In this document: positions 1-64,000 of the stretch, piece after piece | How positions within the stretch are numbered: the stretch's first letter is position 1 | Layout of the letters: each line of letters opens with the position of its first letter | Source: an uncultured Alistipes sp. | GTDB lineage: Bacteria; Bacteroidota; Bacteroidia; Bacteroidales; Rikenellaceae | Direction of reading: 5' to 3' | Assembly (NCBI GenBank): GCA_900546065.1 | Contig: URBK01000004.1 | Span: 1-64,000 of the forward strand | DNA length: 64,000 nt | Translations under genes and position numbers: made by a program | Notes under the pieces: generated by a model | Told to the model about the DNA's origin: nothing | The model's input: the letters and a program-made list of their open reading frames with translations, nothing else | Database searches by the model: none

Positions 1-655
1 ATTATGAACCAAATGCTTATTATATATTCGACAGGGCTTATGACTCCTTTAAAGAGCTCTATAGGATACATCTTACAGACTCTTTCTTTGTTGTCAGAGC
101 CAAAACGAATTTAAAGTATAAGACAGTCAAATGGAAGCGAAGAATGCCAAAGAATATAATGACTGATGCGGAAGTGAAACTGACCGGTTATCTCTCCGGG
201 AAGAAATATCCGGAGTCATTCAGACTCGTCCGATATTACGATGAAGAAGATGACCGTGAGCTCACTTTTCTGACGAATGCGAAACAACTTTCTGCATTGG
301 ATGTCGCCGATCTTTACAAGAAAAGATAGTTGATCGAGCTGTTCTTCAAATGGCTCAAACAGCACCTCAAGATAAAGAAATTCTGGGGCACAACAGAGAA
401 CGCCGTCCGCATACAAATCAGTGTTGCTATTATCACATACTGTCTTGTGGCTATTGTCCAACATGATATGAAGTTGAAACGTTCAACCTATGAAGTTTTA
501 CAAATTCTCAGCATATCATTGACAGACAAAACCCACTTGCGTGACCTGTTCGACAAGACTAATTTCAATGATGTCAAAGATCTAAATAATCCCATTATTC
601 CGGGGCTATTTGATTAATTGTTTAACTCGTCCCATTTTAACGGGACACTAATGAT
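1..655 (+). mobile_element. IS4-family insertion sequence, 3' part
   Basis: The window opens inside an insertion sequence whose transposase reading frame is open from base 3. The right end cannot be fixed exactly. The transposase stop is at 615-617, a short inverted repeat (GTCCC ... GGGAC) lies at about 629-645, and an unrelated open frame begins at 641, so the element probably ends between 640 and 660. The left end is outside the window. The IS4 assignment rests on the transposase motifs. The right boundary is inference. Confidence 0.65.
3..617 (+). pseudogene. IS4-family transposase, interrupted by an in-frame stop
   Basis: Reading from base 3, the frame encodes a transposase C-terminal half: FDRAYDSFKEL, then FFVVRAKTNLKY, then SFRLVRYYDEEDD and LTFLTNAKQLSALDVADLYK. 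The IS4 signature Y-x2-R-x3-E-x6-K is present (Y of LYKKR, R, E of IELFFKWLK, K). The reading frame has a TAG stop at 327-329, directly after that Arg, where related transposases usually carry Trp. The frame continues unbroken to the natural stop at 615-617. The stop therefore lies between the R and the catalytic E, so any product from the first part lacks the third DDE residue. I infer an inactive copy unless the stop is read through. The N-terminal part is beyond the left edge. Confidence 0.8.
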
Positions 656-679
656 AGTATCTCTCAGATTAAATCTTCT

Positions 680-991
680 ATGAATGTGGCGGATACGAGG
701 TTGAATACAGTTTTGAATGCCACAGTCAATCCTATTCAGGCATTTATGGCAGAAGTTTTAAGCAAAGAACAGACTTTGCCTGTAATATCTAAAGCAAAAA
801 GTTATTTTGTAAAATTAGTTCTGAAGGATTGCAATTTTGATTTAGCTCAAGTTGAAAGCAAGATGCGGCAACTCTATTCTTCGCACGGAACAAATCTGAG
901 CAAAGTGATGAAGCCATATAGGGCTATGTTGTCGGAAATGCGATGTGATCACAATTGTGATAGAGATGCACTTATTGGTCAGCTTGCGTGA
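680..991 (+). CDS. unknown protein, probably a 3' gene remnant
   Basis: This 103-codon frame (first Met at 680) has no family I recognise. The frame is open upstream of the Met as far as base 641, which is the probable insertion-sequence border. It may thus be the 3' remnant of a longer gene cut by the element, and the Met at 680 need not be the native start. The sequence is mostly helical in appearance, with two Cys near the end (CDHNCDRD), and has no signal peptide or membrane segment. It runs convergently toward the hsdR terminator at 1018-1042. Base composition is AT-rich like the rest of the island. Function unknown. Confidence 0.4.
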   Translation: MNVADTRLNTVLNATVNPIQAFMAEVLSKEQTLPVISKAKSYFVKLVLKDCNFDLAQVESKMRQLYSSHGTNLSKVMKPYRAMLSEMRCDHNCDRDALIGQLA

Positions 992-1017
992 CGTGAACAG
1001 AGTTTCATATTGATATT

Positions 1018-1042
1018 AAAAAGGAGTGGGTTACACTCCTTT
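1018..1042 (-). terminator. Rho-independent terminator of hsdR
   Basis: A 9-bp perfect stem (AAAGGAGTG / CACTCCTTT) with a 5-nt loop lies just after the hsdR stop. On the minus strand it is followed by a short U run. It ends the leftward restriction operon. Confidence 0.75.
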
Positions 1043-1049
1043 CCTTCCT

Positions 1050-3416
1050 TTATTGTAGATATAGACTTTTTTGAAAGTTCACAAATGTATTCTTGGCAAT
1101 GGTTACGCCTCCGAGTTTAGACATCCCATCCTGAATGGAACCATATTTCATCTGCATGATTGTTGGGAGTTTGTCCATTCCGAGTTCCTCGACCCCCTCT
1201 TTGAGATAGAGGTTGATGATATAATCGACGAAATCTTGCTGCTCGGGAGTTAGTGAAGCCACAAAGTCTGTCGTCTTCTTCACTCGTTCGGACCGCTCTA
1301 TAGGTTCGATGTTGTAGGCAATGTACTCCAACACATCCAATAAATCGCACTCTTCGGCATCAATCAACGTGCGGATCTGCTTAAGGATTTCTGTGCCGTA
1401 TCCCGCATCGTCGAGCTTTTGCAGCAGAGCTTCTCGCGTTGATGGAGTGGCCCATTTTGCTTGTAAATCCTGAATGTCCGCAAAGAAGTGTGGTAATTCT
1501 CCGAACATTCCTTTCAGGAAATCTTCAGCGCTGACAGGCTTGCCGTCGGCATCCCAAAACATATCGGATTTAATATATCTTATTCGGCGTGTCCTGCCAT
1601 CCGAGAGGCGGATTTCCAACTTGTCGGGTTTTTCGCAGACGCACGGATATTGTCCGCATTTCTCGCATGGTTTTCCTTGCTTTTCGGGTTCCTGCTTTTG
1701 GTCTTTGACCTTGCTGTCCGTTTCTGATGCCTCTTCGTCTATGGGTTGTTCGTGATCACCGCAAGTGCAAGGCGTATTGCCGCAGAGAGGGCATACGGGG
1801 TCTCCGTCCCATGTTGGGTCTTGGAATTTCTCATACGCTTTCACGAAGTCGTATATTGTGAAGTAATACTTGCCATCAAACAGTCGTGTTCCTCGACCGA
1901 TAATCTGTTTGAACTCGATCATTGATCGAATGGGGCGTAATAGCACTATGTTGCGGACGTTCAGAGCATCGACTCCTGTCGACAGTTTCTGCGATGTGGT
2001 CAAAACGGTGGGTATAGTCTTCTCGTTATCCTGAAATTCTTTCAAATATTGTTCACCCAACGCTCCGTCGTTGGCAGTGACGCGGACAGCATAGTGAGAA
2101 TTGCCACCGTGAACCTGATTAATCATGTCGCGGATCTGTGCGGCATGACTCTGCGAGGCGCAGAACACGATTGTTTTTTCGTTGTCGCCGATGTACTTCA
2201 TGAACTCCCGCACACGGCTCATGTCGCGAGCCTTGATGGTAATGTCACCGCGGTAAAAATCCTCTTCCGTATAGACTTTGCCCTCCTCGACTTCTCCCGA
2301 GATCACCTCGTCCTCAGGACTGTAGATGTAGTCGTCGATGGTGCCCTGCATCTTGCAGTGGCGGAACGGCGTGAGGAAACCGTCGGCAATACCCTGCTTG
2401 AGCGAATATTGATATACGGGTTCTCCGAAATAGCGATACGTATCGGCATTGACGTCTCTCCGAGGCGTAGCCGTCAGACCGATCTGAATGGCAGAAGAGA
2501 AGTAGTTCATGATTTCACGCCACGAACTTTCGTCGTTAGCCCCTCCGCGATGACACTCATCTATGATCACAAGGTCAAAGAAGTCCTTTGGATATTGTCC
2601 GAATGTGTATTGCTTACCGTCATCTGTCATGAAAGTTTGGAATATTGAGAAGAATACGGACCCGTTTGTAGGAACCTTCCCGTTCTCCTTGATATCCTTA
2701 GGCGTGATTCGTACCAATGCATCTTGCTGAAATCCGAAGAACCCGTTGAATGCTTGGTCTGCAAGTATGTTTCGGTCCGCAAGGAATAGAATACGCGGTC
2801 GATTACCTGTCTTGCGTACATTCCATCTTGCTTGGAACAACTTATAGCATATTTGGAAGGCAATAAACGTTTTCCCTGTGCCTGTGGCGAGAGTCAGGAG
2901 AATGCGTTTCTGTCCATTGGCTATTGCCATGAGAGTCTTGTTTACGGCAACTTCCTGATAGTAACGGGGCTGCTTGGTGCCGTTTGAAAAGAACGGCTGT
3001 TCGTTGAAACGGTCGCGCCATTCGTCAGCATCGCCGAAAGTCTGCGTCCACAACTGTTGCGGTGTCGGGAAGCTCTCGATTCCGCCCTCCTTGCCCTTTT
3101 TCATGTCTATGGCATAGATGCTGTCGCCGTTGGTGGCATAGGCGTAGCGGATGTCGAGCATCGAGGCGTAAAGTTTGGCTTGCGCCACACCATCCGCGAC
3201 ATCCTTCTCATCGCTTTTCGCCTCCACGACGGCGAGCTTCACCCCTTTGTAGACCAAGACATAATCTGCCTTGAGCGGTTTTGGTTTCGAGGTTCGGGAG
3301 ATGCGACCGTTCGTAATACGAAATTCGGTTACTATGCGGCTGTCATCGACTTCGCTCCACCCTGCCGCACGCAGTTTGGGGTCTATTTTGTCCAAACGGG
3401 TCTGACTTTCGTTCAT
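1050..3416 (-). CDS. hsdR: type I restriction enzyme, R subunit
   Basis: This is the motor and nuclease subunit of a type I restriction system; it pumps unmodified DNA and cuts it. Near the N-terminus (about residues 50-72) a PD-(D/E)xK-type core is visible: D of ADYVLVYKG, then VVEAKSDEKD. The helicase part follows with Walker A LATGTGKTFIAFQ (about 175-187), the DEAD-like box DECHRGG (about 285) and GLTATPRRD (about 313), then the second RecA lobe with IGRGTRLFDGKYYF. At 788 residues it is of the shorter EcoEI-like size. Unusually, two copies of a Cys-rich knuckle (CPLCGNTPCTC near 540 and CEKCGQYPCVC near 582) sit between the motor and the C-terminal domain. It is the last gene of the operon, 3 bp after the membrane-protein gene. 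Confidence 0.95.
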   Translation of the reverse strand: MNESQTRLDKIDPKLRAAGWSEVDDSRIVTEFRITNGRISRTSKPKPLKADYVLVYKGVKLAVVEAKSDEKDVADGVAQAKLYASMLDIRYAYATNGDSIYAIDMKKGKEGGIESFPTPQQLWTQTFGDADEWRDRFNEQPFFSNGTKQPRYYQEVAVNKTLMAIANGQKRILLTLATGTGKTFIAFQICYKLFQARWNVRKTGNRPRILFLADRNILADQAFNGFFGFQQDALVRITPKDIKENGKVPTNGSVFFSIFQTFMTDDGKQYTFGQYPKDFFDLVIIDECHRGGANDESSWREIMNYFSSAIQIGLTATPRRDVNADTYRYFGEPVYQYSLKQGIADGFLTPFRHCKMQGTIDDYIYSPEDEVISGEVEEGKVYTEEDFYRGDITIKARDMSRVREFMKYIGDNEKTIVFCASQSHAAQIRDMINQVHGGNSHYAVRVTANDGALGEQYLKEFQDNEKTIPTVLTTSQKLSTGVDALNVRNIVLLRPIRSMIEFKQIIGRGTRLFDGKYYFTIYDFVKAYEKFQDPTWDGDPVCPLCGNTPCTCGDHEQPIDEEASETDSKVKDQKQEPEKQGKPCEKCGQYPCVCEKPDKLEIRLSDGRTRRIRYIKSDMFWDADGKPVSAEDFLKGMFGELPHFFADIQDLQAKWATPSTREALLQKLDDAGYGTEILKQIRTLIDAEECDLLDVLEYIAYNIEPIERSERVKKTTDFVASLTPEQQDFVDYIINLYLKEGVEELGMDKLPTIMQMKYGSIQDGMSKLGGVTIAKNTFVNFQKSLYLQ

Positions 3417-3419
3417 GGG

Positions 3420-3863
3420 CTATTTGTTATTTTCAGACATTAGTTTATACCAACCTCGTATGGTATCCTGCAGGACCAATATGAAGTACATAAAGGCGAA
3501 TACTATGATGGAATTCTCGATAATAGTAGCCGGCTTGGTTATGCAAGTTATATAATTTATTAGAGGATCTTTTATGATAAAGATTAAAAAAGTAGCGCTT
3601 ATAATGGATATTTCAATGATAGCACTTCTTTTCATGCTTTCAATAACACTTGATATTTTTGCATTAGTATGTTCTTTACTGTATTTGATTAGCTCATTTA
3701 AAAGAGCTCCCGTTAAAGTCGTGTGTAGAACTGTCAGTGTTAACAGAACAGGAATGATGCTCGGTTTGATAGTCTGAAGATAATCGGAGTTCCCTAATGT
3801 GGATATAAATCCCAACAATAGTGAGATAAAAGCATATCCAAAATATTTAAACAGATTATCCAT
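3420..3863 (-). CDS. small multi-pass membrane protein inside the RM operon
   Basis: This 147-aa protein has four hydrophobic stretches long enough to span a membrane: around residues 6-24, 33-55, 87-108 and 117-138. A charged segment (EHTNAKISSVIESMKRS) lies between the second and third. I recognise no family. It sits between the 288-aa unknown gene (7 bp upstream) and hsdR (3 bp downstream), so it must be co-transcribed with the restriction genes. Small four-helix membrane proteins act as membrane effectors or sensors in several anti-phage systems (for example KwaA of Kiwa), but no homology to any of them can be shown here. A membrane-acting partner of the preceding gene is inference. Confidence 0.7.
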   Translation of the reverse strand: MDNLFKYFGYAFISLLLGFISTLGNSDYLQTIKPSIIPVLLTLTVLHTTLTGALLNELIKYSKEHTNAKISSVIESMKRSAIIEISIISATFLIFIIKDPLINYITCITKPATIIENSIIVFAFMYFILVLQDTIRGWYKLMSENNK

Positions 3864-3870
3864 AGCCTTC

Positions 3871-4737
3871 TCACTTTATTTTGTTGAATATTGAAGCTAA
3901 TTTTTCCGTAGGTGATTCTAATAAATTAGCGTCATTTAGTACAATTTTAAGATTATCTATTTCTATGGTTTTAAAGGTTGTTCCCGTGTGGATATGATGT
4001 TTTATTCCTTTTGCTTTTATGGTGATGGTATGACCGCTGTCTGCGGAGGCTTTAGTCAGAGCTGATAGCTTGCGATTCTTCTTTTTCAATACCAATTGCT
4101 CCGATGGATCCGATTTAAACTCAAAGGTTGTGTTTTTACTGTTGGTTAAAGCACTGTTTTCAGCAATCATTTTATTGATACTCGATAGTGTACGGGGCAG
4201 ATTGGGGTAAGAGAAATTAAATCTTACCATGGTGATGCTTGGGTATCTGTCCACCAAACTCCAAAACTCGCTTTCTTGGAAGTCTCTCTTAATTTCTATT
4301 TGAAGCCCATATTTTTTTAAAAAGTGGGCATAGGTGAGAGACAATATATGCGCAACCACATTTGTGTCGCTGAATGCGGTGGAATTATCCTCTATTGCAA
4401 TGTGCTGTATATCGTGTCTGTTGTCAATAATAACTATACAACTTGGATGATGAGGATATTTGTTTACATGAAATTTCTCCTCTATTTGTTGGTAAGTATT
4501 ATTGGCTAATTGAAAGACGATAAAATGATCCCGATGATATAGAATTTTACTGTCATGATATTCGGTTCGCCCCTGATAGGGCTTATTACTATTTTGTAAG
4601 AAGTAAGATTCGAATATTTCCTGTTTTTTCTCCATGCGCTCTTTTACGGGCAGCATATTGTTATGAAACAAAGACCCTTGAACTGAGGTAATCGGAGAAA
4701 ACTGATAGGTGTAAATGATATATCGGGACATATTCAT
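3871..4737 (-). CDS. unknown 288-aa protein inside the RM operon
   Basis: This is a soluble protein with no signal peptide or membrane segment, and no family I can name. The N-terminal half looks alpha/beta (YIIYTYQFSPI, IVFQLANNTYQQI, CIVIIDNRHDI, followed by VVAHILSLTYAHFLKKYG). The C-terminal half is rich in Lys and beta strands (FEFKSDPSEQLVLKKKNRK, HTITIKAKGIKHHIHTGT). It starts 6 bp after the hsdS stop and ends 7 bp before the membrane-protein gene, so the spacing is operon-like. Extra genes placed between hsd genes are often guard or abortive-infection functions tied to the restriction complex (PrrC and RloC are the known cases). This protein does not resemble those nucleases. Role unknown. 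Confidence 0.75.
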   Translation of the reverse strand: MNMSRYIIYTYQFSPITSVQGSLFHNNMLPVKERMEKKQEIFESYFLQNSNKPYQGRTEYHDSKILYHRDHFIVFQLANNTYQQIEEKFHVNKYPHHPSCIVIIDNRHDIQHIAIEDNSTAFSDTNVVAHILSLTYAHFLKKYGLQIEIKRDFQESEFWSLVDRYPSITMVRFNFSYPNLPRTLSSINKMIAENSALTNSKNTTFEFKSDPSEQLVLKKKNRKLSALTKASADSGHTITIKAKGIKHHIHTGTTFKTIEIDNLKIVLNDANLLESPTEKLASIFNKIK

Positions 4738-4743
4738 AAAGGT

Positions 4744-5946
4744 TTATAGTTCGCCGTTAAATGCCTTTCGGAGGAGTGCTTGTTTCAGATCCTCGCATAA
4801 AACTATTGTCTTGTTGTAGTTCTCTTGGAGGACTTTGCAACACTCGTCGAGATTATCAAGTTGAGACACAATTCTTTTCTGATCACCAATTTCGATAATT
4901 GGAATGGATACTCCTTTAATTTTCTTTTGAGATATATTTGATTGTGCATTTCCTGTCGCTTGGGCTACTAAATATTCTTTTTGAGACAATATTACATAAT
5001 AAATGAAATCAGGTAAATATTTTTTATTTGGGAAAATTCCGCAAACAGCTTGATTTGTTGTTGATGGAATTTGAAGAATACCGACTTGTCCTGCGGTAGC
5101 TCCATACATCGCAACTACCACTGTGCTTTTAGGAAACCATTTTGCCGATGAGTTATCGACACCGGCTTGTGTTATGAATAATTCTGTATTATATATATTT
5201 CTTGAACACACCTCTCCACTTCGTAACCACGGAATATCCCCTCCTTCATAGTATTCCTTATACATTTTGTTCGGTGTTCCTCCTGCCCCCGTTTTACATT
5301 CTACTCCAATAGTAGAGAGCTGCCAGCTATTGTTGTTGAATTTTTCCTTGAGGATAGTTCGAAAGAGGTCTTTGGCGGCTTGAAGGCTCTTTTCGGCATT
5401 GGCTTTGAGTGCGTCGATCTTCGCAAACTCCGCATCCAATATCTTAACAATACGCTGTTGTTCTTGGAGCAATATGGGGAATGGTATTGACAAAGATGCT
5501 ATATATTCTTTAGGAATCCTTTTAAGTCCACAAGCACCTACCATTAGTTTTTTACCATTCTGCCTAAAGACGTCTGTCCTAAGATAGTAATATATATAAT
5601 CAGAGATTATCTCTTGAACGGAATTGCGTATTACAATGTATTCGCTTGATCCAAACCCAATGCCGTGCGCTAACTTTTTTACTATTGCAAGTTTCCCATT
5701 TTCAAAGCATGGGGTGACTTTCGCTATTAATATGTCACCTTCTTCAAAATATGTGTATCCTGAAGCAATGTCCTTATAAAGAAGCCTTTTCGAAGGGTAT
5801 GCGTATTTATTGCCGATTGTTAAATCCTCCATTGGCATAAAAGAGACCTCGAGAAGTGGGTCTATATCTTTAACCTTGGCTCTATTTTTTGAAGGTGCTA
5901 CTTTACAAATATCCCCAAGTTTTTTTATTGTCCACCCCTCTTTCAT
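4744..5946 (-). CDS. hsdS: type I restriction enzyme, S (specificity) subunit
   Basis: HsdS sets the DNA target of both methylation and cleavage. The 400-aa protein has the usual two target-recognition domains, each opened by a W-x3-x-L/IG-type motif (WTIKKLGDICKV at the start, WQLSTIGVECKTG near residue 206). Each is followed by a helical spacer: PILLQEQQRIVKILDAEFAKI in the centre and a matching helix at the C-terminus ending in ALLRKAFNGEL. The start codon overlaps the hsdM stop by 4 bp (ATGA), implying translational coupling. I see no second hsdS cassette or inverted repeat nearby, so no sign of specificity shuffling by inversion within this window. Confidence 0.95.
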   Translation of the reverse strand: MKEGWTIKKLGDICKVAPSKNRAKVKDIDPLLEVSFMPMEDLTIGNKYAYPSKRLLYKDIASGYTYFEEGDILIAKVTPCFENGKLAIVKKLAHGIGFGSSEYIVIRNSVQEIISDYIYYYLRTDVFRQNGKKLMVGACGLKRIPKEYIASLSIPFPILLQEQQRIVKILDAEFAKIDALKANAEKSLQAAKDLFRTILKEKFNNNSWQLSTIGVECKTGAGGTPNKMYKEYYEGGDIPWLRSGEVCSRNIYNTELFITQAGVDNSSAKWFPKSTVVVAMYGATAGQVGILQIPSTTNQAVCGIFPNKKYLPDFIYYVILSQKEYLVAQATGNAQSNISQKKIKGVSIPIIEIGDQKRIVSQLDNLDECCKVLQENYNKTIVLCEDLKQALLRKAFNGEL

Positions 5947-7388
5947 ATCATCCCAAGAATTTCGTCCAACAATTTTCGGCTGTCGTCTGCAAGGGCTTGG
6001 ATGTCGCCGACAATCTCTTGCGGGGTGCGCTCGTCAACCGTCTCGATCCGATGGGGATTCTTAACCGACAGATCGCAGTTCTCGTCAAGCTCGGAGACCG
6101 CCACACTCCACGAATTCTCGCTCTCCGCCTTGCTCTTTTGTAACGTGACAAACTCTTCGAGATCAGTTTCGGTGAGGGGATTGGTCTTGCCGAGCGTGCG
6201 GTTGAGGTTCAGTTGGTAGAACCACACATTGCGTGAGTGTTCTCCCTTCCTGAAGAAGAGAACAACGGTCTTTACTCCTGCCTGAAATACTCCTGACGGA
6301 AGGTCGAGAACGGTATGCAGGTTGCACTCCTCAAGCAGCTTGCGCCGCAGGGATATCGACGCATTATCGGTGTTGCTAAGGAATGTGTTTTTGATAACTA
6401 TGCCCGCTTCTCCGCCTGCCCGCAGATACTTTATGAAGTGTTCGAGGAAGAGATAAGCGGTCTCACTTGTCTTGATTGTGAAGTTTTGCTGCACCTCACG
6501 ACGCTCTTTGCCTCCGAATGGCGGGTTGGCAAGTATATAATCGAACTGATCCTTCGGTTGTACGTCGGCAAGGTTCTCGGTCAGAGTATTGGTGTAGATG
6601 ATATTGGGCGAATCGACTCCGTGCAGGATCATGTTCATCGTGCCGATAATGTACGGCAATACTTTATCGTCCTTGCCCGTGAAGGTCGACTCCTGAAGTA
6701 TGCGTTCATCCTCAGTGCGCTTGACATGATTATGCATATAGGTGTATGCCTCGCACAGAAAGCCCGCCGAGCCGCAGGCTCCGTCGTAGACCGTTTTCCC
6801 GATCTGAGGATTTACAATTTTTACAATGGTGCGGATCAAAGGACGTGGAGTATAGTATTCTCCTCCGTTGCGACCTGCGTTGCCCATGCGGTTGAGGCGG
6901 CTCTCATACCAATAGGTCATCTCGTGACGTTCTTCTGTGGTTTGGAATCGCAGATTGTTCACCTGTTCCAATATGTCACGAAGATTGTATCCGCTCTGAA
7001 TACGGTTATGAATCTCGGAGAAGATGACGCCTATCTTTATCTCGATGGATTTGGGGGCTCCCGTCTCTTTGAATTTGATCAAATATGGAAAAAGCTTGTT
7101 ATTGACAAACTCGATGAGATCATCGCCCACCAAGGCATTGGAGATGTCGTAGTTGCCTTGTGCATCGAGTGGAATCGCCCAATCATTCCATCGATAGCCT
7201 GCGGATATGATGGGTTTGTATGGCTTATCCTGAAGTTCGGCCGCAATCTGCCGCGTCTTTTCAAGATCATCCAAGTATTTGAGAAACAGAATCCATGAGG
7301 TCTGTTCCACGTAGTCCAATTCGCTTGTACACCCTTTGTCTGTGCGCAAGTAGTTGTCGAGGTTCTTGACTATTTGTTCGAAAGCCAT
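5943..7388 (-). CDS. hsdM: type I restriction enzyme, M (methyltransferase) subunit
   Basis: This N6-adenine DNA methyltransferase acts with HsdS to modify the host sites and, with HsdR, to restrict foreign DNA. Visible motifs are the entry segment GGEYYTPRPLIRTIVKI with the SAM-binding motif VYDGACGSAGFLCEAY (about residues 175-215) and the catalytic NPPFGG (about 286). The N-terminal helical region (residues 1-140) is that of the HsdM_N family. At 481 residues the length is normal. It follows a small ORF by 3 bp and overlaps hsdS by 4 bp. Confidence 0.95.
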   Translation of the reverse strand: MAFEQIVKNLDNYLRTDKGCTSELDYVEQTSWILFLKYLDDLEKTRQIAAELQDKPYKPIISAGYRWNDWAIPLDAQGNYDISNALVGDDLIEFVNNKLFPYLIKFKETGAPKSIEIKIGVIFSEIHNRIQSGYNLRDILEQVNNLRFQTTEERHEMTYWYESRLNRMGNAGRNGGEYYTPRPLIRTIVKIVNPQIGKTVYDGACGSAGFLCEAYTYMHNHVKRTEDERILQESTFTGKDDKVLPYIIGTMNMILHGVDSPNIIYTNTLTENLADVQPKDQFDYILANPPFGGKERREVQQNFTIKTSETAYLFLEHFIKYLRAGGEAGIVIKNTFLSNTDNASISLRRKLLEECNLHTVLDLPSGVFQAGVKTVVLFFRKGEHSRNVWFYQLNLNRTLGKTNPLTETDLEEFVTLQKSKAESENSWSVAVSELDENCDLSVKNPHRIETVDERTPQEIVGDIQALADDSRKLLDEILGMI

Positions 7389-7391
7389 GAG

Positions 7392-7610
7392 TTATTCGTT
7401 TTTTGGGGCGGTAACGAGTGTGCCTTTACGGATTATGCAAAGTCTGTTCGTGAATGGTTTTTCGGGTGTAATGCCGAAGTTGGCGAGGCTTTTATATTTG
7501 ATACCTATATCCTGTTTTCCAAAGTGGTCACATAGAGCCTTGATGCTGCCAAAGTAATAGTGTTTACCTTGCAGTTCGAGGTGAACTATGTGTCGTTCTT
7601 GTTTGTTCAT
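7392..7610 (-). CDS. small conserved-type protein heading the RM operon
   Basis: This is a 72-aa protein from the Met at 7610 (a Met codon directly before it, at 7613, is equally possible; the frame is open further up but only low-complexity codons are gained). It reads as a small globular protein: HIVHLELQGKHYYFGSIKAL, then CDHFGKQDIGIKY, then PFTNRLCIIRKG. I recall similar short proteins on Bacteroides mobile elements, but that is memory, not a search. It ends 3 bp before hsdM, so it is the operon leader gene. It could be a DNA-binding or plasmid/phage-type accessory protein. Function not known. Confidence 0.6.
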   Translation of the reverse strand: MNKQERHIVHLELQGKHYYFGSIKALCDHFGKQDIGIKYKSLANFGITPEKPFTNRLCIIRKGTLVTAPKNE

Positions 7611-7630
7611 CATATGAGCGCTATTTATAT

Positions 7631-7661
7631 CAAAAATATGAAAAAATGGAAAATAATCAAA
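7631..7661 (-). promoter_or_regulatory. promoter of the type I RM operon
   Basis: On the minus strand TTTG (7661-7658), 19 nt, then TATTTTTG (7638-7631) match the Bacteroidetes consensus TTTG-N19/21-TAnnTTTG exactly. The start codon follows about 20 nt after the -7 box, so the leader would be very short. Confidence 0.7.
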
Positions 7662-8057
7662 ATAAGCCATGTTATTTTAGTATTAATATTGTTTATGTTG
7701 AATATATTCCATATATTTATATGGTTGATGCATAAGTTTAAATGTCTTCATATAAGTAATTTTGTTTGAACACAAATGGAAGAAATCAAATATGTTATCT
7801 GTAGGGTTGATAATTGCTACAGGCTGAATATATGGATTTGATCCGTTAACGTTGTTTTGGTTCAGGAGTATGCGAGAACTTGTTATGCGGCATCGAATCC
7901 ACACGTAATTCTCTCATGTGTCTATGGCCCCTGATGCCATTTAAATATTGAGTTTTATTTTTGATTACAACTTATTCTTTGGCTATCATAATAGTATTAG
8001 AGTTATGTGAAATGTCAGGGGTAGCTGTATATGTTATTATTAACAATAAAGTTAATA
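7662..8057. other. divergent intergenic region, AT-rich
   Basis: This stretch between the leftward restriction operon and the rightward HTH-NADAR gene is very AT-rich and holds no reading frame I can support. Apart from the two promoters at its edges I see no strong hairpin, tRNA or repeat array. A regulator binding both promoters, such as the adjacent HTH protein, is a reasonable guess only. Confidence 0.5.
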
Positions 8058-8066
8058 TATATTTGA

Positions 8067-8098
8067 TTAGTTAGTATATATGTTAATTTGTATATTTG
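8067..8098 (+). promoter_or_regulatory. probable promoter of the HTH-NADAR gene
   Basis: TTAG (8067-8070), 20 nt, then TATATTTG (8091-8098). The -7 box is perfect and the -33 box has 3 of 4 bases. A second perfect TATATTTG lies at 8058-8065 but lacks a -33 box. The ATG at 8112 is only 13 nt after the first-named box. Confidence 0.5.
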
Positions 8099-8111
8099 TG
8101 AAAATATTGAT

Positions 8112-9284
8112 ATGAGAGAGCCAACCAATATAAGTTTGCGCATCAAAGATGTATTGTCCGAACGAGGTCTCACGCAGAAAGATCTTTGTTTGCGTTTGGG
8201 GATATCTGAAGTCTCGTTGTCGCGTCAATTGTCTAAGGGGTCAATGAGTCTTGGCAGATTGATTGATATTGCTAATGTTATTAATGTGGATGTTCGGGAT
8301 CTTATCTCAGAACCTATTAAAAACGAGGCGCGTGGTTATGTAGAGTATAACAATAAGATCTACTCATTTGAGACATTGAAAAAGTTGAAACAAATCGTAG
8401 ACATTATTGAACAAAAAGAATCTTCAGAAAAGTATCAGAAAGCAAAGGCCTTGGAAATTAAAAGGGAAGAAAAATCTATTGAGAGAAAGATTAAACCTAA
8501 AGCTATGCCTTTGTTTAATGATATTGTTTTAGATAGATTCGAGAACTATGATGCAACATTATTGAATTGTTGGTCATTTCGTAATGGAGGTGATGTTCGT
8601 AATAATGTGACCTTGGATTTGGGAAATATGTTATCTGATTATGCTTTTAGTGTGTTGGGAGTCCCGTTCTTAAATTCCGAAAGCGCATATATAGCAGGCG
8701 CTTATTCTTTACAAGGAGAGGAGTATTGTGCTATACAAAAACAATTGTCAACATGGAAAAATGGATATACCTCCAAGGCCATTTTCAGAAAACAAAAGAA
8801 TGAATACACCAAATTACTTAGGAAGGATTGGGAGCAATTTAATATTCAGTGGATGTTGTTCATTGTTTGGGAAAAGTGTAAATCCAATGAATCATTCCGT
8901 CAAATATTGATATCTATACCCAAAGATGCAATTATAATTGAGAATAGTACGTATGTGGGAGTAAAAGATCCGGCTAAGTCAACGAGTACAATATGGGGGT
9001 GTTGGAATGAGGATTTGATGGCTGCAAGAAAAATAATAGAATCTGATGTGGAAAATCGGACAACTCTGAATAACAAAAAGCAAATCGAATATCGGAAAAT
9101 GATAGAACGCAATAAGATTAACCATGTCGGAGTGTGGAAAGGGAAAAATCTTATGGGAAAAATTCTTAAGTTATGTCAAATTGCTCTTCTTACTAATACT
9201 AAGCCTCCTATAAACTATAACTTGCTTAATAGTTCGGGCATATTTTGGTTCGGGGTTGATATAAAAGAGTTTTTATTACAATAA
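8112..9284 (+). CDS. XRE-type HTH fused to a NADAR-like domain
   Basis: This is a 390-aa protein from ATG 8112 (a TTG at 8088 would add 8 residues but lies over the promoter). Residues 5-60 are a Cro/CI-type helix-turn-helix: LRIKDVLSERGLTQKDLC, then LGISEVSLSRQLSKG. A charged, probably helical linker follows (about 75-125). The C-terminal part reads as a NADAR (YbiA-like) domain: WSFRNGGDVRNNVT, SESAYIAGAYS, then W-x-M-x3-W with KSNESFRQIL, AIIIENSTYVG, STIWGCWNED, and the closing WKGKNLMGKILKLCQIAL. Characterised NADAR enzymes remove ADP-ribose from guanine, and some serve as antitoxins to DarT-like toxins. No ADP-ribosyltransferase is visible here, so the partner is unknown. The HTH suggests it also binds its own promoter. 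The NADAR call is by motif only. Confidence 0.75.
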   Translation: MREPTNISLRIKDVLSERGLTQKDLCLRLGISEVSLSRQLSKGSMSLGRLIDIANVINVDVRDLISEPIKNEARGYVEYNNKIYSFETLKKLKQIVDIIEQKESSEKYQKAKALEIKREEKSIERKIKPKAMPLFNDIVLDRFENYDATLLNCWSFRNGGDVRNNVTLDLGNMLSDYAFSVLGVPFLNSESAYIAGAYSLQGEEYCAIQKQLSTWKNGYTSKAIFRKQKNEYTKLLRKDWEQFNIQWMLFIVWEKCKSNESFRQILISIPKDAIIIENSTYVGVKDPAKSTSTIWGCWNEDLMAARKIIESDVENRTTLNNKKQIEYRKMIERNKINHVGVWKGKNLMGKILKLCQIALLTNTKPPINYNLLNSSGIFWFGVDIKEFLLQ

Positions 9285-9341
9285 GTTTGTGTTATACATT
9301 ATTCATAAGATTTTTGTTTGGATTATTTATTCATATAGCCC

Positions 9342-9372
9342 TTGGCAATGATGAATCTGCATATTATATTTG
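9342..9372 (+). promoter_or_regulatory. promoter of the ATPase-partner pair
   Basis: TTG (9342-9344, within CTTGG), 20 nt, then TATATTTG (9365-9372), a perfect -7 box. The ATG at 9391 follows after 18 nt. This implies that the ATPase pair can be transcribed independently of the HTH-NADAR gene. Confidence 0.6.
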
Positions 9373-9390
9373 TATTTAAATATTTTGTGT

Positions 9391-10572
9391 ATGAAGGAGT
9401 CGATTAAAATACGCAATCTCGGGCCTATTCGAGACCTGATAATAGAGGATATTAAACCTGCAACATTCTTTATAGGTGCATCAGCAAGTGGAAAAAGTAC
9501 GATACTGAAGGCAGTCGCATTGTTTCGCTATCTTTTTAAGATGCTATGTATCAGGTCTTATTTGAGGGATGCTAATATAAGTCGTAGCCCTTTTAGAATA
9601 AGAATGGAGTCTCTTTTGCGAAATTGTGGCTTTGATGTATTAATAAAAAACGATACATACATTGAATATACCGTATCAAATAATCAGACATATGTGTTGA
9701 AATTTGCAAATAAGAAATTGTCATATGAACCTAATTTGGTACAAAGAGATGATTTGGTGTTTTTTAAAGTATCGTTTATCTCGGAGAATAGAAATATGAT
9801 CCCAACATGGGCTTCACGAGTTGCGGCAAACAAAGGTGCTAAATTAGGGTTTTATTTTCATGAAACATATAATGATTTTGACGAAGCGACAAATTCTATT
9901 AAGGAAATGGAGATAGACTATTTCCGTGTGAAAATGAATGTGAAAAAGACTGACTTGGGAAAGCGATATTTGTTGACTTCGCTAAATCATGATTATGCAT
10001 CATTCGACTTGACAAAGGCATCGTCGGGTATGCAATCTTCTATCCCGATGTCTGTAATTGCGCGTTATTTTGCAACAGATTTCTCATTTAAGGATGCCTT
10101 TAGACGATCAGTTCTGAATTATTTGTATGAAAGTGATAACCTTACAGAGTTCCATCCTAATTTGGAGTTAGCGGATATGGATAAATATGTTCATATGCAT
10201 ATTGAGGAGCCTGAGGTTAGTGCAGATCCTGATACTCAAGTTGCCATAATTGATTCTTTAGTTAGGCAATGTTTCGTAACACATAATATGGATCGCGCCT
10301 TATCAATAATGGTAGCGACACATAGCCCATACATTGTAAATGAGCTTAATGTGTTAATAAGGGCATTTTATTATTCATTGAAAAAAGATTATGGAAATAA
10401 TAATCTTATTCCAAGGATAGATCCTTCAAATATAGCAGTCTATAAGGTTGTTGATGGTCATTTGGAGAATTTGATAGTTGAAGATAATGCGTCAGAACAG
10501 GTCGTTGTAAATGCGATTGATTTGTCTGAAACAATGGATCATATATACGAACGGTATGTTAGCCTCAGATAG
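9391..10572 (+). CDS. ABC/RecF-like AAA ATPase, putative defence component
   Basis: This is a 393-aa cytoplasmic ATPase of the RecF/SMC-like (AAA_15/21) group. The N-terminus, IKIRNLGPIRDLIIEDIKP, is the typical opening strand. Walker A is IGASASGKST (residues 28-37), a signature-like ASSGMQSS lies near 210, Walker B is HIEEPEVSADPDTQ (near 270), and the H-loop is VATHSPYIVNELN (near 309). No nuclease (TOPRIM) domain follows, which distinguishes it from OLD nucleases. The start chosen is the ATG at 9391; the frame extends upstream only through a TTG. Stop and next start are 5 bp apart. Pairs of such an ATPase with a small partner are common in anti-phage systems (Septu, PARIS, AbiL); which of these this belongs to, if any, I cannot say. 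Confidence 0.85.
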   Translation: MKESIKIRNLGPIRDLIIEDIKPATFFIGASASGKSTILKAVALFRYLFKMLCIRSYLRDANISRSPFRIRMESLLRNCGFDVLIKNDTYIEYTVSNNQTYVLKFANKKLSYEPNLVQRDDLVFFKVSFISENRNMIPTWASRVAANKGAKLGFYFHETYNDFDEATNSIKEMEIDYFRVKMNVKKTDLGKRYLLTSLNHDYASFDLTKASSGMQSSIPMSVIARYFATDFSFKDAFRRSVLNYLYESDNLTEFHPNLELADMDKYVHMHIEEPEVSADPDTQVAIIDSLVRQCFVTHNMDRALSIMVATHSPYIVNELNVLIRAFYYSLKKDYGNNNLIPRIDPSNIAVYKVVDGHLENLIVEDNASEQVVVNAIDLSETMDHIYERYVSLR

Positions 10573-10577
10573 AAAAA

Positions 10578-11204
10578 ATGAAGGATTTGTTGTATAATTA
10601 TTATGGCATAGCATATAATAGCCTTGTAAAACACGATGTCACAAGTGTGGAATGTGGGGAGATAAAGTTTGAGATTAAAGATAAAGAAGATCAGATTGTA
10701 TGTAAAAATGGTAATGGTATATCTGTTTTTAGTAATCCTCGGAAGAAAAAGATTACCATTATAGACTTTGAAGATTATATTAATAAATGGAGGGGTCAAG
10801 CAGGACAGGGTAAGCGGTGCGATTTTATTCTTTATGATGATGTAGACTATGTCGTATTGAATGAATTGACAACGTGTCAAGAGCGTTTTTTGGATAATCA
10901 CTACAGGGATGGTAGGGAGGTGACGGGTAAACGGAGTCATGCCATATGTCAAATTCAAGAATCGATTAATAAATTGTGTCATGTTCCTGAAATAGATGAT
11001 TATATTAAAAAGAAGCCTAATAAGGTGGGCTTGTTTTCTTATAAAATAAAAGAGGACGCCAACGTAGCCAATGAGGTAAATAATACGATGGCTCAGTTTA
11101 GATCAGTAAATAGGATATATGAAAATGTATCCTCATCAAATGTTTTTACTAAAGGATTTGTGTTTGAGCAACGAATTTACCCGGAAGCATTTAATTTCAA
11201 ATAA
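10578..11204 (+). CDS. partner of the ATPase, possible PD-(D/E)xK-like fold
   Basis: This 208-aa protein lies 5 bp after the ATPase gene and is surely co-expressed with it. I recognise no named family. The central part (residues 75-100) reads GQGKRCDFILYDDVDYVV followed by LNELTTC: an Asp (D82), a hydrophobic beta hairpin, then E96-L-T98. This is the layout of a PD-(D/E)xK nuclease core, with Thr where the catalytic Lys normally stands. It is followed by a basic helix (GKRSHAICQIQESINKL). The protein could be a nuclease with a displaced Lys, an inactive nucleic-acid binder, or unrelated. In two-gene ATPase systems the small protein is usually the effector, so effector is my best inference. 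No signal peptide or membrane segment. Confidence 0.7.
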   Translation: MKDLLYNYYGIAYNSLVKHDVTSVECGEIKFEIKDKEDQIVCKNGNGISVFSNPRKKKITIIDFEDYINKWRGQAGQGKRCDFILYDDVDYVVLNELTTCQERFLDNHYRDGREVTGKRSHAICQIQESINKLCHVPEIDDYIKKKPNKVGLFSYKIKEDANVANEVNNTMAQFRSVNRIYENVSSSNVFTKGFVFEQRIYPEAFNFK

Positions 11205-11231
11205 AAAATAATAGGGGTTCCCTATTATTTT
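11205..11231. terminator. bidirectional terminator between partner gene and integrase
   Basis: A 12-bp perfect stem (AAAATAATAGGG / CCCTATTATTTT) with a 3-nt loop. The A-rich and T-rich flanks let it work in both directions, matching the convergent genes ending at 11204 and 11248. Confidence 0.8.
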
Positions 11232-11247
11232 GGGGAGGTACCCTATT

Positions 11248-12657
11248 TCAATCCAAGAGCGTTACCGCTTGATTTTGTTGATCTTGTTTCATTGAGTTAT
11301 GATAGCGGTGAAAGGCCTTCGAACCTGCGGTGTGTCCGCTCATGGTAGCAATTATTGAGTCAGTTATCCCTTTTCCAACCAATACGTCAATAAAGCAGGA
11401 TCGAGCAAATTTGCTTTTTGCGAGTTCATAAAGTGGTTTATATTCCGCTTCCCCATAGGCATTGTATGTAGTCACGATGCGGTTTAAGCCTGCCGCTTTG
11501 AATAGTCTTTTTAGTTGGGTGTTGTATGTTTGCTTATTCTTAGGAAAGAGAAACAACGGCGTATATTTTGTAGGTTCTTCAGCCCTATGTCGGTTGAGAA
11601 TATCAAGTGCTTTGGGCGATAGGGGAATGCGGCACTCTACTGCAGTAATATCCTTGGTCTTTTTGGGGTAGTAATGTATGGAGGTTACCCCATTTTCTAC
11701 GATGAGGTTCTTGTACTTAAGATTGAAGAAGTCCGATACGCGACAACCTATGGAGCATTGGAAATAAAAGAGGTCTCGGATATATGACAGTTCTGTATCA
11801 GTTAATTCACATTTAAGCAACTGCCGTTTTTCTTCCTGAGTGAGAGTAATGGGGTCTCCGTACATGGCTGTAGGTACAGTATAATCTGTAATATTTCCAT
11901 ATTCGGAAACACCATACTGTGTTCTGCACCACTTAAAGAAGTGTTTGGCTACGGTCATTATCTTTGATATTGAATTGCGATTCTTTTTACGTGTTCGATG
12001 CATTGGATTTCGACAGACACCCTGTCCTTCATCATTTTGCAGGAAGCATTGAAAATCCGTTAACATTTTTGCATCGCATTTTTTGAAAGTGATTTCTTCT
12101 TTTCGCCATATTTCGAAGTTTTTCAGATGATTCATGGCATTTATGCGGGTATTGTTTCTTCCTTGTGATACTGTAGCATCTTTACAATACAATGCAGCCA
12201 ATGCCCAAAAGGAATTTTGTTCTTGGGAGGGTTTCTCTATGTTTGGCGTATCTCGTTTTTTGCAATCCTCTTTAGTTTTCCCGATCTCTTTATCCAACGC
12301 CTTAATCAAATCTTCTTTGGATATGGTTTCTACTTTTTGCGAGAGGCTTAACAGTTTCCCACTAATCAAATCTAATGTACGATTGACCTCTGCGTATTGC
12401 ACGATGCGTGTGCGCTTTTTTGCAGTACAATTCTTGTGAATGCCGAATGAGCGATTCCCGTCGCCGCGAGATGCCTCATTTCGATTCCCAAACCACGCAC
12501 TTCTTTGTGCGGAATATCCTGTGAAGTAATGAATCTCCTGTTGTCGATTCACCCGTATTATTGCGCTGATTTGATAATACGGTTCCGCGCTGACCGCTTT
12601 CTTTGATACATAGACATTCTTTTTGATGTCTAACCTGAAACGAATACTGTACTCCAT
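11248..12657 (-). CDS. tyrosine integrase of the island
   Basis: A 469-aa tyrosine recombinase from Met 12657 (the upstream Met at 12696 would add a poorly conserved 13-residue tail). The N-terminal region (about 1-130) is the arm-binding part typical of Bacteroidetes integrases, then a SAM-like core-binding domain (FWALAALYCKD ... FEIWRKEEI). The catalytic domain has Arg in GCRVSDFFNLKY, Lys in YYPKKTKD, the second Arg in AKSKFARSCF, His in MSGHTAGSKAF and the nucleophile Tyr in HRYHNS. The first His of the usual HxxR box is Lys here. It lies at one edge of the AT-rich island, the usual place for the integrase of an integrative element, and directly faces the core genome. Confidence 0.9.
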   Translation of the reverse strand: MEYSIRFRLDIKKNVYVSKKAVSAEPYYQISAIIRVNRQQEIHYFTGYSAQRSAWFGNRNEASRGDGNRSFGIHKNCTAKKRTRIVQYAEVNRTLDLISGKLLSLSQKVETISKEDLIKALDKEIGKTKEDCKKRDTPNIEKPSQEQNSFWALAALYCKDATVSQGRNNTRINAMNHLKNFEIWRKEEITFKKCDAKMLTDFQCFLQNDEGQGVCRNPMHRTRKKNRNSISKIMTVAKHFFKWCRTQYGVSEYGNITDYTVPTAMYGDPITLTQEEKRQLLKCELTDTELSYIRDLFYFQCSIGCRVSDFFNLKYKNLIVENGVTSIHYYPKKTKDITAVECRIPLSPKALDILNRHRAEEPTKYTPLFLFPKNKQTYNTQLKRLFKAAGLNRIVTTYNAYGEAEYKPLYELAKSKFARSCFIDVLVGKGITDSIIATMSGHTAGSKAFHRYHNSMKQDQQNQAVTLLD

Positions 12658-12702
12658 CTTTTTTATAAAATATGTGGAGTAGGCCCCAAAAGTCAAGAGG
12701 CG

Positions 12703-12727
12703 AGGCGTAAAAAAATTTTTTACGCCT
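12703..12727. repeat. perfect inverted repeat at the island edge
   Basis: AGGCGTAAAAAA, one A, then TTTTTTACGCCT: two 12-nt arms around a single base, 46 bp upstream of the integrase start. It could be a terminator working in both directions, an integrase or excisionase binding site, or part of the attachment site. The position just outside the integrase favours the last two. Confidence 0.5.
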
Positions 12728-13278
12728 GATTCTCTGTCGTATCAAACGATGTCTGTTGAAGCTATTCGCTGTTTAAATTATGCTCACATGGTGCAGAATT
12801 CGTGTTCTCGATGTTTGCCGATGTTTGTCGAATTCTATTTGACCATGCGCTTCAGACCTCAGAATGAAACACTTAACGATGTGTTGATCACGTTGTTAAG
12901 TGTTTTTGTTTTTGTCCGACAGTCAGATTTACACAACATTTGCACAACGCAAATTACACCAACGTGGCAGCCTTTCAGTGAAGAGGCGTCGGGCCTGTGG
13001 AACAGTGAGCCTGTAAAGATGCAGGCCCGTGAAACGGTGAAGATACAGGTTTGTGATCTATTTGTCGAGCGCTGTGAATACAATGTGGATATATAAATGT
13101 ATATGAGCGGCGGTTTATATTCTTGGTCGGTCGTGATTGTATGCGGCGAGGTTTGAAATCTTCGGTATTTTCACATTCTGCGGCGTGCGGCTCGGTGTCG
13201 AGGGTCGGGTAAGGAATGGAGAGTGATCGTGAGACTTGTGGTGCGTTAACGTCCGTGTCTTCGGGCGATATTATAACA
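12728..13278. other. gene-free stretch between island and hpf
   Basis: No convincing gene. A 115-codon plus-strand frame (12749-13096) has no start context or recognisable composition and is not accepted. The stretch holds GAATTCG ... CGAATTC (about 12796-12836) enclosing two copies of CGATGTTTG, a terminator-like hairpin at about 12868-12904, and an imperfect direct repeat GTRAAGATRCAGG at about 13014-13052. In Bacteroidetes, tRNA genes and tuf commonly follow hpf. I see no tRNA here on either strand, so the insertion or a rearrangement may have separated hpf from its usual neighbours. That is inference. Confidence 0.4.
12868..12910 (+). terminator. orphan Rho-independent terminator
   Basis: AACACTTAAC ... 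GTTAAGTGTT is a perfect 10-bp stem. A further partly paired segment lies inside it, and TTTTTGTTTTTG follows. It terminates plus-strand transcription, yet no plus-strand gene ends before it, so it may be left over from a gene or RNA interrupted by the island. Confidence 0.55.
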
Positions 13279-13313
13279 CAGCCGGCGGAACTTTGGTTCC
13301 GCCGGCTGCTTTT
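13279..13313 (+). terminator. strong GC-rich terminator hairpin
   Basis: A 13-bp perfect stem CAGCCGGCGGAAC / GTTCCGCCGGCTG with a TTTG loop and then CTTTT. The U tract is on the plus-strand side. The hairpin also lies about 60 bp downstream of hpf on the minus strand, so it may serve both directions. Confidence 0.65.
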
Positions 13314-13366
13314 GTGATCGGATGACTTGGGCGTGCGGCCCGAGGGGTCATCCCCCGATTGCGAGG

Positions 13367-13660
13367 TCAGATATTGCGGCCCTTGGCCTTTTCGATCTGG
13401 CGTTTCATTACGTCGAGCGAGTTGTCTATCGCCTCCTCGAATGTGCGTGCCTGCTCCTCTACGCGCAGGTCGCCGCCGGGTATGTGGAGTGTAACTACTG
13501 CGATCTTGTTACCTCTTTCGTTGTCCTTGTCGAGTTTCAGAATCACATCGGCCCCCATTGCGTTCTCGGCAAAGCGGTCCAGTTTGGCTAATTTTTTCTC
13601 GATGAACTCGATGAGCTGCTTGCCTGCATCGAATTTCACTGACTGAATCTGTACGTTCAT
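13367..13660 (-). CDS. hpf: ribosome hibernation promoting factor
   Basis: A 97-aa short-type HPF/RaiA protein that binds the 30S decoding region and stores ribosomes as inactive particles in stationary phase. The fold is readable as beta-alpha-beta: MNVQIQSVKFDAGKQLIEFI, then KKLAKLDRF, AENAMGADVILKLD, and VTLHIPGGDLRVEEQARTFE with a closing helix IDNSLDVMKRQIEKAK. There is no long C-terminal dimerisation domain, so it is the short form. It follows xerC on the same strand with a 234-bp gap, the order usual in Bacteroidetes. Confidence 0.9.
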   Translation of the reverse strand: MNVQIQSVKFDAGKQLIEFIEKKLAKLDRFAENAMGADVILKLDKDNERGNKIAVVTLHIPGGDLRVEEQARTFEEAIDNSLDVMKRQIEKAKGRNI

Positions 13661-13894
13661 AGCCTTCGAATTTAGAGTTAAACCTTATTTTGTCTGCTCC
13701 GTGCGGGGCGGTATGCCCCTGCGGAGAGCGCTCTGTTATGTCTTCGGTACCGTCGCGATGCCGCCTTTTGGACAGACGGTACAATCGCGGCGCCATCCTG
13801 TTTCGTTGCCGGTGCAATCGTCGCGCCGATCTTTTATATGGCAAACGTCACGTCCGGCTGCTGCGGTATTCCGTTTTGTCTCCGAAAGTGTCGT

Positions 13895-14875
13895 TTACGG
13901 CTTCTTGTCGGTGTGCGAGCGCGGGTGCGCCGCGGCATATATGCGTTGCAGCTGCGCGATGTTGTTGTGGGTGTAGACCTGTGTTGCCTTGAGGGAGGTG
14001 TGGCCCATCAACTCCTGTATTTCGCGCAGGTCGGCGCCGTCGTTGAGCAGGTGTGTGGCGAAAGTGTGCCTCAGCACGTGGGGCGAGCATTTGCCCTTCA
14101 CGCCGCACTCGGTCAGCAGCCGCGCTACGCTGCGCTGGACGTCGCTGCGGGATATACGTTTTCCTGTTCCCGATAAAAATAACGCTTTTTCGCCGTTTTT
14201 GCAAATTTTCGGGGACGAATCTTGCTCCATATATATCTGTATTTCGCGGGCCACGCGCGCGACGAGCGGCACGATGCGGGTCTTGTCGCCCTTGCCGTGC
14301 ACGCGCAGTGCCGAGCCGCTGTTTATGATGTCGTCGGTATCGAGTCCCGTGAGTTCGGCCAGACGCAGCCCGCAGGTGTAGAGTATGAGCACCATGAGGG
14401 CGTCGCGGCGGCGCCGCGCATCGTCGTCATGCAGACGCTCCATGACGGTCTCTACGACGTGCGACATCTCGTCGTCGGGCACGAAACGTGGCAGGCGGCG
14501 CGACGTGCGCAGCGGCGTGAGGGCGGCGAAGGGGTCGGTATGTGCGAGGCCCTCGCGCCGCAGATAGCGGTAGAGCGAGCGCAGCGAGGCGACGCACCGG
14601 TTTATCGAGGCGTTGTTCATGCGTCCATCGTCCGAGAGGTGCATCACCCATGCCCGCACATCCTCACCCCGCACGCGGCAGAGGTCGAACCCTGCCTGCC
14701 CGGTGCCGCTGCCGCTATCCTCGGCCGTGGCGGCTTCGCCCCACGCGACGAAGGCGGCGATATCGTGGCGGTAGTTGCGCACCGTGAGCGGCGAGTAGCG
14801 CCTCTCGCCCGCAAGGTAGGCGGCAAACCGCTCGGCAAGGGCGGCGTTGGTTGTCGTATGGGTGTCGTGTGTCAT
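13895..14875 (-). CDS. xerC: Xer-type tyrosine recombinase
   Basis: A 326-aa chromosomal recombinase for resolving chromosome dimers at dif. The N-terminal SAM-like domain (AERFAAYLAGERRYSPLTVR) is followed by the catalytic domain with Arg in YTCGLRLAELTGLD, Lys in VHGKGDKTRIVPL, HVLRHTFATHLL (HxxR), GHTSLKATQ and the Tyr of VYTH. Unlike the island integrase it has all canonical catalytic residues and the compact Xer length. Neighbours are the cystatin-like lipoprotein gene (13 bp upstream) and hpf (downstream). XerC versus XerD cannot be settled from sequence alone; C is chosen because this gene order with hpf is commonly labelled so. Confidence 0.85.
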   Translation of the reverse strand: MTHDTHTTTNAALAERFAAYLAGERRYSPLTVRNYRHDIAAFVAWGEAATAEDSGSGTGQAGFDLCRVRGEDVRAWVMHLSDDGRMNNASINRCVASLRSLYRYLRREGLAHTDPFAALTPLRTSRRLPRFVPDDEMSHVVETVMERLHDDDARRRRDALMVLILYTCGLRLAELTGLDTDDIINSGSALRVHGKGDKTRIVPLVARVAREIQIYMEQDSSPKICKNGEKALFLSGTGKRISRSDVQRSVARLLTECGVKGKCSPHVLRHTFATHLLNDGADLREIQELMGHTSLKATQVYTHNNIAQLQRIYAAAHPRSHTDKKP

Positions 14876-14888
14876 GTATCGGGGAGGT

Positions 14889-15227
14889 TTATCGCGTGCT
14901 GCGCTCGATGGAGGTTATGCGCGGCTCGCCCTGCCCGGGCAGCGGCTTGTAGATCACGATGACGGCATCGAAACGTTTGCCGCGGCGGCCATTCTCGCGC
15001 GCCTTGCATACGAATCGGTAATTCGTGCCGGCAACCACCTGCGTAGCCACGTTGAGCGGCTTGTAGGTGGTGTCGTCGATGGAGGCGACGGCCGCCTCGA
15101 AGAGCGCACGCTCCTCTGTTGTCGGGCGCCGCGGGTCGGTATATCCTCCGACTGCAGGGTCGCTGCTGCGGCCGCATGAGGCCAACAGCGTCAGCGACAG
15201 AACCAAAATTGTTATAAGCTGTTTCAT
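14889..15227 (-). CDS. cystatin-like lipoprotein
   Basis: This is a 112-aa protein from Met 15227 (the frame extends upstream, but the signal peptide starts here). MKQLITILVLSLTLLASCG is a lipoprotein signal with an LASC box. The mature part has the two hallmarks of cystatins, the inhibitors of papain-like cysteine proteases: QVVAGTNYRFVCKA contains the QxVxG loop, and the last strand VIVIYKPLPGQGEP resembles the second binding hairpin (where Trp often follows the Pro). An N-terminal helix, TEERALFEAAVASID, also fits. The likely location is the inner leaflet of the outer membrane or the cell surface. It starts the xerC-hpf transcription unit. Protease inhibition is inferred from motifs, not proven. 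Confidence 0.75.
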   Translation of the reverse strand: MKQLITILVLSLTLLASCGRSSDPAVGGYTDPRRPTTEERALFEAAVASIDDTTYKPLNVATQVVAGTNYRFVCKARENGRRGKRFDAVIVIYKPLPGQGEPRITSIERSTR

Positions 15228-15256
15228 GCGGAAAATGGTATTTCGTGGCACTGTAA

Positions 15257-15264
15257 CAAAAGTA
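15257..15264 (-). promoter_or_regulatory. -7 box for the lipoprotein-xerC-hpf unit
   Basis: TACTTTTG on the minus strand fits TAnnTTTG exactly, 30 nt before the lipoprotein start. The nearest TTTG upstream is 23 nt away, slightly too far, so the -33 box is weak. Confidence 0.45.
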
Positions 15265-15297
15265 ACCAAAATTTTTTTCGATATGGCCAAAAATTTC

Positions 15298-15305
15298 TAT
15301 CTTTG
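15298..15305 (+). promoter_or_regulatory. -7 box for the GH97 gene
   Basis: TATCTTTG is a perfect Bacteroidetes -7 box, 68 nt before the GH97 start. A clear TTTG at -33 is missing (only a T run). It is arranged divergently to the lipoprotein promoter. Confidence 0.5.
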
Positions 15306-15372
15306 GAAGCTGTATGCGAAGAAAGAGTGCATACAGCGACAAACTAACGAAACCAACTAACCAATTCTTATT

Positions 15373-17370
15373 ATGCAAAGAATATTATTATGTATGTTGG
15401 CCGTGTGCGCCGTATTGGGCGCCGAGGCCAAGCCGACGGTGAAGACTATCGCCTCGCCGGACGGCAAGCTCGTGGTGACGGTGACCGTCGCCGATGACAT
15501 ACGCTGGAGCGTTGAGGCCGACGGCCGTACCGTTCTGGCGCCCTCGCAGATAGCCATGCAGATCAGCGACAGCGAGACATGGGGCGAGGCTCCGCGCCTG
15601 CGCAAGGCCGTTGTCGGCAAGATCGACGAGACTGTCGAGGCCCCTCTCTACAAGAAGGCCGAGGTCGAGGACAAGTGCACGACACTGACGCTTCAGTTCA
15701 AGGGCGACTATGCCGTTGAGTTCCGCGCCTATGACAACGCTGCGGCTTACCGTTTCGTCTCGACGCGCAAGGGCGACTATACGGTGAAGGACGAGGTCGC
15801 GGAGTTCGCCTTCGAGGGTGACAACAACGTCTACTGCTCGTACGTTCGCGGCAATGCCAACAAGAGCATCGAGCAGCAGTACTACAACTCGTTCGAGAAC
15901 ACCTACGAGATCGAGCCTATGAGCAAGATGGGTGCCAACCGCCTGATGTTCCTGCCGGTGCTGGTAGACATGGGCGACCGCAAGGTCTGCATCACGGAAT
16001 CGGACCTGATGTCGTACCCGGGCATGTATCTCTACAATCCCGACGGCGGCACGGCCCTCAAGGGCAACTATGCGCCCGTACCCGACGAGGTCAAGCAGGG
16101 CGGCCACAACATGCTTCAGGGCGAGGTGCAGACGCGCAAGCCCTATATTGCGGAGGTTAGCGGCGAGCGTTCGTTCCCGTGGCGTATATGCATCGTTGCC
16201 GACAGCGACGCCGAGCTGCTGGATAACGATATGGTCTTCCTTCTGAGCCATCCGAACGTTATCGGCGACACGTCGTGGATCGAGCCCGGCAAGGTTGCAT
16301 GGGAGTGGTGGAACGACTGGGGTCTCTACGGTGTGGACTTCAAGCCCGGTATCGACAACCGCACCTATAAGTATTATATCGACTTCGCCGCCCGCAACGG
16401 TATCGAGTATGTGATTCTGGACGAGGGCTGGAGCGTCAACCTGAAGGCCGACCTCATGCAGGTTATCCCGTCGATCGACATCAAGGAGCTTGTCGACTAC
16501 GGCAAGGAGCGCGGTGTGGGCATCGTCCTCTGGGGCGGCTACTGGGCCGTGAACCGCGATATGGACAACGTCTTCAAGTACTACTCTGATCTGGGTGTCA
16601 AGGGCTTCAAGATCGACTTCATGGACCGTGACGACCAGCAGATGGTTGACTTCTACGAGCGTGCCGCCGCGACGGCTGCCAAGTATCACCTCATGTGCGA
16701 CTTCCACGGAGCATACAAGCCCTGCGGCCTGTCGCGCAAGTATCCCAACGTGGTGAACTACGAGGGTGTGCACGGTCTGGAGCAGATGAAGTGGTCGGAC
16801 GCTTCGGTGGATCAGGTGACCTACGATGTGACCATACCGTTCATCCGTATGGTTGCGGGTCCGATGGACTACACGCAGGGCGCGATGATGAACGCCCAGC
16901 TCTATAACTACCACGCAAGCAACTCGGAGCCTATGAGTCAGGGTACGCGCTGCCACCAGTTGGCCATGTACGTCGTATTCGAGGCGCCGTTCAACATGCT
17001 GTGCGACTCTCCGACCAACTACGAGAAGGAGCCCGAGTGCACGCAGTTCATCGCCGAGATCCCGACCGTATGGGATGAGACGGTGGCTCTGGATGGCAAG
17101 GTCGGCGAGTATGCGGTATTGGCACGCCGCAGCGGCGACGAGTGGTATGTCGGCGGACTGAACGGCTGGAAGGGCCGTGACGTGGAGGTCGACCTCTCGT
17201 TTCTGCCCGACGGCGAGTATGTGATGACGCTGATGGAGGACGGCTACAATGCCGACAAGATAGCCCGTGACTTCCGCATCGCGAACGGCACTACCGACAA
17301 CTCTAAGAGCCTCAAGGTGCGTATGGCCAAGGGCGGCGGCTTCACTATCAAGCTCTCTCCGGTGAAGTAA
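15373..17370 (+). CDS. glycoside hydrolase family 97 enzyme
   Basis: An exported 665-aa alpha-glycosidase. The signal peptide is MQRILLCMLAVCAVLGAEA. The N-terminal beta-sandwich (residues 25-280) contains SPDGKLVVTVTV and FRAYDNAAAYRF. The TIM barrel starts at EWWNDWGLYGVDFKPGI, with YYIDFAARNGIEYVILDEGW, VLWGGYWAVNRDM, then GVKGFKIDFMDRDDQQMVDFY and MCDFHGAYKPCGLSRKYPNV. A small C-terminal beta domain follows. The family contains inverting glucosidases (SusB) and retaining galactosidases. The Asp in GFKIDFMDRDDQ is where the nucleophile of the retaining type stands, so an alpha-galactosidase-like activity is my inference. It is monocistronic, with its own promoter and terminator. Confidence 0.9.
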   Translation: MQRILLCMLAVCAVLGAEAKPTVKTIASPDGKLVVTVTVADDIRWSVEADGRTVLAPSQIAMQISDSETWGEAPRLRKAVVGKIDETVEAPLYKKAEVEDKCTTLTLQFKGDYAVEFRAYDNAAAYRFVSTRKGDYTVKDEVAEFAFEGDNNVYCSYVRGNANKSIEQQYYNSFENTYEIEPMSKMGANRLMFLPVLVDMGDRKVCITESDLMSYPGMYLYNPDGGTALKGNYAPVPDEVKQGGHNMLQGEVQTRKPYIAEVSGERSFPWRICIVADSDAELLDNDMVFLLSHPNVIGDTSWIEPGKVAWEWWNDWGLYGVDFKPGIDNRTYKYYIDFAARNGIEYVILDEGWSVNLKADLMQVIPSIDIKELVDYGKERGVGIVLWGGYWAVNRDMDNVFKYYSDLGVKGFKIDFMDRDDQQMVDFYERAAATAAKYHLMCDFHGAYKPCGLSRKYPNVVNYEGVHGLEQMKWSDASVDQVTYDVTIPFIRMVAGPMDYTQGAMMNAQLYNYHASNSEPMSQGTRCHQLAMYVVFEAPFNMLCDSPTNYEKEPECTQFIAEIPTVWDETVALDGKVGEYAVLARRSGDEWYVGGLNGWKGRDVEVDLSFLPDGEYVMTLMEDGYNADKIARDFRIANGTTDNSKSLKVRMAKGGGFTIKLSPVK

Positions 17371-17519
17371 CAGGAGACTATACTGCCAAGCAGGCCATCA
17401 AGAGATAGCGGCAGCGGTTTTGCTGCCATACATACACAGCAGGAGGTAACGGCGGCGGCTTCTTCGTCAGAGTTACTCTTAAGATGTATCGGTGGCAAGA
17501 GAGCTGCATAATGATTCCG

Positions 17520-17550
17520 GGCGCGTTCCATATCGGGACGCGCCTTTTTT
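17520..17550 (+). terminator. Rho-independent terminator of GH97
   Basis: GGCGCGTTCC / GGGACGCGCC form a 10-bp stem (one G-U pair) with a 5-nt loop, followed by six T. It lies 150 nt after the stop codon. Confidence 0.8.
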
Positions 17551-17599
17551 GTGCCTTTCGGCTGCGCGTATCCGTAATACTTTCAATATGCCTTATCCT

Positions 17600-17631
17600 C
17601 TTGATACCTTGATATCTTGATACCTTGATAC
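17600..17631. repeat. tandem 8-bp repeat, four units
   Basis: CTTGATAC, CTTGATAT, CTTGATAC, CTTGATAC in direct succession. It is a non-coding microsatellite-like tract. Confidence 0.8.
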
Positions 17632-18085
17632 GGTATGCGCACCGGCCTTCAGAGTAGCATGATATGTCTGCCGTCTCATCCTTTATTGTTGCCTCCTTGC
17701 GGTATGTCGCACCCCGTCCCTTTCAGGCCGAATTATCCCTTGCGGGGCGTGGCGGCCGTGCGCAAGGTAGAGGGTGGCTCGGGGTGTGTCTGTGGGGTGT
17801 CATGGAATATGTAGCGGTTGCGGAAAATATGGGGTGATAAGTAAAAAATATTGGAAAGGTGCGGGTTTTGCTGTGTCAGAGGATCGCGGCGGCATGGTAT
17901 TTGCTGCGATGAGGGCGGTATAAAGGGCGGAAGAGAAGAACGGAAGAGAAAAATGATGAAAAATTTTGACGTTTGAAGAAAAGTTCTTACCTTGCGTTCA
18001 CAAAATGGTGTATAATTACTAAAAGTTGATTGCCTATCGAAAAAATTCTGCTCTTTGATGATTTAATATAAGGAAGGAGAAGAGT

Positions 18086-18670
18086 ATGAACACACGAGTG
18101 TTAAGCGACCAGGTATTGCTTAATAACTATCTTTCAGGTGATCGCGCTGCCATATCGCAACTTATCGACAGACACACGCATCGCGTCCGTGACTACATCC
18201 GCATGATGGTCAAGGATAACGACGTGGCTGACGATATCCTCCAAGAGACATTCATTAAGGCCGTACGCGTCATAGACGAGGGACGTTATGCCGACACGGG
18301 CAAGTTCCTGTCGTGGATATTGCGCATAGCCCACAATCAGGTCATCGACCATTTCCGCTCGCAGAAGAACGCCAAGACGGTGAGCGAGTCGGATGCGGGA
18401 TATAATATGTTGGGTACGCTGCGTTTTGCCGAGCGCACGGTCGAGGATGCCATGATCTCGTCGCAGATCGAGGAGGATGTACGCCGACTTATAGAGCGGT
18501 TGCCGGCCGAGCAGCGTGAGGTGGTGATGATGCGCTACTATTCGGGTCTGAGCTTTCAGGAGATCGCCGACCAGACGGACGTGAGCATAAACACGGCTCT
18601 GGGCCGCATGAGGTATGCGCTGATCAACCTGCGTAAGATGATCAAGGAAAATAATCTTATTTTGAGCTGA
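18086..18670 (+). CDS. sigma-70 family (ECF-like) sigma factor
   Basis: A 194-aa sigma factor with region 2 (LSGDRAAISQLIDRHTHRVRDY, then DVADDILQETFIKAVRVID and GKFLSWILRIAHNQVIDHFR) and region 4 (IERLPAEQREVVMMRYYSGL, then SFQEIADQTDVSINTALGRM). The region between is short, as in ECF sigma factors. No anti-sigma gene of the usual FecR or zinc-binding type follows. Instead a 47-codon acidic gene lies 53 bp downstream. GAAGGAGAAGAG before the start gives a Shine-Dalgarno-like sequence, unusually strong for this group. Target genes unknown. Confidence 0.9.
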   Translation: MNTRVLSDQVLLNNYLSGDRAAISQLIDRHTHRVRDYIRMMVKDNDVADDILQETFIKAVRVIDEGRYADTGKFLSWILRIAHNQVIDHFRSQKNAKTVSESDAGYNMLGTLRFAERTVEDAMISSQIEEDVRRLIERLPAEQREVVMMRYYSGLSFQEIADQTDVSINTALGRMRYALINLRKMIKENNLILS

Positions 18671-18723
18671 CGGACACAATAAATCTTCCTGAGCCGTCGT
18701 TTGATAGGAAACGAAAGCAGCCT

Positions 18724-18867
18724 ATGGAAGATTTTGACAGTAAAGCATCATCGGAATTGGTCTCTGACGACTACGAACTTCTGCTAAAGGAGGTCATTTG
18801 TGAAGAGGCAGACCTTTTTTACATTGACTGTTATCTTCGGGAGCTGTTTCGTGGAAAAAAGAGATAA
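18724..18867 (+). CDS. 47-aa acidic protein after the sigma factor
   Basis: This short frame runs from ATG 18724 to TAA 18865-18867. It begins MEDFDSKASSELVSDDYELL and continues through VICEEADLFYIDCYLRE to a basic end FRGKKR. The strongly acidic body with a short amphipathic helix is what one might expect of a small protein binding sigma or RNA polymerase, but no family is recognised. Support for it being real: it follows the sigma gene by 53 bp on the same strand and is closed by a good terminator 24 bp downstream. An anti-sigma role is speculation. Confidence 0.55.
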   Translation: MEDFDSKASSELVSDDYELLLKEVICEEADLFYIDCYLRELFRGKKR

Positions 18868-18890
18868 GCTAAGGGTTAATTTTTGAAGGA

Positions 18891-18926
18891 GGGGAATCGT
18901 CCGCAAGGCCGGTTCCCCCGTTTTTT
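18891..18926 (+). terminator. terminator of the sigma-factor unit
   Basis: GGGGAATCG / CGGTTCCCC form a 9-bp stem (one G-U pair) with a 10-nt loop, then CCG and six T. Confidence 0.75.
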
Positions 18927-19248
18927 GTGCCCGCGGGGCGGAGACGGACGGATTACATGGAGATGATGGGCGGGAGATGTGACGGATGACGGGACGAGTG
19001 ACGTGGCGGATGTATTTCATCTCGTAAGATGTGGCCGTAAGTGATGATATTGCCGCCTGTAAGGTGTGGCAGGTGGTTACGTGATGGATGTGGGGAACGG
19101 GCTGGCTGAGGCGGGAGCTTATGGAATAAAATGTGGAGGAAAACTTCCGTGCGGGGCGAAAAGCGGGCCGGCGCGCTACCGAATGATACCAAACGCGGTC
19201 TCGGAATTACGGTTTATAACCAAAATGATAAATTTAACATTGATTTTA
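18927..19248. other. intergenic region upstream of kbl
   Basis: No gene is supported in this stretch. It is GC-rich at first and turns AT-rich toward the kbl promoter. Short frames on both strands lack start context and recognisable protein character. Confidence 0.5.
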
Positions 19249-19279
19249 TTTGTGGTGTGGTTATAAATTCATACCTTTG
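19249..19279 (+). promoter_or_regulatory. promoter of kbl-lrp
   Basis: TTTG (19249-19252), 19 nt, TACCTTTG (19272-19279): an exact match to the Bacteroidetes housekeeping consensus, 38 nt before the kbl start. Confidence 0.8.
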
Positions 19280-19317
19280 TTACATCAAAAAAAATGTAAC
19301 CAACAAATACAACGACC

Positions 19318-20505
19318 ATGTACGGAAAGATCAGGGAACACCTCCGCAAGGAGCTGGCCGACATCAAGGCTGCCGGCCTCTACAAGAACGAACGGGTGAT
19401 CTGCTCGCCGCAGCGCGCCGAGATCGACGTAGCGGGCAAGAAGGTACTCAATTTCTGCGCCAACAACTATCTTGGGTTGTCGGACAATCCGCGTCTTATC
19501 GAGGCGGCGAAGCGTGCGATGGATTCTCGCGGCTTCGGAATGTCGTCGGTACGTTTCATCTGCGGATGTCAGGATATACACAAGGAGCTTGAGAAGGCCA
19601 TATCGGACTACTTCGGTACCGAGGATACGATTCTCTACGCCGCGTGCTTCGATGCCAACGGCGGTGTTTTCGAGCCTCTGCTGACGGAGCAGGACGCCAT
19701 CATCTCGGATGCTCTGAACCACGCCTCGATCATCGACGGCGTACGTCTGTGCAAGGCGGTACGTTACCGCTATGCCAACGCCGACATGTCGGAGCTGGAG
19801 GATTGCCTGAAGCGTGCGCAGGCTCAGCGTTTCCGCATCATCGTGACGGACGGAGTCTTCTCGATGGACGGCAACGCCGCCCCGCTGGACAAGATCTGCG
19901 CTCTGGCGGACAAGTATGACGCGATGGTTATGGTTGACGAGTGCCACTCGGCTGGAGTGCTGGGTAAGACGGGCCGCGGCATCACCGAGCTGTACGATCT
20001 GCGCGGCAAGGTTGACATCCTGACGGGCACGCTGGGCAAGGCCTTCGGCGGCGCCGTGGGCGGCTTCACGACGGGCCATGCCGAGATCATCGACATGCTG
20101 CGCCAGCGTTCGCGTCCCTACCTCTTCTCGAACTCGCTGCCGCCCGCAGTGGTAGGTGCCGGCATCGAGCTCTTCCGCATGCTCAAGGAGAGCAACGAGT
20201 GGCATGACCGCCTCGTGGCCAACGTCGAGCACTTCCGCACGAAGATGATGGCCGCAGGCTTCGATATCAAGCCTACGCAGTCGGCTATCTGTGCCGTGAT
20301 GCTCTACGACGCCAAGCTGTCGCAGGATTTCGCCGCGCGCCTTCAGGACGAGGGTATCTTTGTTACGGGCTTCTACTATCCCGTCGTGCCGAAGGGACAG
20401 GCCCGTATCCGCGTTCAGGTATCGGCAGGCCATACGACCGAGCAGCTGGACCGCTGCGTCGAGGCATTCGTGAAGATAGGCAAGGAGTTGGGTGTATTAA
20501 AGTAG
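19318..20505 (+). CDS. kbl: glycine C-acetyltransferase (2-amino-3-ketobutyrate CoA ligase)
   Basis: A PLP-dependent alpha-oxoamine synthase of 395 aa that converts 2-amino-3-ketobutyrate and CoA to glycine and acetyl-CoA, the second step of threonine catabolism. Readable features are KVLNFCANNYLGLSDNPRLI near the N-terminus, GFGMSSVRFICGCQDIHKELE, SDALNHASIIDGVRL, the cofactor-binding VMVDECHSAGVLGKTGRG and the PLP lysine in LTGTLGKAFGGAVGGF. The GFGMSSVRFICG segment favours kbl over the related 8-amino-7-oxononanoate synthase. No threonine dehydrogenase gene is adjacent. The Lrp-type regulator follows by 6 bp, so the two form an operon. Confidence 0.93.
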   Translation: MYGKIREHLRKELADIKAAGLYKNERVICSPQRAEIDVAGKKVLNFCANNYLGLSDNPRLIEAAKRAMDSRGFGMSSVRFICGCQDIHKELEKAISDYFGTEDTILYAACFDANGGVFEPLLTEQDAIISDALNHASIIDGVRLCKAVRYRYANADMSELEDCLKRAQAQRFRIIVTDGVFSMDGNAAPLDKICALADKYDAMVMVDECHSAGVLGKTGRGITELYDLRGKVDILTGTLGKAFGGAVGGFTTGHAEIIDMLRQRSRPYLFSNSLPPAVVGAGIELFRMLKESNEWHDRLVANVEHFRTKMMAAGFDIKPTQSAICAVMLYDAKLSQDFAARLQDEGIFVTGFYYPVVPKGQARIRVQVSAGHTTEQLDRCVEAFVKIGKELGVLK

Positions 20506-20511
20506 GAGGCC

Positions 20512-20985
20512 ATGGCAAAGACGACATTGGATGCTACCGACAGAAAGATACTTCGGTTCCTGATAAAGAATGCCCGTATGCCCTATCTCGAGATCGCACG
20601 CGAGTGCGGCATCTCGGGTGCGGCCATCCACCAGCGCATCAAGAAGCTGGAGGATATGGGCGTGATCATGGGCAGCCGCCTTGTAGTTGCCCCGAAGTCG
20701 CTCGGCTTCGACGTGTGTGCCTTCATCAGCATACGCGTGTCGGATATCACGCGACAGCAGGATACCGTCGAGCAGTTGCGCAAGATTCCCGAGATCGTCG
20801 AGTGTCATTACATAACGGGTTCCTACAACCTTATGGTGAAGCTCTATTGCGTAGACAACGAACATCTTATGCGTACGATCTTCGACCATATCCTGCAGGT
20901 TCAGGGCGTGTCGAGTACGCAGACCTATATCTCGCTCAACGAGACGTTCCAGCGCGAGATCCACGTCGACTGCCTCGACGATTAG
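20512..20985 (+). CDS. Lrp/AsnC family transcriptional regulator
   Basis: A 157-aa regulator. The N-terminal winged helix (LDATDRKILRFLIKNARMPY, ECGISGAAIHQRIKKLED, MGVIMGSRLVV) is followed by the RAM ligand-binding domain (VCAFISIRVSDITRQQ, IPEIVECHYITGSYNLMVKL, LQVQGVSSTQTYISL). AGGAGG overlaps the kbl stop, so translation is coupled. Lrp-family proteins sense amino acids. Its position next to kbl suggests control of threonine/glycine metabolism, possibly of this very operon. Confidence 0.92.
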   Translation: MAKTTLDATDRKILRFLIKNARMPYLEIARECGISGAAIHQRIKKLEDMGVIMGSRLVVAPKSLGFDVCAFISIRVSDITRQQDTVEQLRKIPEIVECHYITGSYNLMVKLYCVDNEHLMRTIFDHILQVQGVSSTQTYISLNETFQREIHVDCLDD

Positions 20986-21013
20986 TCCGAAAGGCCGACG
21001 TGACAGTCATCAG

Positions 21014-21046
21014 GCCGCAACCCCATACGGGGCTGCGGCTGTTTTT
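21014..21046 (+). terminator. terminator of kbl-lrp
   Basis: GCCGCAACCCC / GGGGCTGCGGC form an 11-bp stem with one mismatch and an ATAC loop, followed by GTTTTTG. Confidence 0.8.
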
Positions 21047-21165
21047 GTTTGCGTGTGGTGCGGGTTTCTGTCGGGGACTGTGTTTTGCCGGGTGAATACC
21101 TGCGGGGATATATCGTGGCTGATATGGATATGTTCTGCCTGACGGGATGTGCGGACGTCGTTGCG

Positions 21166-22062
21166 TCATTCCGCTGTGGCGTCGTGCCAGACAAGCGAGG
21201 GCGGTATGCCGAACTCCTGCTTGAAGGTGCGGGAGAAGTGGCTCAGGCTCTTGAATCCCACCTCGGCACACACCTCGGCGGGGCGTTGTCCCTGCTGTAT
21301 GCGTCGCCGAGCCTCGGCCAGACGGCGGCGTATGATCCACCGTCGGGGTGAGGTGTGGAACGTGTCGGTGAACTCCTGTTTGAAGGCGGCGAGCGAGCGG
21401 CCCGCATAGTGTGCGAGGCCCGCGAGATCGAGCTCCTGCATGTAGTATTGCTCCATGAATCGGCGCAGGTCGGTCTTGGCGGGGGCGGCGAAGTCGAAGA
21501 GCATGGCCGTGAGGTCGGGCTCGATCTCGATGAGTGTGAGCACGGTCTCCTGCATCTTCAGCTCCATGAGCTGGCGTCCGGGGAAGTGCTCCGATGAGAA
21601 GTACGCTATGAGCGATGTGAAGAGGTTGTCCAAGAACGGGTGCCGCGGCAGGGGTATGTATGCCGACGCGGGGCTTGGCTGCAGGTGGGCGAGGGATATG
21701 GCATTGCGTGAGAGCGTGCGGCGCAGCATCGGCACCGTGAGGTAGAAGAATACCCCCTCGAACGGTTCGCCGTCGGGCAGTGCGCGGGAGGTCTTGCGGC
21801 ACATGTGGTTGCGGCGCAGGATGTAGGCGTCGCCCTTGCGGAGGGAGTGGCTGCGGCCGTTCTCCGTGACGAGCAGCTCGCCCGAACGTACATATACGAG
21901 CATGTGCTCCGTCGCTACGCCGCTGCATTGCGTGGAGTCGGTTATGCGGCAGTAGTGGATGTAGTCGCCGTAGTGTATGGTGGTGACGCCGCCCTCGATG
22001 CTCTTGGTGAGCGCTATGTCGGTCGCGGTGTCGGCGGGTGTGGGTGTGTTGCTCATCTTCAT
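21166..22062 (-). CDS. AraC family transcriptional regulator
   Basis: A 298-aa regulator. The N-terminal cupin-like sensor reads VYVRSGELLVTENGRSHSLR, KGDAYILRRNHMCRK. The C-terminal double helix-turn-helix has LDLAGLAHYAGRSLAAFKQEF, then FHTSPRRWIIRRRLAEARRR, VCAEVGFKSLSHFSRTFKQE and FGIPPSLVW. The gene is divergent from the alpha/beta hydrolase gene at 22286 and may control it. The ligand is unknown. Confidence 0.9.
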   Translation of the reverse strand: MKMSNTPTPADTATDIALTKSIEGGVTTIHYGDYIHYCRITDSTQCSGVATEHMLVYVRSGELLVTENGRSHSLRKGDAYILRRNHMCRKTSRALPDGEPFEGVFFYLTVPMLRRTLSRNAISLAHLQPSPASAYIPLPRHPFLDNLFTSLIAYFSSEHFPGRQLMELKMQETVLTLIEIEPDLTAMLFDFAAPAKTDLRRFMEQYYMQELDLAGLAHYAGRSLAAFKQEFTDTFHTSPRRWIIRRRLAEARRRIQQGQRPAEVCAEVGFKSLSHFSRTFKQEFGIPPSLVWHDATAE

Positions 22063-22248
22063 GTCGTGTTATGTCGTGGGGTTTGTGCCGCTGTCGGCCG
22101 TGGCCGTTGTTGCCGATGCGGCCTTTGTTGGTGCAAATATAGCGCATAAGCATGGCCGGTATGTTGTCCCTGCGGCCGAAATTGTTGCCTGTGCGGCTAT
22201 TTCTCCGAATATGCGGTTGAAATTACAACAAAAGCGGCGGATTGTATA

Positions 22249-22256
22249 TAATTTTG
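22249..22256 (+). promoter_or_regulatory. -7 box for the alpha/beta hydrolase gene
   Basis: TAATTTTG fits TAnnTTTG, 29 nt before the start codon. No good -33 box is seen, which would fit a promoter needing an activator such as the divergent AraC protein. Confidence 0.4.
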
Positions 22257-22285
22257 CATCAAGAAATCATAATATTGAGGTATGT

Positions 22286-23368
22286 ATGAGACGTTTGACA
22301 ATAAATGCAGTGAAGATGGTTATTGCGGCCGTATGCCTGTCGGCATCAACCGGATGCGGTGGGCCGGCCGGTAGTGAAACTAAACAAAACAACAATATGG
22401 AGAGTCTGAAGATGACGAGCGAGTGGGACAAGGTCTTCCCGCAGAGCGACAAGGTGACACATTCGAAGGTTACGTTCCGCAACCGTTACGGTATAACGCT
22501 TGCGGCGGATCTCTACATGCCGAAGGATGCCGCGGCGCCGATGGCGGCCATAGCCGTGAGCGGGCCGTTCGGGGCGGTGAAGGAGCAGGCGTCGGGGCTG
22601 TATGCGCAGACGCTGGCCGAGCGCGGATTCCTGACCATAGCGTTCGACCCCTCTTATACGGGAGAGAGCGGCGGCGAACCCCGCAACGTTGCCTCGCCCG
22701 ATATCAACACGGAGGATTTCTGTGCGGCGGTCGACTATCTCTCTACGCGCGAGGATGTCGACGCGGAGCGTATCGGTATCTTGGGTATATGCGGTTGGGG
22801 CGGCATGGCCCTGAACGCCGCGGCCATAGATACCCGTATCAAGGCTACGGTCAGTTCGACGATGTACGACATGAGCCGCGTTACGGCCAACGGATATTTC
22901 GATTCGATGGATGCCGACGGCCGTTATGCCGAGCGTCAGCGTCTCAACGCCCAGCGCACGGAGGATGCGCGCAGCGGCAGCTATGCGCGTGCGGGAGGTG
23001 TCGTGGACCCGCTTCCGGAGGATGCGCCGCAGTTTGTGAAGGACTACTACGCCTATTACAAGACTCCGCGCGGCTACCATGTCCGTTCGCTCAATTCGAA
23101 CGACGGCTGGAACGTCACATCGGCGCTGTCGTTCATGAATATGCCGCTTCTGGCCTACAGCAACGAGATACGCAGTGCCGTCCTGATGATCCACGGCGAG
23201 AAGGCCCATTCGCGTTACTTCAGCGAGGATGCGTTCCGCCGCCTGACGGGCGACAACAAGACGTTGATGATCATCCCGGGGGCTTCGCACGTCGATCTGT
23301 ACGACAACTTCGATAAGATCCCGATGGACAGCATCGAGGCCTTCTACCGCAAGTATCTTGTCCGGTAA
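22286..23368 (+). CDS. exported alpha/beta hydrolase
   Basis: A 360-aa lipoprotein-type hydrolase. The frame is open far upstream, but the start at 22286 is preceded by GAGG and begins a signal peptide (INAVKMVIAAVCLSASTGC), so that Met is chosen. Core motifs are the oxyanion strand AAIAVSGPFGAVKEQAS, GFLTIAFDPSYTGESGGEP, the nucleophile-elbow region RIGILGICGWGGMALNAA and the His region MIIPGASHVDLYD. The elbow reads G-I-C-G-W-G, so a Cys stands where Ser is usual (dienelactone-hydrolase-like), a noteworthy substitution. The substrate is unknown. Similar proteins are often annotated as esterases or YcjY-like hydrolases. Confidence 0.85.
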   Translation: MRRLTINAVKMVIAAVCLSASTGCGGPAGSETKQNNNMESLKMTSEWDKVFPQSDKVTHSKVTFRNRYGITLAADLYMPKDAAAPMAAIAVSGPFGAVKEQASGLYAQTLAERGFLTIAFDPSYTGESGGEPRNVASPDINTEDFCAAVDYLSTREDVDAERIGILGICGWGGMALNAAAIDTRIKATVSSTMYDMSRVTANGYFDSMDADGRYAERQRLNAQRTEDARSGSYARAGGVVDPLPEDAPQFVKDYYAYYKTPRGYHVRSLNSNDGWNVTSALSFMNMPLLAYSNEIRSAVLMIHGEKAHSRYFSEDAFRRLTGDNKTLMIIPGASHVDLYDNFDKIPMDSIEAFYRKYLVR

Positions 23369-23385
23369 GGAGACGTATCTGAACG

Positions 23386-23426
23386 GAAGGCCGCCATCCC
23401 GATAAGGGGTGGCGGCCTTCTGTTTG
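23386..23426. terminator. bidirectional terminator between convergent genes
   Basis: A 15-bp stem GAAGGCCGCCATCCC / GGGGTGGCGGCCTTC (one G-U pair), loop GATAA, then TGTTTG. It separates the hydrolase gene (ends 23368) from the convergent EEP gene (ends 23509). Confidence 0.75.
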
Positions 23427-23508
23427 TGAAGTCTCTTATTGCGTGATTACGTGCGGAGATGCACATGCACGTATATGCCTTGCGCCGAACAGTAAATCGG
23501 TAGGCAGA

Positions 23509-24345
23509 TCAATATTCGGCCGTGAGGACGACGGGGTAGTGGTCCGAGATGTAGGGCGCGCCGTAGTTCTCGTCGCAGAGTACCTTGAATGTGAGGGGTG
23601 TGGCGCCGCGCAGGAAGATGTGGTCGATGACGGCGTCGTTGGAGCGGCCCCAGTCGTTGAATGTGGGGCGGTTGTCGGTCTGGGGTGCGGCACTGCGCGC
23701 CTCGGTCATTACCTTCTTGAGGGGATCGAAGATGGGGTCGTCGTCCGGTGAGTTGAAGTCGGCCGTAAGGAACAACGGCGTGTCGGCATCGAACAACTCG
23801 GCGATCTTGGCCACGATGAGCTTTATCGACTCGCGGCGTGCCGTAGTCCCCACATGATCCAGATGGGTGTTCATATAGGCTATGTTCCGGCCGTCGGCCT
23901 TGCTGCGGAACAACGCCCACGTACATGTACGCTTGCATGCGGCATCCCATCCCATCGACACCTCGTCGGGCGTCTCCGAGAGCCAGAAGGTGCCGCTCTT
24001 GATCACCTCGAGCTCGCCGTGGCGGTAGTATATTGCCATCATCTCACCCTCGGCCTTGCCATCCTCGCGGCCTACGCCTATGCGTTTGTAGTCGGGCAGG
24101 TTGCTGTCGAGGAATGCCACCTGATCGGGACACGCCTCCTGCAGGCCGAGCAGCGTCGGCTGCTGGTCGTTTATCATGTTTATGGATGCCTGCTTGCGGT
24201 TCTCCCAACGGTTGTCGCCGTCGGCATCGGGCGCGGCGCTCATGCGGATGTTGTACGATATGACCTTGATCGGGGTCGGCTGCTGCGCCGAGCCGCACGA
24301 TACCAGCGCGGCGGCGCATACGATAAGCGTAAGGATTTTCTTCAT
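23509..24345 (-). CDS. secreted endonuclease/exonuclease/phosphatase family protein
   Basis: A 278-aa lipoprotein (MKKILTLIVCAAALVSCG) of the EEP fold shared by DNase I, exonuclease III and inositol or sphingolipid phosphodiesterases. Catalytic motifs are readable: VISYNIRMS, LLGLQEACPDQ (metal-binding Glu), FLTADFNSPDDDP (Asp/Asn), and at the end AVIDHIFLRGA and ISDHYPVVLTAEY (catalytic SDH). Since it is exported, a role in nucleotide, phospholipid or phosphate scavenging is more likely than DNA repair. The exact substrate cannot be read. Confidence 0.88.
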   Translation of the reverse strand: MKKILTLIVCAAALVSCGSAQQPTPIKVISYNIRMSAAPDADGDNRWENRKQASINMINDQQPTLLGLQEACPDQVAFLDSNLPDYKRIGVGREDGKAEGEMMAIYYRHGELEVIKSGTFWLSETPDEVSMGWDAACKRTCTWALFRSKADGRNIAYMNTHLDHVGTTARRESIKLIVAKIAELFDADTPLFLTADFNSPDDDPIFDPLKKVMTEARSAAPQTDNRPTFNDWGRSNDAVIDHIFLRGATPLTFKVLCDENYGAPYISDHYPVVLTAEY

Positions 24346-24528
24346 TGTATTTTATGATTTTAGGCTTTCCTATGTTACTCCATGACAAACCCCGCCTGTA
24401 TCACCTATCCACTCTTCCGCCTATCTCTTACCTCTCACCTCTCTTGACTCTCACCTCTCTCACCTCGTATCCGTCTGACTCTTGATTGTTGGAGGCAGCC
24501 TTTTGTCTGCCCGGGGTGCGGACGGGGA
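24346..24528. other. polypyrimidine-rich spacer
   Basis: The spacer between folE and the EEP gene contains a tract of repeated CTCTCACCT-like units at about 24430-24475. No gene or clear terminator was found. Confidence 0.5.
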
Positions 24529-25140
24529 TTAGCGGTAACGGTTGCTTATAAGGGTGAGGAACTCCTCACGCGTACGGGTATCCTTGAGGAATACGCCCGT
24601 GAAGGCCGAAGTAGTGGTAGCGGAACCCTGCTTCTCGACGCCGCGCATCTGCATGCACATGTGGCTGGCCTCGATGACTACGGCCACGCCTATGGGGTTG
24701 AGGGCGCGCTGTATGCAGTCGCGTATCTGTACCGTAAGACGCTCCTGCACCTGCAGCCGCCGGGCGTAGCACTCCACAACACGGGCTATCTTCGACAGGC
24801 CGGTGATGTATCCGTTGGGGATATATGCCACGTGTGCCTTGCCCACGAAGGGCATGAGGTGGTGTTCGCAGAGCGAGAATAGCTCTATGTCCTTTACGAG
24901 CACCATCTGCTTGTACTCCTCGCGGAAGATGGCCGAGGTGACTATCTGCACTGGGTCCTGCGCATATCCCTTTGTTATGAAGGCCATGGCCTTGGCCACA
25001 CGCTCGGGGGTCTTGAGCAGCCCCTCGCGCGTGGGGTCCTCGCCCAGCAGCGAGAGGATCTCGCGGTAGTGGTAGCTCAGCTTCTCGATGCGCTCGGCAT
25101 CGTATATGTCCTGACGTCTGTAATTCTCTTTTTGTTCCAT
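24529..25140 (-). CDS. folE: GTP cyclohydrolase I
   Basis: A 203-aa enzyme that converts GTP to 7,8-dihydroneopterin triphosphate, the first step of tetrahydrofolate synthesis. Family motifs present are [20 protein letters not shown], the zinc ligands in [40 protein letters not shown] and the second zinc Cys in [14 protein letters not shown]. The length is typical of the type IA enzyme. It lies 91 bp after rdgB on the same strand but has its own consensus promoter. Confidence 0.97.
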
Positions 25141-25147
25141 AGCGTGG

Positions 25148-25178
25148 CAAAGTTAGCGCTCTTCGTCGTAAAAAGCAA
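25148..25178 (-). promoter_or_regulatory. promoter of folE
   Basis: On the minus strand ATTG (25178-25175), 20 nt, then TAACTTTG (25155-25148). The -7 box is perfect and only 7 nt precede the annotated ATG, implying a nearly leaderless message. Confidence 0.6.
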
Positions 25179-25231
25179 TTCGATGGGAGGATTCCTTTTC
25201 CGGCGGTGCGGCTGTGGCGTGCGCCGCGGGG

Positions 25232-25810
25232 CTATTTGCGGTTTTGCAGGTATTCGGCAAGACGACGCACGGCACGTCCGCGGTGCGATATGGCGTTCTT
25301 CTCCTCGGCCGACATCTGGGCGAAGGTGCGCTGCTCGCCTTCGGGGATGAAGAGGGGGTCGTATCCGAATCCGTCGACCCCGTGCTCCTCGCAGGCGATA
25401 TCTCCATATACGACGCCCTCGAAGAGGTGTTCGCCGTCGCCGTCTATGAGGGCTATGGCCGTGCGGAAGCGTGCGCGGCGGTTCCGTATGCCGTCGAGAC
25501 GCTGCAGCAGCAGTCGTTTGTTGGCCTCGTCGTCGTGGCCGTCGGTAGCGTATCGTGCCGAGTGTACGCCCGGCTCGCCGCCCAGAGCCTCCACTTCGAG
25601 TCCCGTGTCGTCGGCAAAGCAGTCGAGCCCCGTACGCGAGCGTATGTACCGCGCCTTGGCCAGCGCGTTGCCTTCGAGCGTAGGTTCGTTCTCGGGGATA
25701 TCCTCCGTGATGCCGCACTCGCGCGGCGTGACGAGCGTGAAGGCCTCGCCGAGAGCCTGCGACACCTCGCTCAGTTTGTGGGCGTTGTTTGTTGCGAATA
25801 CTATCTTCAT
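25232..25810 (-). CDS. rdgB: XTP/dITP pyrophosphatase (RdgB/HAM1)
   Basis: A 192-aa house-cleaning enzyme that hydrolyses dITP, XTP and ITP to the monophosphates. It starts with the substrate-binding signature MKIVFATNNAHKLSEV, then PENEPTLEGNALAKARYI, DCFADDTGLEVEALGG, GVHSARYA, and ends with GYDPLFIPEGEQRTFAQM and the SHRGRAVRRL loop. All family motifs are intact. Its start overlaps the symporter stop by 4 bp (ATGA), so the two are translationally coupled. Confidence 0.96.
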   Translation of the reverse strand: MKIVFATNNAHKLSEVSQALGEAFTLVTPRECGITEDIPENEPTLEGNALAKARYIRSRTGLDCFADDTGLEVEALGGEPGVHSARYATDGHDDEANKRLLLQRLDGIRNRRARFRTAIALIDGDGEHLFEGVVYGDIACEEHGVDGFGYDPLFIPEGEQRTFAQMSAEEKNAISHRGRAVRRLAEYLQNRK

Positions 25811-27006
25811 GATTGTGGTGTTATATCATCCTTGATCGAGGTGCGGCGTCCGGATGCCGTCACCGTATCTATGATTACGGCCAGCGCGCCGTCTCCGGTG
25901 ACGTTGCATGCGGTGCCGAAGCTGTCCATGGCCACGTACAGCGAGATCATGAGGGCCTGATCCTCGGCCGTGAACCCGAGCATCGAGGCCAGAATGCCGA
26001 GTGCGGCCATTATTGCGCCGCCGGGGACGCCGGGGGCTGCCACCATCGTGATGCCGAGCATGAGGATGAAGCCGGCGAACAGGGGCAGGTCATACGCCAT
26101 GCCCTGCATGATCATCAGGGCCAAGGCGCAGGCGACGATCTTGAGCATGCTGCCCGAGAGGTGGATTGTCGCGCAGAGGGGTATGACGAATCCCGCGATC
26201 TGCTCGCTCACGCCGATCGTGCGTGTTTGGGCCAGCGTTACGGGTATTGTGGCGGCGGATGATTGTGTGCCGAGGGCCGTAAAGTATGCTGGCATCATGC
26301 GCGCTATCATGCGCAGGGGGTTGCGGCGTGCGACGATGCCGGCCACGCCGTATAGTGCCAGCAGCCACACCACGTGCAGTGCGAATATGACGCCTATGAT
26401 CTTGATGAAGACGCCGAGCACGCGGAACGCCTCGCCCGAGGCGGTCATGTTGGCGAAGATGCCGAATATGTATATCGGCAGCAGGGGCAGTATTACGGTC
26501 TCGATCGTCATCGTTACTATGTCGCGGAACTCCACGGCGGCGCGGCGCATTGTGTCGCCGTGCAGGTGAGCCATTCCGAGTCCGAGCATGAAGGCGAGCA
26601 CGAGGGCCGTCATGACTCCCATCACGGGTGGTATCTGCACCGTAAAGTAGGGGTCGAGCCCCGTAGCCTCGGCTGCGGTCTCGACCTCTATGTGTGAGGA
26701 TATAAGCGTCGGGAAGAGCGCCTCGCCCGTGAAATAGGAGGCGAATCCCGCGGCTATGGATGCCGTGTATGCCAACAGTGTGGTGAGCAGGAGCAGACGT
26801 CCTGCGCCGCGTCCGATGTCGGCTATTGCGGGGGCGACGAGACCTACGATGATCAGCGGTATGGCGAAGTCGAGGAACTGCCCGAACAGGGCGTTGAATG
26901 TAACGAATATGCGTACGCCCCATACGGGCATCACCCCTCCGAGGGCGACGCCGAGGGCTATGGCCGCGATCACGCGCGGCAGGAGTCCGAACCGTATCTT
27001 CTTCAT
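25807..27006 (-). CDS. dicarboxylate/amino acid:cation symporter (DAACS family)
   Basis: A 399-aa inner-membrane transporter of the glutamate/aspartate/serine-threonine symporter family. Hydrophobic helices start at VIAAIALGVALGGV and FLDFAIPLIIVGLVAPAIAD. The re-entrant hairpin motif FTALGTQSSAATIPVTLAQT (serine-rich HP1) is present, followed by GFVIPLCATIHLSGSML, and MVAAPGVPGGAIMAALG with MDSFGTACNVTGDGALAVII (HP2 and helix 8). The NVTGD segment is the family cation/substrate site. The serine-rich HP1 and the sequence style suggest the SstT/GltP branch. Substrate not determinable. Confidence 0.92.
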   Translation of the reverse strand: MKKIRFGLLPRVIAAIALGVALGGVMPVWGVRIFVTFNALFGQFLDFAIPLIIVGLVAPAIADIGRGAGRLLLLTTLLAYTASIAAGFASYFTGEALFPTLISSHIEVETAAEATGLDPYFTVQIPPVMGVMTALVLAFMLGLGMAHLHGDTMRRAAVEFRDIVTMTIETVILPLLPIYIFGIFANMTASGEAFRVLGVFIKIIGVIFALHVVWLLALYGVAGIVARRNPLRMIARMMPAYFTALGTQSSAATIPVTLAQTRTIGVSEQIAGFVIPLCATIHLSGSMLKIVACALALMIMQGMAYDLPLFAGFILMLGITMVAAPGVPGGAIMAALGILASMLGFTAEDQALMISLYVAMDSFGTACNVTGDGALAVIIDTVTASGRRTSIKDDITPQS

Positions 27007-27056
27007 GGTTATGTCGTGTCGTTAGGTTTCCGGGGCGGCCGCTTCGTCCGCCGGGG

Positions 27057-27857
27057 TCAATATACCCACGTCGAGGCAGCGCCGCCGTACTCGATATCTA
27101 CGGTGTGAGGTGTCAGATATCGTGCCGAGGCACGCTCTATGGATCCGCGGCTCAGGCCGTCGAGCTCCATGACGCCGGCGGTGACACCGCTCTTCTGTGC
27201 CGAGTATATTATGGGGTCCGTGATCTCGGTCTCGAGGACGAGCTTGTCGCTGCCGTATCCGCATACGCTTGTGAAGCGTCCCGTGAGGGTTATTGTCGAG
27301 TATCCCTGCAGCGGGTCGTCGGGCTCGAACATAAGCTCCACCTCCAGCGCGTCGGCCACGGCATAGATGATCTCGGCCGTGGCGTTGGCCGGAGACGGCA
27401 TGCGGAACGTATACCTGTTTTGGGCTGTCCGGCGCAGCGTCGGGCGCTCGCCGCCCGCATAGTCGGTATCGGAGTATGAGTAGCTCCATGCGGCGCCCTC
27501 GTCACCCAGACGTCGGCGTCCCGTATCGACGGTCATCGACGTGGTGTTCGACAGGATATGCCAGCGGCCCTCGTGTTCGGCGTCGGCGACGATCCGCTTG
27601 TCGTAGAAGAAGCGGTTGCGGATGGCCTCGCGGGTGGCATCGTCCGCGGCGGCGATGTAGAGATCGAGCCCCTGCAGACGGTCTATGGCCTGCGAGAACT
27701 CATGCACGGCGTCGTTGGCGTTCTTGAAGAGCATGTATCCCGATGCGGTGGTGTCGACATTCTCGTTACCCTTGTCGACGCGGCAGGCCACGGTGCCGGC
27801 CACGGCCGCGAGCAGCAGCGTGAGGCGTATTGTTGCCGATATGATTCGTTGTTTCAT
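27057..27857 (-). CDS. unknown lipoprotein
   Basis: A 266-aa protein from Met 27857 (an upstream Met exists at 27905 but the signal peptide begins here). MKQRIISATIRLTLLLAAVAGTVAC is a lipoprotein signal. The mature part begins with a helix (GYMLFKNANDAVHEFSQAID), followed by mainly beta structure (ILSNTTSMTVDTG, RTAQNRYTFRMPS, YSTITLTGRFTSVC). It has no family I recognise. It lies between the outer-membrane barrel gene (73 bp upstream) and the symporter gene (50 bp downstream) on the same strand and may form a surface unit with the barrel. Confidence 0.7.
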   Translation of the reverse strand: MKQRIISATIRLTLLLAAVAGTVACRVDKGNENVDTTASGYMLFKNANDAVHEFSQAIDRLQGLDLYIAAADDATREAIRNRFFYDKRIVADAEHEGRWHILSNTTSMTVDTGRRRLGDEGAAWSYSYSDTDYAGGERPTLRRTAQNRYTFRMPSPANATAEIIYAVADALEVELMFEPDDPLQGYSTITLTGRFTSVCGYGSDKLVLETEITDPIIYSAQKSGVTAGVMELDGLSRGSIERASARYLTPHTVDIEYGGAASTWVY

Positions 27858-27930
27858 GTGACTCCTTGTTTTTGTGTTGATATTTCGGTTTTCATGTGCC
27901 GGCATACGGTATTCTGAATCTGAATTAGAA

Positions 27931-28674
27931 TTAGAATCTGTATCCGATGCCTGCCGAGAATATGCCCTGTGCGCCGGCCCCGATCTCGCCGAAGCCGTAG
28001 AGGCGTCGTCCGACGCTCACACCCGCGATCGTGGCCGAGAGAGTGATGTATCCCTCGCGGCTGTGGTTGAGGGAGCGTATGTCGACTGCCGGGCCCATTG
28101 CCAGCGACGAGTAGCATCTGACCAAGGGGCGGTTGAGCCATTGCAGACGCAGTGCGGCCGAGGCCGAGAGGGTCGTCGTGTTGTCGGAGGCGATCTTGCG
28201 GCGCGTGACGGCGTCGAGGATATCTCCGTAGAGGCCCGCGTATGTGAAGGCCACGCCTACCGATAGGATGCTGGCCACACGGTAGTAGTAGGCGGCGGTT
28301 ATGCCTCCGAAGGTCTTGTATGGCGTTTGGCGCACGCGCAGCGCCGCCAAGGCGTCGGGGGTGGCATAGCCGTACGGCCCGAACAGGGCCGTATAGGTTC
28401 CGGCAAGTCCAAGGTGGCCGCCATACATGGTGTAGGGGTAGGCCCCGATCTTGATCGAGATGTCATGCCGCGGCTGTGTGCGCCATGTGCCGATGTCGGC
28501 GCTGCGGCGCGGCTCGGGCCTCTCGTCTCTTTGTCTTTGGTCGTCCCGTTCAAGGCGCGGCCTCTCGCGGTGCGGCGGCGCCGCAGCCGCAACATCGGCG
28601 GCCATGAGCGTAAGGGCAATGGCGGTACCGAGCGCCGCACGTCCCATTCGTCGCGTTAACATTTTTGTCTCCAT
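27931..28674 (-). CDS. probable outer-membrane beta-barrel protein
   Basis: A 247-aa protein with a signal peptide (GRAALGTAIALTLMAADVAAA), a charged Arg/Pro/Glu-rich linker (HRERPRLERDDQRQRDERPE), then alternating strands such as IGAYPYTMYGGHLGLAGTY, FGGITAAYYYRVASILSVG, VAFTYAGLYG, ASAALRLQWLN and YSSLAMGPAVDI. It ends with GIFSAGIGYRF, a C-terminal aromatic residue as in barrel proteins recognised by the BAM machine. No precise family. The Arg/Pro linker after cleavage is unusual. Confidence 0.7.
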   Translation of the reverse strand: METKMLTRRMGRAALGTAIALTLMAADVAAAAPPHRERPRLERDDQRQRDERPEPRRSADIGTWRTQPRHDISIKIGAYPYTMYGGHLGLAGTYTALFGPYGYATPDALAALRVRQTPYKTFGGITAAYYYRVASILSVGVAFTYAGLYGDILDAVTRRKIASDNTTTLSASAALRLQWLNRPLVRCYSSLAMGPAVDIRSLNHSREGYITLSATIAGVSVGRRLYGFGEIGAGAQGIFSAGIGYRF

Positions 28675-28831
28675 TCTTTTTGGGTTGTTTTTCGGGCTGT
28701 TGTCGGAAATGGCAGGGTTGTTTTCGATTTTTTTCGGGTTGTTGTATTTTTTTCGGATTCTTCTTTGTGTGCGTGTGCCGCATGGTGTCGCGGAGCCTGT
28801 TGCATGCGGACTCCGCCACGAGGCGCTGTGG

Positions 28832-29674
28832 TCAGATCTTGGTCGTCTGGAGCTGTTCGAGACGGCTGTCGACGGCGATCTTGTCGATGATGGTCTTCAC
28901 GACGGTGTCCATCTCCGAGCCCTCGGTGTAGTCGGCCTCGCAGACGTAATTCACACGGTTGTCACGGATCAGCGTGGCCATCTCGCGCCGCTTGTTGCGG
29001 TCTTCGGGGTTGTAGACGGCGATGGAGTGGCCTCCGTAGTTCTTCACCAGCTTCATGCAGGGGATGTCGGTGGTGCCGTCGCCCACGTATATCATACGCT
29101 TGAACGGGACGGGACGCTTGTCCTCCTCCATGTATCGGTTTACCATCTGCGTGTCGTAGACCGACTCGACACCCTTGTTTATCTTGAAGATGAACTGCGT
29201 CTTGTTTGTGTAGTTTACCGCCACGGCGGGCCAGTAGGCTATGCCGTCGACGTTGTAGAGGAACGAGCAGGCGTATATGTGCTTGAACTCGTGGGCAATG
29301 GACGTGCCCTCGATGATCTCGAGCAGGCCCGACGAGTTGATGTAGTGCAGCAGCCGCAGCCCGCGCCCGTCGGCATAGCGGTTCATGCGCGTGAACCACT
29401 CCTCGACGCCGGCGTAGTATCGTATGCTGCGGCCCGACTCCTGAAAGGCCTCGCGCCGCAGCGAGAGGCCCTTGCTCTGCGCCTCCTGTATCATGCGGGC
29501 CATGTATGCGAGTACCGGGTCGGCATCCTGCTTCTCGGCCAGCGAGTTGGCCTCGCTCCAGAACTCCTTGTTGCTCTTGCCCACGGCGGGGATGAAGTCG
29601 TATTCCTGCATGTTGCCCGGGGCCAGCGTGCCGTCGAAATCGTATATCAGGGCCACGGTAGGTTTCTCTTCCAT
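28832..29674 (-). CDS. HAD-superfamily phosphatase
   Basis: A 280-aa cytoplasmic protein from Met 29674. The upstream frame, to 29785, is a Pro/Arg-rich readthrough lacking protein character. Motif I is YDFDGTLAPGNMQEYDF, motif II is LRLLHYINSSGLLEII, and motif IV is RMIYVGDGTTDIPCMKLVK, with a conserved GGHSIAVYNPED segment after it. A cap domain with aromatic residues lies between motifs I and II. It resembles phosphoserine-phosphatase-like haloacid dehalogenases of Bacteroidetes. The substrate is unknown. A TATTTTTG -7 box on the minus strand lies at 29797-29790. Confidence 0.88.
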   Translation of the reverse strand: MEEKPTVALIYDFDGTLAPGNMQEYDFIPAVGKSNKEFWSEANSLAEKQDADPVLAYMARMIQEAQSKGLSLRREAFQESGRSIRYYAGVEEWFTRMNRYADGRGLRLLHYINSSGLLEIIEGTSIAHEFKHIYACSFLYNVDGIAYWPAVAVNYTNKTQFIFKINKGVESVYDTQMVNRYMEEDKRPVPFKRMIYVGDGTTDIPCMKLVKNYGGHSIAVYNPEDRNKRREMATLIRDNRVNYVCEADYTEGSEMDTVVKTIIDKIAVDSRLEQLQTTKI

Positions 29675-29996
29675 AAAAAGTCTCTCTTTGCCGTGCGGCG
29701 GTGCCGGCACGGGGTGTTTGCGTATGGCGTTGTGTCGGTGTCGGGGGCGTGCGGCCACCGTGGGCGGCGGCTTTACCTCCTCCAATTTACAAAAATAGAA
29801 ATTTTATAGGGCGTTATGAAATTAATCGTAACTTTTGTTGCCCCGATTTTGCGTTGGGACAGGGTGCGGGTGTGAATTTGCGCATCCGCATGTGCCGGTG
29901 TTAGCGTACGGAGGCCGGCTGCAATTGCAGATTGATGAATTTTGGTGTAACTTGCATCGTCGTAACGGGCAATTCCCTTTGTAAAATATTTATTAT
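29675..29996. other. divergent region before the hydrolase locus
   Basis: The region separates the leftward HAD gene from the rightward glycan locus. The minus-strand -7 box TATTTTTG (29797-29790) serves the HAD gene. For the plus strand, TAACTTTTG near 29828 is close to but not exactly the consensus. No gene is supported. Confidence 0.45.
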
Positions 29997-32225
29997 ATGA
30001 AAAGGCTTTCGTTGATACTGCTGTCGATGTACCTGTCGGTGGCCGGCGTGCAAGCCCGCAAGTGGCTGCCTGCGCCCGATGCCCCGCGTTCCGAATTCCG
30101 CCTGCTGGGGTGTACCTACCGCGGGGCCGACCTCGAGTCGCTCGACCTGCTGTCGGCGGCGGGCGACCACGGCTGGACGGTGGATGTCGACCGCACGAGC
30201 GTCGACGGCGGTGTGAGGTATACGTTCCGCTTTGTCGCGCAGCGGGCGATGGAGAATGCGGGCGTGGCCGTGGCGTTCGACCACGGCGGGTGGTCGAGCG
30301 ACAACTATGTGATGATCCCAGCCTCGGTCTACAACGGCAACCGCCAGCGCATCGTCAACCGCGCGTATGCGACGGGGCTCGACGCCACCGACTACTTCCG
30401 CCGCGACCTGGCCCTCACGTCGAACCCCATACCACAGCTCTCGCCCGACTTCGGGGCCGAGTCGCTTGTCGAGGTGCTGGTCAACAATGCCGCCACGCCG
30501 GCCATCGCCTGTCTGGACCGCCGCCGCGGGGTGGGCACGATACTGCTCACCGACCAGGGCATTGTCCGCGACGGCGCGGTGCTCGACTACGGCCTTGTCG
30601 TCGAGGAGTCGCGCAGCCGCGACATGGCCTCGTTCGTGATCAGCGCGCCGGGCGTGCGGGCGAAGAAACCCGAGTTTATCGGTTTCAGCGACAGTCCCGA
30701 CCGCGGCATCACGGTGCAGGCGGGCGACGAGATCACGCTTAGCGTCACGCGGCTGGAGTTCTATTGCGACGGCGTGCCGGAGCTGCTGGCGCAGTTCATG
30801 CGCTGCCGCAAGTCGCACATCGCGTGCGGCGGTGTGCGTGACCTCATGCCCATGAGCGAGGTGTTCGGCCGCATGGTGAAGAACATCGACGAACGCTACC
30901 ACAAGGGCGCCGACTACGAGTTCTACTGTCCCGAGAATGCCAACTGGATGTCCTACGGCTGGATCGGCGGCCTTATAAACACCTATCCGATGCTGGCCCT
31001 GGGCGACGACATTCATCTGGAGCGTGTCGCCAAGACGTTCGATTTCGCCCTGCCGCACGCCAAGGGCCGCAGCGGCTACTACTACGATACGTTGAACGAG
31101 GACGGCAACGTGCTGAACCGCGATGCCGCCCGCAACGTGCAGGGCATAGGCCTCACGCGCAAGAATGCCGACGTGCTCTACTGGATGGTCAAGCAGTTCG
31201 AGCTGCTCAGGGCGCAGGGGCGCGGCGATGCCGTCCGCGCCGATTGGGAGCGTGACGTGCGCTCGCTGGCCGATGCCTTTGTCGACACGTGGCGCAGGTT
31301 CGGCACGTGGGGTAACTACGTGCAGGTCGAGACGGGCGACGTGGCCGTCTACAACACGAGCGGCGGCGCGATGGCCATCGCTGGCCTGACGCTGGCGGCG
31401 GAGTACTTCTCCCATCCCGACTACCTTGCGACGGCGCGCGAGGCGGCCGATTTCTACTACGACGACTTCGCCACGGTGGGCTTCACGTCGGGCGGCTGCG
31501 GCGACATACTGCAGAACTCCGACTCCGAGACGGCCGTCGCCCTGGCTACGTCGATGATCACGCTCTACGAGGCCACCGGCGAACAGGTCTATCTGGAGCG
31601 GGCACGCGACCTTGCCCACCTGTGCGCCACGTGGGTGGTGTCGTTCCCCTACCGCCTGCCGTCGGATACGCCTCTGGCGAGGCTGGGGGCTAACCTCATG
31701 GGGGCGGTGTGGGCCAGCACGCAGAACAAGCACGGCGCCCCGGGCTTCTGCACGCAGTCGGGCGACGTGCTCTTCAAGCTGTACCGCATTACGGGCGACG
31801 AGCTTTATGCCGAGCTGTTGAGGGATGTGATCCACGCCCATGCCGAGGGCATACAACCCAACGGCAAGATCACCGAGCGCCTGACCTATTGCGACGCCGA
31901 CAGCCGCGGCTCGCGCGGCGACGGCGGCAAGACGGGCTGGAACGAGACGAACGGCGCCCTGATGGCCCTTGAAATACCGGGCGTCTACATCCGCACGGAC
32001 CTCGGGCGGTGCTATGCCTTCGACCACGTGAAGGCCTCGCTGCTGGAGAAGGGCGGTGCGCTTTATGTCGAGCTGAGTAATCCTACCGCATACGATGCCG
32101 AGGTGACGCTGCTGGCCGAGGACGGGGCCGCGGCGCGCGAGCCGCTCGGCGACAACGCCTTCCTCGGGTGGCACGACAAGGTGCTGGTGAAGGCGGGCCG
32201 CACGGTGCGCCACAGGCTCGACTGA
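29997..32225 (+). CDS. secreted putative six-hairpin glycosidase, family unassigned
   Basis: A 742-aa exported protein (signal MKRLSLILLSMYLSVAGVQA). Residues about 25-260 are beta-rich (VRYTFRFVAQRAMENAGV, VSFVIS-type strands). From about 300 onward the sequence looks like an (alpha/alpha)6 barrel: WMSYGWIGGLINTYPMLALG, VLYWMVKQFELLRAQGRGD, AMAIAGLTLAAEYFSHPDYL, ALATSMITLYEATGEQVYLE, then VLFKLYRITGDELYAELLRD and KTGWNETNGALMALEIPGVY. Acidic candidates for catalysis are E and D in the PENANWMSYG and TGWNETNG segments. I cannot place it in a numbered GH family. It is the first gene of the 22-kb locus. Confidence 0.75.
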   Translation: MKRLSLILLSMYLSVAGVQARKWLPAPDAPRSEFRLLGCTYRGADLESLDLLSAAGDHGWTVDVDRTSVDGGVRYTFRFVAQRAMENAGVAVAFDHGGWSSDNYVMIPASVYNGNRQRIVNRAYATGLDATDYFRRDLALTSNPIPQLSPDFGAESLVEVLVNNAATPAIACLDRRRGVGTILLTDQGIVRDGAVLDYGLVVEESRSRDMASFVISAPGVRAKKPEFIGFSDSPDRGITVQAGDEITLSVTRLEFYCDGVPELLAQFMRCRKSHIACGGVRDLMPMSEVFGRMVKNIDERYHKGADYEFYCPENANWMSYGWIGGLINTYPMLALGDDIHLERVAKTFDFALPHAKGRSGYYYDTLNEDGNVLNRDAARNVQGIGLTRKNADVLYWMVKQFELLRAQGRGDAVRADWERDVRSLADAFVDTWRRFGTWGNYVQVETGDVAVYNTSGGAMAIAGLTLAAEYFSHPDYLATAREAADFYYDDFATVGFTSGGCGDILQNSDSETAVALATSMITLYEATGEQVYLERARDLAHLCATWVVSFPYRLPSDTPLARLGANLMGAVWASTQNKHGAPGFCTQSGDVLFKLYRITGDELYAELLRDVIHAHAEGIQPNGKITERLTYCDADSRGSRGDGGKTGWNETNGALMALEIPGVYIRTDLGRCYAFDHVKASLLEKGGALYVELSNPTAYDAEVTLLAEDGAAAREPLGDNAFLGWHDKVLVKAGRTVRHRLD

Positions 32226-32534
32226 CGGCGGTGCCTTGCGGTATGGCCGGTGTGCGGGTCCCGGCCGGAGCGGGCTGCGTAAACAGCAGATATATAACGC
32301 GTTATACCTCTGTTTGGGCGGCCCGTTACCGTTATTTGTTGCGACGCATTGCGATTTAGGATAAAGTTGCCTATTTTTATATCACCGACCTTATGGGAAA
32401 CTGCCTGCCATAACCCCGGTCATATATCGTTACATCAGGCGCGCACCATGCATGGGCAGGCCCCGTGCGTCGTGCGGCTGTGGGCGTGTGCGGCAGAGGG
32501 ATGTCGAGGGATAAACTGAAAAACATATGAATCT
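32226..32534. other. 309-nt gap inside the glycan locus
   Basis: This is the longest gap in the run of glycan genes. It has no supported gene and no strong terminator. It is GC-rich at first, then AT-rich (about 32285-32400). It may hold an internal promoter for the genes from 32535 on, but no exact TTTG/TAnnTTTG pair is visible. Confidence 0.4.
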
Positions 32535-34793
32535 ATGAGAGTATTTGTCGTTACCTGCGTGCTGGCCATGCTGTTGTGCGGCTCGGCCGAAGCCCGTCCG
32601 CGGACGTTCAGCACCGATTACTTCAGGATCGAGGTCGACGGCCGCGGCTATGTCGTGGGCATGTGGAACCGTGCCGACGGCGGGCGCAACTTCAGCCCCG
32701 CCGACCGTCCGTCGCCGCTGCTGGCGCTCTACGACGAGACGCTGAAACGTTACTACTACCCCCAGCATGCCGAGTACGAGCGTGGCCGCTACCGTCTGGA
32801 GTACTCCAACGGGTCGGTCGCTACGGTGCGGATCGAGGAGAAGCCGCGCTACATTAAGCTCACGCTCGAGGCGCTGGACAACCGCGACGCTATCGGCAGC
32901 GTGCAGTGGGGCAACTTCTACACCAACATCGACAACCTTGTGGGCGAGATCATCGGCGTGGCGCGCGACACGTCGGCCGCGGTGAACTATGCCATCGGCG
33001 TGCTGGCGCTCGACGACAACACCATCGGCGGCGAGGCCCACTACACCTCCGATACGGGGTGGGGCGGCTATATAGTGCATACGCCCGATGCCGAGAGCCA
33101 TCCCCTGCCGCTGACGCTGCACGAGGGCGACCAGTTCACGCTGGGCGGCGACGGCCACAACGACGTGGCCTTCTACAACCGCCGCGAGTCCTATTTCCGC
33201 ATGATGTACGGCAACTCGGCCGGTGTCGACGACAACGGCCGCATCAACATACGCTACGTCTCGCGCGACAGGCGCAAGGGACGTATGATCTACTCGCCCG
33301 AGGGTACCCCCATCTTCGTCAACAACGAACCCAACCACCTGCAGCGTCAGGATGTGCCCGGTGTCGACTACATAGGTTCGTCGATCGCCCTGTGGGGCGC
33401 ACCCGACGACAAGGCGCTCATGCACGTCATCCGCGAGGCGGTGCTGGCCGAGGGGTTGCCCTATCCCACGGTGCGCGGCCGCTGGGTGAAGGACCCGACG
33501 TCGTTCGAGCCCGACGTGTGGGTGTCGGGCGGCGGCTACGACAGCATAGCATCCTACACGCGGCAGATGGGGCTGCACGGCGTGCATGCCTACGACCTCG
33601 GGTTCCTGCGTCCCGACCGCGGCAACGGCGGCCTTATCGACGGCCGCAACGGCGAGCGCAAGCCCATACGCATGGCGTCGGGCAACCTCTCGCACCGCGA
33701 GTATGCCGACCTGCTGGCGCGCGACAGCATCATACTGGGGCGTACCACCATAACCAACTCGCTGGCCCCCGGCACGATGGACTGCTCGCCCGTGCCCTCG
33801 GACAGCATCTGCATACAGCACCGCCGCTTCCTCACGGCCCCCGTTTCGGCCGAGGATACGCTCATCTATATCGACGACCCGACGCACCTCGAGGAGATCG
33901 CCTGCTGGGAGGCCCACGACAAGGAGCTCAACATGGTGCGCATAGGCAAGGAGCTGATACACTACCTCGGTGTCACGACAACGCCGCCCTACCGCCTGCT
34001 CAATGTCACGCGCGGCTACTGGAACACCGTTGCGGCGCCCCATGACGCGGGCGACGCCGTCGACAAGATGCAGGTTACCGTCGGCTGGAGCTATGCGGGC
34101 CTTGTCCCCAACCTCGAACTGCAGGACGAGATCGGGCGCTGGTATGCCGCGACGGCACGGCAGTGCGGTCTGGGCATGTACGACCTCGACGGACAGGAGT
34201 TCCTGTTCCACAGCGGCTTCGGCACCTACTCCGTCAAACGATTCTTCCGCAGCGTCTTCGAGCGTGCGCGCGAGTACGGGCTGCGAGATTTGCGCTTCAC
34301 GGGGGCGACGCTCTCCGAAGGGTCGTGGCACTATCAGAGCGTGTGGAACGTGGGCGGCGGCCTCAATATCTACGACGTCGACAAACGCGTCTGGGGCAGC
34401 ACCACGAGCCAGGGCAAGGACCTGCGCGACGTGACGTATGCCAACTTCTTCCCCTCGTCGTTCGGTGTCAACTTCCCCATCGGCGAGAACTCCACGGCCG
34501 AGCAGTACGAGCACATCGAGGCCACGGCCGTGGGCTACGGCGCGACCTATTTCCTGCGCATCAACCAGAACGACGTGGAGAAGTGCCCGCAGAAGTATGC
34601 CATCTTCAAGGTCATCAGGACGTGGGAGCGTGCGCGCCGCGCCGATGCCTTCCCCGCGCACATCAAGCGTCTGCTGCAGGATGCGTCGCTGAGCTGGCGC
34701 CTCGAGGAGGGTGCCGACGGCAACAGCTGGACGCTCTATCAGATGGAGGATGGCCGCAAGGTGCGCTCGTATGAGCTGCACGGCAAACTTTAA
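32535..34793 (+). CDS. secreted putative glycoside hydrolase, family unassigned
   Basis: A 752-aa exported protein (signal MRVFVVTCVLAMLLCGSAEA). The N-terminal part is a beta-sandwich resembling those preceding clan-D barrels (YFRIEVDGRGYVVGMWNRAD, VATVRIEEKPRYIKLTLEAL). The middle and end read as a TIM barrel: GGGYDSIASYTRQMGLHGVH, AYDLGFLRPDRG, MYDLDGQEFLFHSGFGTYS, EYGLRDLRFTGATLSEGSWH and YFLRINQNDVEKCPQK. Asp in MYDLDGQE and Glu in TLSEGSWH are plausible catalytic residues. No numbered GH family could be recognised. The protein lies 29 bp before an alpha-galactosidase-like gene, suggesting a shared substrate. Confidence 0.75.
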   Translation: MRVFVVTCVLAMLLCGSAEARPRTFSTDYFRIEVDGRGYVVGMWNRADGGRNFSPADRPSPLLALYDETLKRYYYPQHAEYERGRYRLEYSNGSVATVRIEEKPRYIKLTLEALDNRDAIGSVQWGNFYTNIDNLVGEIIGVARDTSAAVNYAIGVLALDDNTIGGEAHYTSDTGWGGYIVHTPDAESHPLPLTLHEGDQFTLGGDGHNDVAFYNRRESYFRMMYGNSAGVDDNGRINIRYVSRDRRKGRMIYSPEGTPIFVNNEPNHLQRQDVPGVDYIGSSIALWGAPDDKALMHVIREAVLAEGLPYPTVRGRWVKDPTSFEPDVWVSGGGYDSIASYTRQMGLHGVHAYDLGFLRPDRGNGGLIDGRNGERKPIRMASGNLSHREYADLLARDSIILGRTTITNSLAPGTMDCSPVPSDSICIQHRRFLTAPVSAEDTLIYIDDPTHLEEIACWEAHDKELNMVRIGKELIHYLGVTTTPPYRLLNVTRGYWNTVAAPHDAGDAVDKMQVTVGWSYAGLVPNLELQDEIGRWYAATARQCGLGMYDLDGQEFLFHSGFGTYSVKRFFRSVFERAREYGLRDLRFTGATLSEGSWHYQSVWNVGGGLNIYDVDKRVWGSTTSQGKDLRDVTYANFFPSSFGVNFPIGENSTAEQYEHIEATAVGYGATYFLRINQNDVEKCPQKYAIFKVIRTWERARRADAFPAHIKRLLQDASLSWRLEEGADGNSWTLYQMEDGRKVRSYELHGKL

Positions 34794-34822
34794 CTTAATG
34801 TCGTAACAAAAAACAGAGATAT

Positions 34823-37669
34823 ATGGAACCTGTAAGGGATATAGTGGCGGCCGTGCGCCGTCTTTCGGCCGCGGGAGACGCTTTCGCGGGGCCGTTGTGC
34901 CGTTTTGCGGCGGTGGCGGCGGCGTTTTTTGCTCTCGCCGGCCTTCCCCTGGGGGCTGCGGCGCAGCAGCGGGCGGCGGTGGCCGCAATGGATATGTCGA
35001 AGGTGCGGCAGGAGTACGGCTCGGCCGCGGCGGAGGGCGACGACGTGGTGCTGCATGCCCCGGCGGTGGTCAGGATAGCGCTCGACGGCAAGGCCGCGGC
35101 GTTCCACACGCAGGCCGCCATCCGCCGGACGGCGGTCGGGGCGGATGATCCCGATATCATGGTGCAGCCTCTGGTCGACGGCCGCAAGCTGCTCTTCCGC
35201 CGCGACGGCGACGGCAAGCGGTTTGTCGGGCTCTCGGGCGGCGACGGCGCGATAGACGCGGGGTCGGTGACGGTTACGGTCAGGGCCGACGGCAAGACGG
35301 TCTTCGAGAGCGGCACGATCCGCGGCGGCGAGCCCCCCGTCGGGGTCGATGTCGACCTGTCGGGCGCACGAATGCTGGAGATCGTGCTCGGCACGACGGA
35401 GGACGGTGCGAGCGGCGACATGGTGGTGCTCGCGTCGCCGTGGATCGACTATGGCGGTGAGGCCCCCGCGACGGCCGATGTCGCCGCCACGGGCGAGGGC
35501 CCACGACAGGACGAGGCTGCGGTGGAGCGCCTCGAGCGCAAGATCGCGGCGCTGCCCGTGTGGAAGAGCCTGCCCTCGGACCGCACGCCCTACGACTGGC
35601 TGCTCACGCCCGAGCGCTCGGAGGCGGGTATCTACCGCACCCCCGACGGCAAGAGCATCGTCGTGGCCAACGGCATGGTGGCGCGCACGCTGCGCATATT
35701 CCCCAACCTGGCCACGACGCACCTCACCAACCGCATGACGGGCGAGAGCATGCTGCGCGCCGTCAGCGGCGAGGGTTTCATCACAATCGACGGCCGCAGG
35801 TGGTCGGTCGGCGGCCTTGCGGGACAGCCCGAGAGGGCATATCTCAAGCCCGAGTGGATCGGGCAGATGCAGACCGTCCCCGACTCGTTCGTGGTGGAGG
35901 ATTTCGAGATCGGCGAGATAGGCCCCACGCTCGAGTGGGCGCGCAACCGCTGGGCGCTGAACAAGGAGGATGCCACGGGGCGCGAGATAGTATTCACGCT
36001 GCGCGGCAGCGGCGTGCTGGCGGATGTGACGGTGAAGGTGCATTTCGCCGTATATGACGAGATTCCCGTCATCCGCAAGCGCATGGAGGTGGTGAACGGT
36101 TCGGCCGTGCCGCTTAATGTCGATTCGTTCAACCTCGAGTACCTGGCCTTTGCCGAGCCCGAGTCGCCGAGCGGCGGCGACCCCGACACCTTCCTGCTGC
36201 CCAACATCCACATCGAGAGCGACTACAACTGCAAGGGCAGCTTCACGGAGAAGGAGACCGACATCACCGAGAAGTGGGTCGAGGACCCGGCCTATACGTC
36301 GCAGCGCAACTACCTGATGCAGACGCGCTGCATACTTGACGTCTCGCCTGCGCTGGGACCCGACCAGGCTGTGGCGGCGGGGGAGACCTTCTCGACGTTC
36401 AGCGTCTACGAGATGCCCTTCGACAGCTTCGACCGCGAGCGCAAGGGGCTCTTTACGCGCCGTTTCTACCGTGCGGTGGCTCCGTGGACGACGGAGAACC
36501 CCATTTTCCTGCACCTCACGTCGAGCAACCCCGAAACCGTGCGCACGGCCGTTGACCAGTGTGCCGAGACGGGCTATGAGATGATCATCCTCAGCTTTGG
36601 CTCGGGTGCCAACGCCGAGGATATCTCGGAGGCCAACACGGCCAAGTTCCGCGAGCTGGTCGACTATGCCCGCAGCAAGGGCATCGAGATGGGGTGCTAC
36701 TCGCTTCTGGCGAGCCGCTGGATAAGCGACGAGGTGGACGTTATCAACCCCGAGACGGGACACCGCGGCGGCATGACCTTCGGCAGCTCGCCCTGCCTGT
36801 GCAGCGACTGGGGATACGAGTACTTCGACAAGATACGCACCTTCTTCGAGCGTACGGGCATGCGCTGCTTCGAGCACGACGGCTCCTATCCGGGCGACGT
36901 CTGCGCCTCGACCTCGCATGCGCACCACAAGGGCCTGGCCGACTCGCAGTGGAACCAGTTCCGCAAGATAACCGAGCTGTACCACTGGATGCGCGCCGAG
37001 GGCATCTACCTTAACGTGCCCGACTTCTATTTCCTGAACGGCTCGACCAAGACCAGCATCGGCTACCGCGAGACCAACTGGTCGCTGCCGCGCGACCGCC
37101 AGCTCATGCACACGCGCCAGCTCAACTACGACTGCACGTGGGAGCGCATACCGTCGTCGCTGTGGAGCTTCGTGCCGCTGGTGGAGTACCACGGCGGAGG
37201 GGCTGCGGCGACGCTCGAGCCGCTGAGCGAGCATCTGTCGGAGTACCGCACGCTGATGGTGCAGAACTACGGTGCGGGCGTGCAGGCCTGCTACCGCGGC
37301 CCGCGCCTCTACGACACGCCCGAGACGAAGGCGGCCGTGGTCGAGGTGATCGACTGGTACAAGCGTTACCGCGAGATACTCAACAGCGACATAATCCACC
37401 TGCGCCGCCCCGACGCGCAGGACTGGGACGGCATCATGCACGTCAACCCGCAGCTGCCGCAGAAGGGCTTCGTGCTGCTGTTCAACCCCCTGCCGGAGGA
37501 GATCACGCGCGAGATCGAGCTGCCGCTCTACTATACGGGCCTCAAGGGCAGTGTCCGCATCCGCGAACGGGAGGGCCGCAGCGTCAGCCGCCGCTTGACG
37601 GAGGCGTGCACGCTGCCCGTGAAGGTTACGATCCCGGCCAACGGATATACGTGGTTCGTCATCGAGTGA
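34823..37669 (+). CDS. NPCBM domain plus GH36-like (clan D) glycosidase
   Basis: A 948-aa exported protein. The N-terminus has a long charged leader before the hydrophobic core (FAAVAAAFFALAGLPLGAAAQ). Residues about 55-215 look like an NPCBM carbohydrate-binding module (IRRTAVGADDPDIMVQ, VTVTVRADGKTVFESGTIRG, VDVDLSGARMLEIVLGTTED). After a linker come a beta-sandwich (IVVANGMVARTLRIFPNLAT) and a barrel with TGYEMIILSFGSGANAEDIS, GIEMGCYSLLASRWISDE, CSDWGYEYFDKIRTFFERTG and MRCFEHDGSYPGDVCASTS. The Asp in the last corresponds in layout to the nucleophile of GH27/GH36 alpha-galactosidases. Alpha-galactosidase or a related retaining activity is inferred. Confidence 0.8.
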   Translation: MEPVRDIVAAVRRLSAAGDAFAGPLCRFAAVAAAFFALAGLPLGAAAQQRAAVAAMDMSKVRQEYGSAAAEGDDVVLHAPAVVRIALDGKAAAFHTQAAIRRTAVGADDPDIMVQPLVDGRKLLFRRDGDGKRFVGLSGGDGAIDAGSVTVTVRADGKTVFESGTIRGGEPPVGVDVDLSGARMLEIVLGTTEDGASGDMVVLASPWIDYGGEAPATADVAATGEGPRQDEAAVERLERKIAALPVWKSLPSDRTPYDWLLTPERSEAGIYRTPDGKSIVVANGMVARTLRIFPNLATTHLTNRMTGESMLRAVSGEGFITIDGRRWSVGGLAGQPERAYLKPEWIGQMQTVPDSFVVEDFEIGEIGPTLEWARNRWALNKEDATGREIVFTLRGSGVLADVTVKVHFAVYDEIPVIRKRMEVVNGSAVPLNVDSFNLEYLAFAEPESPSGGDPDTFLLPNIHIESDYNCKGSFTEKETDITEKWVEDPAYTSQRNYLMQTRCILDVSPALGPDQAVAAGETFSTFSVYEMPFDSFDRERKGLFTRRFYRAVAPWTTENPIFLHLTSSNPETVRTAVDQCAETGYEMIILSFGSGANAEDISEANTAKFRELVDYARSKGIEMGCYSLLASRWISDEVDVINPETGHRGGMTFGSSPCLCSDWGYEYFDKIRTFFERTGMRCFEHDGSYPGDVCASTSHAHHKGLADSQWNQFRKITELYHWMRAEGIYLNVPDFYFLNGSTKTSIGYRETNWSLPRDRQLMHTRQLNYDCTWERIPSSLWSFVPLVEYHGGGAAATLEPLSEHLSEYRTLMVQNYGAGVQACYRGPRLYDTPETKAAVVEVIDWYKRYREILNSDIIHLRRPDAQDWDGIMHVNPQLPQKGFVLLFNPLPEEITREIELPLYYTGLKGSVRIREREGRSVSRRLTEACTLPVKVTIPANGYTWFVIE

Positions 37670-37710
37670 CGGCCGCAGGACGGTGGCTGAAACGATATCA
37701 GGTTTAAGGT

Positions 37711-39450
37711 ATGAAAACATTGCTTCTTGTTCTGTGCGCCGTGCCTTTGATGGCAGGGTGCGGGGCTTCGGGCCCTATAAAGGCCAGGGTCGCCGAGTCG
37801 CCCCGGACCTTCTGCAATCCCGTTAACGTCGACTACCGCTTCATGAAGATCGACGGCGGCGACGGCATCCGCGAGGCTGCCGACCCCGTGGTGGTGGAGT
37901 TCGGGGGACGCTATTACCTCTTCGCCTCGAAGTCGTCGGGGTATTGGCACACGGAGGACTTTGTCGAGTGGACGCATGTGCTGATCGACGACACGGTGCT
38001 GCCGATCGAGGACTACGCCCCCGGCCTGTTTGTCTACGACGGCTACCTCTACTACGTCGGGTCGACGCACGGCAAGGGCATGCTCTACCGTTCGTCGGCA
38101 CCCGAGAAGGGCGTGTGGGAGCCGGTGAAGGAGATATGGTCGTATTGGGACCCCGCCTTCCTGGTCGAGGGCGACAACCTCTACCTCTACTACGGCTGTT
38201 CGCCCGTCGACCCGATATACATGCGCACGCTCGACCTGCGCACGCTCGAGGAGAAGCGCGGCGAGACGGTGTGCTTCAACAGCGACAAGGAACACCACGG
38301 CTGGGAGCGTACGGGCGAATACAACGAGCTCGAACGCCGCCCCTACATCGAGGGCGCGTGGATGACGGCCCACGACGGGCGCTACTACCTGCAGTATGCC
38401 GCCCCGGGCACCGAATGGAAATCGTATGCCGACGGCGCGTATGTGGCGACCTCGCCCGAGGGCCCCTTCACCTATATGGAGAACAGCCCCGTATCCTACA
38501 AGCCGACGGGTTTCCTCGGCGGCGCGGGTCACGGATGCCTCTTTACGGTGGGCGGCGACAACTACTGGAAGGCCGCCACGAACTCCATTTCGGTGCGCCA
38601 CATGTTCGAGCGCCGCGTGTCGTTCTACCCCGCGGGCTTCGATGACGACGGATACATGTATACCGACACCTATATGGGCGATTACCCGACTTACCTGCCC
38701 GACAGCCGCTGTCGTCGGCCGGGAAAGGCGCGCCCCGAGTGGATGCTCCTATCGCAGGGCAAGCGTGTGACGGCCTCGTCGGCCCTCGACGGCTATTCTG
38801 CCGACAGGGCTGTCGACGAGGATGCCCGCACGGCATGGGTGGCCGCCTCGAACGGCGACGGCGAGTGGTTCGAGATCGACCTTGGGGCGCTCTCGTCGAT
38901 TTGCGCCATACAGGTCAACTTCGACGAGTACGGCGCCACGCACAAGGGTGTCGTCGGGGGCCTTTACCAGAGCTATGTCATATATGCGTCGGTCGACGGC
39001 GAGACGTGGTACGCCGTGGCCGACCGCAGCGGCAAGCGCAGCGATACGCCGCACGACTACATCGAGTTCGAGAAGCCGTTCAAGGCGCGGTATGTAAAGC
39101 TGCAGAATGTGGCCTATACCGTCTCGCAGAACCTCTCGCTGCGCGACCTGCGCGTTTTCGGACGAGGCCGGGGCCGCAGGCCGCAGGCCGCCGACGGCCT
39201 TACGGTGCAGCGCGATGCCGCCGACGGCTGCCGCGTGCGCCTGTCGTGGGAGGCGGCGAAGGGTGCGCAGGGCTATATCGTCCGCTACGGCATAGCGCCC
39301 GACAAGCTGTACAACAACTTCCATGTTGCGGGCGGTGATACGTCGCTCGAGATCGGCAGCCTGAACAGCGGCGTGGAGTACTATTTCACGGTCGACAGCT
39401 ATAACGAGTGCGGCATAACCCGCGGCCGAAGGATGGAGGCGTGCCGTTGA
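37711..39450 (+). CDS. GH43-like lipoprotein with discoidin and FN3 domains
   Basis: A 579-aa lipoprotein (MKTLLLVLCAVPLMAGCG). Residues 30-330 form a five-bladed propeller of the GH43 kind: IREAADPVVVEFGGRYYLFA (catalytic Asp), YWDPAFLVEGDNLYLYY and RRPYIEGAWMTAHDGRYYLQ (catalytic Glu region). Then follows an F5/8-type discoidin module (about 350-480; VTASSALDGYSADRAVDEDA, WFEIDLGALSSICAIQVNF) and a fibronectin type III module (VRLSWEAAKGAQGYIVRYGI). GH43 enzymes are mostly arabinofuranosidases, xylosidases or exo-galactosidases. Substrate not determinable. The lipid anchor suggests surface or periplasmic display. Confidence 0.85.
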   Translation: MKTLLLVLCAVPLMAGCGASGPIKARVAESPRTFCNPVNVDYRFMKIDGGDGIREAADPVVVEFGGRYYLFASKSSGYWHTEDFVEWTHVLIDDTVLPIEDYAPGLFVYDGYLYYVGSTHGKGMLYRSSAPEKGVWEPVKEIWSYWDPAFLVEGDNLYLYYGCSPVDPIYMRTLDLRTLEEKRGETVCFNSDKEHHGWERTGEYNELERRPYIEGAWMTAHDGRYYLQYAAPGTEWKSYADGAYVATSPEGPFTYMENSPVSYKPTGFLGGAGHGCLFTVGGDNYWKAATNSISVRHMFERRVSFYPAGFDDDGYMYTDTYMGDYPTYLPDSRCRRPGKARPEWMLLSQGKRVTASSALDGYSADRAVDEDARTAWVAASNGDGEWFEIDLGALSSICAIQVNFDEYGATHKGVVGGLYQSYVIYASVDGETWYAVADRSGKRSDTPHDYIEFEKPFKARYVKLQNVAYTVSQNLSLRDLRVFGRGRGRRPQAADGLTVQRDAADGCRVRLSWEAAKGAQGYIVRYGIAPDKLYNNFHVAGGDTSLEIGSLNSGVEYYFTVDSYNECGITRGRRMEACR

Positions 39451-39506
39451 GGCCGTGATATCGGCAATTTGTGAAACGTTGGATCCAACAGATAACAGAT
39501 AGATAT

Positions 39507-41984
39507 ATGGTTGTTTTTTTCAGACGGGCGCTTGCGCTGCTGTGCTGCCTTGTGAGCCTGAGCGCTGCGGGCAATAACCCCGAAAAGCCCGTCAAGGAGT
39601 TTGCCCACCCCGAGCGGGTGCGTTACGACGGGTCGTGCATGACGATCGACGGCAGGGACGTGTTCATCTACAGTGCGGCGTTCCACTATTTCAGGTGCCC
39701 CGAGGAGTTGTGGCGCGACCGTTTCCGCAAGATAAAGGCTGCGGGTTTCAATACGGTCGAGACCTACGTTCCGTGGAACCGCCACGAGAGGTCGATGCCG
39801 TCGGGCCTTGACGACACCACCCGCTTCGACTTTTCGGAGATAAGGCGCTGGCTCGAAATGGCGCAGGAGGAGTTCGGCCTGTATACCATCGTGCGCCCGG
39901 GGCCCTTCATCTGTGCCGAGTACTCGGGTGGGGCCTACCCGCGGTGGCTGGCCAGGTTCCGTCCCGATGATGTCGGGGGGCTGTGGCTGCGCAGTGCCGA
40001 TCAGACGCATGTACGCTGGTGTGTGCATTGGTTCGATGCCGTGTGCAAGGCGCTGGCCGACGAACAGATAACCCGCAAGCCCGCTGGTAAGAAGGGTATC
40101 ATACTTATTCAGATCGAGAACGAATACAACGCCCACGGCTGCGATAACAAGGAGTATTTCCTCAAGGAGCTCTACCGTTCGGTGCGCCGCAACGGCTTCG
40201 ATGTGCCGGTCTTCACCTGCCTTACGGGCGAGTGCCGCGGCAGCAGCGACAAGGAGCTGTCGCAGGTGTTCGATTGCGACAACTACTATGTGGGCCTGTC
40301 GGATGCCCCGAGCTGCGCATACCGCATGTCGGACCTGCGCCGCGCGCAGCCCGATGCTCCCGGTTTCGTTACCGAGCTGCAGGGCGGCTGGTTCTCGCTG
40401 GTGACGGGATCGTTGAGCGAGGACCACTACTCCGACGAGCGCCACTTCAAGGCCGTGGGGCTGATGTCGATACTGGGTGGAGCTACGGGACTCAACTATT
40501 ACATGTTCTGCGGCGGTACCCACTTCGAGGGGTGGGGTGCGCGCGGCATGACCACCAGCTACGACTACAATGCCGCCATCCGCGAGAACGGCGCTTCGGG
40601 CCCGAAATACTACGCCTCGCAGCAGATAGGTGAGTTCATCGGGACATTCGAGCCGCAGCTGGTGCGTTCGGAGGGCGGCCCCTGCCGCATGGAGGGTGCG
40701 CCGAAGGAGCTCTTCGGCGGAGTGCGTGTGGCCGTCGACGGCACCCGCTTCGTCTTCCTGCACAATACCGATCCCGACAATCCGTCGAAGGGTACCGTCA
40801 CACTCGTCCCGGGTGCCGTGACCAGACCTTCGGAGCCGATGTACAACATCGACCAGAACGGCAACAAGGTGCTCATCGCCGCCGCCGAGGTCTCGGCGGC
40901 CGACTCGTTGCAGGTAGACCCCATAGAGGTGAAGTACGACCTGCCGGCGCTGGGATGCCGCGTGCTGGTGATACCTGCAGGCAAGAAGCCGTCGCAGGGC
41001 GAGTGGTGGCCACGCGAACCGCGGCAGCTGTCGCGGCCGTCGCACCTGCCCGAGGGCGTGCGCATAGCGTCGGCGTTGCGTGCCGAGGACGACTTCGCCC
41101 GGGCCGACTGGATGGCGCTGCCGCGGCTGGTGTCACTGTCGGATCTCGACGTTAACGATTTCCGTTACAACCTCTACCGCAGCCGTGTAAACCTTACGGC
41201 GCAGCAGGCCGAGGACGAACGTTTCCTGCTCTTCAATATGTTCACGCGCGACATCGTGTCGGTCGAGGTTAACGGCAAGCCGGCAAAGCGGCTCTTCCCC
41301 GACAAGGCGGATGCCCAGTCGTGGACCACGCGCAACTGTTTCGACCGTATCCGCGACGACGAGTACGACAACCGTTTCGACGTGTCGGGCCTGCTCGTGC
41401 CGGGCGAGAACGAGATAGTCGCCGTGTACGAGAATCTGGGCCACGCCCACGGCTATGTGCCGATGGAGGAGCTGGCGGGAATACGCTGCGGCGGCCTGTC
41501 GGTTACGGAGTCGGCCATGACCCATCCGCTGGAGTGGGAGTGCGCGAAGGATGTCGCCGGAATCACCTCCGGATGGAACATGCCCCAGTTCGAGCCGCAG
41601 GGGTGGCAGAGTGTCGCCCTCGATACGGCCTGCGAAATCCCGCGCAAGGGCAACGGCGTGCAGCCGCGAGGCGAGGTGGACGGACTCTTCACGTGGTACC
41701 GTGTGGAGTTCACGCTGCCGGAGTCCGATCCGTCGGTGTGGGTGCCGTGGCTGATGCGCATCAATGCCTCGGGCAACGGTTTCATGTGGCTTAACGGCCA
41801 CAACATAGGCCGCCATTGGGAGGCGGGCCCGCAGCGTGAGTTCTACCTGCCCGAGTGCTGGCTCAATTTCGGTGCGGGGAAGAAGAACGTGCTGGTGCTG
41901 GGACTGCGCCAGACGGCGAACGGTGCCGAGCTCAAGGCCATGGAGATCGCGCCCTATCCCGATGCGGCGGAGGTGCGCAAATAA
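39507..41984 (+). CDS. GH35 beta-galactosidase
   Basis: An 825-aa exported enzyme. ATG 39507 begins the signal peptide (MVVFFRRALALLCCLVSLSA); a GTG at 39471 would add 12 residues before it. The barrel shows the GH35 signatures IDGRDVFIYSAAFHYFRCPE, GFNTVETYVPWNRHE, VRPGPFICAEYSGGAYPRWL, the acid/base Glu in ILIQIENEYNAHG (about residue 200) and the nucleophile Glu in GFVTELQGGWFS (about 290). The C-terminal beta domains include the jelly-roll ending HNIGRHWEAGPQREFYLPEC. It removes terminal beta-linked galactose. Its start lies 56 bp after the GH43 stop. Confidence 0.93.
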   Translation: MVVFFRRALALLCCLVSLSAAGNNPEKPVKEFAHPERVRYDGSCMTIDGRDVFIYSAAFHYFRCPEELWRDRFRKIKAAGFNTVETYVPWNRHERSMPSGLDDTTRFDFSEIRRWLEMAQEEFGLYTIVRPGPFICAEYSGGAYPRWLARFRPDDVGGLWLRSADQTHVRWCVHWFDAVCKALADEQITRKPAGKKGIILIQIENEYNAHGCDNKEYFLKELYRSVRRNGFDVPVFTCLTGECRGSSDKELSQVFDCDNYYVGLSDAPSCAYRMSDLRRAQPDAPGFVTELQGGWFSLVTGSLSEDHYSDERHFKAVGLMSILGGATGLNYYMFCGGTHFEGWGARGMTTSYDYNAAIRENGASGPKYYASQQIGEFIGTFEPQLVRSEGGPCRMEGAPKELFGGVRVAVDGTRFVFLHNTDPDNPSKGTVTLVPGAVTRPSEPMYNIDQNGNKVLIAAAEVSAADSLQVDPIEVKYDLPALGCRVLVIPAGKKPSQGEWWPREPRQLSRPSHLPEGVRIASALRAEDDFARADWMALPRLVSLSDLDVNDFRYNLYRSRVNLTAQQAEDERFLLFNMFTRDIVSVEVNGKPAKRLFPDKADAQSWTTRNCFDRIRDDEYDNRFDVSGLLVPGENEIVAVYENLGHAHGYVPMEELAGIRCGGLSVTESAMTHPLEWECAKDVAGITSGWNMPQFEPQGWQSVALDTACEIPRKGNGVQPRGEVDGLFTWYRVEFTLPESDPSVWVPWLMRINASGNGFMWLNGHNIGRHWEAGPQREFYLPECWLNFGAGKKNVLVLGLRQTANGAELKAMEIAPYPDAAEVRK

Positions 41985-41995
41985 AATTTTATGAT

Positions 41996-44188
41996 ATGGA
42001 AAGAATCGGAAAACGAGTGCTTTTGACGGTGCTGGCACTTGTCTCCGGATACGGCGTATACGGCCAGCAGCCTGTCGATTGCGTGAATATGATGATCGGC
42101 ACCGACGGTGCCCATCCTACCGAGTATGGCGGTACGACTCCCGCCGTGAGCGAGCCTTTCGGCATGACGCAATGGTGCGCCGCCACACGTGTAAACGGCA
42201 TCTCACGTACCATGTACCACCATGCCGATACGACGTCGATAGGTTTCATGGCCACGCATCAGCCGGCCATCTGGATGGGTGACTATGGGTTCATGACGCT
42301 TATGCCGCAGAGCGGGAGCCTTAAGATTGCGGCCGACGAGCGGCGCACGGCATTCGACCGTGCCGACGAGGTGGCCAGCCCCTACTATTATAGGGTGACC
42401 TATGGCGGTGAAGGCATAACAACCGAGCTGACGGCCACGTCGCGCGCGTCGTTTTTCCGTATCGGCTATCCTGCCGACCGCAAGGCCATACTCTACCTTG
42501 AGGCCGGCCGCAACGGTGACGGCGGGAGCGGACACATAGAGATATTCCCCGACCGCCGCGAGGTGCATATATGGAACAGCGAGGTACATGATGCTCATCT
42601 GGGACCTGAGATGGAAAATTTCAGGGGCTACTACGTGCTGAAGTTCTCGGCCGCCCTTGAGGAATACGGTACCTGGAGTGGTACACGTATCGATGCGGGG
42701 CAAAGCGAGGCCGAGGGCCCGCAGGTCGGGGGTTATGTCGTCTTTCCGGCCGGGACCGTGCAGGTGGAACTGCGTATCGGCAGTTCGTTCATCGGGTTCG
42801 GACAGGCGGCGGATAATATGGAGCGCGAGCTTGCCACCTCGTTCCGGCGTACGGTCGGACGCGTACGCGGAGAGTGGAACCGCATGCTGTCGAAGGTACG
42901 GCTCTACGGTGCCGGCGACGACGATCGGACGATATTCTACACGGCATTTTTCCGCACGTTGCAGTTCCCGCGCGAGTTCTCCGAGTACGGCCGCTATTAC
43001 AGCCCTTTCGACGGCAGGATTCACGACGGGGTGTCGTATACGGCCTTTTCACTGTGGGATACCTTCCGCGCCGAGCATCCGTGGCTGCAGCTGGTGGCCT
43101 CAGAGCGGGTGAACGACATGGTCACGGCGCTGGTGCAGATGTACGAGCAGGGAGGGTGGATACCCAAATGGCCGAACCCCACCTACACCAACATCATGAT
43201 CGGCACGCATGCCGATGCGGTTATAGCCGACGCCTATGTCAACGGTTTCCGTGGCTACGACGTCGAAACGGCCTATCGGGCCATACGCAAGGATGCCTAC
43301 GTGCCTCCGAAGTACGACGATACCTCGACGTGGGGCGACCGTGCCCTGTGGAACGGGCAGTATGAGGCGCGCGGCGGCCTGACCAACTATCTGGAGAAGG
43401 GGTATGTCGCCTCCGACCGTACCAGCGAGGCGGTGGCCCGCACGCTGGAGTTCGCTCTGGATGACTACTGCATCGCACAGATGGCCCGCGGGCTGGGCAA
43501 GACCGGGGACTACGACGATCTGATGGCGCGGTCGCGCAACTACCGTAACCTGTTCAACACCTCGACCGGCTGTTTCCAGGCACGCCGTGCCGACGGCTCG
43601 TGGGACGGGGCGCAGGTGGGATTCACCGAGGGTTCGAATCTTACATACCAGTTCTGCGTGATGCAGGATGTCGCGGGGCTCATCGGGCTGATGGGCGGCG
43701 ACGGCAAGTTCGCCGAGGCGTTGGATTTCGTGTTCGACAATGGCCATTACCGCCACGACAACGAGCCGTGCCACCATTATGTTTACCTTTACGACTACTG
43801 CGGCCGCCATGACATGGCACAGCGACGTCTGCCCGGTATCCTGGAGGCCAATTACCGTAACAGCGCCGACGGCCTGTCGGGTAACGACGATTGCGGGCAG
43901 ATGTCGGCATGGTACCTTTTCAGCTCGCTAGGGTTCTATCCCGTCACCCCCGCCTCGGGAGAGTATGCGCTGGGCATACCCCACTTCCCGAAGATCCGTA
44001 TGGACCTGCCCGGCCGGCGCAGGCTTACGATACGGGCCGTGGGGTTGGGCGAGCACGATGTATTGCCCGTGGTGCGCTTCAACGGGCAGCGGCTGGACAA
44101 ACCGTTCATAACCACACGGGAACTGTTGCGCGGCGGAGAGCTTACGTTCGGGCCCGATGCGGCTGAGACGCCTGCCGAGAGAAGATAA
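41996..44188 (+). CDS. GH92 alpha-mannosidase, divergent type
   Basis: A 730-aa exported enzyme from ATG 41996 (the frame is open upstream into the GH35 gene, but the signal peptide RVLLTVLALVSGYGVYG starts here). GH92 hallmarks are VNMMIGTDGAHPTEYGGTTP (a divergent form of the usual GTxGxGHxxPGA), a barrel with YTAFSLWDTFRAEHPWLQL, GGWIPKWPNPTYTNIMIGTH, DNEPCHHYVYLYDYCGR and GLSGNDDCGQMSAWYLFSSL. GH92 members are calcium-dependent exo-alpha-mannosidases, the Ca and catalytic Glu/Asp sites lying in the last two segments. The changed N-terminal motif suggests a different subfamily from the second GH92 here. It lies 11 bp after GH35 and 13 bp before GH43. Confidence 0.9.
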   Translation: MERIGKRVLLTVLALVSGYGVYGQQPVDCVNMMIGTDGAHPTEYGGTTPAVSEPFGMTQWCAATRVNGISRTMYHHADTTSIGFMATHQPAIWMGDYGFMTLMPQSGSLKIAADERRTAFDRADEVASPYYYRVTYGGEGITTELTATSRASFFRIGYPADRKAILYLEAGRNGDGGSGHIEIFPDRREVHIWNSEVHDAHLGPEMENFRGYYVLKFSAALEEYGTWSGTRIDAGQSEAEGPQVGGYVVFPAGTVQVELRIGSSFIGFGQAADNMERELATSFRRTVGRVRGEWNRMLSKVRLYGAGDDDRTIFYTAFFRTLQFPREFSEYGRYYSPFDGRIHDGVSYTAFSLWDTFRAEHPWLQLVASERVNDMVTALVQMYEQGGWIPKWPNPTYTNIMIGTHADAVIADAYVNGFRGYDVETAYRAIRKDAYVPPKYDDTSTWGDRALWNGQYEARGGLTNYLEKGYVASDRTSEAVARTLEFALDDYCIAQMARGLGKTGDYDDLMARSRNYRNLFNTSTGCFQARRADGSWDGAQVGFTEGSNLTYQFCVMQDVAGLIGLMGGDGKFAEALDFVFDNGHYRHDNEPCHHYVYLYDYCGRHDMAQRRLPGILEANYRNSADGLSGNDDCGQMSAWYLFSSLGFYPVTPASGEYALGIPHFPKIRMDLPGRRRLTIRAVGLGEHDVLPVVRFNGQRLDKPFITTRELLRGGELTFGPDAAETPAERR

Positions 44189-44201
44189 AACGGGTTATGC
44201 A

Positions 44202-45770
44202 ATGAAATATCTTTTGAGCATGTTTTTTTGTGCGGCGGCGTTTTGTGCGGCGGCGCAGCAGGTATGGACGCCCGACAACGGTGACGGCACCTTCACCAAC
44301 CCCATCATGTGGGGCGATTGGCCCGATCCCGACATAATACGCGTGGGCGACGACTTCTACATGGTGTCGACGAGCATGCACTATGTGCCGGGGTGTCCAG
44401 TCGCCACGTCGAAGGATCTGGTCAACTGGCGTATGGCCGGCTATGCCGTGGAGCGCTATGACGATGATCCGCGTTACGACATGCAGGGCGGCACGCTCTA
44501 TCTCAACGGGGCGTGGGCGAGCACCATACGCTACCGCGACGGCAAGTTCTACGTCGGCTTCTGCACGCCCTACGGCTGGGGTACCGAGAAGGGCCATTTC
44601 TCGATATGCACGGCCGAGCGTCCTGAGGGCCCGTGGGAGCGGACTGTCTTCCCTGAGTATCTCTACGACCCGGGGCTCTTCTTCGACGACGACGGGCGCG
44701 TGTATGTGGTGCACGGCCAGGGTACGCTCTACATCACCGAACTGAGCGCCGATGTCAAGTCGGTCAAGGGTGAGCCTGTGGAGATATGGAACCGCCGTTT
44801 CAAGGACAGCGCTACCTTCGGCGGCGGCTTCGGCATGGAGGGTTCGCACATGTACAAGATCGACGGCAAGTATTACATAACCTGCCCGGCGGGCGGTACC
44901 GAGGGGTGGCAGGTATGCCTCCGCTCGGACAATATCTACGGCCCTTACGAACATAAGGTCATCATGCAGGACGACAGCTCCTATCCGCCCAACGGACTGC
45001 ACCAGGGCGGCATGGTGCAGCTGGAGAACGGCGACTGGTGGTTCATCATCATGCAGGACCGCGGCCCTATAGGGCGTGTGCCGTGTCTTGTTCCCGTTAC
45101 GTGGGAGGATGGCTGGCCGATGCTTGGCGTTGGCGGACGCGATGTGGTGACATACCCCAAGCCCGATGTCGGGAAGAGGGCGCAGCCACTGTCGGCGCCG
45201 GCCACGTCGGACGAGTTCGACGGCAAGCGCCTGGGGCTGCAGTGGCAGTGGAACCACAATCCCGACCCGGCGCGGTGGTCGCTCTCGGAGCGGCGCGGGT
45301 ACATGCGCCTGCGCGCGTCTCGGGCCGACGACCTGACGACGGCGCGCAATACGCTGACGCAGCGTGTGCAGGGCCCCTCGTGCGAGGGCTCGGTCGTGAT
45401 GGAGGTGTCGGGCCTCGAGGATGGCAACGTGGCCGGTTTCGGTATCTTCGAATTCCCCTATGCCTATGTCTGCGTGCGGCAGGAGGCGGGCGAGCGCCGC
45501 ATAGTGATGTGCAACGATGGCGATGAGCGTACTGTGGGCTTGCTGGAGGGCGACAGGCTGTGGGTCAGGGTACGCGTCACGGACCGCGATTTCAGGGCGA
45601 TGTTCTATTACAGCCTCGACGGGCGCGAGTACCACCCGGCGGGAGAGTTGGATATGGGCCTGGGGCTGCCATGGACGGCAAACAGGTTCGCGTTGTTTAA
45701 TTTCAGTACCACGGATGGTGGCGTCGGCGGATATGCCGACTTCGACTGGTTCCGTTTTACCGGCAAATAG
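44202..45770 (+). CDS. GH43 enzyme with C-terminal beta-sandwich
   Basis: A 522-aa exported protein from ATG 44202 (signal YLLSMFFCAAAFCAAAQ; 15 upstream codons are ignored because they overlap the GH92 end). The propeller shows NPIMWGDWPDPDIIRVGDDF (catalytic Asp), MVSTSMHYVPGCPVATSKDL, LYDPGLFFDDDGRVYVVHG and GGGFGMEGSHMYKIDGKYYI (catalytic Glu). A C-terminal jelly-roll (about 325-520; SDEFDGKRLGLQWQWNHNPD, GGYADFDWFRFTG) is the module common in GH43 xylosidase/arabinofuranosidase proteins. It is 6 bp from the next gene, so tightly in the operon. Confidence 0.92.
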   Translation: MKYLLSMFFCAAAFCAAAQQVWTPDNGDGTFTNPIMWGDWPDPDIIRVGDDFYMVSTSMHYVPGCPVATSKDLVNWRMAGYAVERYDDDPRYDMQGGTLYLNGAWASTIRYRDGKFYVGFCTPYGWGTEKGHFSICTAERPEGPWERTVFPEYLYDPGLFFDDDGRVYVVHGQGTLYITELSADVKSVKGEPVEIWNRRFKDSATFGGGFGMEGSHMYKIDGKYYITCPAGGTEGWQVCLRSDNIYGPYEHKVIMQDDSSYPPNGLHQGGMVQLENGDWWFIIMQDRGPIGRVPCLVPVTWEDGWPMLGVGGRDVVTYPKPDVGKRAQPLSAPATSDEFDGKRLGLQWQWNHNPDPARWSLSERRGYMRLRASRADDLTTARNTLTQRVQGPSCEGSVVMEVSGLEDGNVAGFGIFEFPYAYVCVRQEAGERRIVMCNDGDERTVGLLEGDRLWVRVRVTDRDFRAMFYYSLDGREYHPAGELDMGLGLPWTANRFALFNFSTTDGGVGGYADFDWFRFTGK

Positions 45771-45776
45771 CGTGTT

Positions 45777-48692
45777 ATGAGGATGATGAGGTGTTTCAGG
45801 GTGACGCTTGCGGCGATGCTGGCCGCATGTGCCGCGGTGTGTGCGGCGAAAGAGCCGTCGCGTGTCGAGTTGAACATGAATGGCGATTGGGCCTTTTACC
45901 GCGGTGATACGGCCGGCGGTGCCGATCCGGCGGTGTCGGCCGCGGAGTGGATACCCGTGGTGCTGCCGCACGTGATGCAGCTCGAGCGGAAACATTGCGG
46001 CGGTGATGTCATCTACGACGGCGTGGGCTGGTACCGCCGCTATTTCGTGCTGCCGCAGTCGTACCGTGACAAACGTGTGGTGGTGTCGTTCGAGGGTGTC
46101 ATGACCTCCTGCGAGCTGTATCTGAACGGCGAGAAGGTTGCCGAGCACCATGGCGGCTATGTGGGCTTCACGGCCGACATATCCGATCGCATCGACTGGC
46201 ATGGCACCAACATGCTGGCGCTGCGTGTCTCGGCAGAATACGACCCGCTGACGCCTCCGGGCAAGCCGCAGGAACGTCTCGACTTCTATTATTACAGCGG
46301 CATCTACCGCGATGCTAAGATGGTCATCACCGACCGTCTGCACATTACCGATGAGCTGGAGGAGGAGAAGGTCGCCGGCGGCGGTATCTTCGTCACATAT
46401 CCCGAGGTGGGGCGCGACAGGGCCGTGGTGGCCGTGCGCACCGACCTCAGGAACGGCCATGCGCAGGATCGCCGCGGCGTGCTGCACACGGTGCTGAAGG
46501 ATGCCCGCGGGCGCGCGGTGACGGAGGCGGAGAGCCCCTTCACGCTTGGCAGCGGCCGTACGTGCACGCTCGAGCAGCGGCTGACGGTCGACAACCCGTT
46601 GTTGTGGCATCCATACGATCCCAATCTTTATACGCTCGAGTGCCGTGTCGAAGCCGGCGGCCGTCAGGTCGACGCCCGTACCGAGACCATTGGCATCCGC
46701 ACCATACGATATGACCGCGACGGGGGCTTTTTCATCAACGGCGAGCATCTCTATCTTGTGGGCGCCAACCGCCACCAGTCATTCCCCTATGTGGGCGATG
46801 CCGCATCGAACTCGATGCAGGAGCGTGATGTCATCGACATGAAGCGCGGCGGATACAATGCCGTGCGTGCGGCCCACTATCCGCACGACCCGGCATTCCT
46901 CGATGCCTGCGACCGTTACGGGCTCCTGGTGGTGGAGTGCATTCCCGGGTGGCAGTATTTCAGCGACGACCCCGTTTTTGCGGAGCGCCTGCGCGAGGCG
47001 GCGCGCGGCATGATCCGCCGCGACCGCAACCATCCCTCGATAATATTGTGGGAGACGGCGCTCAACGAGACCTATTACCCGATCGGGGTGGTTAAGTCGA
47101 TCTATGATATAGCGCATGCGGAGTATCCGGGCGATCAGATGTACACCGCGGGCGACTATTACAGCCACGAGGAGACGGAGCCCTATTACGACGTCTTCTA
47201 CAAGCAGGTGGGACGCTTCCCGCAGGACGGCAACGTCATGACCAACAGCCTCGATGACCAGGTTGCCGTCAAGCCGCTGCTGACGCGCGAGTGGGGCGAC
47301 GGCGTGGGCGAGAAGCCGCGTGTAAGGCTCTCCGAGAACGAGGAGGAGCAGATGCGCCAGTGCCGCGGCCGCTTCGACCAGCTTCGCGGCAACGGTTACT
47401 TCGACTGGTGCATGCTCGATGCTAACCCGCGCATGGGAGGCCATTTCCTGTGGAGCTACAACGACTACAACCGCGGTGCCGAGGAGGAGACCATGTTCTG
47501 CGGCGTGGTTGACGTCAACCGCTGGCCCAAGTCCAGCTACTACATGATGCAGAGCATGCGCCCGGCCGACGTCTCGCAGCGGGGCCTTTACGAGGGTCCG
47601 ATGGTGCATGTGGCCTCGTTCAACTCGTCGGAGGAATACACGACCTCGACTACCGCCATCCCCGTCTTCTCGAACTGCGACCGTGTACGTCTCTACCGTA
47701 ACGGCAAACTGGTCGGGGAGCGCACGCGCGAGGAGATGAAGCCGGAGTACGGCGCAACCATAGGCAAGGGCGGAAGCCCCATGTATACGTTCGATGCGGG
47801 CGGGTACGAGAGCGGCGAGCTGCGTGCCGAGGGACTGATCGGCGACCGTGTCGCGGCCGTGCACACGGTGCGTACGCCGGGGGCGCCTCACCATATCGAG
47901 GTCGTGGTGCCGCCGTATCCGGTCGATCCCGTTGCCGACGGCAGCGACATGATTCCCGTCTACTTCATGGTGTGCGACGCGGACGGCACATGGATCAACA
48001 CCTCGCAGGCCGAGATCGAGATCACGGTATCGGGCGAGGGGCGTCTCATAGGCGACGGCATACGCCGCATAGGGGTCAATCCCCAGCAGGTGGAGGGCGG
48101 CATCGGCTTCGCCTTTGTGCGCACGACGCGCAAGGCGGGCAGGATATGTATCGAGGCGCGGTCGGCGGGTCTCGGGCCGGGACGGACGGTAGTGCGAAGC
48201 CGCCGGTTCTGCGGCAGCAGCCTTGCCGACGGCGGGCATGCCCCGTTCTCGGGCGACGAGGAGGATGGCGTGGTGGTCAAGCCCACGCGCTGGGACAGGG
48301 CCATTCTCGAGCGGCCGAAGGTGGCCGTGGCATCGGTGGAGGTGACGTCGGAGCAGGCGGGATATGCCAAATCGAACATTGTCGACGGCGACGATTTCAG
48401 CTGGTGGATAGCCGGCGGAGACACCTTCCCGCAGACGGTGACGCTGACGCTGGCGCAGGCTACGGATGTGGCGGCGTGCCGCATACGCCTGCAGAAGGAC
48501 AGCTCGTCGTATGAATATCGGGTCGAATCGTCCGAGGACGGACTCTCGTGGCAGCCGTTGTACAGCCACAAGTGTACGGGATGGGATTTCAAGCCCGTAC
48601 GCATAGACAAGAGAATGAAGTATTTCAGGGTGACGTTCGATGCCACGTCGGGCGGCCGCGCCGGCCTGGCCGAGATAACGCTGTACGAGTAG
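45777..48692 (+). CDS. GH2 beta-galactosidase-like enzyme with discoidin module
   Basis: A 971-aa exported protein (signal VTLAAMLAACAAVCA). The GH2 sugar-binding domain (LNMNGDWAFYRGD, GVGWYRRYFVLPQSYRDKRV, MTSCELYLNGEKVAEHHGGY), the immunoglobulin-like domain and the barrel (FFINGEHLYLVGANRHQSFP, GYNAVRAAHYPHDPAFLDAC, the acid/base Glu in ILWETALNETYYP, the nucleophile region LLTREWGDGVGEKP, HFLWSYNDYNRGAEEET) are in order. A GH2-type C-terminal domain and a discoidin-like module (about 850-970; YAKSNIVDGDDFSWWIAGGD) follow. Beta-galactosidase is the likeliest activity, but GH2 also includes mannosidases and glucuronidases. Confidence 0.9.
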   Translation: MRMMRCFRVTLAAMLAACAAVCAAKEPSRVELNMNGDWAFYRGDTAGGADPAVSAAEWIPVVLPHVMQLERKHCGGDVIYDGVGWYRRYFVLPQSYRDKRVVVSFEGVMTSCELYLNGEKVAEHHGGYVGFTADISDRIDWHGTNMLALRVSAEYDPLTPPGKPQERLDFYYYSGIYRDAKMVITDRLHITDELEEEKVAGGGIFVTYPEVGRDRAVVAVRTDLRNGHAQDRRGVLHTVLKDARGRAVTEAESPFTLGSGRTCTLEQRLTVDNPLLWHPYDPNLYTLECRVEAGGRQVDARTETIGIRTIRYDRDGGFFINGEHLYLVGANRHQSFPYVGDAASNSMQERDVIDMKRGGYNAVRAAHYPHDPAFLDACDRYGLLVVECIPGWQYFSDDPVFAERLREAARGMIRRDRNHPSIILWETALNETYYPIGVVKSIYDIAHAEYPGDQMYTAGDYYSHEETEPYYDVFYKQVGRFPQDGNVMTNSLDDQVAVKPLLTREWGDGVGEKPRVRLSENEEEQMRQCRGRFDQLRGNGYFDWCMLDANPRMGGHFLWSYNDYNRGAEEETMFCGVVDVNRWPKSSYYMMQSMRPADVSQRGLYEGPMVHVASFNSSEEYTTSTTAIPVFSNCDRVRLYRNGKLVGERTREEMKPEYGATIGKGGSPMYTFDAGGYESGELRAEGLIGDRVAAVHTVRTPGAPHHIEVVVPPYPVDPVADGSDMIPVYFMVCDADGTWINTSQAEIEITVSGEGRLIGDGIRRIGVNPQQVEGGIGFAFVRTTRKAGRICIEARSAGLGPGRTVVRSRRFCGSSLADGGHAPFSGDEEDGVVVKPTRWDRAILERPKVAVASVEVTSEQAGYAKSNIVDGDDFSWWIAGGDTFPQTVTLTLAQATDVAACRIRLQKDSSSYEYRVESSEDGLSWQPLYSHKCTGWDFKPVRIDKRMKYFRVTFDATSGGRAGLAEITLYE

Positions 48693-48783
48693 CCAGGCCG
48701 TTGCGGCGGGGGAAAGCGATTGCGGTCTGCGAAATTTTGTATACTTTTACCCTCTCTAACGAGGAATATCGTCATTTCGCAAT

Positions 48784-51153
48784 ATGAACAAGATCGCAAT
48801 CACGGCCGCAAGGCATGCGCTGGGCGCTGCCGCAGCCATATTATCGTTTGTCGCAGTCTCGGCGCAGGAGCCTGCCGACTATGTCGATCCCTTCATCGGC
48901 ACCAACGGCATGGGACACACTTTCCCGGGTGCGTGCGTACCTTTCGGGGCGGTGCAGTTGAGTCCCGACACCGATACCATACCCCACAACGTGGGCGGGC
49001 AGTATCAGAAACGCGCCTACGAGTATTGTGCGGGCTACCGCCACGGCGACAAGACCATCGTGGGCTTCAGCCACACCCACCTGAGCGGCACGGGCCATTC
49101 GGATCTGGGCGACATTCTGGTGATGCCGTCGGTAAGGGATGTCAAGCTCAACCCGGGCACGGCGGATGATCCCGACAGCGGATACCGTTCGCGTTTCAGC
49201 CACGAGAGCGAGAGCGCCTCGCCCGGCTACTATGCCGTGACGCTCGACGACACGGGCGTGCGGGCCGAGCTTACGGCGACCGCGCGTACGGGCGTGCACC
49301 GCTATACCTTCCCTGAGAATGCGGACGGACATGTGGTTCTGGACCTTGCGCACGGCATCTATAACTACGACGGCAAGGTGCTGTGGTCGACGCTGCGCGT
49401 CGAGAGCGACACGCTCGTCACCGGCTACCGCATCACCAACGGCTGGGCGCGCACCAACTACACCTACTTCGCCATATCGTTCTCGCAGCCCGTCACCGAC
49501 TACGGCTATGAGGATCGTGCTCCGGTGCCGTATAACGGTTTCTGGCGCCGTTTCGATGTGAATAGCAACTTCCCCGAGATGGCGGGCCGCAAGGTGGCGG
49601 CCTACTTCCGCTTCGACACGCGCCGCGAGCAGGAGCTGGTGGTTAAGGTGGCGCTGTCGGCCGTGAGCGCCGAGGGCGCCGTGGCCAACCTTCGGGCCGA
49701 GGCTGCGGGCCGCGGCTTCGACGAGATTGCCGCCGCCGCGCGCAAGGCGTGGAACGACAATATGGGCCGGTTTGAGATCGAGGGCACGGAGGATCAGCGC
49801 ACGATGTTCTACACGTCGCTCTACCATACGATGATCAACCCCTCGGTCTATATGGACATCGACGGCTCGTACCGCGGTGTGGACCATAATATCCACCACG
49901 CCGACGGCTTCACCAACTATACGGTCTTCTCGCTGTGGGATACCTACCGTGCCGAGCACCCGTTCCTGAATCTCTTCTTCCCGCAGCGCAATGCCGACAT
50001 GGTGCGGTCGATGATCGCCCATTGCGACCAGAGCGTACACCACATGCTTCCCGTCTGGAGCCACATGGGCAACGAGAACTGGTGCATGAGCGGCTACCAT
50101 GCCGTCTCGGTGCTTGCGGATGCCGTAGCGGCGGGTAACTTCACACACGTGCGCACGGCTCTGGATGCGATGCTGAGCACCTCGACGGTGCCCTATTACG
50201 AGGGTGTTGCCGACTATATGAGGCTGGGTTACGTACCTTTGGAGCGCAGCGCCACGGCCGCCTCGACGACACTCGAATATTCGTACGACGACTGGGCCAT
50301 ATACCGCACGGCTCTGGATGCGGGCGACGAGGCCGCGGCGGAGCGTTACCGTGCGCGTGCGCTCAACTACCGCAACGTCTTCGACCGCGAGAAGGGCTTC
50401 GCGCGCCCGCGCTACGCCGACGGCAGCTTCAAGGCCGACTTCGACCCGCTGCAGACCTACGGCGAGGGCTTCATCGAGGGCAACTCGTGGAACTTCTCGT
50501 TCCACGCTCCGCACGACGTCTGCGGTCTGATTGACCTTATGGGGGGCGACCGCGCCTTCACGGCACGTCTAGACTCGCTCTTTACGATGCACCTGCCGGA
50601 GAAATACTATGCCGAGAACGAGGATATCACGGCCGACTGCCTGCTGGGCGGATATGTCCACGGCAACGAGCCGAGCCACCATGTCCCCTATCTCTATGCA
50701 TGGACGTCGCAGCCGTGGAAGACGCAGTACTGGATGCGCGAGATCCTCGACCGCATGTACCGCAACGACATCGACGGCCTGAGCGGCAACGACGACTGCG
50801 GCCAGATGTCGGCATGGTACATCTTCTCCGTCATGGGCTTCTATCCCGTCTGCCCGGGCAGCGGCGAGTATGTGCTCGGCGCGCCCTACCTCCCGCTGGT
50901 GAAGGTCGCGCTGCCCAACGGCCGCACGCTTGAGATCCGTGCCGAGGGTGTGGACGACCGCCACCGCTACGTGCGCGAGATGCGCGTCAACGGCGAGCGC
51001 TGGACGAAGAACTATGTCACCTACGACGACATCATGCGCGGCGGCGTGTGGGAGTTCCGCATGTCGGCGTCGCCCGACCGCCGTCGCGGCACACAGCCCG
51101 AGGCGCGCCCCTACTCGCTCACTACGGGACTTGACGAGGGCGCAGCCGAGTAA
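48784..51153 (+). CDS. GH92 alpha-mannosidase, classical type
   Basis: A 789-aa exported enzyme (signal ending SFVAVSAQ). The classical GH92 sequence is intact: YVDPFIGTNGMGHTFPGACV, PFGAVQLSPDT, IVGFSHTHLSGTGHSDLGDI, FTNYTVFSLWDTYRAEHPFL, GNENWCMSGYHAVSVLADAV, VHGNEPSHHVPYLYAW and GLSGNDDCGQMSAWYIFSVM. These carry the Ca ligands and catalytic acid and base. Exo-alpha-mannosidase activity on alpha-1,2/1,3-linked mannose is expected from the family. A 91-bp gap precedes it, which may hold an internal promoter (a TATACTTTT near 48738 is close to consensus). Confidence 0.95.
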   Translation: MNKIAITAARHALGAAAAILSFVAVSAQEPADYVDPFIGTNGMGHTFPGACVPFGAVQLSPDTDTIPHNVGGQYQKRAYEYCAGYRHGDKTIVGFSHTHLSGTGHSDLGDILVMPSVRDVKLNPGTADDPDSGYRSRFSHESESASPGYYAVTLDDTGVRAELTATARTGVHRYTFPENADGHVVLDLAHGIYNYDGKVLWSTLRVESDTLVTGYRITNGWARTNYTYFAISFSQPVTDYGYEDRAPVPYNGFWRRFDVNSNFPEMAGRKVAAYFRFDTRREQELVVKVALSAVSAEGAVANLRAEAAGRGFDEIAAAARKAWNDNMGRFEIEGTEDQRTMFYTSLYHTMINPSVYMDIDGSYRGVDHNIHHADGFTNYTVFSLWDTYRAEHPFLNLFFPQRNADMVRSMIAHCDQSVHHMLPVWSHMGNENWCMSGYHAVSVLADAVAAGNFTHVRTALDAMLSTSTVPYYEGVADYMRLGYVPLERSATAASTTLEYSYDDWAIYRTALDAGDEAAAERYRARALNYRNVFDREKGFARPRYADGSFKADFDPLQTYGEGFIEGNSWNFSFHAPHDVCGLIDLMGGDRAFTARLDSLFTMHLPEKYYAENEDITADCLLGGYVHGNEPSHHVPYLYAWTSQPWKTQYWMREILDRMYRNDIDGLSGNDDCGQMSAWYIFSVMGFYPVCPGSGEYVLGAPYLPLVKVALPNGRTLEIRAEGVDDRHRYVREMRVNGERWTKNYVTYDDIMRGGVWEFRMSASPDRRRGTQPEARPYSLTTGLDEGAAE

Positions 51154-51188
51154 CCACCTGCCATGAACACGAAAAGAGAAAGCATACC

Positions 51189-51986
51189 ATGAAAACGAAT
51201 CTGAAAGTTATTGCGGCGGTGCTGCTTGCAGCCGCCGTGTCGGCGTCGTGCGCCGGGTCGCGCGCTACCGACGGCCGCGTGTCGAAGGCGTGGCAGAAGT
51301 ACGACTCGGGTGAGATAGTCTTCGAGGACAAGGCCCCCGCGACCGAGGGCTCGCAGATCTACCGCCACATAATCCCCGACCCCGAGGCCTATATCCGCGA
51401 GCAGGCATGTACCGTGCTGGCGACGCTGTACGACTCGCCGAAGGACCGCATCACGCCTGTGCGCCGCATACACTACACGCTGGAGGACATCGACGGCATC
51501 TCGGCCAAGGGTGGCTCGAACGGCGACATAGCGATATTTTACAGCACGCGCCATATCGAGAATTCATACGGACGCGAGCGCGATACGGCGCGGCTGATGT
51601 TCGAGACGCGGGGCGTGCTGCTGCACGAGCTTACGCACGCCTACCAGCTCGAGCCGCAGGGCATAGGCACCTACGGTACGAACCGCACCTTCTGGGCCTT
51701 CATCGAGGGTATGGCGGATGCCGTGCGTGTTGCCAACGGCGGCTTCGGCCCCGACGGACGTCCCCGCGGCGGCAACTATATGGACGGCTACCGCACTACG
51801 GGATACTTCCTCGTATGGCTGCGCGACAACAAGGACCCCGAGTTCCTTCGCAAGTTCAACCGCAGCGCTCTGGAGGTTGTGCCTTGGTCGTTCGACGGCG
51901 CCGTGAAGCATATCCTCGGCGAGCAGTACGATATCGACTCTCTGTGGCACGAGTATCAGGTTGCCGTGGGCGACATCATGGAGTAG
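51189..51986 (+). CDS. basic secretory protein (BSP) family metallopeptidase
   Basis: A 265-aa lipoprotein (VIAAVLLAAAVSASCAG). The zinc motif HELTHAYQ (HExxH) stands near residue 146, preceded by IHYTLEDIDGISAKGGSNGD and IAIFYSTRHIENSYG and followed by FWAFIEGMADAVRVANGGFG, with the third-ligand-type Glu, and GYRTTGYFLVWLRDNKDPEF. This layout is that of the plant basic secretory protein family of putative proteases. As the last gene of the glycan locus, it probably acts on glycoprotein backbones after the glycans are trimmed, an inference from position. Confidence 0.85.
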   Translation: MKTNLKVIAAVLLAAAVSASCAGSRATDGRVSKAWQKYDSGEIVFEDKAPATEGSQIYRHIIPDPEAYIREQACTVLATLYDSPKDRITPVRRIHYTLEDIDGISAKGGSNGDIAIFYSTRHIENSYGRERDTARLMFETRGVLLHELTHAYQLEPQGIGTYGTNRTFWAFIEGMADAVRVANGGFGPDGRPRGGNYMDGYRTTGYFLVWLRDNKDPEFLRKFNRSALEVVPWSFDGAVKHILGEQYDIDSLWHEYQVAVGDIME

Positions 51987-52010
51987 AGAGAAATATTCTG
52001 ACAACGATGC

Positions 52011-52053
52011 GGGCGGCAGTCACCATAAATGATTGCCGCCCATACTGTTTTTT
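52011..52053. terminator. terminator closing the glycan locus
   Basis: A 12-bp stem GGGCGGCAGTCA / TGATTGCCGCCC (one G-U pair), 7-nt loop, then TGTTTTTT. It stands between the metallopeptidase gene and the convergent MscS gene and may serve both. Confidence 0.8.
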
Positions 52054-52057
52054 GTGT

Positions 52058-53278
52058 TTAAGCCTCGAATGTGTTGCCTTTATGTGTATCCGTATTCTCC
52101 TCTCCGTCGAAGTCGCGTCCGGCGGGACGCTGGTAGAGCCTCAGCCCGAAGCGTGGGAGGATGGAGATCAGGTGGTCGAACAGGTCGTTCTGCACGGCCT
52201 CGTATTCGGGCCATACGGTGGTTGCGGTGAAACAGTATATCTCGACGGGCAGGCCCTCGGCCGTAGGCTGCAGCAGCCGCACCATCTGCATCAGGTCGTG
52301 GTTTATGTCGTCGCGGCGCTGTATGTGGCCTACGGCGTAGTCGATCATAAGGCGCAGGTTTGAGGTCTCGCGCTGCAGGTGCTCCGGCGTGGCCAGCCCC
52401 TCGCCGATGAGGGCCTCGATGCGCCCGCGCGGCATGACCGTGATGGTGTTCACGTCGACGGGCAACGAGCGCTTGATGCGGCGGCCGCCGCTCTCGCGCA
52501 TCGCCCTCCAGTTCTGGAACGAGTCGCTCACAAGGGCGTAGGGCGGGATCGTAGTGACGGTCTTGTCGAAGTTCTGTATCTTGACCGTCGTGAGCGTCAC
52601 CTCGGTTACGTATCCGTCGGCGCCGTATTTGCTCATGGTGATCCAGTCGCCCGGGCGGAGCATGTCGTTCGCCGAGAGCTGCACGCCCGCAACAAGCCCG
52701 AGGATCGTATCCTTGAATATGAGCATCAGTATGGCGGCCGAGGCTCCCAGACCCGTGAGTATGGCCGAGGCGTCCTTGTCGATGAGTATGCTGATAATGA
52801 TGATTATGCCGACGGCGGCGGCGATGAGGTTGACCATCTGGTAGACACCCTTCAGCGGACGGTTGCGCAGCGTCTCGTGCTCCGAGGAGATGTTTTGCAG
52901 CGTATCGAGCAGTGCGTGTATGAACAGCAGCACCACGACGGTGAGATATATCAGGCACGCCTTGTGCAGCACATTGAGCAGCAGCGGGTTCTCGGCGAAG
53001 GCCATCGGCAGCAGGGCATACCATATTACGGGCGGTATGAGTCGTGCGAGGGCGTGCAGCACGCCGGGGCTGAGCAGGCGGTCGTCCCATTCGGTGCGGG
53101 TCTGGCTGACGAGGGCGCGCAGAGCCGGTGTGACGGCCATGCGGAAGAACTTGACGGCAAGGGCCGATATGATGGCTATGATGACAAGTATGGCGGCTGT
53201 AAAGAGCGGCCCGACGGCGGCGTCGCCCAGACCTATGCGGGCGACGATATGAGCTATGGCCACTTTCAGATATTCCAT
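52058..53278 (-). CDS. MscS-family mechanosensitive channel (YbdG-like)
   Basis: A 406-aa membrane protein from Met 53278 (the longer frame to 53389 crosses the promoter). Hydrophobic segments: VGPLFTAAILVIIAIISALA, the VIWYALLPMAF region, ACLIYLTVVVLLFIHALLDT and VNLIAAAVGIIIIISILI. The pore helix is ASAILTGLGASAAILMLIFK, then DTILGLVAGVQLSANDMLRP and GDWITMSKYGADGYVTEVTL open the MscS beta domain. The cytoplasmic part resembles E. coli YbdG more than MscS in having a long insert. It releases solutes on osmotic downshock. A perfect TATCTTTG -7 box on the minus strand lies at 53328-53321. Confidence 0.9.
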   Translation of the reverse strand: MEYLKVAIAHIVARIGLGDAAVGPLFTAAILVIIAIISALAVKFFRMAVTPALRALVSQTRTEWDDRLLSPGVLHALARLIPPVIWYALLPMAFAENPLLLNVLHKACLIYLTVVVLLFIHALLDTLQNISSEHETLRNRPLKGVYQMVNLIAAAVGIIIIISILIDKDASAILTGLGASAAILMLIFKDTILGLVAGVQLSANDMLRPGDWITMSKYGADGYVTEVTLTTVKIQNFDKTVTTIPPYALVSDSFQNWRAMRESGGRRIKRSLPVDVNTITVMPRGRIEALIGEGLATPEHLQRETSNLRLMIDYAVGHIQRRDDINHDLMQMVRLLQPTAEGLPVEIYCFTATTVWPEYEAVQNDLFDHLISILPRFGLRLYQRPAGRDFDGEENTDTHKGNTFEA

Positions 53279-53371
53279 GTTCCGGTATGTTTGTGATGCG
53301 GGCGGTGTTGCCCCTTGATGCAAAGATAACCTTTTTGGGACAAATGCGCTGCCATGCTGCCGCGCGGAGAC

Positions 53372-53408
53372 AAAAAAATCGGTCTTCACCCGCTGGATGA
53401 AGACCGAT
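53372..53408 (-). terminator. terminator of the M13 peptidase gene
   Basis: On the minus strand an 11-bp perfect stem (ATCGGTCTTCA / TGAAGACCGAT), 9-nt loop, then seven U. Confidence 0.85.
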
Positions 53409-53440
53409 GTGAGGTTATGCGAGCGATTCGCAGCCCTCCC

Positions 53441-55471
53441 TTACCAGATAATGACGCGCTCCGACTCGGGACGGTACATGGCGCCGTCGGTGATGTTGAA
53501 GGCCTTGAAGAAGGTGTCGATATTGCTGAGCGTGGCGTTGACGCGGTTGCGGCCCAGCGAGTGTACGTCGAGCTTTGTCAGACGCGCCGCCTCCTCGTCG
53601 CGTATGTTCTGGCCCCAGATTGCGGCGTACGAGAGATAGAAACGCTGGTCGGCGGTGAAGCCGTCGACAGGCGCGGGCTCCGTGTCGCCGAGGGCGTTGT
53701 GCAGGGCGGTGTAGGCTACGCGCAGACCTCCCTGATCGGCTATGTTCTCACCGAGGGTAAGGGCACCGTCGGCCATGACTGCGGGCTGTCCGTCCTTTGC
53801 GGGGAGCACCTCGATCTTGTTGAACTGCTCGACCAGAATGTCGGTCTTGGCCTTGAATGCCACGGCATCCTCCTCGGCCCACCAGTTGTTCATGTTGCCG
53901 TCCTTGTCGAACTGGCGGCCCTGATCGTCGAATCCGTGTGTCATCTCGTGTCCTATGACTACGCCGATGGCTCCGTAGTTGACGGCATCGTCCGCAGCGG
54001 GATTATAGAACGGGGGCTGGAGTATGGCGGCCGGGAAGCATATCTCGTTGGTGGTGGGGTTGTAGTATGCGTTTACGGTCTGCGGGGTCATGAACCACTC
54101 GTCGCGGTCGACCTCGGTGCCCAGCTTCGAGATGTTGTCGCGGGTGTACCATGCCGATGCACGCTTGAGGTTCTCCCAATAGGTGAGGGCGGGGTCGATC
54201 TCCAGCGACGAGTAGTCCTTCCACTTGTCGGGGTAGCCGATCTTGACGGTGAAGGTTGCGAGCTTCTCCTGAGCCTTGGCCTTGGTTGCGTCGCTCATCC
54301 AGTCGAGGGCGTCGATATGCTGCGAGAGGGCGGTCTGCAGGTTCTTTACCATCTGCATCATACGCTGCTTGTCGCTCTCGGGGAAGTACTTCGCTACGTA
54401 GATCTCGCCTACGGCCTCGCCCAGCAATCCGTTGGGCACGCTCATGGCGCGCTTCCAGCGGGGACGCATCTCCTGCTGGCCCGACATCTGACGGCCGAAG
54501 AACTCGAAGTAGGCGGCGTAGATGTCGTCGCTAAGATATGGGGCTGCGCTTGCGAGGTAGTTTGCCGCAAGATATGTACGCAGCGTCTCGATGGGCTCCG
54601 TCTTTACGAGTTGGTTGACGGCGTCGAGCGTCTCGGGCTGGCCGACGATGATGGTGTCGAAGTCACCTATGCCCATATCTTCGAAGTATGCCGTCCAGTC
54701 GATGGCGTCGTAACGCTTTGTGAAGTCGGCCTTCGACATGGGGTTGTAGTTGGCGGCGATGTCACGCAGCTCGACGTTCGAGCGGAACTTCTCGGCCATC
54801 TTGGTCTCGAAGGCGACGACGGCGGCAGCCTTCTCGGCGGGGTTCTCCATGCCGTAGAGGGTGAATGCCTTCGTGAGCCATGCGGTATATCCCTCGCGTA
54901 GGGCGGCGTTCTCCTCGTCGAGGTAGTAGTCGCGGTTGCCCATGCCGAGGCCCGACTGCTGGATGTAGAGTGCGTTGAGATTGCTGTCCATCAGGTCGGC
55001 GCTCACACCCACGCCGAAGAGCGGGTTGCCCGCCTGCATGTGGATCTGGGCCACGATCTGCGAGAGCTGCTTGGCGTCGGCTACGGCCATGATGGCCTCC
55101 ATGTCCTCCTTGACGGGGGCGAGGCCCTCGCTGTTCAGACGTGCCGAGTCGAGCCCCATGGTGTAGAGGTCGGCGATCTTCTGCTCGACGCTCCCCTTCT
55201 CGGCCGTCGACTTGGTCATCTGCGAGAAGAGCTCGTTGATGCGCACCTCGTTGTTCTCGCGCAGGACGTCAAAGGCGCCGTAACGCGCAAATTCGGGTTT
55301 GAGCGGGTTTTTCTTCTGCCATCCGCCCGTGGCGTATTGATAGAAATCCTCATTGGGGGCTATCGACGTGTCGAAGTTCGACGGATCGATTGCCGGAACC
55401 GAGGCTTGCTTCTGTTGGCTGCATGCGGTCATAAGAGCAATCATTGAAATGAATAAAACGTTTTTTTTCAT
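53441..55471 (-). CDS. M13 family (neprilysin/PepO-like) metallopeptidase
   Basis: A 676-aa exported lipoprotein (MKKNVLFISMIALMTACSQQ). The N-terminal M13 domain starts with NFDTSIAPNEDFYQYATGGW. The peptidase domain has the substrate-binding TVNAYYNPTTNEICFPAAIL, the zinc site VVIGHEMTHGFDDQGRQFD (HExxH) and the third ligand Glu with the conserved Asp in LTLGENIADQGGLRVAYTAL. It ends with the aromatic VIIW typical for the family. The full length and all catalytic residues are intact. It probably processes peptides outside the cytoplasm. A TACCTTTG -7 box on the minus strand lies at 55596-55589, with a leader of about 115 nt. Confidence 0.95.
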   Translation of the reverse strand: MKKNVLFISMIALMTACSQQKQASVPAIDPSNFDTSIAPNEDFYQYATGGWQKKNPLKPEFARYGAFDVLRENNEVRINELFSQMTKSTAEKGSVEQKIADLYTMGLDSARLNSEGLAPVKEDMEAIMAVADAKQLSQIVAQIHMQAGNPLFGVGVSADLMDSNLNALYIQQSGLGMGNRDYYLDEENAALREGYTAWLTKAFTLYGMENPAEKAAAVVAFETKMAEKFRSNVELRDIAANYNPMSKADFTKRYDAIDWTAYFEDMGIGDFDTIIVGQPETLDAVNQLVKTEPIETLRTYLAANYLASAAPYLSDDIYAAYFEFFGRQMSGQQEMRPRWKRAMSVPNGLLGEAVGEIYVAKYFPESDKQRMMQMVKNLQTALSQHIDALDWMSDATKAKAQEKLATFTVKIGYPDKWKDYSSLEIDPALTYWENLKRASAWYTRDNISKLGTEVDRDEWFMTPQTVNAYYNPTTNEICFPAAILQPPFYNPAADDAVNYGAIGVVIGHEMTHGFDDQGRQFDKDGNMNNWWAEEDAVAFKAKTDILVEQFNKIEVLPAKDGQPAVMADGALTLGENIADQGGLRVAYTALHNALGDTEPAPVDGFTADQRFYLSYAAIWGQNIRDEEAARLTKLDVHSLGRNRVNATLSNIDTFFKAFNITDGAMYRPESERVIIW

Positions 55472-55759
55472 CTTCGTTCTTCAGTTATTGTATCGTTTGT
55501 ATCTTCATGGTCTGCGCGGATGCGCGCATTGTCCTTATTGCCGCAGTGCGAGCATCTTGGGACATGGTGCGGATCGCGTTTACGAGGGCAAAGGTAATGC
55601 AAAAACGCATACGATATACTTTTTATTTTGCGCTCCGTTTCGCCTTGAGCTATGCGGGGAGGTGTTTGTGTAATTTTATATTATTTTTTTGCCGCCTCGA
55701 TTCGTTTTTTTGTTCGCATATTCGTATCTTCGTATAAAACCTATCAAAAACATACTGCC
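55472..55759. other. divergent intergenic region
   Basis: It lies between the M13 peptidase and the small zinc-ribbon gene. Besides the peptidase -7 box it holds an AT-rich, T-run-rich tract (about 55610-55740). The plus-strand promoter is not clear; TATCTTCG at 55725-55732 is one base off the -7 consensus. Confidence 0.4.
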
Positions 55760-56029
55760 ATGAAAAAATCTTAATTATTGCATTGGTGGCGTTTTATGCT
55801 GTGGCAGTAGGCTTTTTTGCTGTTTATGAAGTCAGGGCATTGCAATCTTTCGTTGGAGCGGGAGGCTTTGATGGCCCAGATCCTCCGGGTTTTGATATTC
55901 TGACTATGCCTTGTCCTTTTTGTGGGGTTCCCGGTAAACTGGTTAAAATCGATGATTACAAGGGGGGAGCCGGGAAATTATTATTTTTGCTTTAACTGCA
56001 AAATGGTAATGCAGATTGAAAAATTATGA
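55760..56029 (+). pseudogene. small zinc-ribbon membrane protein, two frameshifts
   Basis: The ATG at 55760 is followed by six A and then a stop after four codons. With one more A the frame gives MKKILIIALVAFYAVAVGFF, a signal-anchor helix, then a Gly/Pro-rich segment and CPFCGVPGKLVKIDDYKG. A run of six G at 55962-55967 breaks that frame; with one G fewer it continues NYYFCFNCKMVMQIEKL and stops at 56027-56029. The two halves complete a CPFC ... CFNC zinc ribbon, so the reconstructed 89-aa protein makes sense only with both corrections. The last codons overlap the next start codon (ATGA). Both changes are in homopolymers: either assembly errors, a real decayed gene, or phase-variable runs. 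Confidence 0.65.
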
Positions 56030-56784
56030 TGATAAAGAGCTTGAATATGAAAAGAGTTGTATTTGGTTTTGGGCTGATTCTTTTATATTGTTCATTGCTT
56101 GAAACTGTATCGGCGCAGGAGTATGTAATTCGCCCCATAGGGAATGCTGTCGAATTGGGTGTGCCTATTGATGTGAAAACCGATCCTGAGGATATGGGCC
56201 GTATTAAGGGTGTGGTAACAGATGACAAGGGTGTGGCCATAGTCGATGCCATTGTGACGATTTATAACGATACGTTTATTTTCGGTGCACGAAGTAAGAA
56301 AGGCGGAAATTATAGTTTAGGTGGTAACTTCGGTGTTTACAATCTGGAGGTATCGTCACCCGGCTATGCCAAGTACAAAGCCGAGGTAGATTTTGGCAAG
56401 GGCGAGGTCAAGACCGTGGACGTAAAGTTGACGTCTTTGGATGGAAAGCCCGTCGCTGGGGAGCGAGGCAATGACTTTACCGGCAAGGGTATGAACTACT
56501 TTATGAAGATCGCATCCAAACATCCCGCCTATAAGGGCAAGACACTGCTTGATGTGTTGGCCGATGCCCCTGCCGTAGATATGGAGGGCGGAGAACTCAA
56601 GGTTATGGACAACAGCGATGTGCGTGTATATGTTGACGACAAGCTGCTGCCTGTTCCGTTCGATGTCATGGTACGCTATTTCGGCAGTGTGGCCGCCTCG
56701 GATGTGAAGATGGTGCGTGTGGTGTCGTGGGGCCCAAAAGCGAATGTTTTGCTATATATCACTACGACCACCTCGAAGAAGTAG
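56026..56784 (+). CDS. exported protein with CarboxypepD_reg-like domain
   Basis: A 252-aa exported protein; the signal peptide starts around the second possible Met (VVFGFGLILLYCSLLETVSA). Residues about 55-135 form a carboxypeptidase-regulatory-like beta-sandwich (RIKGVVTDDKGVAIVDAIVT, GARSKKGGNYSLGG, YNLEVSSPGYAKYKAEVDFG). The last 90 residues read like the start of a TonB-receptor plug (TLLDVLADAPAVDMEGGELK, SDVRVYVDDKLLPVPFDVMV, ASDVKMVRVVSWGPKANVLL) but the barrel is missing. It may be a stand-alone plug-like adaptor or a relic of a receptor. Its start overlaps the broken zinc-ribbon gene by 4 bp. The composition is less GC-rich than the neighbours. Confidence 0.65.
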   Translation: MMIKSLNMKRVVFGFGLILLYCSLLETVSAQEYVIRPIGNAVELGVPIDVKTDPEDMGRIKGVVTDDKGVAIVDAIVTIYNDTFIFGARSKKGGNYSLGGNFGVYNLEVSSPGYAKYKAEVDFGKGEVKTVDVKLTSLDGKPVAGERGNDFTGKGMNYFMKIASKHPAYKGKTLLDVLADAPAVDMEGGELKVMDNSDVRVYVDDKLLPVPFDVMVRYFGSVAASDVKMVRVVSWGPKANVLLYITTTTSKK

Positions 56785-56835
56785 GGTGCCGTGTCAGATA
56801 TGCGCTTGAGGGCTGCCATGTTATTATAGCAGAAA

Positions 56836-56868
56836 AGGGTTCGGCCTTGCGGTCGAACCCTCTCTTTA
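56836..56868. terminator. terminator between convergent genes
   Basis: AGGGTTCG / CGAACCCT form an 8-bp stem (loop about 10 nt), flanked by GAAAA on one side and CTCTTT on the other, so it can act in both directions, mainly for pgk. Confidence 0.65.
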
Positions 56869-56886
56869 TGCGTTCCCGTAGCGGGA

Positions 56887-58149
56887 TTACTTGCGGATTG
56901 CAGCTACACCGGGCAGCTCCTTGCCCTCCATGTACTCGAGCAGAGCGCCGCCGCCCGTAGATACATACGATACCTTGTCGGCCAGACCGAACTTGTTGAT
57001 GCAGGCAACCGAGTCGCCGCCGCCGATGAGCGAGAAGGCGCCGTTTGCGGTAGCCTCGGCTATGGCCTCGGCCACGGCGCGCGAGCCGGTAGCGAACTTG
57101 TCGATCTCGAATACGCCCACGGGACCATTCCAGAGGATGGTCTTGCAACCGAGGATCTCCTCACGGAAGAGCTTCTTGCCCTGCTCGCCGATGTCGACAC
57201 CCTCCCAGTTGTCGGGGATGTTGTCGGCAGGGGCCTCGGCGGTGTTGGCGTCGGCCGAGAATGCGTCGGCTATAAGAGCGTCGGGCGAGGTTACGATCTT
57301 GATACCCTTCTCCTCGGCCTTCTTCAGGATCTCGAGGGCTACGGGGTACATGTCTGGCTCGCAGATCGAGTTGCCGACCTTGCCGCCCTGAGCGCCGGCG
57401 AAGGTGTAGGTCATACCGCCGCCGATGATGATCTTGTCGCACTTTTCCATCAGTTTCTCGATGATGGTGATCTTGGTCGAGACCTTCGAGCCGCCGACGA
57501 TGGCTACGAACGGACGCTGCGGGTTCTGCATGACACCGTCGATGGCCTTGAGCTCGTTCTCCATCACATATCCGAACATCTTGTCGTGGGGGAAGTAGTC
57601 GGCGATGAGTGCCGTCGAGGCGTGGGCGCGGTGAGCCGTACCGAAGGCGTCGTTGATGTAGCAGTCGGCATACGAAGCCAGCTTCTTGACGAACTCCTTC
57701 TGCGGGCCCTCCTTCAGAGCCTTCTTTGCGGCCTTCTTCTCCTCGTCGGTGGCATCCTCGGCCAGACCGCGGGGCTTGCCCTCCTCCTCGGCGTAGAAAC
57801 GCAGGTTCTCGAGCAGCATCACCTCGCCGGGCTTGAGGTTCTTGGCCATCTCGGCGGCCTTCTCACCCATGCAGTCGCCCGCGAAGAGGATCTTCTGACC
57901 CAGACGTGCCTCGATGGCGGGCACGATCTGCTCGAGCGAGAACTTGGGATCGGGATTCTTCTTGGGACGTCCCAGATGAGACATGAGTATTACGGCACCG
58001 CCCTTCTCCAGAACCTTCTTGATGGTGGGGATGGCGGCACGGATGCGGGTGTCGTCGGTTACATGGCCTTCGCCGTCGAGGGGCACGTTGAAATCCACAC
58101 GGATTATGGCACGCTTGCCCTTGAAATCGTAATTGTCGATTGCAAACAT
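56887..58149 (-). CDS. pgk: phosphoglycerate kinase
   Basis: A 420-aa glycolytic enzyme transferring phosphate from 1,3-bisphosphoglycerate to ADP. The N-domain substrate site [54 protein letters not shown], and [20 protein letters not shown] are present. The C-domain shows [56 protein letters not shown] and the nucleotide loop [16 protein letters not shown] with [18 protein letters not shown]. All motifs are intact. Minus-strand TATCTTTG at 58268-58261 is a probable -7 box, about 110 nt upstream. Confidence 0.97.
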
Positions 58150-58630
58150 AACTTTAGAGTTTTATTCGTTTGACTACTGTCTTATATTGTTTGTTCGTTG
58201 CCTCTGTTGCATCTTGATGGCTGTCGGACGCGCCGTCCGGACGCAATCATGCCATCGCGGCAAAGATACTCAAAAAAATCTTTTTTCCGAGGTCTCGGAT
58301 TGCGGTATCGCACCCTTTTTTTCTAAAAGTTGCGCCGTGCGGCCGACCGAAATCCGAAAAAGAGCTCACACGGCATGCCGTGTGTGGCGTCGGAGAGAGT
58401 GTCGGGCGGGTGCGTTCGCCACATAATAGGTCCGTTGGCGTCGCGGAGGGAGGCATTCGCAACCTTCGGGCGCCACAGACCACATAAATTTTGCCGATAC
58501 GATTTTACGGGCGATATTTACCCGCGGAAAATCCCCATGTCATGCTTTGCCCATCGCCCCCGTGCGGCAGGTAACAGTGTGGCAAGAACCGTGCTGGACG
58601 CCGCGTGATGGAGGGCGTGATGCCGCGGCG

Positions 58631-58666
58631 GCGGATAAGGCGGATAAGGCGGATAATGCGGATAAG
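58631..58666. repeat. tandem 9-bp repeat, four units
   Basis: GCGGATAAG, GCGGATAAG, GCGGATAAT, GCGGATAAG in direct succession in non-coding DNA. Confidence 0.85.
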
Positions 58667-58729
58667 ACGCATTTGCCCGCGCAATGGAATGGAAACTCTG
58701 TGTGGAACAATATAATATGGTACTCTCTC

Positions 58730-58760
58730 ACGGCCGTGCCCCTGTGACACGGCCGTTTTT
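58730..58760 (+). terminator. orphan terminator upstream of mqnA
   Basis: ACGGCCGTG / CACGGCCGT form a 9-bp perfect stem, 9-nt loop, followed by TTTTT. No plus-strand gene ends before it. Confidence 0.65.
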
Positions 58761-58802
58761 ATGGCCGTAACGGGTCGCCGGGGGATGTCCGATGCAAGAT
58801 TT

Positions 58803-58834
58803 TTTGCTTTTTTGCCCGTTATTTGCTACCTTTG
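58803..58834 (+). promoter_or_regulatory. promoter of mqnA
   Basis: TTTG (58803-58806), 20 nt, TACCTTTG (58827-58834): an exact consensus match, 65 nt before the start codon. Confidence 0.8.
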
Positions 58835-58899
58835 TGTGTCAAAAAAGGGGCCGAGGGGCCGAATATATTTGGTTTTTAACTTATTAGGGGTATTTATGG

Positions 58900-59673
58900 A
58901 TGATGGTCACCACTCCTCGCATAGCGGCAGTGTCGTATCTGAATACGATACCATTCATCTATGGTATCCAGCACGAAGGTAGCCTTCGCGCCGACCTTCT
59001 GCTTGCGCCTCCCGCAGGGTGTGTGGACAACTACGCCGAGGGTCGCGCCGACATAGCCCTTATCCCCGCCGCGGCCGTGCCGCAGATGAAATCCACGAAC
59101 ATCATTACCGACTACTGCGTCGGAGCCTCGGGCCCCGTGCGCACCGTTGTTGTCATGTCGAACAGCCCCATCGAACGCGTGCGCCGCATCTTCCTCGATG
59201 CCCACTCGCGCACGTCGGTGCAGCTGACGGGATATCTTGCGGCCAAGAAGTGGAACATCGCGCCCGAGTGGTGGACGCTCTCCGACTATTCGCTGGTGGC
59301 GGAGGCGCGCATCGACGACGCCTTCCTGCTTATCGGCGACAAGGTCTTCGACCACGAGGGGCTGTTCGCCTATACGTACGATCTGGCCGAGGAGTGGAAG
59401 ACGCTGACGGGGCTGCCCTTTGCCTTCGCGCTGTGGGTTGCGCGCAAGGGTACCTCCTACGAGCTTATCGACGCTCTGGAGCGGTCGCTCACGCTGGGCG
59501 TGGAGTCCATCTACGAGGCTATCGTCGAGAACGGCTTCGACCGCAAGCCCTACGATGCCTACGACTATCTGACACACAACATCGACTTCATATTCAATGC
59601 CGAGAAACACGCGGCGCTGCAAAAGTTCTGGAATTCGGGCATACGCATAACGCCCCGATCCAACCCGGGTTGA
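58900..59673 (+). CDS. mqnA: chorismate dehydratase (futalosine menaquinone pathway)
   Basis: A 257-aa protein of the MqnA/MqnD family. It has the opening RIAAVSYLNTIPFIYGIQH with the substrate loop, CVDNYAEGRADIALIPAAAV, SPIERVRRIFLDAHSRTSVQ, FLLIGDKVFDHEGLFAYTYD and LAEEWKTLTGLPFAFALWVA. The SYLNT start and the D/E WKxLTGLPFxFAxW segment are typical of MqnA, which turns chorismate into 3-enolpyruvylbenzoate for menaquinone synthesis. MqnD is the main alternative. It is transcribed from its own promoter, and the corA gene follows after 106 bp on the same strand. Confidence 0.85.
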   Translation: MMVTTPRIAAVSYLNTIPFIYGIQHEGSLRADLLLAPPAGCVDNYAEGRADIALIPAAAVPQMKSTNIITDYCVGASGPVRTVVVMSNSPIERVRRIFLDAHSRTSVQLTGYLAAKKWNIAPEWWTLSDYSLVAEARIDDAFLLIGDKVFDHEGLFAYTYDLAEEWKTLTGLPFAFALWVARKGTSYELIDALERSLTLGVESIYEAIVENGFDRKPYDAYDYLTHNIDFIFNAEKHAALQKFWNSGIRITPRSNPG

Positions 59674-59779
59674 AGGGGGTGACCGCCTCTGCGACGGTTG
59701 CTCACGGCCGCGGTTGAGATGTATCTGCCTGCCGCAGCCTCCGACCAACAAGGAGTTCAACCCGTAAACCTTAGCAGCA

Positions 59780-60760
59780 ATGATTACCATATACCTCAAG
59801 CAGTACAACAAAATCATCCGCAACGCCGAGCCCGAGCTTCTGGACAATCTGGGTTATGACGACATTCTGTGGATCGATCTTATGGCGCCCTCGATCAAGG
59901 AGCAGAAGGCCGTCGAGAACTTCATGGAGGAGAGCCTCCAGACCAAACAGCAGGTCGAGGAGATCGAGTCGACATCGAAGTACTCCGAGACCGAGAACTC
60001 GATCATCTCCAACACCAATTTCTTCCTTCCGGCGGGCGATACCTTCACCGTTGAGCCCGTGTCGTTCATCATCTCGAACGAGGGAGTGCTGGTGTCGGTG
60101 CGCAACTCGGAGTCTCGCACCTTCCGCGAGACGGAGAAACGCCTTCAGATGAACTACCGCAGCTATTCGACCGGCTACCATATCTTCATCACGCTGCTGG
60201 AGGTGCGTATCGACTTCGATGCCGACCTTGTGGAGTTCGTCTCGAAGCAGGTTGCGGCGCTGAGCAAGGCCATCAATACCGAGGACTCGATCGACAAGGC
60301 CGTCATACACCGTATCAACGCCTTGCAGGAGAATACGATGGTGCTGCGTGAGAATATCTTCGACCGCCAGCGCATCCTCTCCAACATCCTCAAGAGCGAA
60401 CGCTTCCCGAACGATGTCTACCCGCGTCTGCAGCTTATGCTCAAGGATGTCAACTCGCTTATCAACCATGCGGACTTCAGCTTCCAGCGTCTGGACTACA
60501 TACAGGACTCGGCTCTGGGCCTGATCAATATCGAACAGAACGAGATCGTCAAGATCTTCTCCATTGCGGCGGTGATCTTCCTGCCTGCGACGCTCATAGC
60601 GAGCATCTACGGCATGAACTTCAAGGCCATACCCGAGTTGGAGTGGGTGTGGGAGGTGAACGGGCACGTCATACCCGTGGGATACATCTTCGCGCTCTTC
60701 CTGATGATCTTCATCTCGTGTTTCACCTTCTGGTTCTTCAAGTTCAAGAAGTGGCTCTAA
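59780..60760 (+). CDS. corA: CorA family magnesium transporter
   Basis: A 326-aa inner-membrane channel for Mg2+ (and Co2+, Ni2+). The N-terminal cytoplasmic domain (ILWIDLMAPSIKEQKAVENF, ISNTNFFLPAGDTFTVEPVS) leads into the long stalk helix (LSNILKSERFPNDVYPRLQL, HADFSFQRLDYIQDSALGLI). Two C-terminal membrane helices enclose the selectivity motif: IFSIAAVIFLPATLIASIYG with GMN at YGMNFKAIP, then IPVGYIFALFLMIFISCFTF. The Lys-rich tail (FKFKKWL) is typical. Confidence 0.95.
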   Translation: MITIYLKQYNKIIRNAEPELLDNLGYDDILWIDLMAPSIKEQKAVENFMEESLQTKQQVEEIESTSKYSETENSIISNTNFFLPAGDTFTVEPVSFIISNEGVLVSVRNSESRTFRETEKRLQMNYRSYSTGYHIFITLLEVRIDFDADLVEFVSKQVAALSKAINTEDSIDKAVIHRINALQENTMVLRENIFDRQRILSNILKSERFPNDVYPRLQLMLKDVNSLINHADFSFQRLDYIQDSALGLINIEQNEIVKIFSIAAVIFLPATLIASIYGMNFKAIPELEWVWEVNGHVIPVGYIFALFLMIFISCFTFWFFKFKKWL

Positions 60761-60767
60761 TACGCGT

Positions 60768-60812
60768 GGCGGCTCTTGGGGGCGGCTCTTGGGGGGCGGC
60801 TCTTGGGGGCGG
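60768..60812. repeat. tandem GGCGGCTCTTGGGG repeat
   Basis: Three imperfect 13-14-bp direct repeats starting 8 bp after the corA stop codon. Confidence 0.75.
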
Positions 60813-60891
60813 CCGATTGGGATATGTGATGATGTACGATACGGTAATGGAGTGACGCTGCGGCGGGGGCTTCGTAATCCGGAAAATATAT

Positions 60892-60920
60892 TTGCGCGGT
60901 GACGGCCGCGCAATTTTTTT
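60892..60920 (+). terminator. terminator downstream of corA
   Basis: TTGCGCGG / CCGCGCAA form an 8-bp perfect stem with a 6-nt loop and seven T. A TATATTTG box overlaps its left arm. Confidence 0.75.
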
Positions 60921-61186
60921 GCGGCGGCCGCAGAGATGCGTCGATGCGGGCGGCAGAGCCCCGAAAGAGGTGTTCATATTGTGATTTTTTATGGTTATAT
61001 TTGCAATAATAAAATTGCAGGCTGCGTTATATAAGGTACATAAGTTGCAAAAACGGCAGTATGCGCCGTATGCGGCGGCAGCGGCATAAAGGAGGAAAAA
61101 CCGTTAAAAAAGATATAAAGATATTACACACGCTATCGGGCCGGCCTTCTGGGACGGCGTACCGACGCAAAAAGTAAAAAAGACGT

Positions 61187-62185
61187 ATGAGTGAAGTAAT
61201 CAACATCAAGGAACTCAACGAACGCATCGAACGCGAGAGCGTCTTTGTGGACACGCTCCGCGCGGAGATGGGAAAGGTTATTGTCGGTCAGAGCCATCTG
61301 ATCGACACGCTTTTGATAGGGCTTCTGTCGAACGGCCACATTCTTCTGGAGGGTGTGCCGGGTCTGGCCAAGACGTTGGCCATCACGACGCTGGCGAAGG
61401 CCGTGGATGCCGACTTCGCACGTATACAGTTCACGCCCGACCTGCTGCCTGCGGACCTTATCGGTACGCTGATCTACTCGCAGAAGACCGAGGAGTTCAT
61501 CGTGCGCAAGGGTCCCGTTTTCGCCAACTTCGTGCTGGCGGATGAGATCAACCGATCGCCGGCGAAGGTGCAGAGTGCGCTTCTGGAGGCGATGCAGGAG
61601 CGTCAGGTGACCATCGGCGAGGAGACCTACCGGCTGCCGGAGCCGTTCCTTGTGATGGCGACGCAGAACCCGCTGGAGCAGGAGGGAACCTATCCTCTGC
61701 CGGAGGCGCAGGTGGACCGTTTCATGCTGAAGGTGAAGATCTCCTACCCGAAGAAGGAGGAGGAGCGCGAGATCGTGCGCATGAACCTCACGGGCGGGGC
61801 GATGAAGAAGGTGTCGAAGGTTATCACGCCGGAGGATATCGTCAAGGCGCGTTCGGTTGTGGAGGATGTCTATATGGACGAGAAGATCGAGAAGTATATC
61901 GTCGACATCATCTTCGCCACGCGCGAGCCTGCCGAGTACAGCCTTGAGAAGCTGCAGCCGCTGATCGCCTATGGCGGGTCGCCGCGTGCGAGCATCTCGC
62001 TGGCCAAGGCGGCGCGTGCGTATGCGTTCATCCGCCGCCGCGGTTACGTCATTCCGGAGGATGTGCGAGCCGTCTGCCACGACGTTCTGCGCCACCGTAT
62101 AGGCCTTACCTACGAGGCCGAGGCCGAGAACATCTCGTCGGAGCAGATCATAACCGAGATATTGAACAACGTGATAGTGCCTTAG
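61187..62185 (+). CDS. MoxR-type AAA+ ATPase
   Basis: A 332-aa chaperone-like ATPase. Walker A is LLEGVPGLAKTLAITTLAKA (about residues 45-64), Walker B and sensor are FVLADEINRSPAKVQSALLE, then MQERQVTIGEETYRLPEPFL, VMATQNPLEQEGTYPLPEAQ (sensor 1) and VDRFMLKVKISYPKKEEE. The C-terminal lid ends with GYVIPEDVRAVCHDVLRHRI. MoxR ATPases pair with VWA/DUF58 proteins, here the next gene 4 bp downstream, and help assemble or activate membrane or periplasmic complexes. It is the first gene of a Bat-type (Bacteroides aerotolerance) operon. Confidence 0.93.
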   Translation: MSEVINIKELNERIERESVFVDTLRAEMGKVIVGQSHLIDTLLIGLLSNGHILLEGVPGLAKTLAITTLAKAVDADFARIQFTPDLLPADLIGTLIYSQKTEEFIVRKGPVFANFVLADEINRSPAKVQSALLEAMQERQVTIGEETYRLPEPFLVMATQNPLEQEGTYPLPEAQVDRFMLKVKISYPKKEEEREIVRMNLTGGAMKKVSKVITPEDIVKARSVVEDVYMDEKIEKYIVDIIFATREPAEYSLEKLQPLIAYGGSPRASISLAKAARAYAFIRRRGYVIPEDVRAVCHDVLRHRIGLTYEAEAENISSEQIITEILNNVIVP

Positions 62186-62189
62186 TGCC

Positions 62190-63074
62190 ATGCAGGAGAA
62201 CGAGAACGATATCCTCAAGCGGGTCCGCAAGATCGAGATCAAGACTCGCGGCCTGTCGAACGAGATCTTCGCCGGAAAGTACCACACGGCTTTCCGCGGG
62301 CGGGGAATGTCGTTTTCCGAGGTGCGCGAGTACCGTGCGGGCGACGATGTGCGCGACATCGACTGGAATGTTACGGCGCGCTCGACCAAGCCCCACATCA
62401 AGATCTACGAGGAGGAGCGCGAGCTGACGATGATGCTTCTGATCGACGTGAGCGGGTCGCGCATGTTCGGTACGGGCAAGCGCTTGAAGAAGAGCGTGAT
62501 AACCGAGATCGCGGCGGTGCTGGCCTTCTCGGCCTCGCAGAACAACGACAAGGTGGGCTGTATCTTCTTTTCGGACCGTGTGGAGAAGTTCATCCCCCCG
62601 AAGAAGGGGCGCAGCCATATCCTGATGATCATACGCGAGTTGGTGAAGTTCCGTCCCGAGTCTCAGGGTACGGCCATCGCGGAGGCTGTGCGATACCTCA
62701 CCAATGTCAACAAGAAACACTGTACGGCCTTTATCCTGTCGGACTTCATCGACTCGACGCGCGACCGCAACGCTCTGGACGACGCCCTGAAGATTGCGGG
62801 GGGCCGCCACGACATCGTGGGCATACGCGTATGGGATCAGCGTGAGGCCGAGATGCCGGATGTGGGCATCGTGGAGCTTCAAGATGCCGAGACGGGCGAG
62901 AAGCAGTGGGTCGATACCTCGTCGGCACGCGTACGCGAGCACTACGCCGAGAGCTGGCGTCAGCGCGACGAGGCCATCGGCGAGACGCTGCGCCGCAACC
63001 GTATCGATACGGCCGTGGTATCCACCTCGGGAGACTATGTGGTGGAATTGATTAAACTGTTCAAACAACGATGA
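62190..63074 (+). CDS. DUF58 domain protein
   Basis: A 294-aa cytoplasmic protein. The DUF58 signature GRGMSFSEVREYRAGDDVRD and IDWNVTARSTKPHIKIYEEE occurs at about residues 40-80. The following segment forms a VWA-like fold with a MIDAS-type start (MLLIDVSGSRMFGTGKRLKK; DxSxS) and FSASQNNDKVGCIFFSDRVE. The C-terminal part holds FILSDFIDSTRDRNALDDAL and DTAVVSTSGDYVVELIKLFK. It works with the MoxR ATPase encoded just upstream, and its stop overlaps the next gene's start by 4 bp (ATGA). Confidence 0.92.
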   Translation: MQENENDILKRVRKIEIKTRGLSNEIFAGKYHTAFRGRGMSFSEVREYRAGDDVRDIDWNVTARSTKPHIKIYEEERELTMMLLIDVSGSRMFGTGKRLKKSVITEIAAVLAFSASQNNDKVGCIFFSDRVEKFIPPKKGRSHILMIIRELVKFRPESQGTAIAEAVRYLTNVNKKHCTAFILSDFIDSTRDRNALDDALKIAGGRHDIVGIRVWDQREAEMPDVGIVELQDAETGEKQWVDTSSARVREHYAESWRQRDEAIGETLRRNRIDTAVVSTSGDYVVELIKLFKQR

Positions 63075-64000
63075 GACATCCGTTTATAACGATACTTCTT
63101 GCCGCTCTGACGGTAACCGCCTTCGCGGAGGGAGCGGATACGCTGCCCGACCTCGGGGTGGACGACGACGCGCCCGTAGTCCGCGGCAGCGTCGAGCCCG
63201 ACTCGATCGGCATAGGCGACCGTTTCCTCTACTCGATAGAGGTGGACAAGGATCTTGTGCAGAGTGTCTTTTTCCCCTCGTTCGGGGGTGACGGCTCGGA
63301 GCCTTATTCGCTCATCGAGGATATGCCGATCGATACGCTCTCGCGGGACGGCCGCCGCATGACCATCCGCAAGCGCTATCTTTTGGGGGCCTTCGAGGAG
63401 GGTATACACAATGTCCTGCCGCAGGTGATGTATGCCGACAAGAATATCGTCGACACGCTCTACGGCGCCGATACGCTGCATGTTCTGGTTACGACGTTCC
63501 AGATCGACTCCACGTCGCACTCGATCTTCGATATCAAGCCGCAGAAGACCCTCCCGTTCCGCATGGGCGAGATCACGGGATATATCAAGTGGGTTATCGT
63601 GGCGCTGCTGGTCATCGCAGCACTGGTTTATGCCCTGCGCCGCGTGCTGGCGCACTACGGGCGGTCGCTGCGCGACATGTTCCGTCCGGCGCCGCCACAG
63701 CCGCCGCATGTTGTAGCCTTCGCCGCGCTGGAGAAGCTGCGCGGGGAGCGTCTCTGGCAGCAGGAGAAACACAAGCAATACTATTCGGCATTGACCGATA
63801 TCCTCCGCACCTACCTTGTCGGGCAGTTCGGCATCGGGGCCATGGAGATGACCTCGGACGAGATCATCGAGGCGGTTCGCGGCATCGACGTGCCGCGCAA
63901 GAATGCGATGGATCTTACGGAGATTCTGCGTGAGGCCGATCTTGTGAAGTTTGCCAAGGCTACACCCGCCGCCGAGGAGAACGAGGCGGCTTACCGCGCC
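63071..64000 (+). CDS. Bat operon membrane protein, 5' part
   Basis: The frame is open from ATG 63071 to the window edge (310 codons seen). It starts with a signal peptide (FITILLAALTVTAFAEGAD), then a beta-rich periplasmic domain (VRGSVEPDSIGIGDRFLYSI, RKRYLLGAFEEGIHNVLPQV), one membrane helix (YIKWVIVALLVIAALVYALR) and a cytoplasmic helical part (HKQYYSALTDILRTYLVGQF, GIGAMEMTSDEIIEAVRGID). This layout is that of the membrane component found after MoxR and DUF58 in Bacteroidetes (BatD/DUF4381-like). The 3' end lies outside. Confidence 0.85.
   Translation, partial: MRHPFITILLAALTVTAFAEGADTLPDLGVDDDAPVVRGSVEPDSIGIGDRFLYSIEVDKDLVQSVFFPSFGGDGSEPYSLIEDMPIDTLSRDGRRMTIRKRYLLGAFEEGIHNVLPQVMYADKNIVDTLYGADTLHVLVTTFQIDSTSHSIFDIKPQKTLPFRMGEITGYIKWVIVALLVIAALVYALRRVLAHYGRSLRDMFRPAPPQPPHVVAFAALEKLRGERLWQQEKHKQYYSALTDILRTYLVGQFGIGAMEMTSDEIIEAVRGIDVPRKNAMDLTEILREADLVKFAKATPAAEENEAAYRA

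Follow-up and report, generated by a model that had tools for sequence, protein, structure and literature searches.

RexAB was the first abortive-infection system to be tied to phage defence, and its activation by T4rII is still unexplained (PMC12894663). The system is regarded as one of prophages. DefenseFinder detected RexAB mostly on prophages and only in Proteobacteria, and its authors noted that their models may limit detection (PMC9090908). It has been reported that RexA homologues dimerise and bind DNA non-specifically, and that T4rII exclusion did not track DNA binding (PMC11077077). In Pseudomonas putida, cells overexpressing RexA stopped growing, took up dye and leaked slightly in a RexB-dependent way, and no depolarisation was detected (PMC12894663). 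For CarolAnn and Sbash, the membrane part has been proposed to be an ion channel that the soluble part opens (PMC6426606, PMC6426596), and defence by CarolAnn is reported to require both gp44 and gp43 (PMC6426606).

According to another report, DarTG2 lies between hsdS and hsdR in the EPEC RptR island, and elsewhere an RNA-binding/ATPase pair occupies this interval, which the authors regarded as a potential recombination hotspot (PMC12255303). A study of capKS loci counted a DUF4747/CarolAnn system after 17 of 443 such loci and placed 88 of the 443 downstream of an R-M system (PMC13373217). Here, we describe two genes embedded in a type I restriction operon of Bacteroidales. We consider it fairly probable that this pair was a RexAB-like abortive-infection module carried as cargo in the operon.

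A gene pair inside a type I restriction operon

The window, that is, the whole stretch of 64,000 nucleotides that was analysed, carried on its minus strand the gene order hsdM-hsdS-288 aa-147 aa-hsdR (5' to 3'), with junctions of -4, 6, 7 and 3 bp. The hsdM gene (5943..7388, minus strand) encoded a type I adenine methyltransferase of 481 aa (PF02384, PADLOC MTase_I), and hsdS (4744..5946, minus strand), 6 bp upstream of the pair, a specificity subunit of 400 aa (PF01420, PADLOC Specificity_I). Located 3 bp downstream of the pair, hsdR (1050..3416, minus strand) encoded an EcoAI/FtnUII-type restriction subunit of 788 aa (PF04851, PF08463) that scored 783.6 bits on the NCBIfam EcoAI/FtnUII model NF046051, the cut-off of which was 550. 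The identity of HsdM, HsdS and HsdR was backed by both Pfam and PADLOC. Thus, by ORF layout and by the Pfam, NCBIfam and PADLOC searches, non-hsd genes were embedded in an otherwise intact hsd operon. The first-pass annotation had placed genes of 288 and 147 aa between hsdS and hsdR with gaps of 6, 7 and 3 bp, and the ORF coordinates (3871..4737 and 3420..3863, both minus strand) agreed with it. Since no gap in the run from hsdM to hsdR exceeded 7 bp, the pair is probably co-expressed with the restriction genes.

The GC content of hsdS and of the two inserted genes was 38.0, 35.9 and 32.4 %, respectively, compared to 49.2 % in hsdM, 49.1 % in hsdR and 56.1 % in the whole window. This low-GC segment (3420..5946, minus strand), lying between hsdM and hsdR at 49 %, was possibly an exchanged cassette or else a low-GC insertion.

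Several neighbouring features can be mentioned as well. An ORF of 92 aa without a Pfam match (window 7392-7670) lay 3 bp upstream of hsdM and was perhaps a small operon regulator. An HTH protein divergent from the restriction operon (window 8088-9284) had a NADAR-like match below the cut-off. An AAA ATPase (400 aa) was followed by a 208-aa protein whose SduA_C match was weak and sub-threshold (window 9370-11204), and the two resembled a second two-gene defence candidate. Ten genes in window 1050-12696 had 32-49 % GC (window 56.1 %), and this stretch was flanked by a transposase remnant (3-617) and an integrase-like ORF (11248-12696), both labelled by eye. It had the look of an acquired island.

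Predicted folds of the two proteins

Both inserted genes had been called unrecognised by the first-pass annotation, which was true for family models: neither protein had a Pfam match at E<=1 or a PADLOC match at E<=10, and their single NCBIfam match was far below its cut-off. PrrC and RloC are guards beside restriction genes, and these anticodon nucleases consist of ATPase and nuclease domains. The absence of such nuclease motifs from the pair, noted on first reading, was consistent with the lack of any Pfam domain; a RexA-like fold and a four-helix protein were found instead. A search of PDB sequences with the single 288-aa sequence and with profiles of both proteins gave nothing relevant, and PHROGs returned only weak matches of unknown function for either protein. 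Among viral contigs searched with the two alignments, 65 and 48 pattern matches contained no relative.

The 288-aa protein had no hydrophobic stretches by hydropathy and was conserved, with 106 matching database proteins (near-identical copies counted). Three of these 106 bore a precomputed PF15931.11 (DUF4747) tag, which was not recovered on rescanning the three, and the window protein itself did not match DUF4747 (PF15931). A genome search for DUF4747 matched 0 of 60 genomes and was uninformative, since the control genomes likewise gave no match.

The structural model of the 288-aa protein (pLDDT 86) had the same split fold of two domains as lambda RexA and the kinetochore proteins CENP-N/Chl4 and Iml3. 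Its predicted layout of seven strands, an inserted four-stranded domain and C-terminal helices agreed with the described RexA topology. When the model was examined by a second-look structural alignment, lambda RexA ranked fourth and the other rows of the top 14 were inner-kinetochore chains, titled CENP-N or Iml3 or present in CCAN/Ctf19 complexes as chains N and E, taken here for CENP-N/Chl4. By Foldseek alone, chain N of the human CCAN ranked first and chain L third (presumably CENP-N and CENP-L), with weak E-values. The same CENP-N/Chl4/Iml3 kinetochore group was named by Adams et al. as relatives of RexA (PMC11077077). In addition, five uncharacterised phage proteins of 277-322 aa from BFVD (A0A8S5PCY0, A0A8S5QGP5, A0A8S5S8L2, A0A8S5MSR5 and A0A6J5Q1Z2) matched the 288-aa model and, judging from these models, were possibly unrecognised phage RexA-like genes.

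The 147-aa protein was proposed to be a membrane effector from its RexB-like size, helix number and gene order. It had been described as a protein with four hydrophobic helices, in line with both hydropathy (stretches 4-22, 36-54, 80-98 and 113-131, the first one below a stricter cut-off) and an AF2 model of four helices (pLDDT 82.3). The structural matches listed for this model were generic helix bundles. The protein was also conserved, its profile matching 79 database proteins (near-identical copies counted). Near-invariant residues of the family included R79, which was just ahead of the third hydrophobic stretch and within helix 3 of the predicted model. RexAB-type systems have the termini and the central loop of the membrane protein in the cytoplasm. 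In the 147-aa protein, basic residues were commonest between stretches 2 and 3 (five K/R, three D/E) and at the C-terminus (three and two), with only small differences between segments. In Sbash gp31, defence was reportedly lost with R70A and D73A in the central cytoplasmic region (PMC6426596); any correspondence of R70/D73 to R79 of the window was by rough position only.

A resemblance to Kiwa in architecture had been suggested by the first-pass annotation and found no support. PADLOC-DB contains models of both KwaA and KwaB, and no PADLOC match was obtained at E<=10; no Kiwa structure was among the matches listed, and the fold matches listed pointed to RexA, CENP-N/Chl4 and Iml3. A small membrane protein with a soluble one is a general plan that the pair shares with KwaA/KwaB, and a Kiwa-like pair is extremely improbable.

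Sequence comparison with RexA and RexB

In phage lambda, rexA and rexB are found in the same order and encode proteins of 279 and 144 aa, compared to 288 and 147 aa in the window; RexB has four hydrophobic stretches with a spacing similar to that of the 147-aa protein. Because of the matching order and sizes, the pair was read as RexAB-like abortive infection. The Pfam models of RexA (PF15969) and RexB (PF15968) had no match at E<=1 in either inserted protein, and the lambda proteins, as a positive control, scored 326.8 and 305.4 bits on them.

The profile of the 288-aa protein was compared by hhalign with lambda RexA, with CarolAnn gp44/Sbash gp30/Sejanus gp46 and with Butters gp30/Toast gp42, and none of the alignments was significant. 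The best was with the CarolAnn group (P 0.082; positions 118-174 versus 127-179), which gave P 0.019 and a probability of 2.4 % against a profile of 168 RexA-like sequences. As a yardstick, accepted RexA homologues aligned with each other at P 0.0075 (Butters/Toast versus lambda), 0.062, 0.31 and 0.46, with probabilities of at most 5.2 % from shallow profiles, and unrelated window proteins in the same set-up gave P 0.12 to 0.74. Since these profile tests cannot decide kinship to RexA, the name RexAB-like refers to the fold and architecture of the pair, which was not filed in Pfam RexA/RexB.

Survey of RexA-like loci in Bacteroidales

A scan of GTDB representatives provided 21 loci. Whole-genome searches found RexA-like genes in 7 of 393 genomes from the order of G001, 5 of 398 from its family and 32 of 399 (36 places) from the family of G002, in samples that overlapped. 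The three weakest of the 36 places (G894, G908 and G1174:C50) were left out. The resulting 63 loci were reduced to 59, including the window, by dropping L048, L054, L056 and L081 as duplicates of L001, L004, L005 and L021; near-copies stayed among the 59 (e.g., L084/L085, L087/L088, L012/L013, and L017-L019 and L021).

A membrane partner was located directly 3' of the RexA-like gene in 5 of the 59 loci, namely the window, L001, L002, L003 and L005, and all five had the RexA-like gene first, as in lambda. They formed one clade (support 99/96) in the RexA-like tree, which had 58 rows after exclusion of L053 (159 aa). The next loci in score, L004 and L055, were without a membrane partner. Among 201 sampled genomes from the family of G002, the membrane protein was found in one, that of L003.

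Outside the window, the pair was found in other surroundings. In two of the five loci it was downstream of type II-like methyltransferase genes: in L001 it belonged to a run of genes no more than 30 bp apart and was preceded there by a fused C5/N6 methyltransferase and a protein whose HNH match was sub-threshold, and in L003 the pair lay 110 bp downstream of a two-gene unit that began with an Eco57I-type methyltransferase. No restriction gene was detected in two others, L002, where a Schlafen/AlbA_2 gene preceded the pair, and L005, where it was flanked by a Bro-N gene and a SIR2 gene, the latter weakly matching STAND. The survey proposed on first reading gave a mixed answer: the placement between hsdS and hsdR on which the first-pass annotation had built was particular to the window (one of the five), whereas the tie to restriction held in a broader form, the wider RexA-like family being concentrated near restriction genes. 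Another locus, L049, had a RexA-like gene without a membrane partner (L049:7833-8705) 28 bp upstream of an HsdR gene that was followed by an HsdS gene, a second, distant association of a RexA-like gene with type I genes.

Most of the remaining loci had a different protein in place of the membrane partner. A same-strand gene of at least 90 aa stood at position +1 in 52 of the 58 non-window loci. Clustering was applied to 40 of the 48 such genes that were not membrane genes, leaving out fragments, one HsdR and some near-copies, and 37 of these 40 formed one family by single linkage. Its members (e.g., L014:8852-9613, which had no Pfam match, and L062:6883-7845) were mostly 240-325 aa long and, except for that of L075, soluble by hydropathy. 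This family, replacing the membrane protein in most loci, is possibly an alternative effector. The family was also considered as a second RexA copy, and this found no support in its L009-L021 members, which did not match the RexA-like profile (P 0.63).

The relatives that lack a membrane partner, many of them beside this different protein, also fit an arrangement with reversed roles, as in Butters gp30/gp31, where the soluble protein would be the antiviral effector and the membrane protein would hold it at the membrane until infection. Butters gp31 is likewise a four-pass protein and was dispensable for defence according to published reports (PMC12894663, PMC7542560). However, papers on CarolAnn, Sbash, lambda and P. 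putida reported that both parts were needed and proposed the membrane protein as the effector, and we regard reversed roles as distinctly unlikely in the window.

Linkage to restriction genes

A methyltransferase or HsdS was encoded within 3.5 kb of the RexA-like gene in 29 of the 59 loci, or 29 of the 49 having at least 3 kb of upstream sequence. It was on the same strand in 22 loci and only on the opposite strand in seven (L058, L075, L079, L080, L082, L086 and L088). Four of the 29 were added by Pfam or homology, and L015 was counted via its 76 % identity to L012. L061, which had no more than an HsdR-like match, and L051, whose methyltransferase was 5.6 kb away, were not counted; the C5 match in L064 and L078 was to a short ORF (140 and 245 aa).

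Abortive-infection genes (Abi_2) of the same genome family served as the single control family, a thin one, with one place taken per genome in 40 of the 78 genomes that had a match. One uniform local search found such linkage in 25 of 59 RexA-like and 0 of 40 Abi_2 loci (Fisher p 1.9e-7, from loci that were not fully independent and with methyltransferase search seeds derived from the RexA-like loci themselves). Restricted to loci with 3.5 kb on both sides, the counts were 21 of 43 and 0 of 33. The linkage also depended on position: conservative local models recognised restriction genes in 25 of 276 genes at positions -3 to +2 and 4 of 78 at -4 and -5, compared to 0 of 62 at -6 to -9 and 0 of 278 at +3 to +9. 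Mere clustering in defence islands was weakened as an explanation by this position dependence and by the 0 of 40 for Abi_2. Thus, the RexA-like family was clearly concentrated beside restriction genes of several types.

These types were specified by a Pfam scan, with overlapping families, of 99 proteins of 250 aa or more that were encoded on either strand at upstream positions -1 to -3 in loci other than the window. Methyltransferase matches comprised 10 C5, 7 N6_Mtase, 6 N6_N4_Mtase, 5 Eco57I and 2 D12, and other matches were 2 HpaII and 2 EcoRII endonucleases, 3 HNH_2, 3 ResIII and 2 Methylase_S. For 98 far proteins, 25 of the 169 families from the same scan were listed and included one MmeI methyltransferase; further single restriction matches may lie among the others. 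Ten further candidates had been chosen because they carried a motif or showed weak similarity, and each of them matched a methyltransferase family, including EcoP15I-type (type III-like) and EcoRI-type ones.

Restriction labels changed often on the RexA-like tree: four changes for the four type I rows outside the membrane clade, five for 10 C5 rows and seven for 12 N6/N4 rows. Well-supported branches forced at least two, five and five of these changes, respectively. Therefore, the association with restriction probably arose repeatedly.

Exchange slots

Five loci (L017, L018, L019, L021 and L014) shared homology in the RexA-like gene and beyond it, as well as in a stretch further upstream, but not between the two; the renewed homology began no more than 5 bases from the RexA-like start codon. 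The filling of this slot was about 3.3-6.5 kb and different in each locus (2586-7875 in L017). A local search found a methyltransferase in three of the five fillings (L017, L018 and L014) and detected none in the other two. Differing fillings between homologous flanks indicate an exchange slot next to the RexA-like gene, one that restriction genes often occupy.

The interval between hsdS and hsdR was viewed in a similar way. Relatives of HsdR at E<=1e-100 occurred in 45 of 344 genomes (51 places), 30 of which were viewed. In five (L089, L098, L101, L102 and L105) hsdS was directly before hsdR, in another five (L093, L094, L095, L096 and L100) the slot between a recognised hsdS and hsdR held an unidentified gene of 142-308 aa, and the remaining viewed places were not judgeable owing to a 1.5 kb flank or a diverged hsdS. 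Neither inserted gene of the window was found in any of the 30 places. The slot genes of the second five loci are themselves candidates for further embedded defence genes.

These observations bear on whether the pair, though RexAB-like, was independent cargo merely carried by the restriction operon. On that reading, recombination would be frequent both in the hsdS-hsdR interval and just before RexA-like genes, and linkage need not mean joint working. Such a reading agrees with the slot being empty in five hsdR loci, filled by another gene in five and by the pair in none of the 30, with the upstream fillings that differ and break at the RexA-like start, and with L002 and L005, which had the pair and no detected restriction gene. 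The account of DarTG2 and the RNA-binding/ATPase pair in the hsdS-hsdR slot (PMC12255303) points in the same direction. On the other hand, Abi_2 genes had no such linkage (0 of 40), and gaps of 6 and 7 bp leave scant room for a promoter of the pair, although one could lie inside hsdS. We therefore regard independent cargo as a serious alternative that falls somewhat short of being probable.

DarTG2 is itself a toxin-antitoxin system, and its use of the same slot would also suit a toxin-antitoxin or addiction pair that stabilised the restriction operon. Against this, the two proteins had no toxin or antitoxin family match in Pfam, NCBIfam or PADLOC, and CarolAnn gp43 or gp44 alone was reportedly not toxic. 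An addiction role is thus highly unlikely.

Proposed function of the pair

Under the favoured reading, a RexAB-like module, the 288-aa protein (proposed to be a DNA-binding infection sensor) would by analogy clamp DNA non-specifically as a dimer and respond to phage DNA, to DNA-protein complexes or to a phage protein. The 147-aa protein is predicted to be a four-helix unit in the inner membrane and may, again by analogy, oligomerise. Once activated, the sensor would engage the membrane protein, and the membrane would become leaky, growth would stop and the infection would be aborted. Co-expression with restriction would make the pair a second line of defence when restriction fails. The analysis itself established the gene layout, the predicted folds and the recurring linkage of the sensor family to restriction genes; binding to DNA, damage to the membrane, the trigger and a possible signal sent by the restriction complex are inferred, and functional coupling of the pair to restriction is plausible.

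The first-pass annotation had pictured a new guard design made of a soluble sensor and a membrane effector, which would act after phage anti-restriction, a trigger that is hypothetical for this pair. A soluble, sensor-like protein and a membrane protein were indeed present in the restriction operon, but the design was not new, being of the RexAB type. Membrane damage, the output that it had suggested, is likely by analogy with the closest tested system, RexAB of P. putida (PMC12894663).

It can further be supposed that, in Bacteroidales, RexA-like sensors generally form a second line coupled to whichever restriction system adjoins them (types I, II and III-like). They would read the state in which restriction leaves, or fails to leave, the DNA (ends, stalled translocation or surviving phage DNA) and fire at least two effectors, the four-helix membrane protein in the clade of the window or the protein of about 240-325 aa in most other loci. 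This wider proposal is tentative and, in our estimate, rather doubtful. A RexA-like family that is linked to restriction operons in Bacteroidales gives an opportunity to study what RexA detects.

Comparison with known systems

Both the kind of system and the hsdS-hsdR slot are already known. In our searches of open-licence PMC papers, we did not find a RexAB-like pair in an hsd operon, the Bacteroidales lineage or a family-wide link to restriction of several types; an exception in print is that capKS loci, some of them downstream of R-M systems, have been noted to contain DUF4747/CarolAnn operons (PMC13373217). Such pairs after capK-capS are linked to restriction systems, as in the window, but there the regulator pair intervenes between R-M and DUF4747/CarolAnn, whereas the window pair is inside the hsd operon.

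The lambda genes adjoin the CI repressor, whereas the pair described here sits in a type I restriction operon and has no significant sequence kinship to them. CarolAnn gp44/gp43 and Sbash gp30/gp31 (DUF4747-like and four-TM proteins of actinophages) have the same plan of a soluble protein followed by a four-TM protein; the CarolAnn proteins are larger (370 and 178 aa) and prophage-borne, and their sequence match to the window was not significant. RexABpp of P. putida (PP_5643/PP_5644) is, like the window pair, an operon of a RexA-like DNA-binding protein and a four-helix membrane effector, a likeness drawn from the published description, and unlike the window pair it has a prophage context (PMC12894663). 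DarTG2 occupies the same slot of a type I operon as a second defence system, with a toxin-antitoxin cargo that is unrelated to the window pair. If the guard reading is true, the pair would correspond to the PrrC and RloC guards but act on the membrane.
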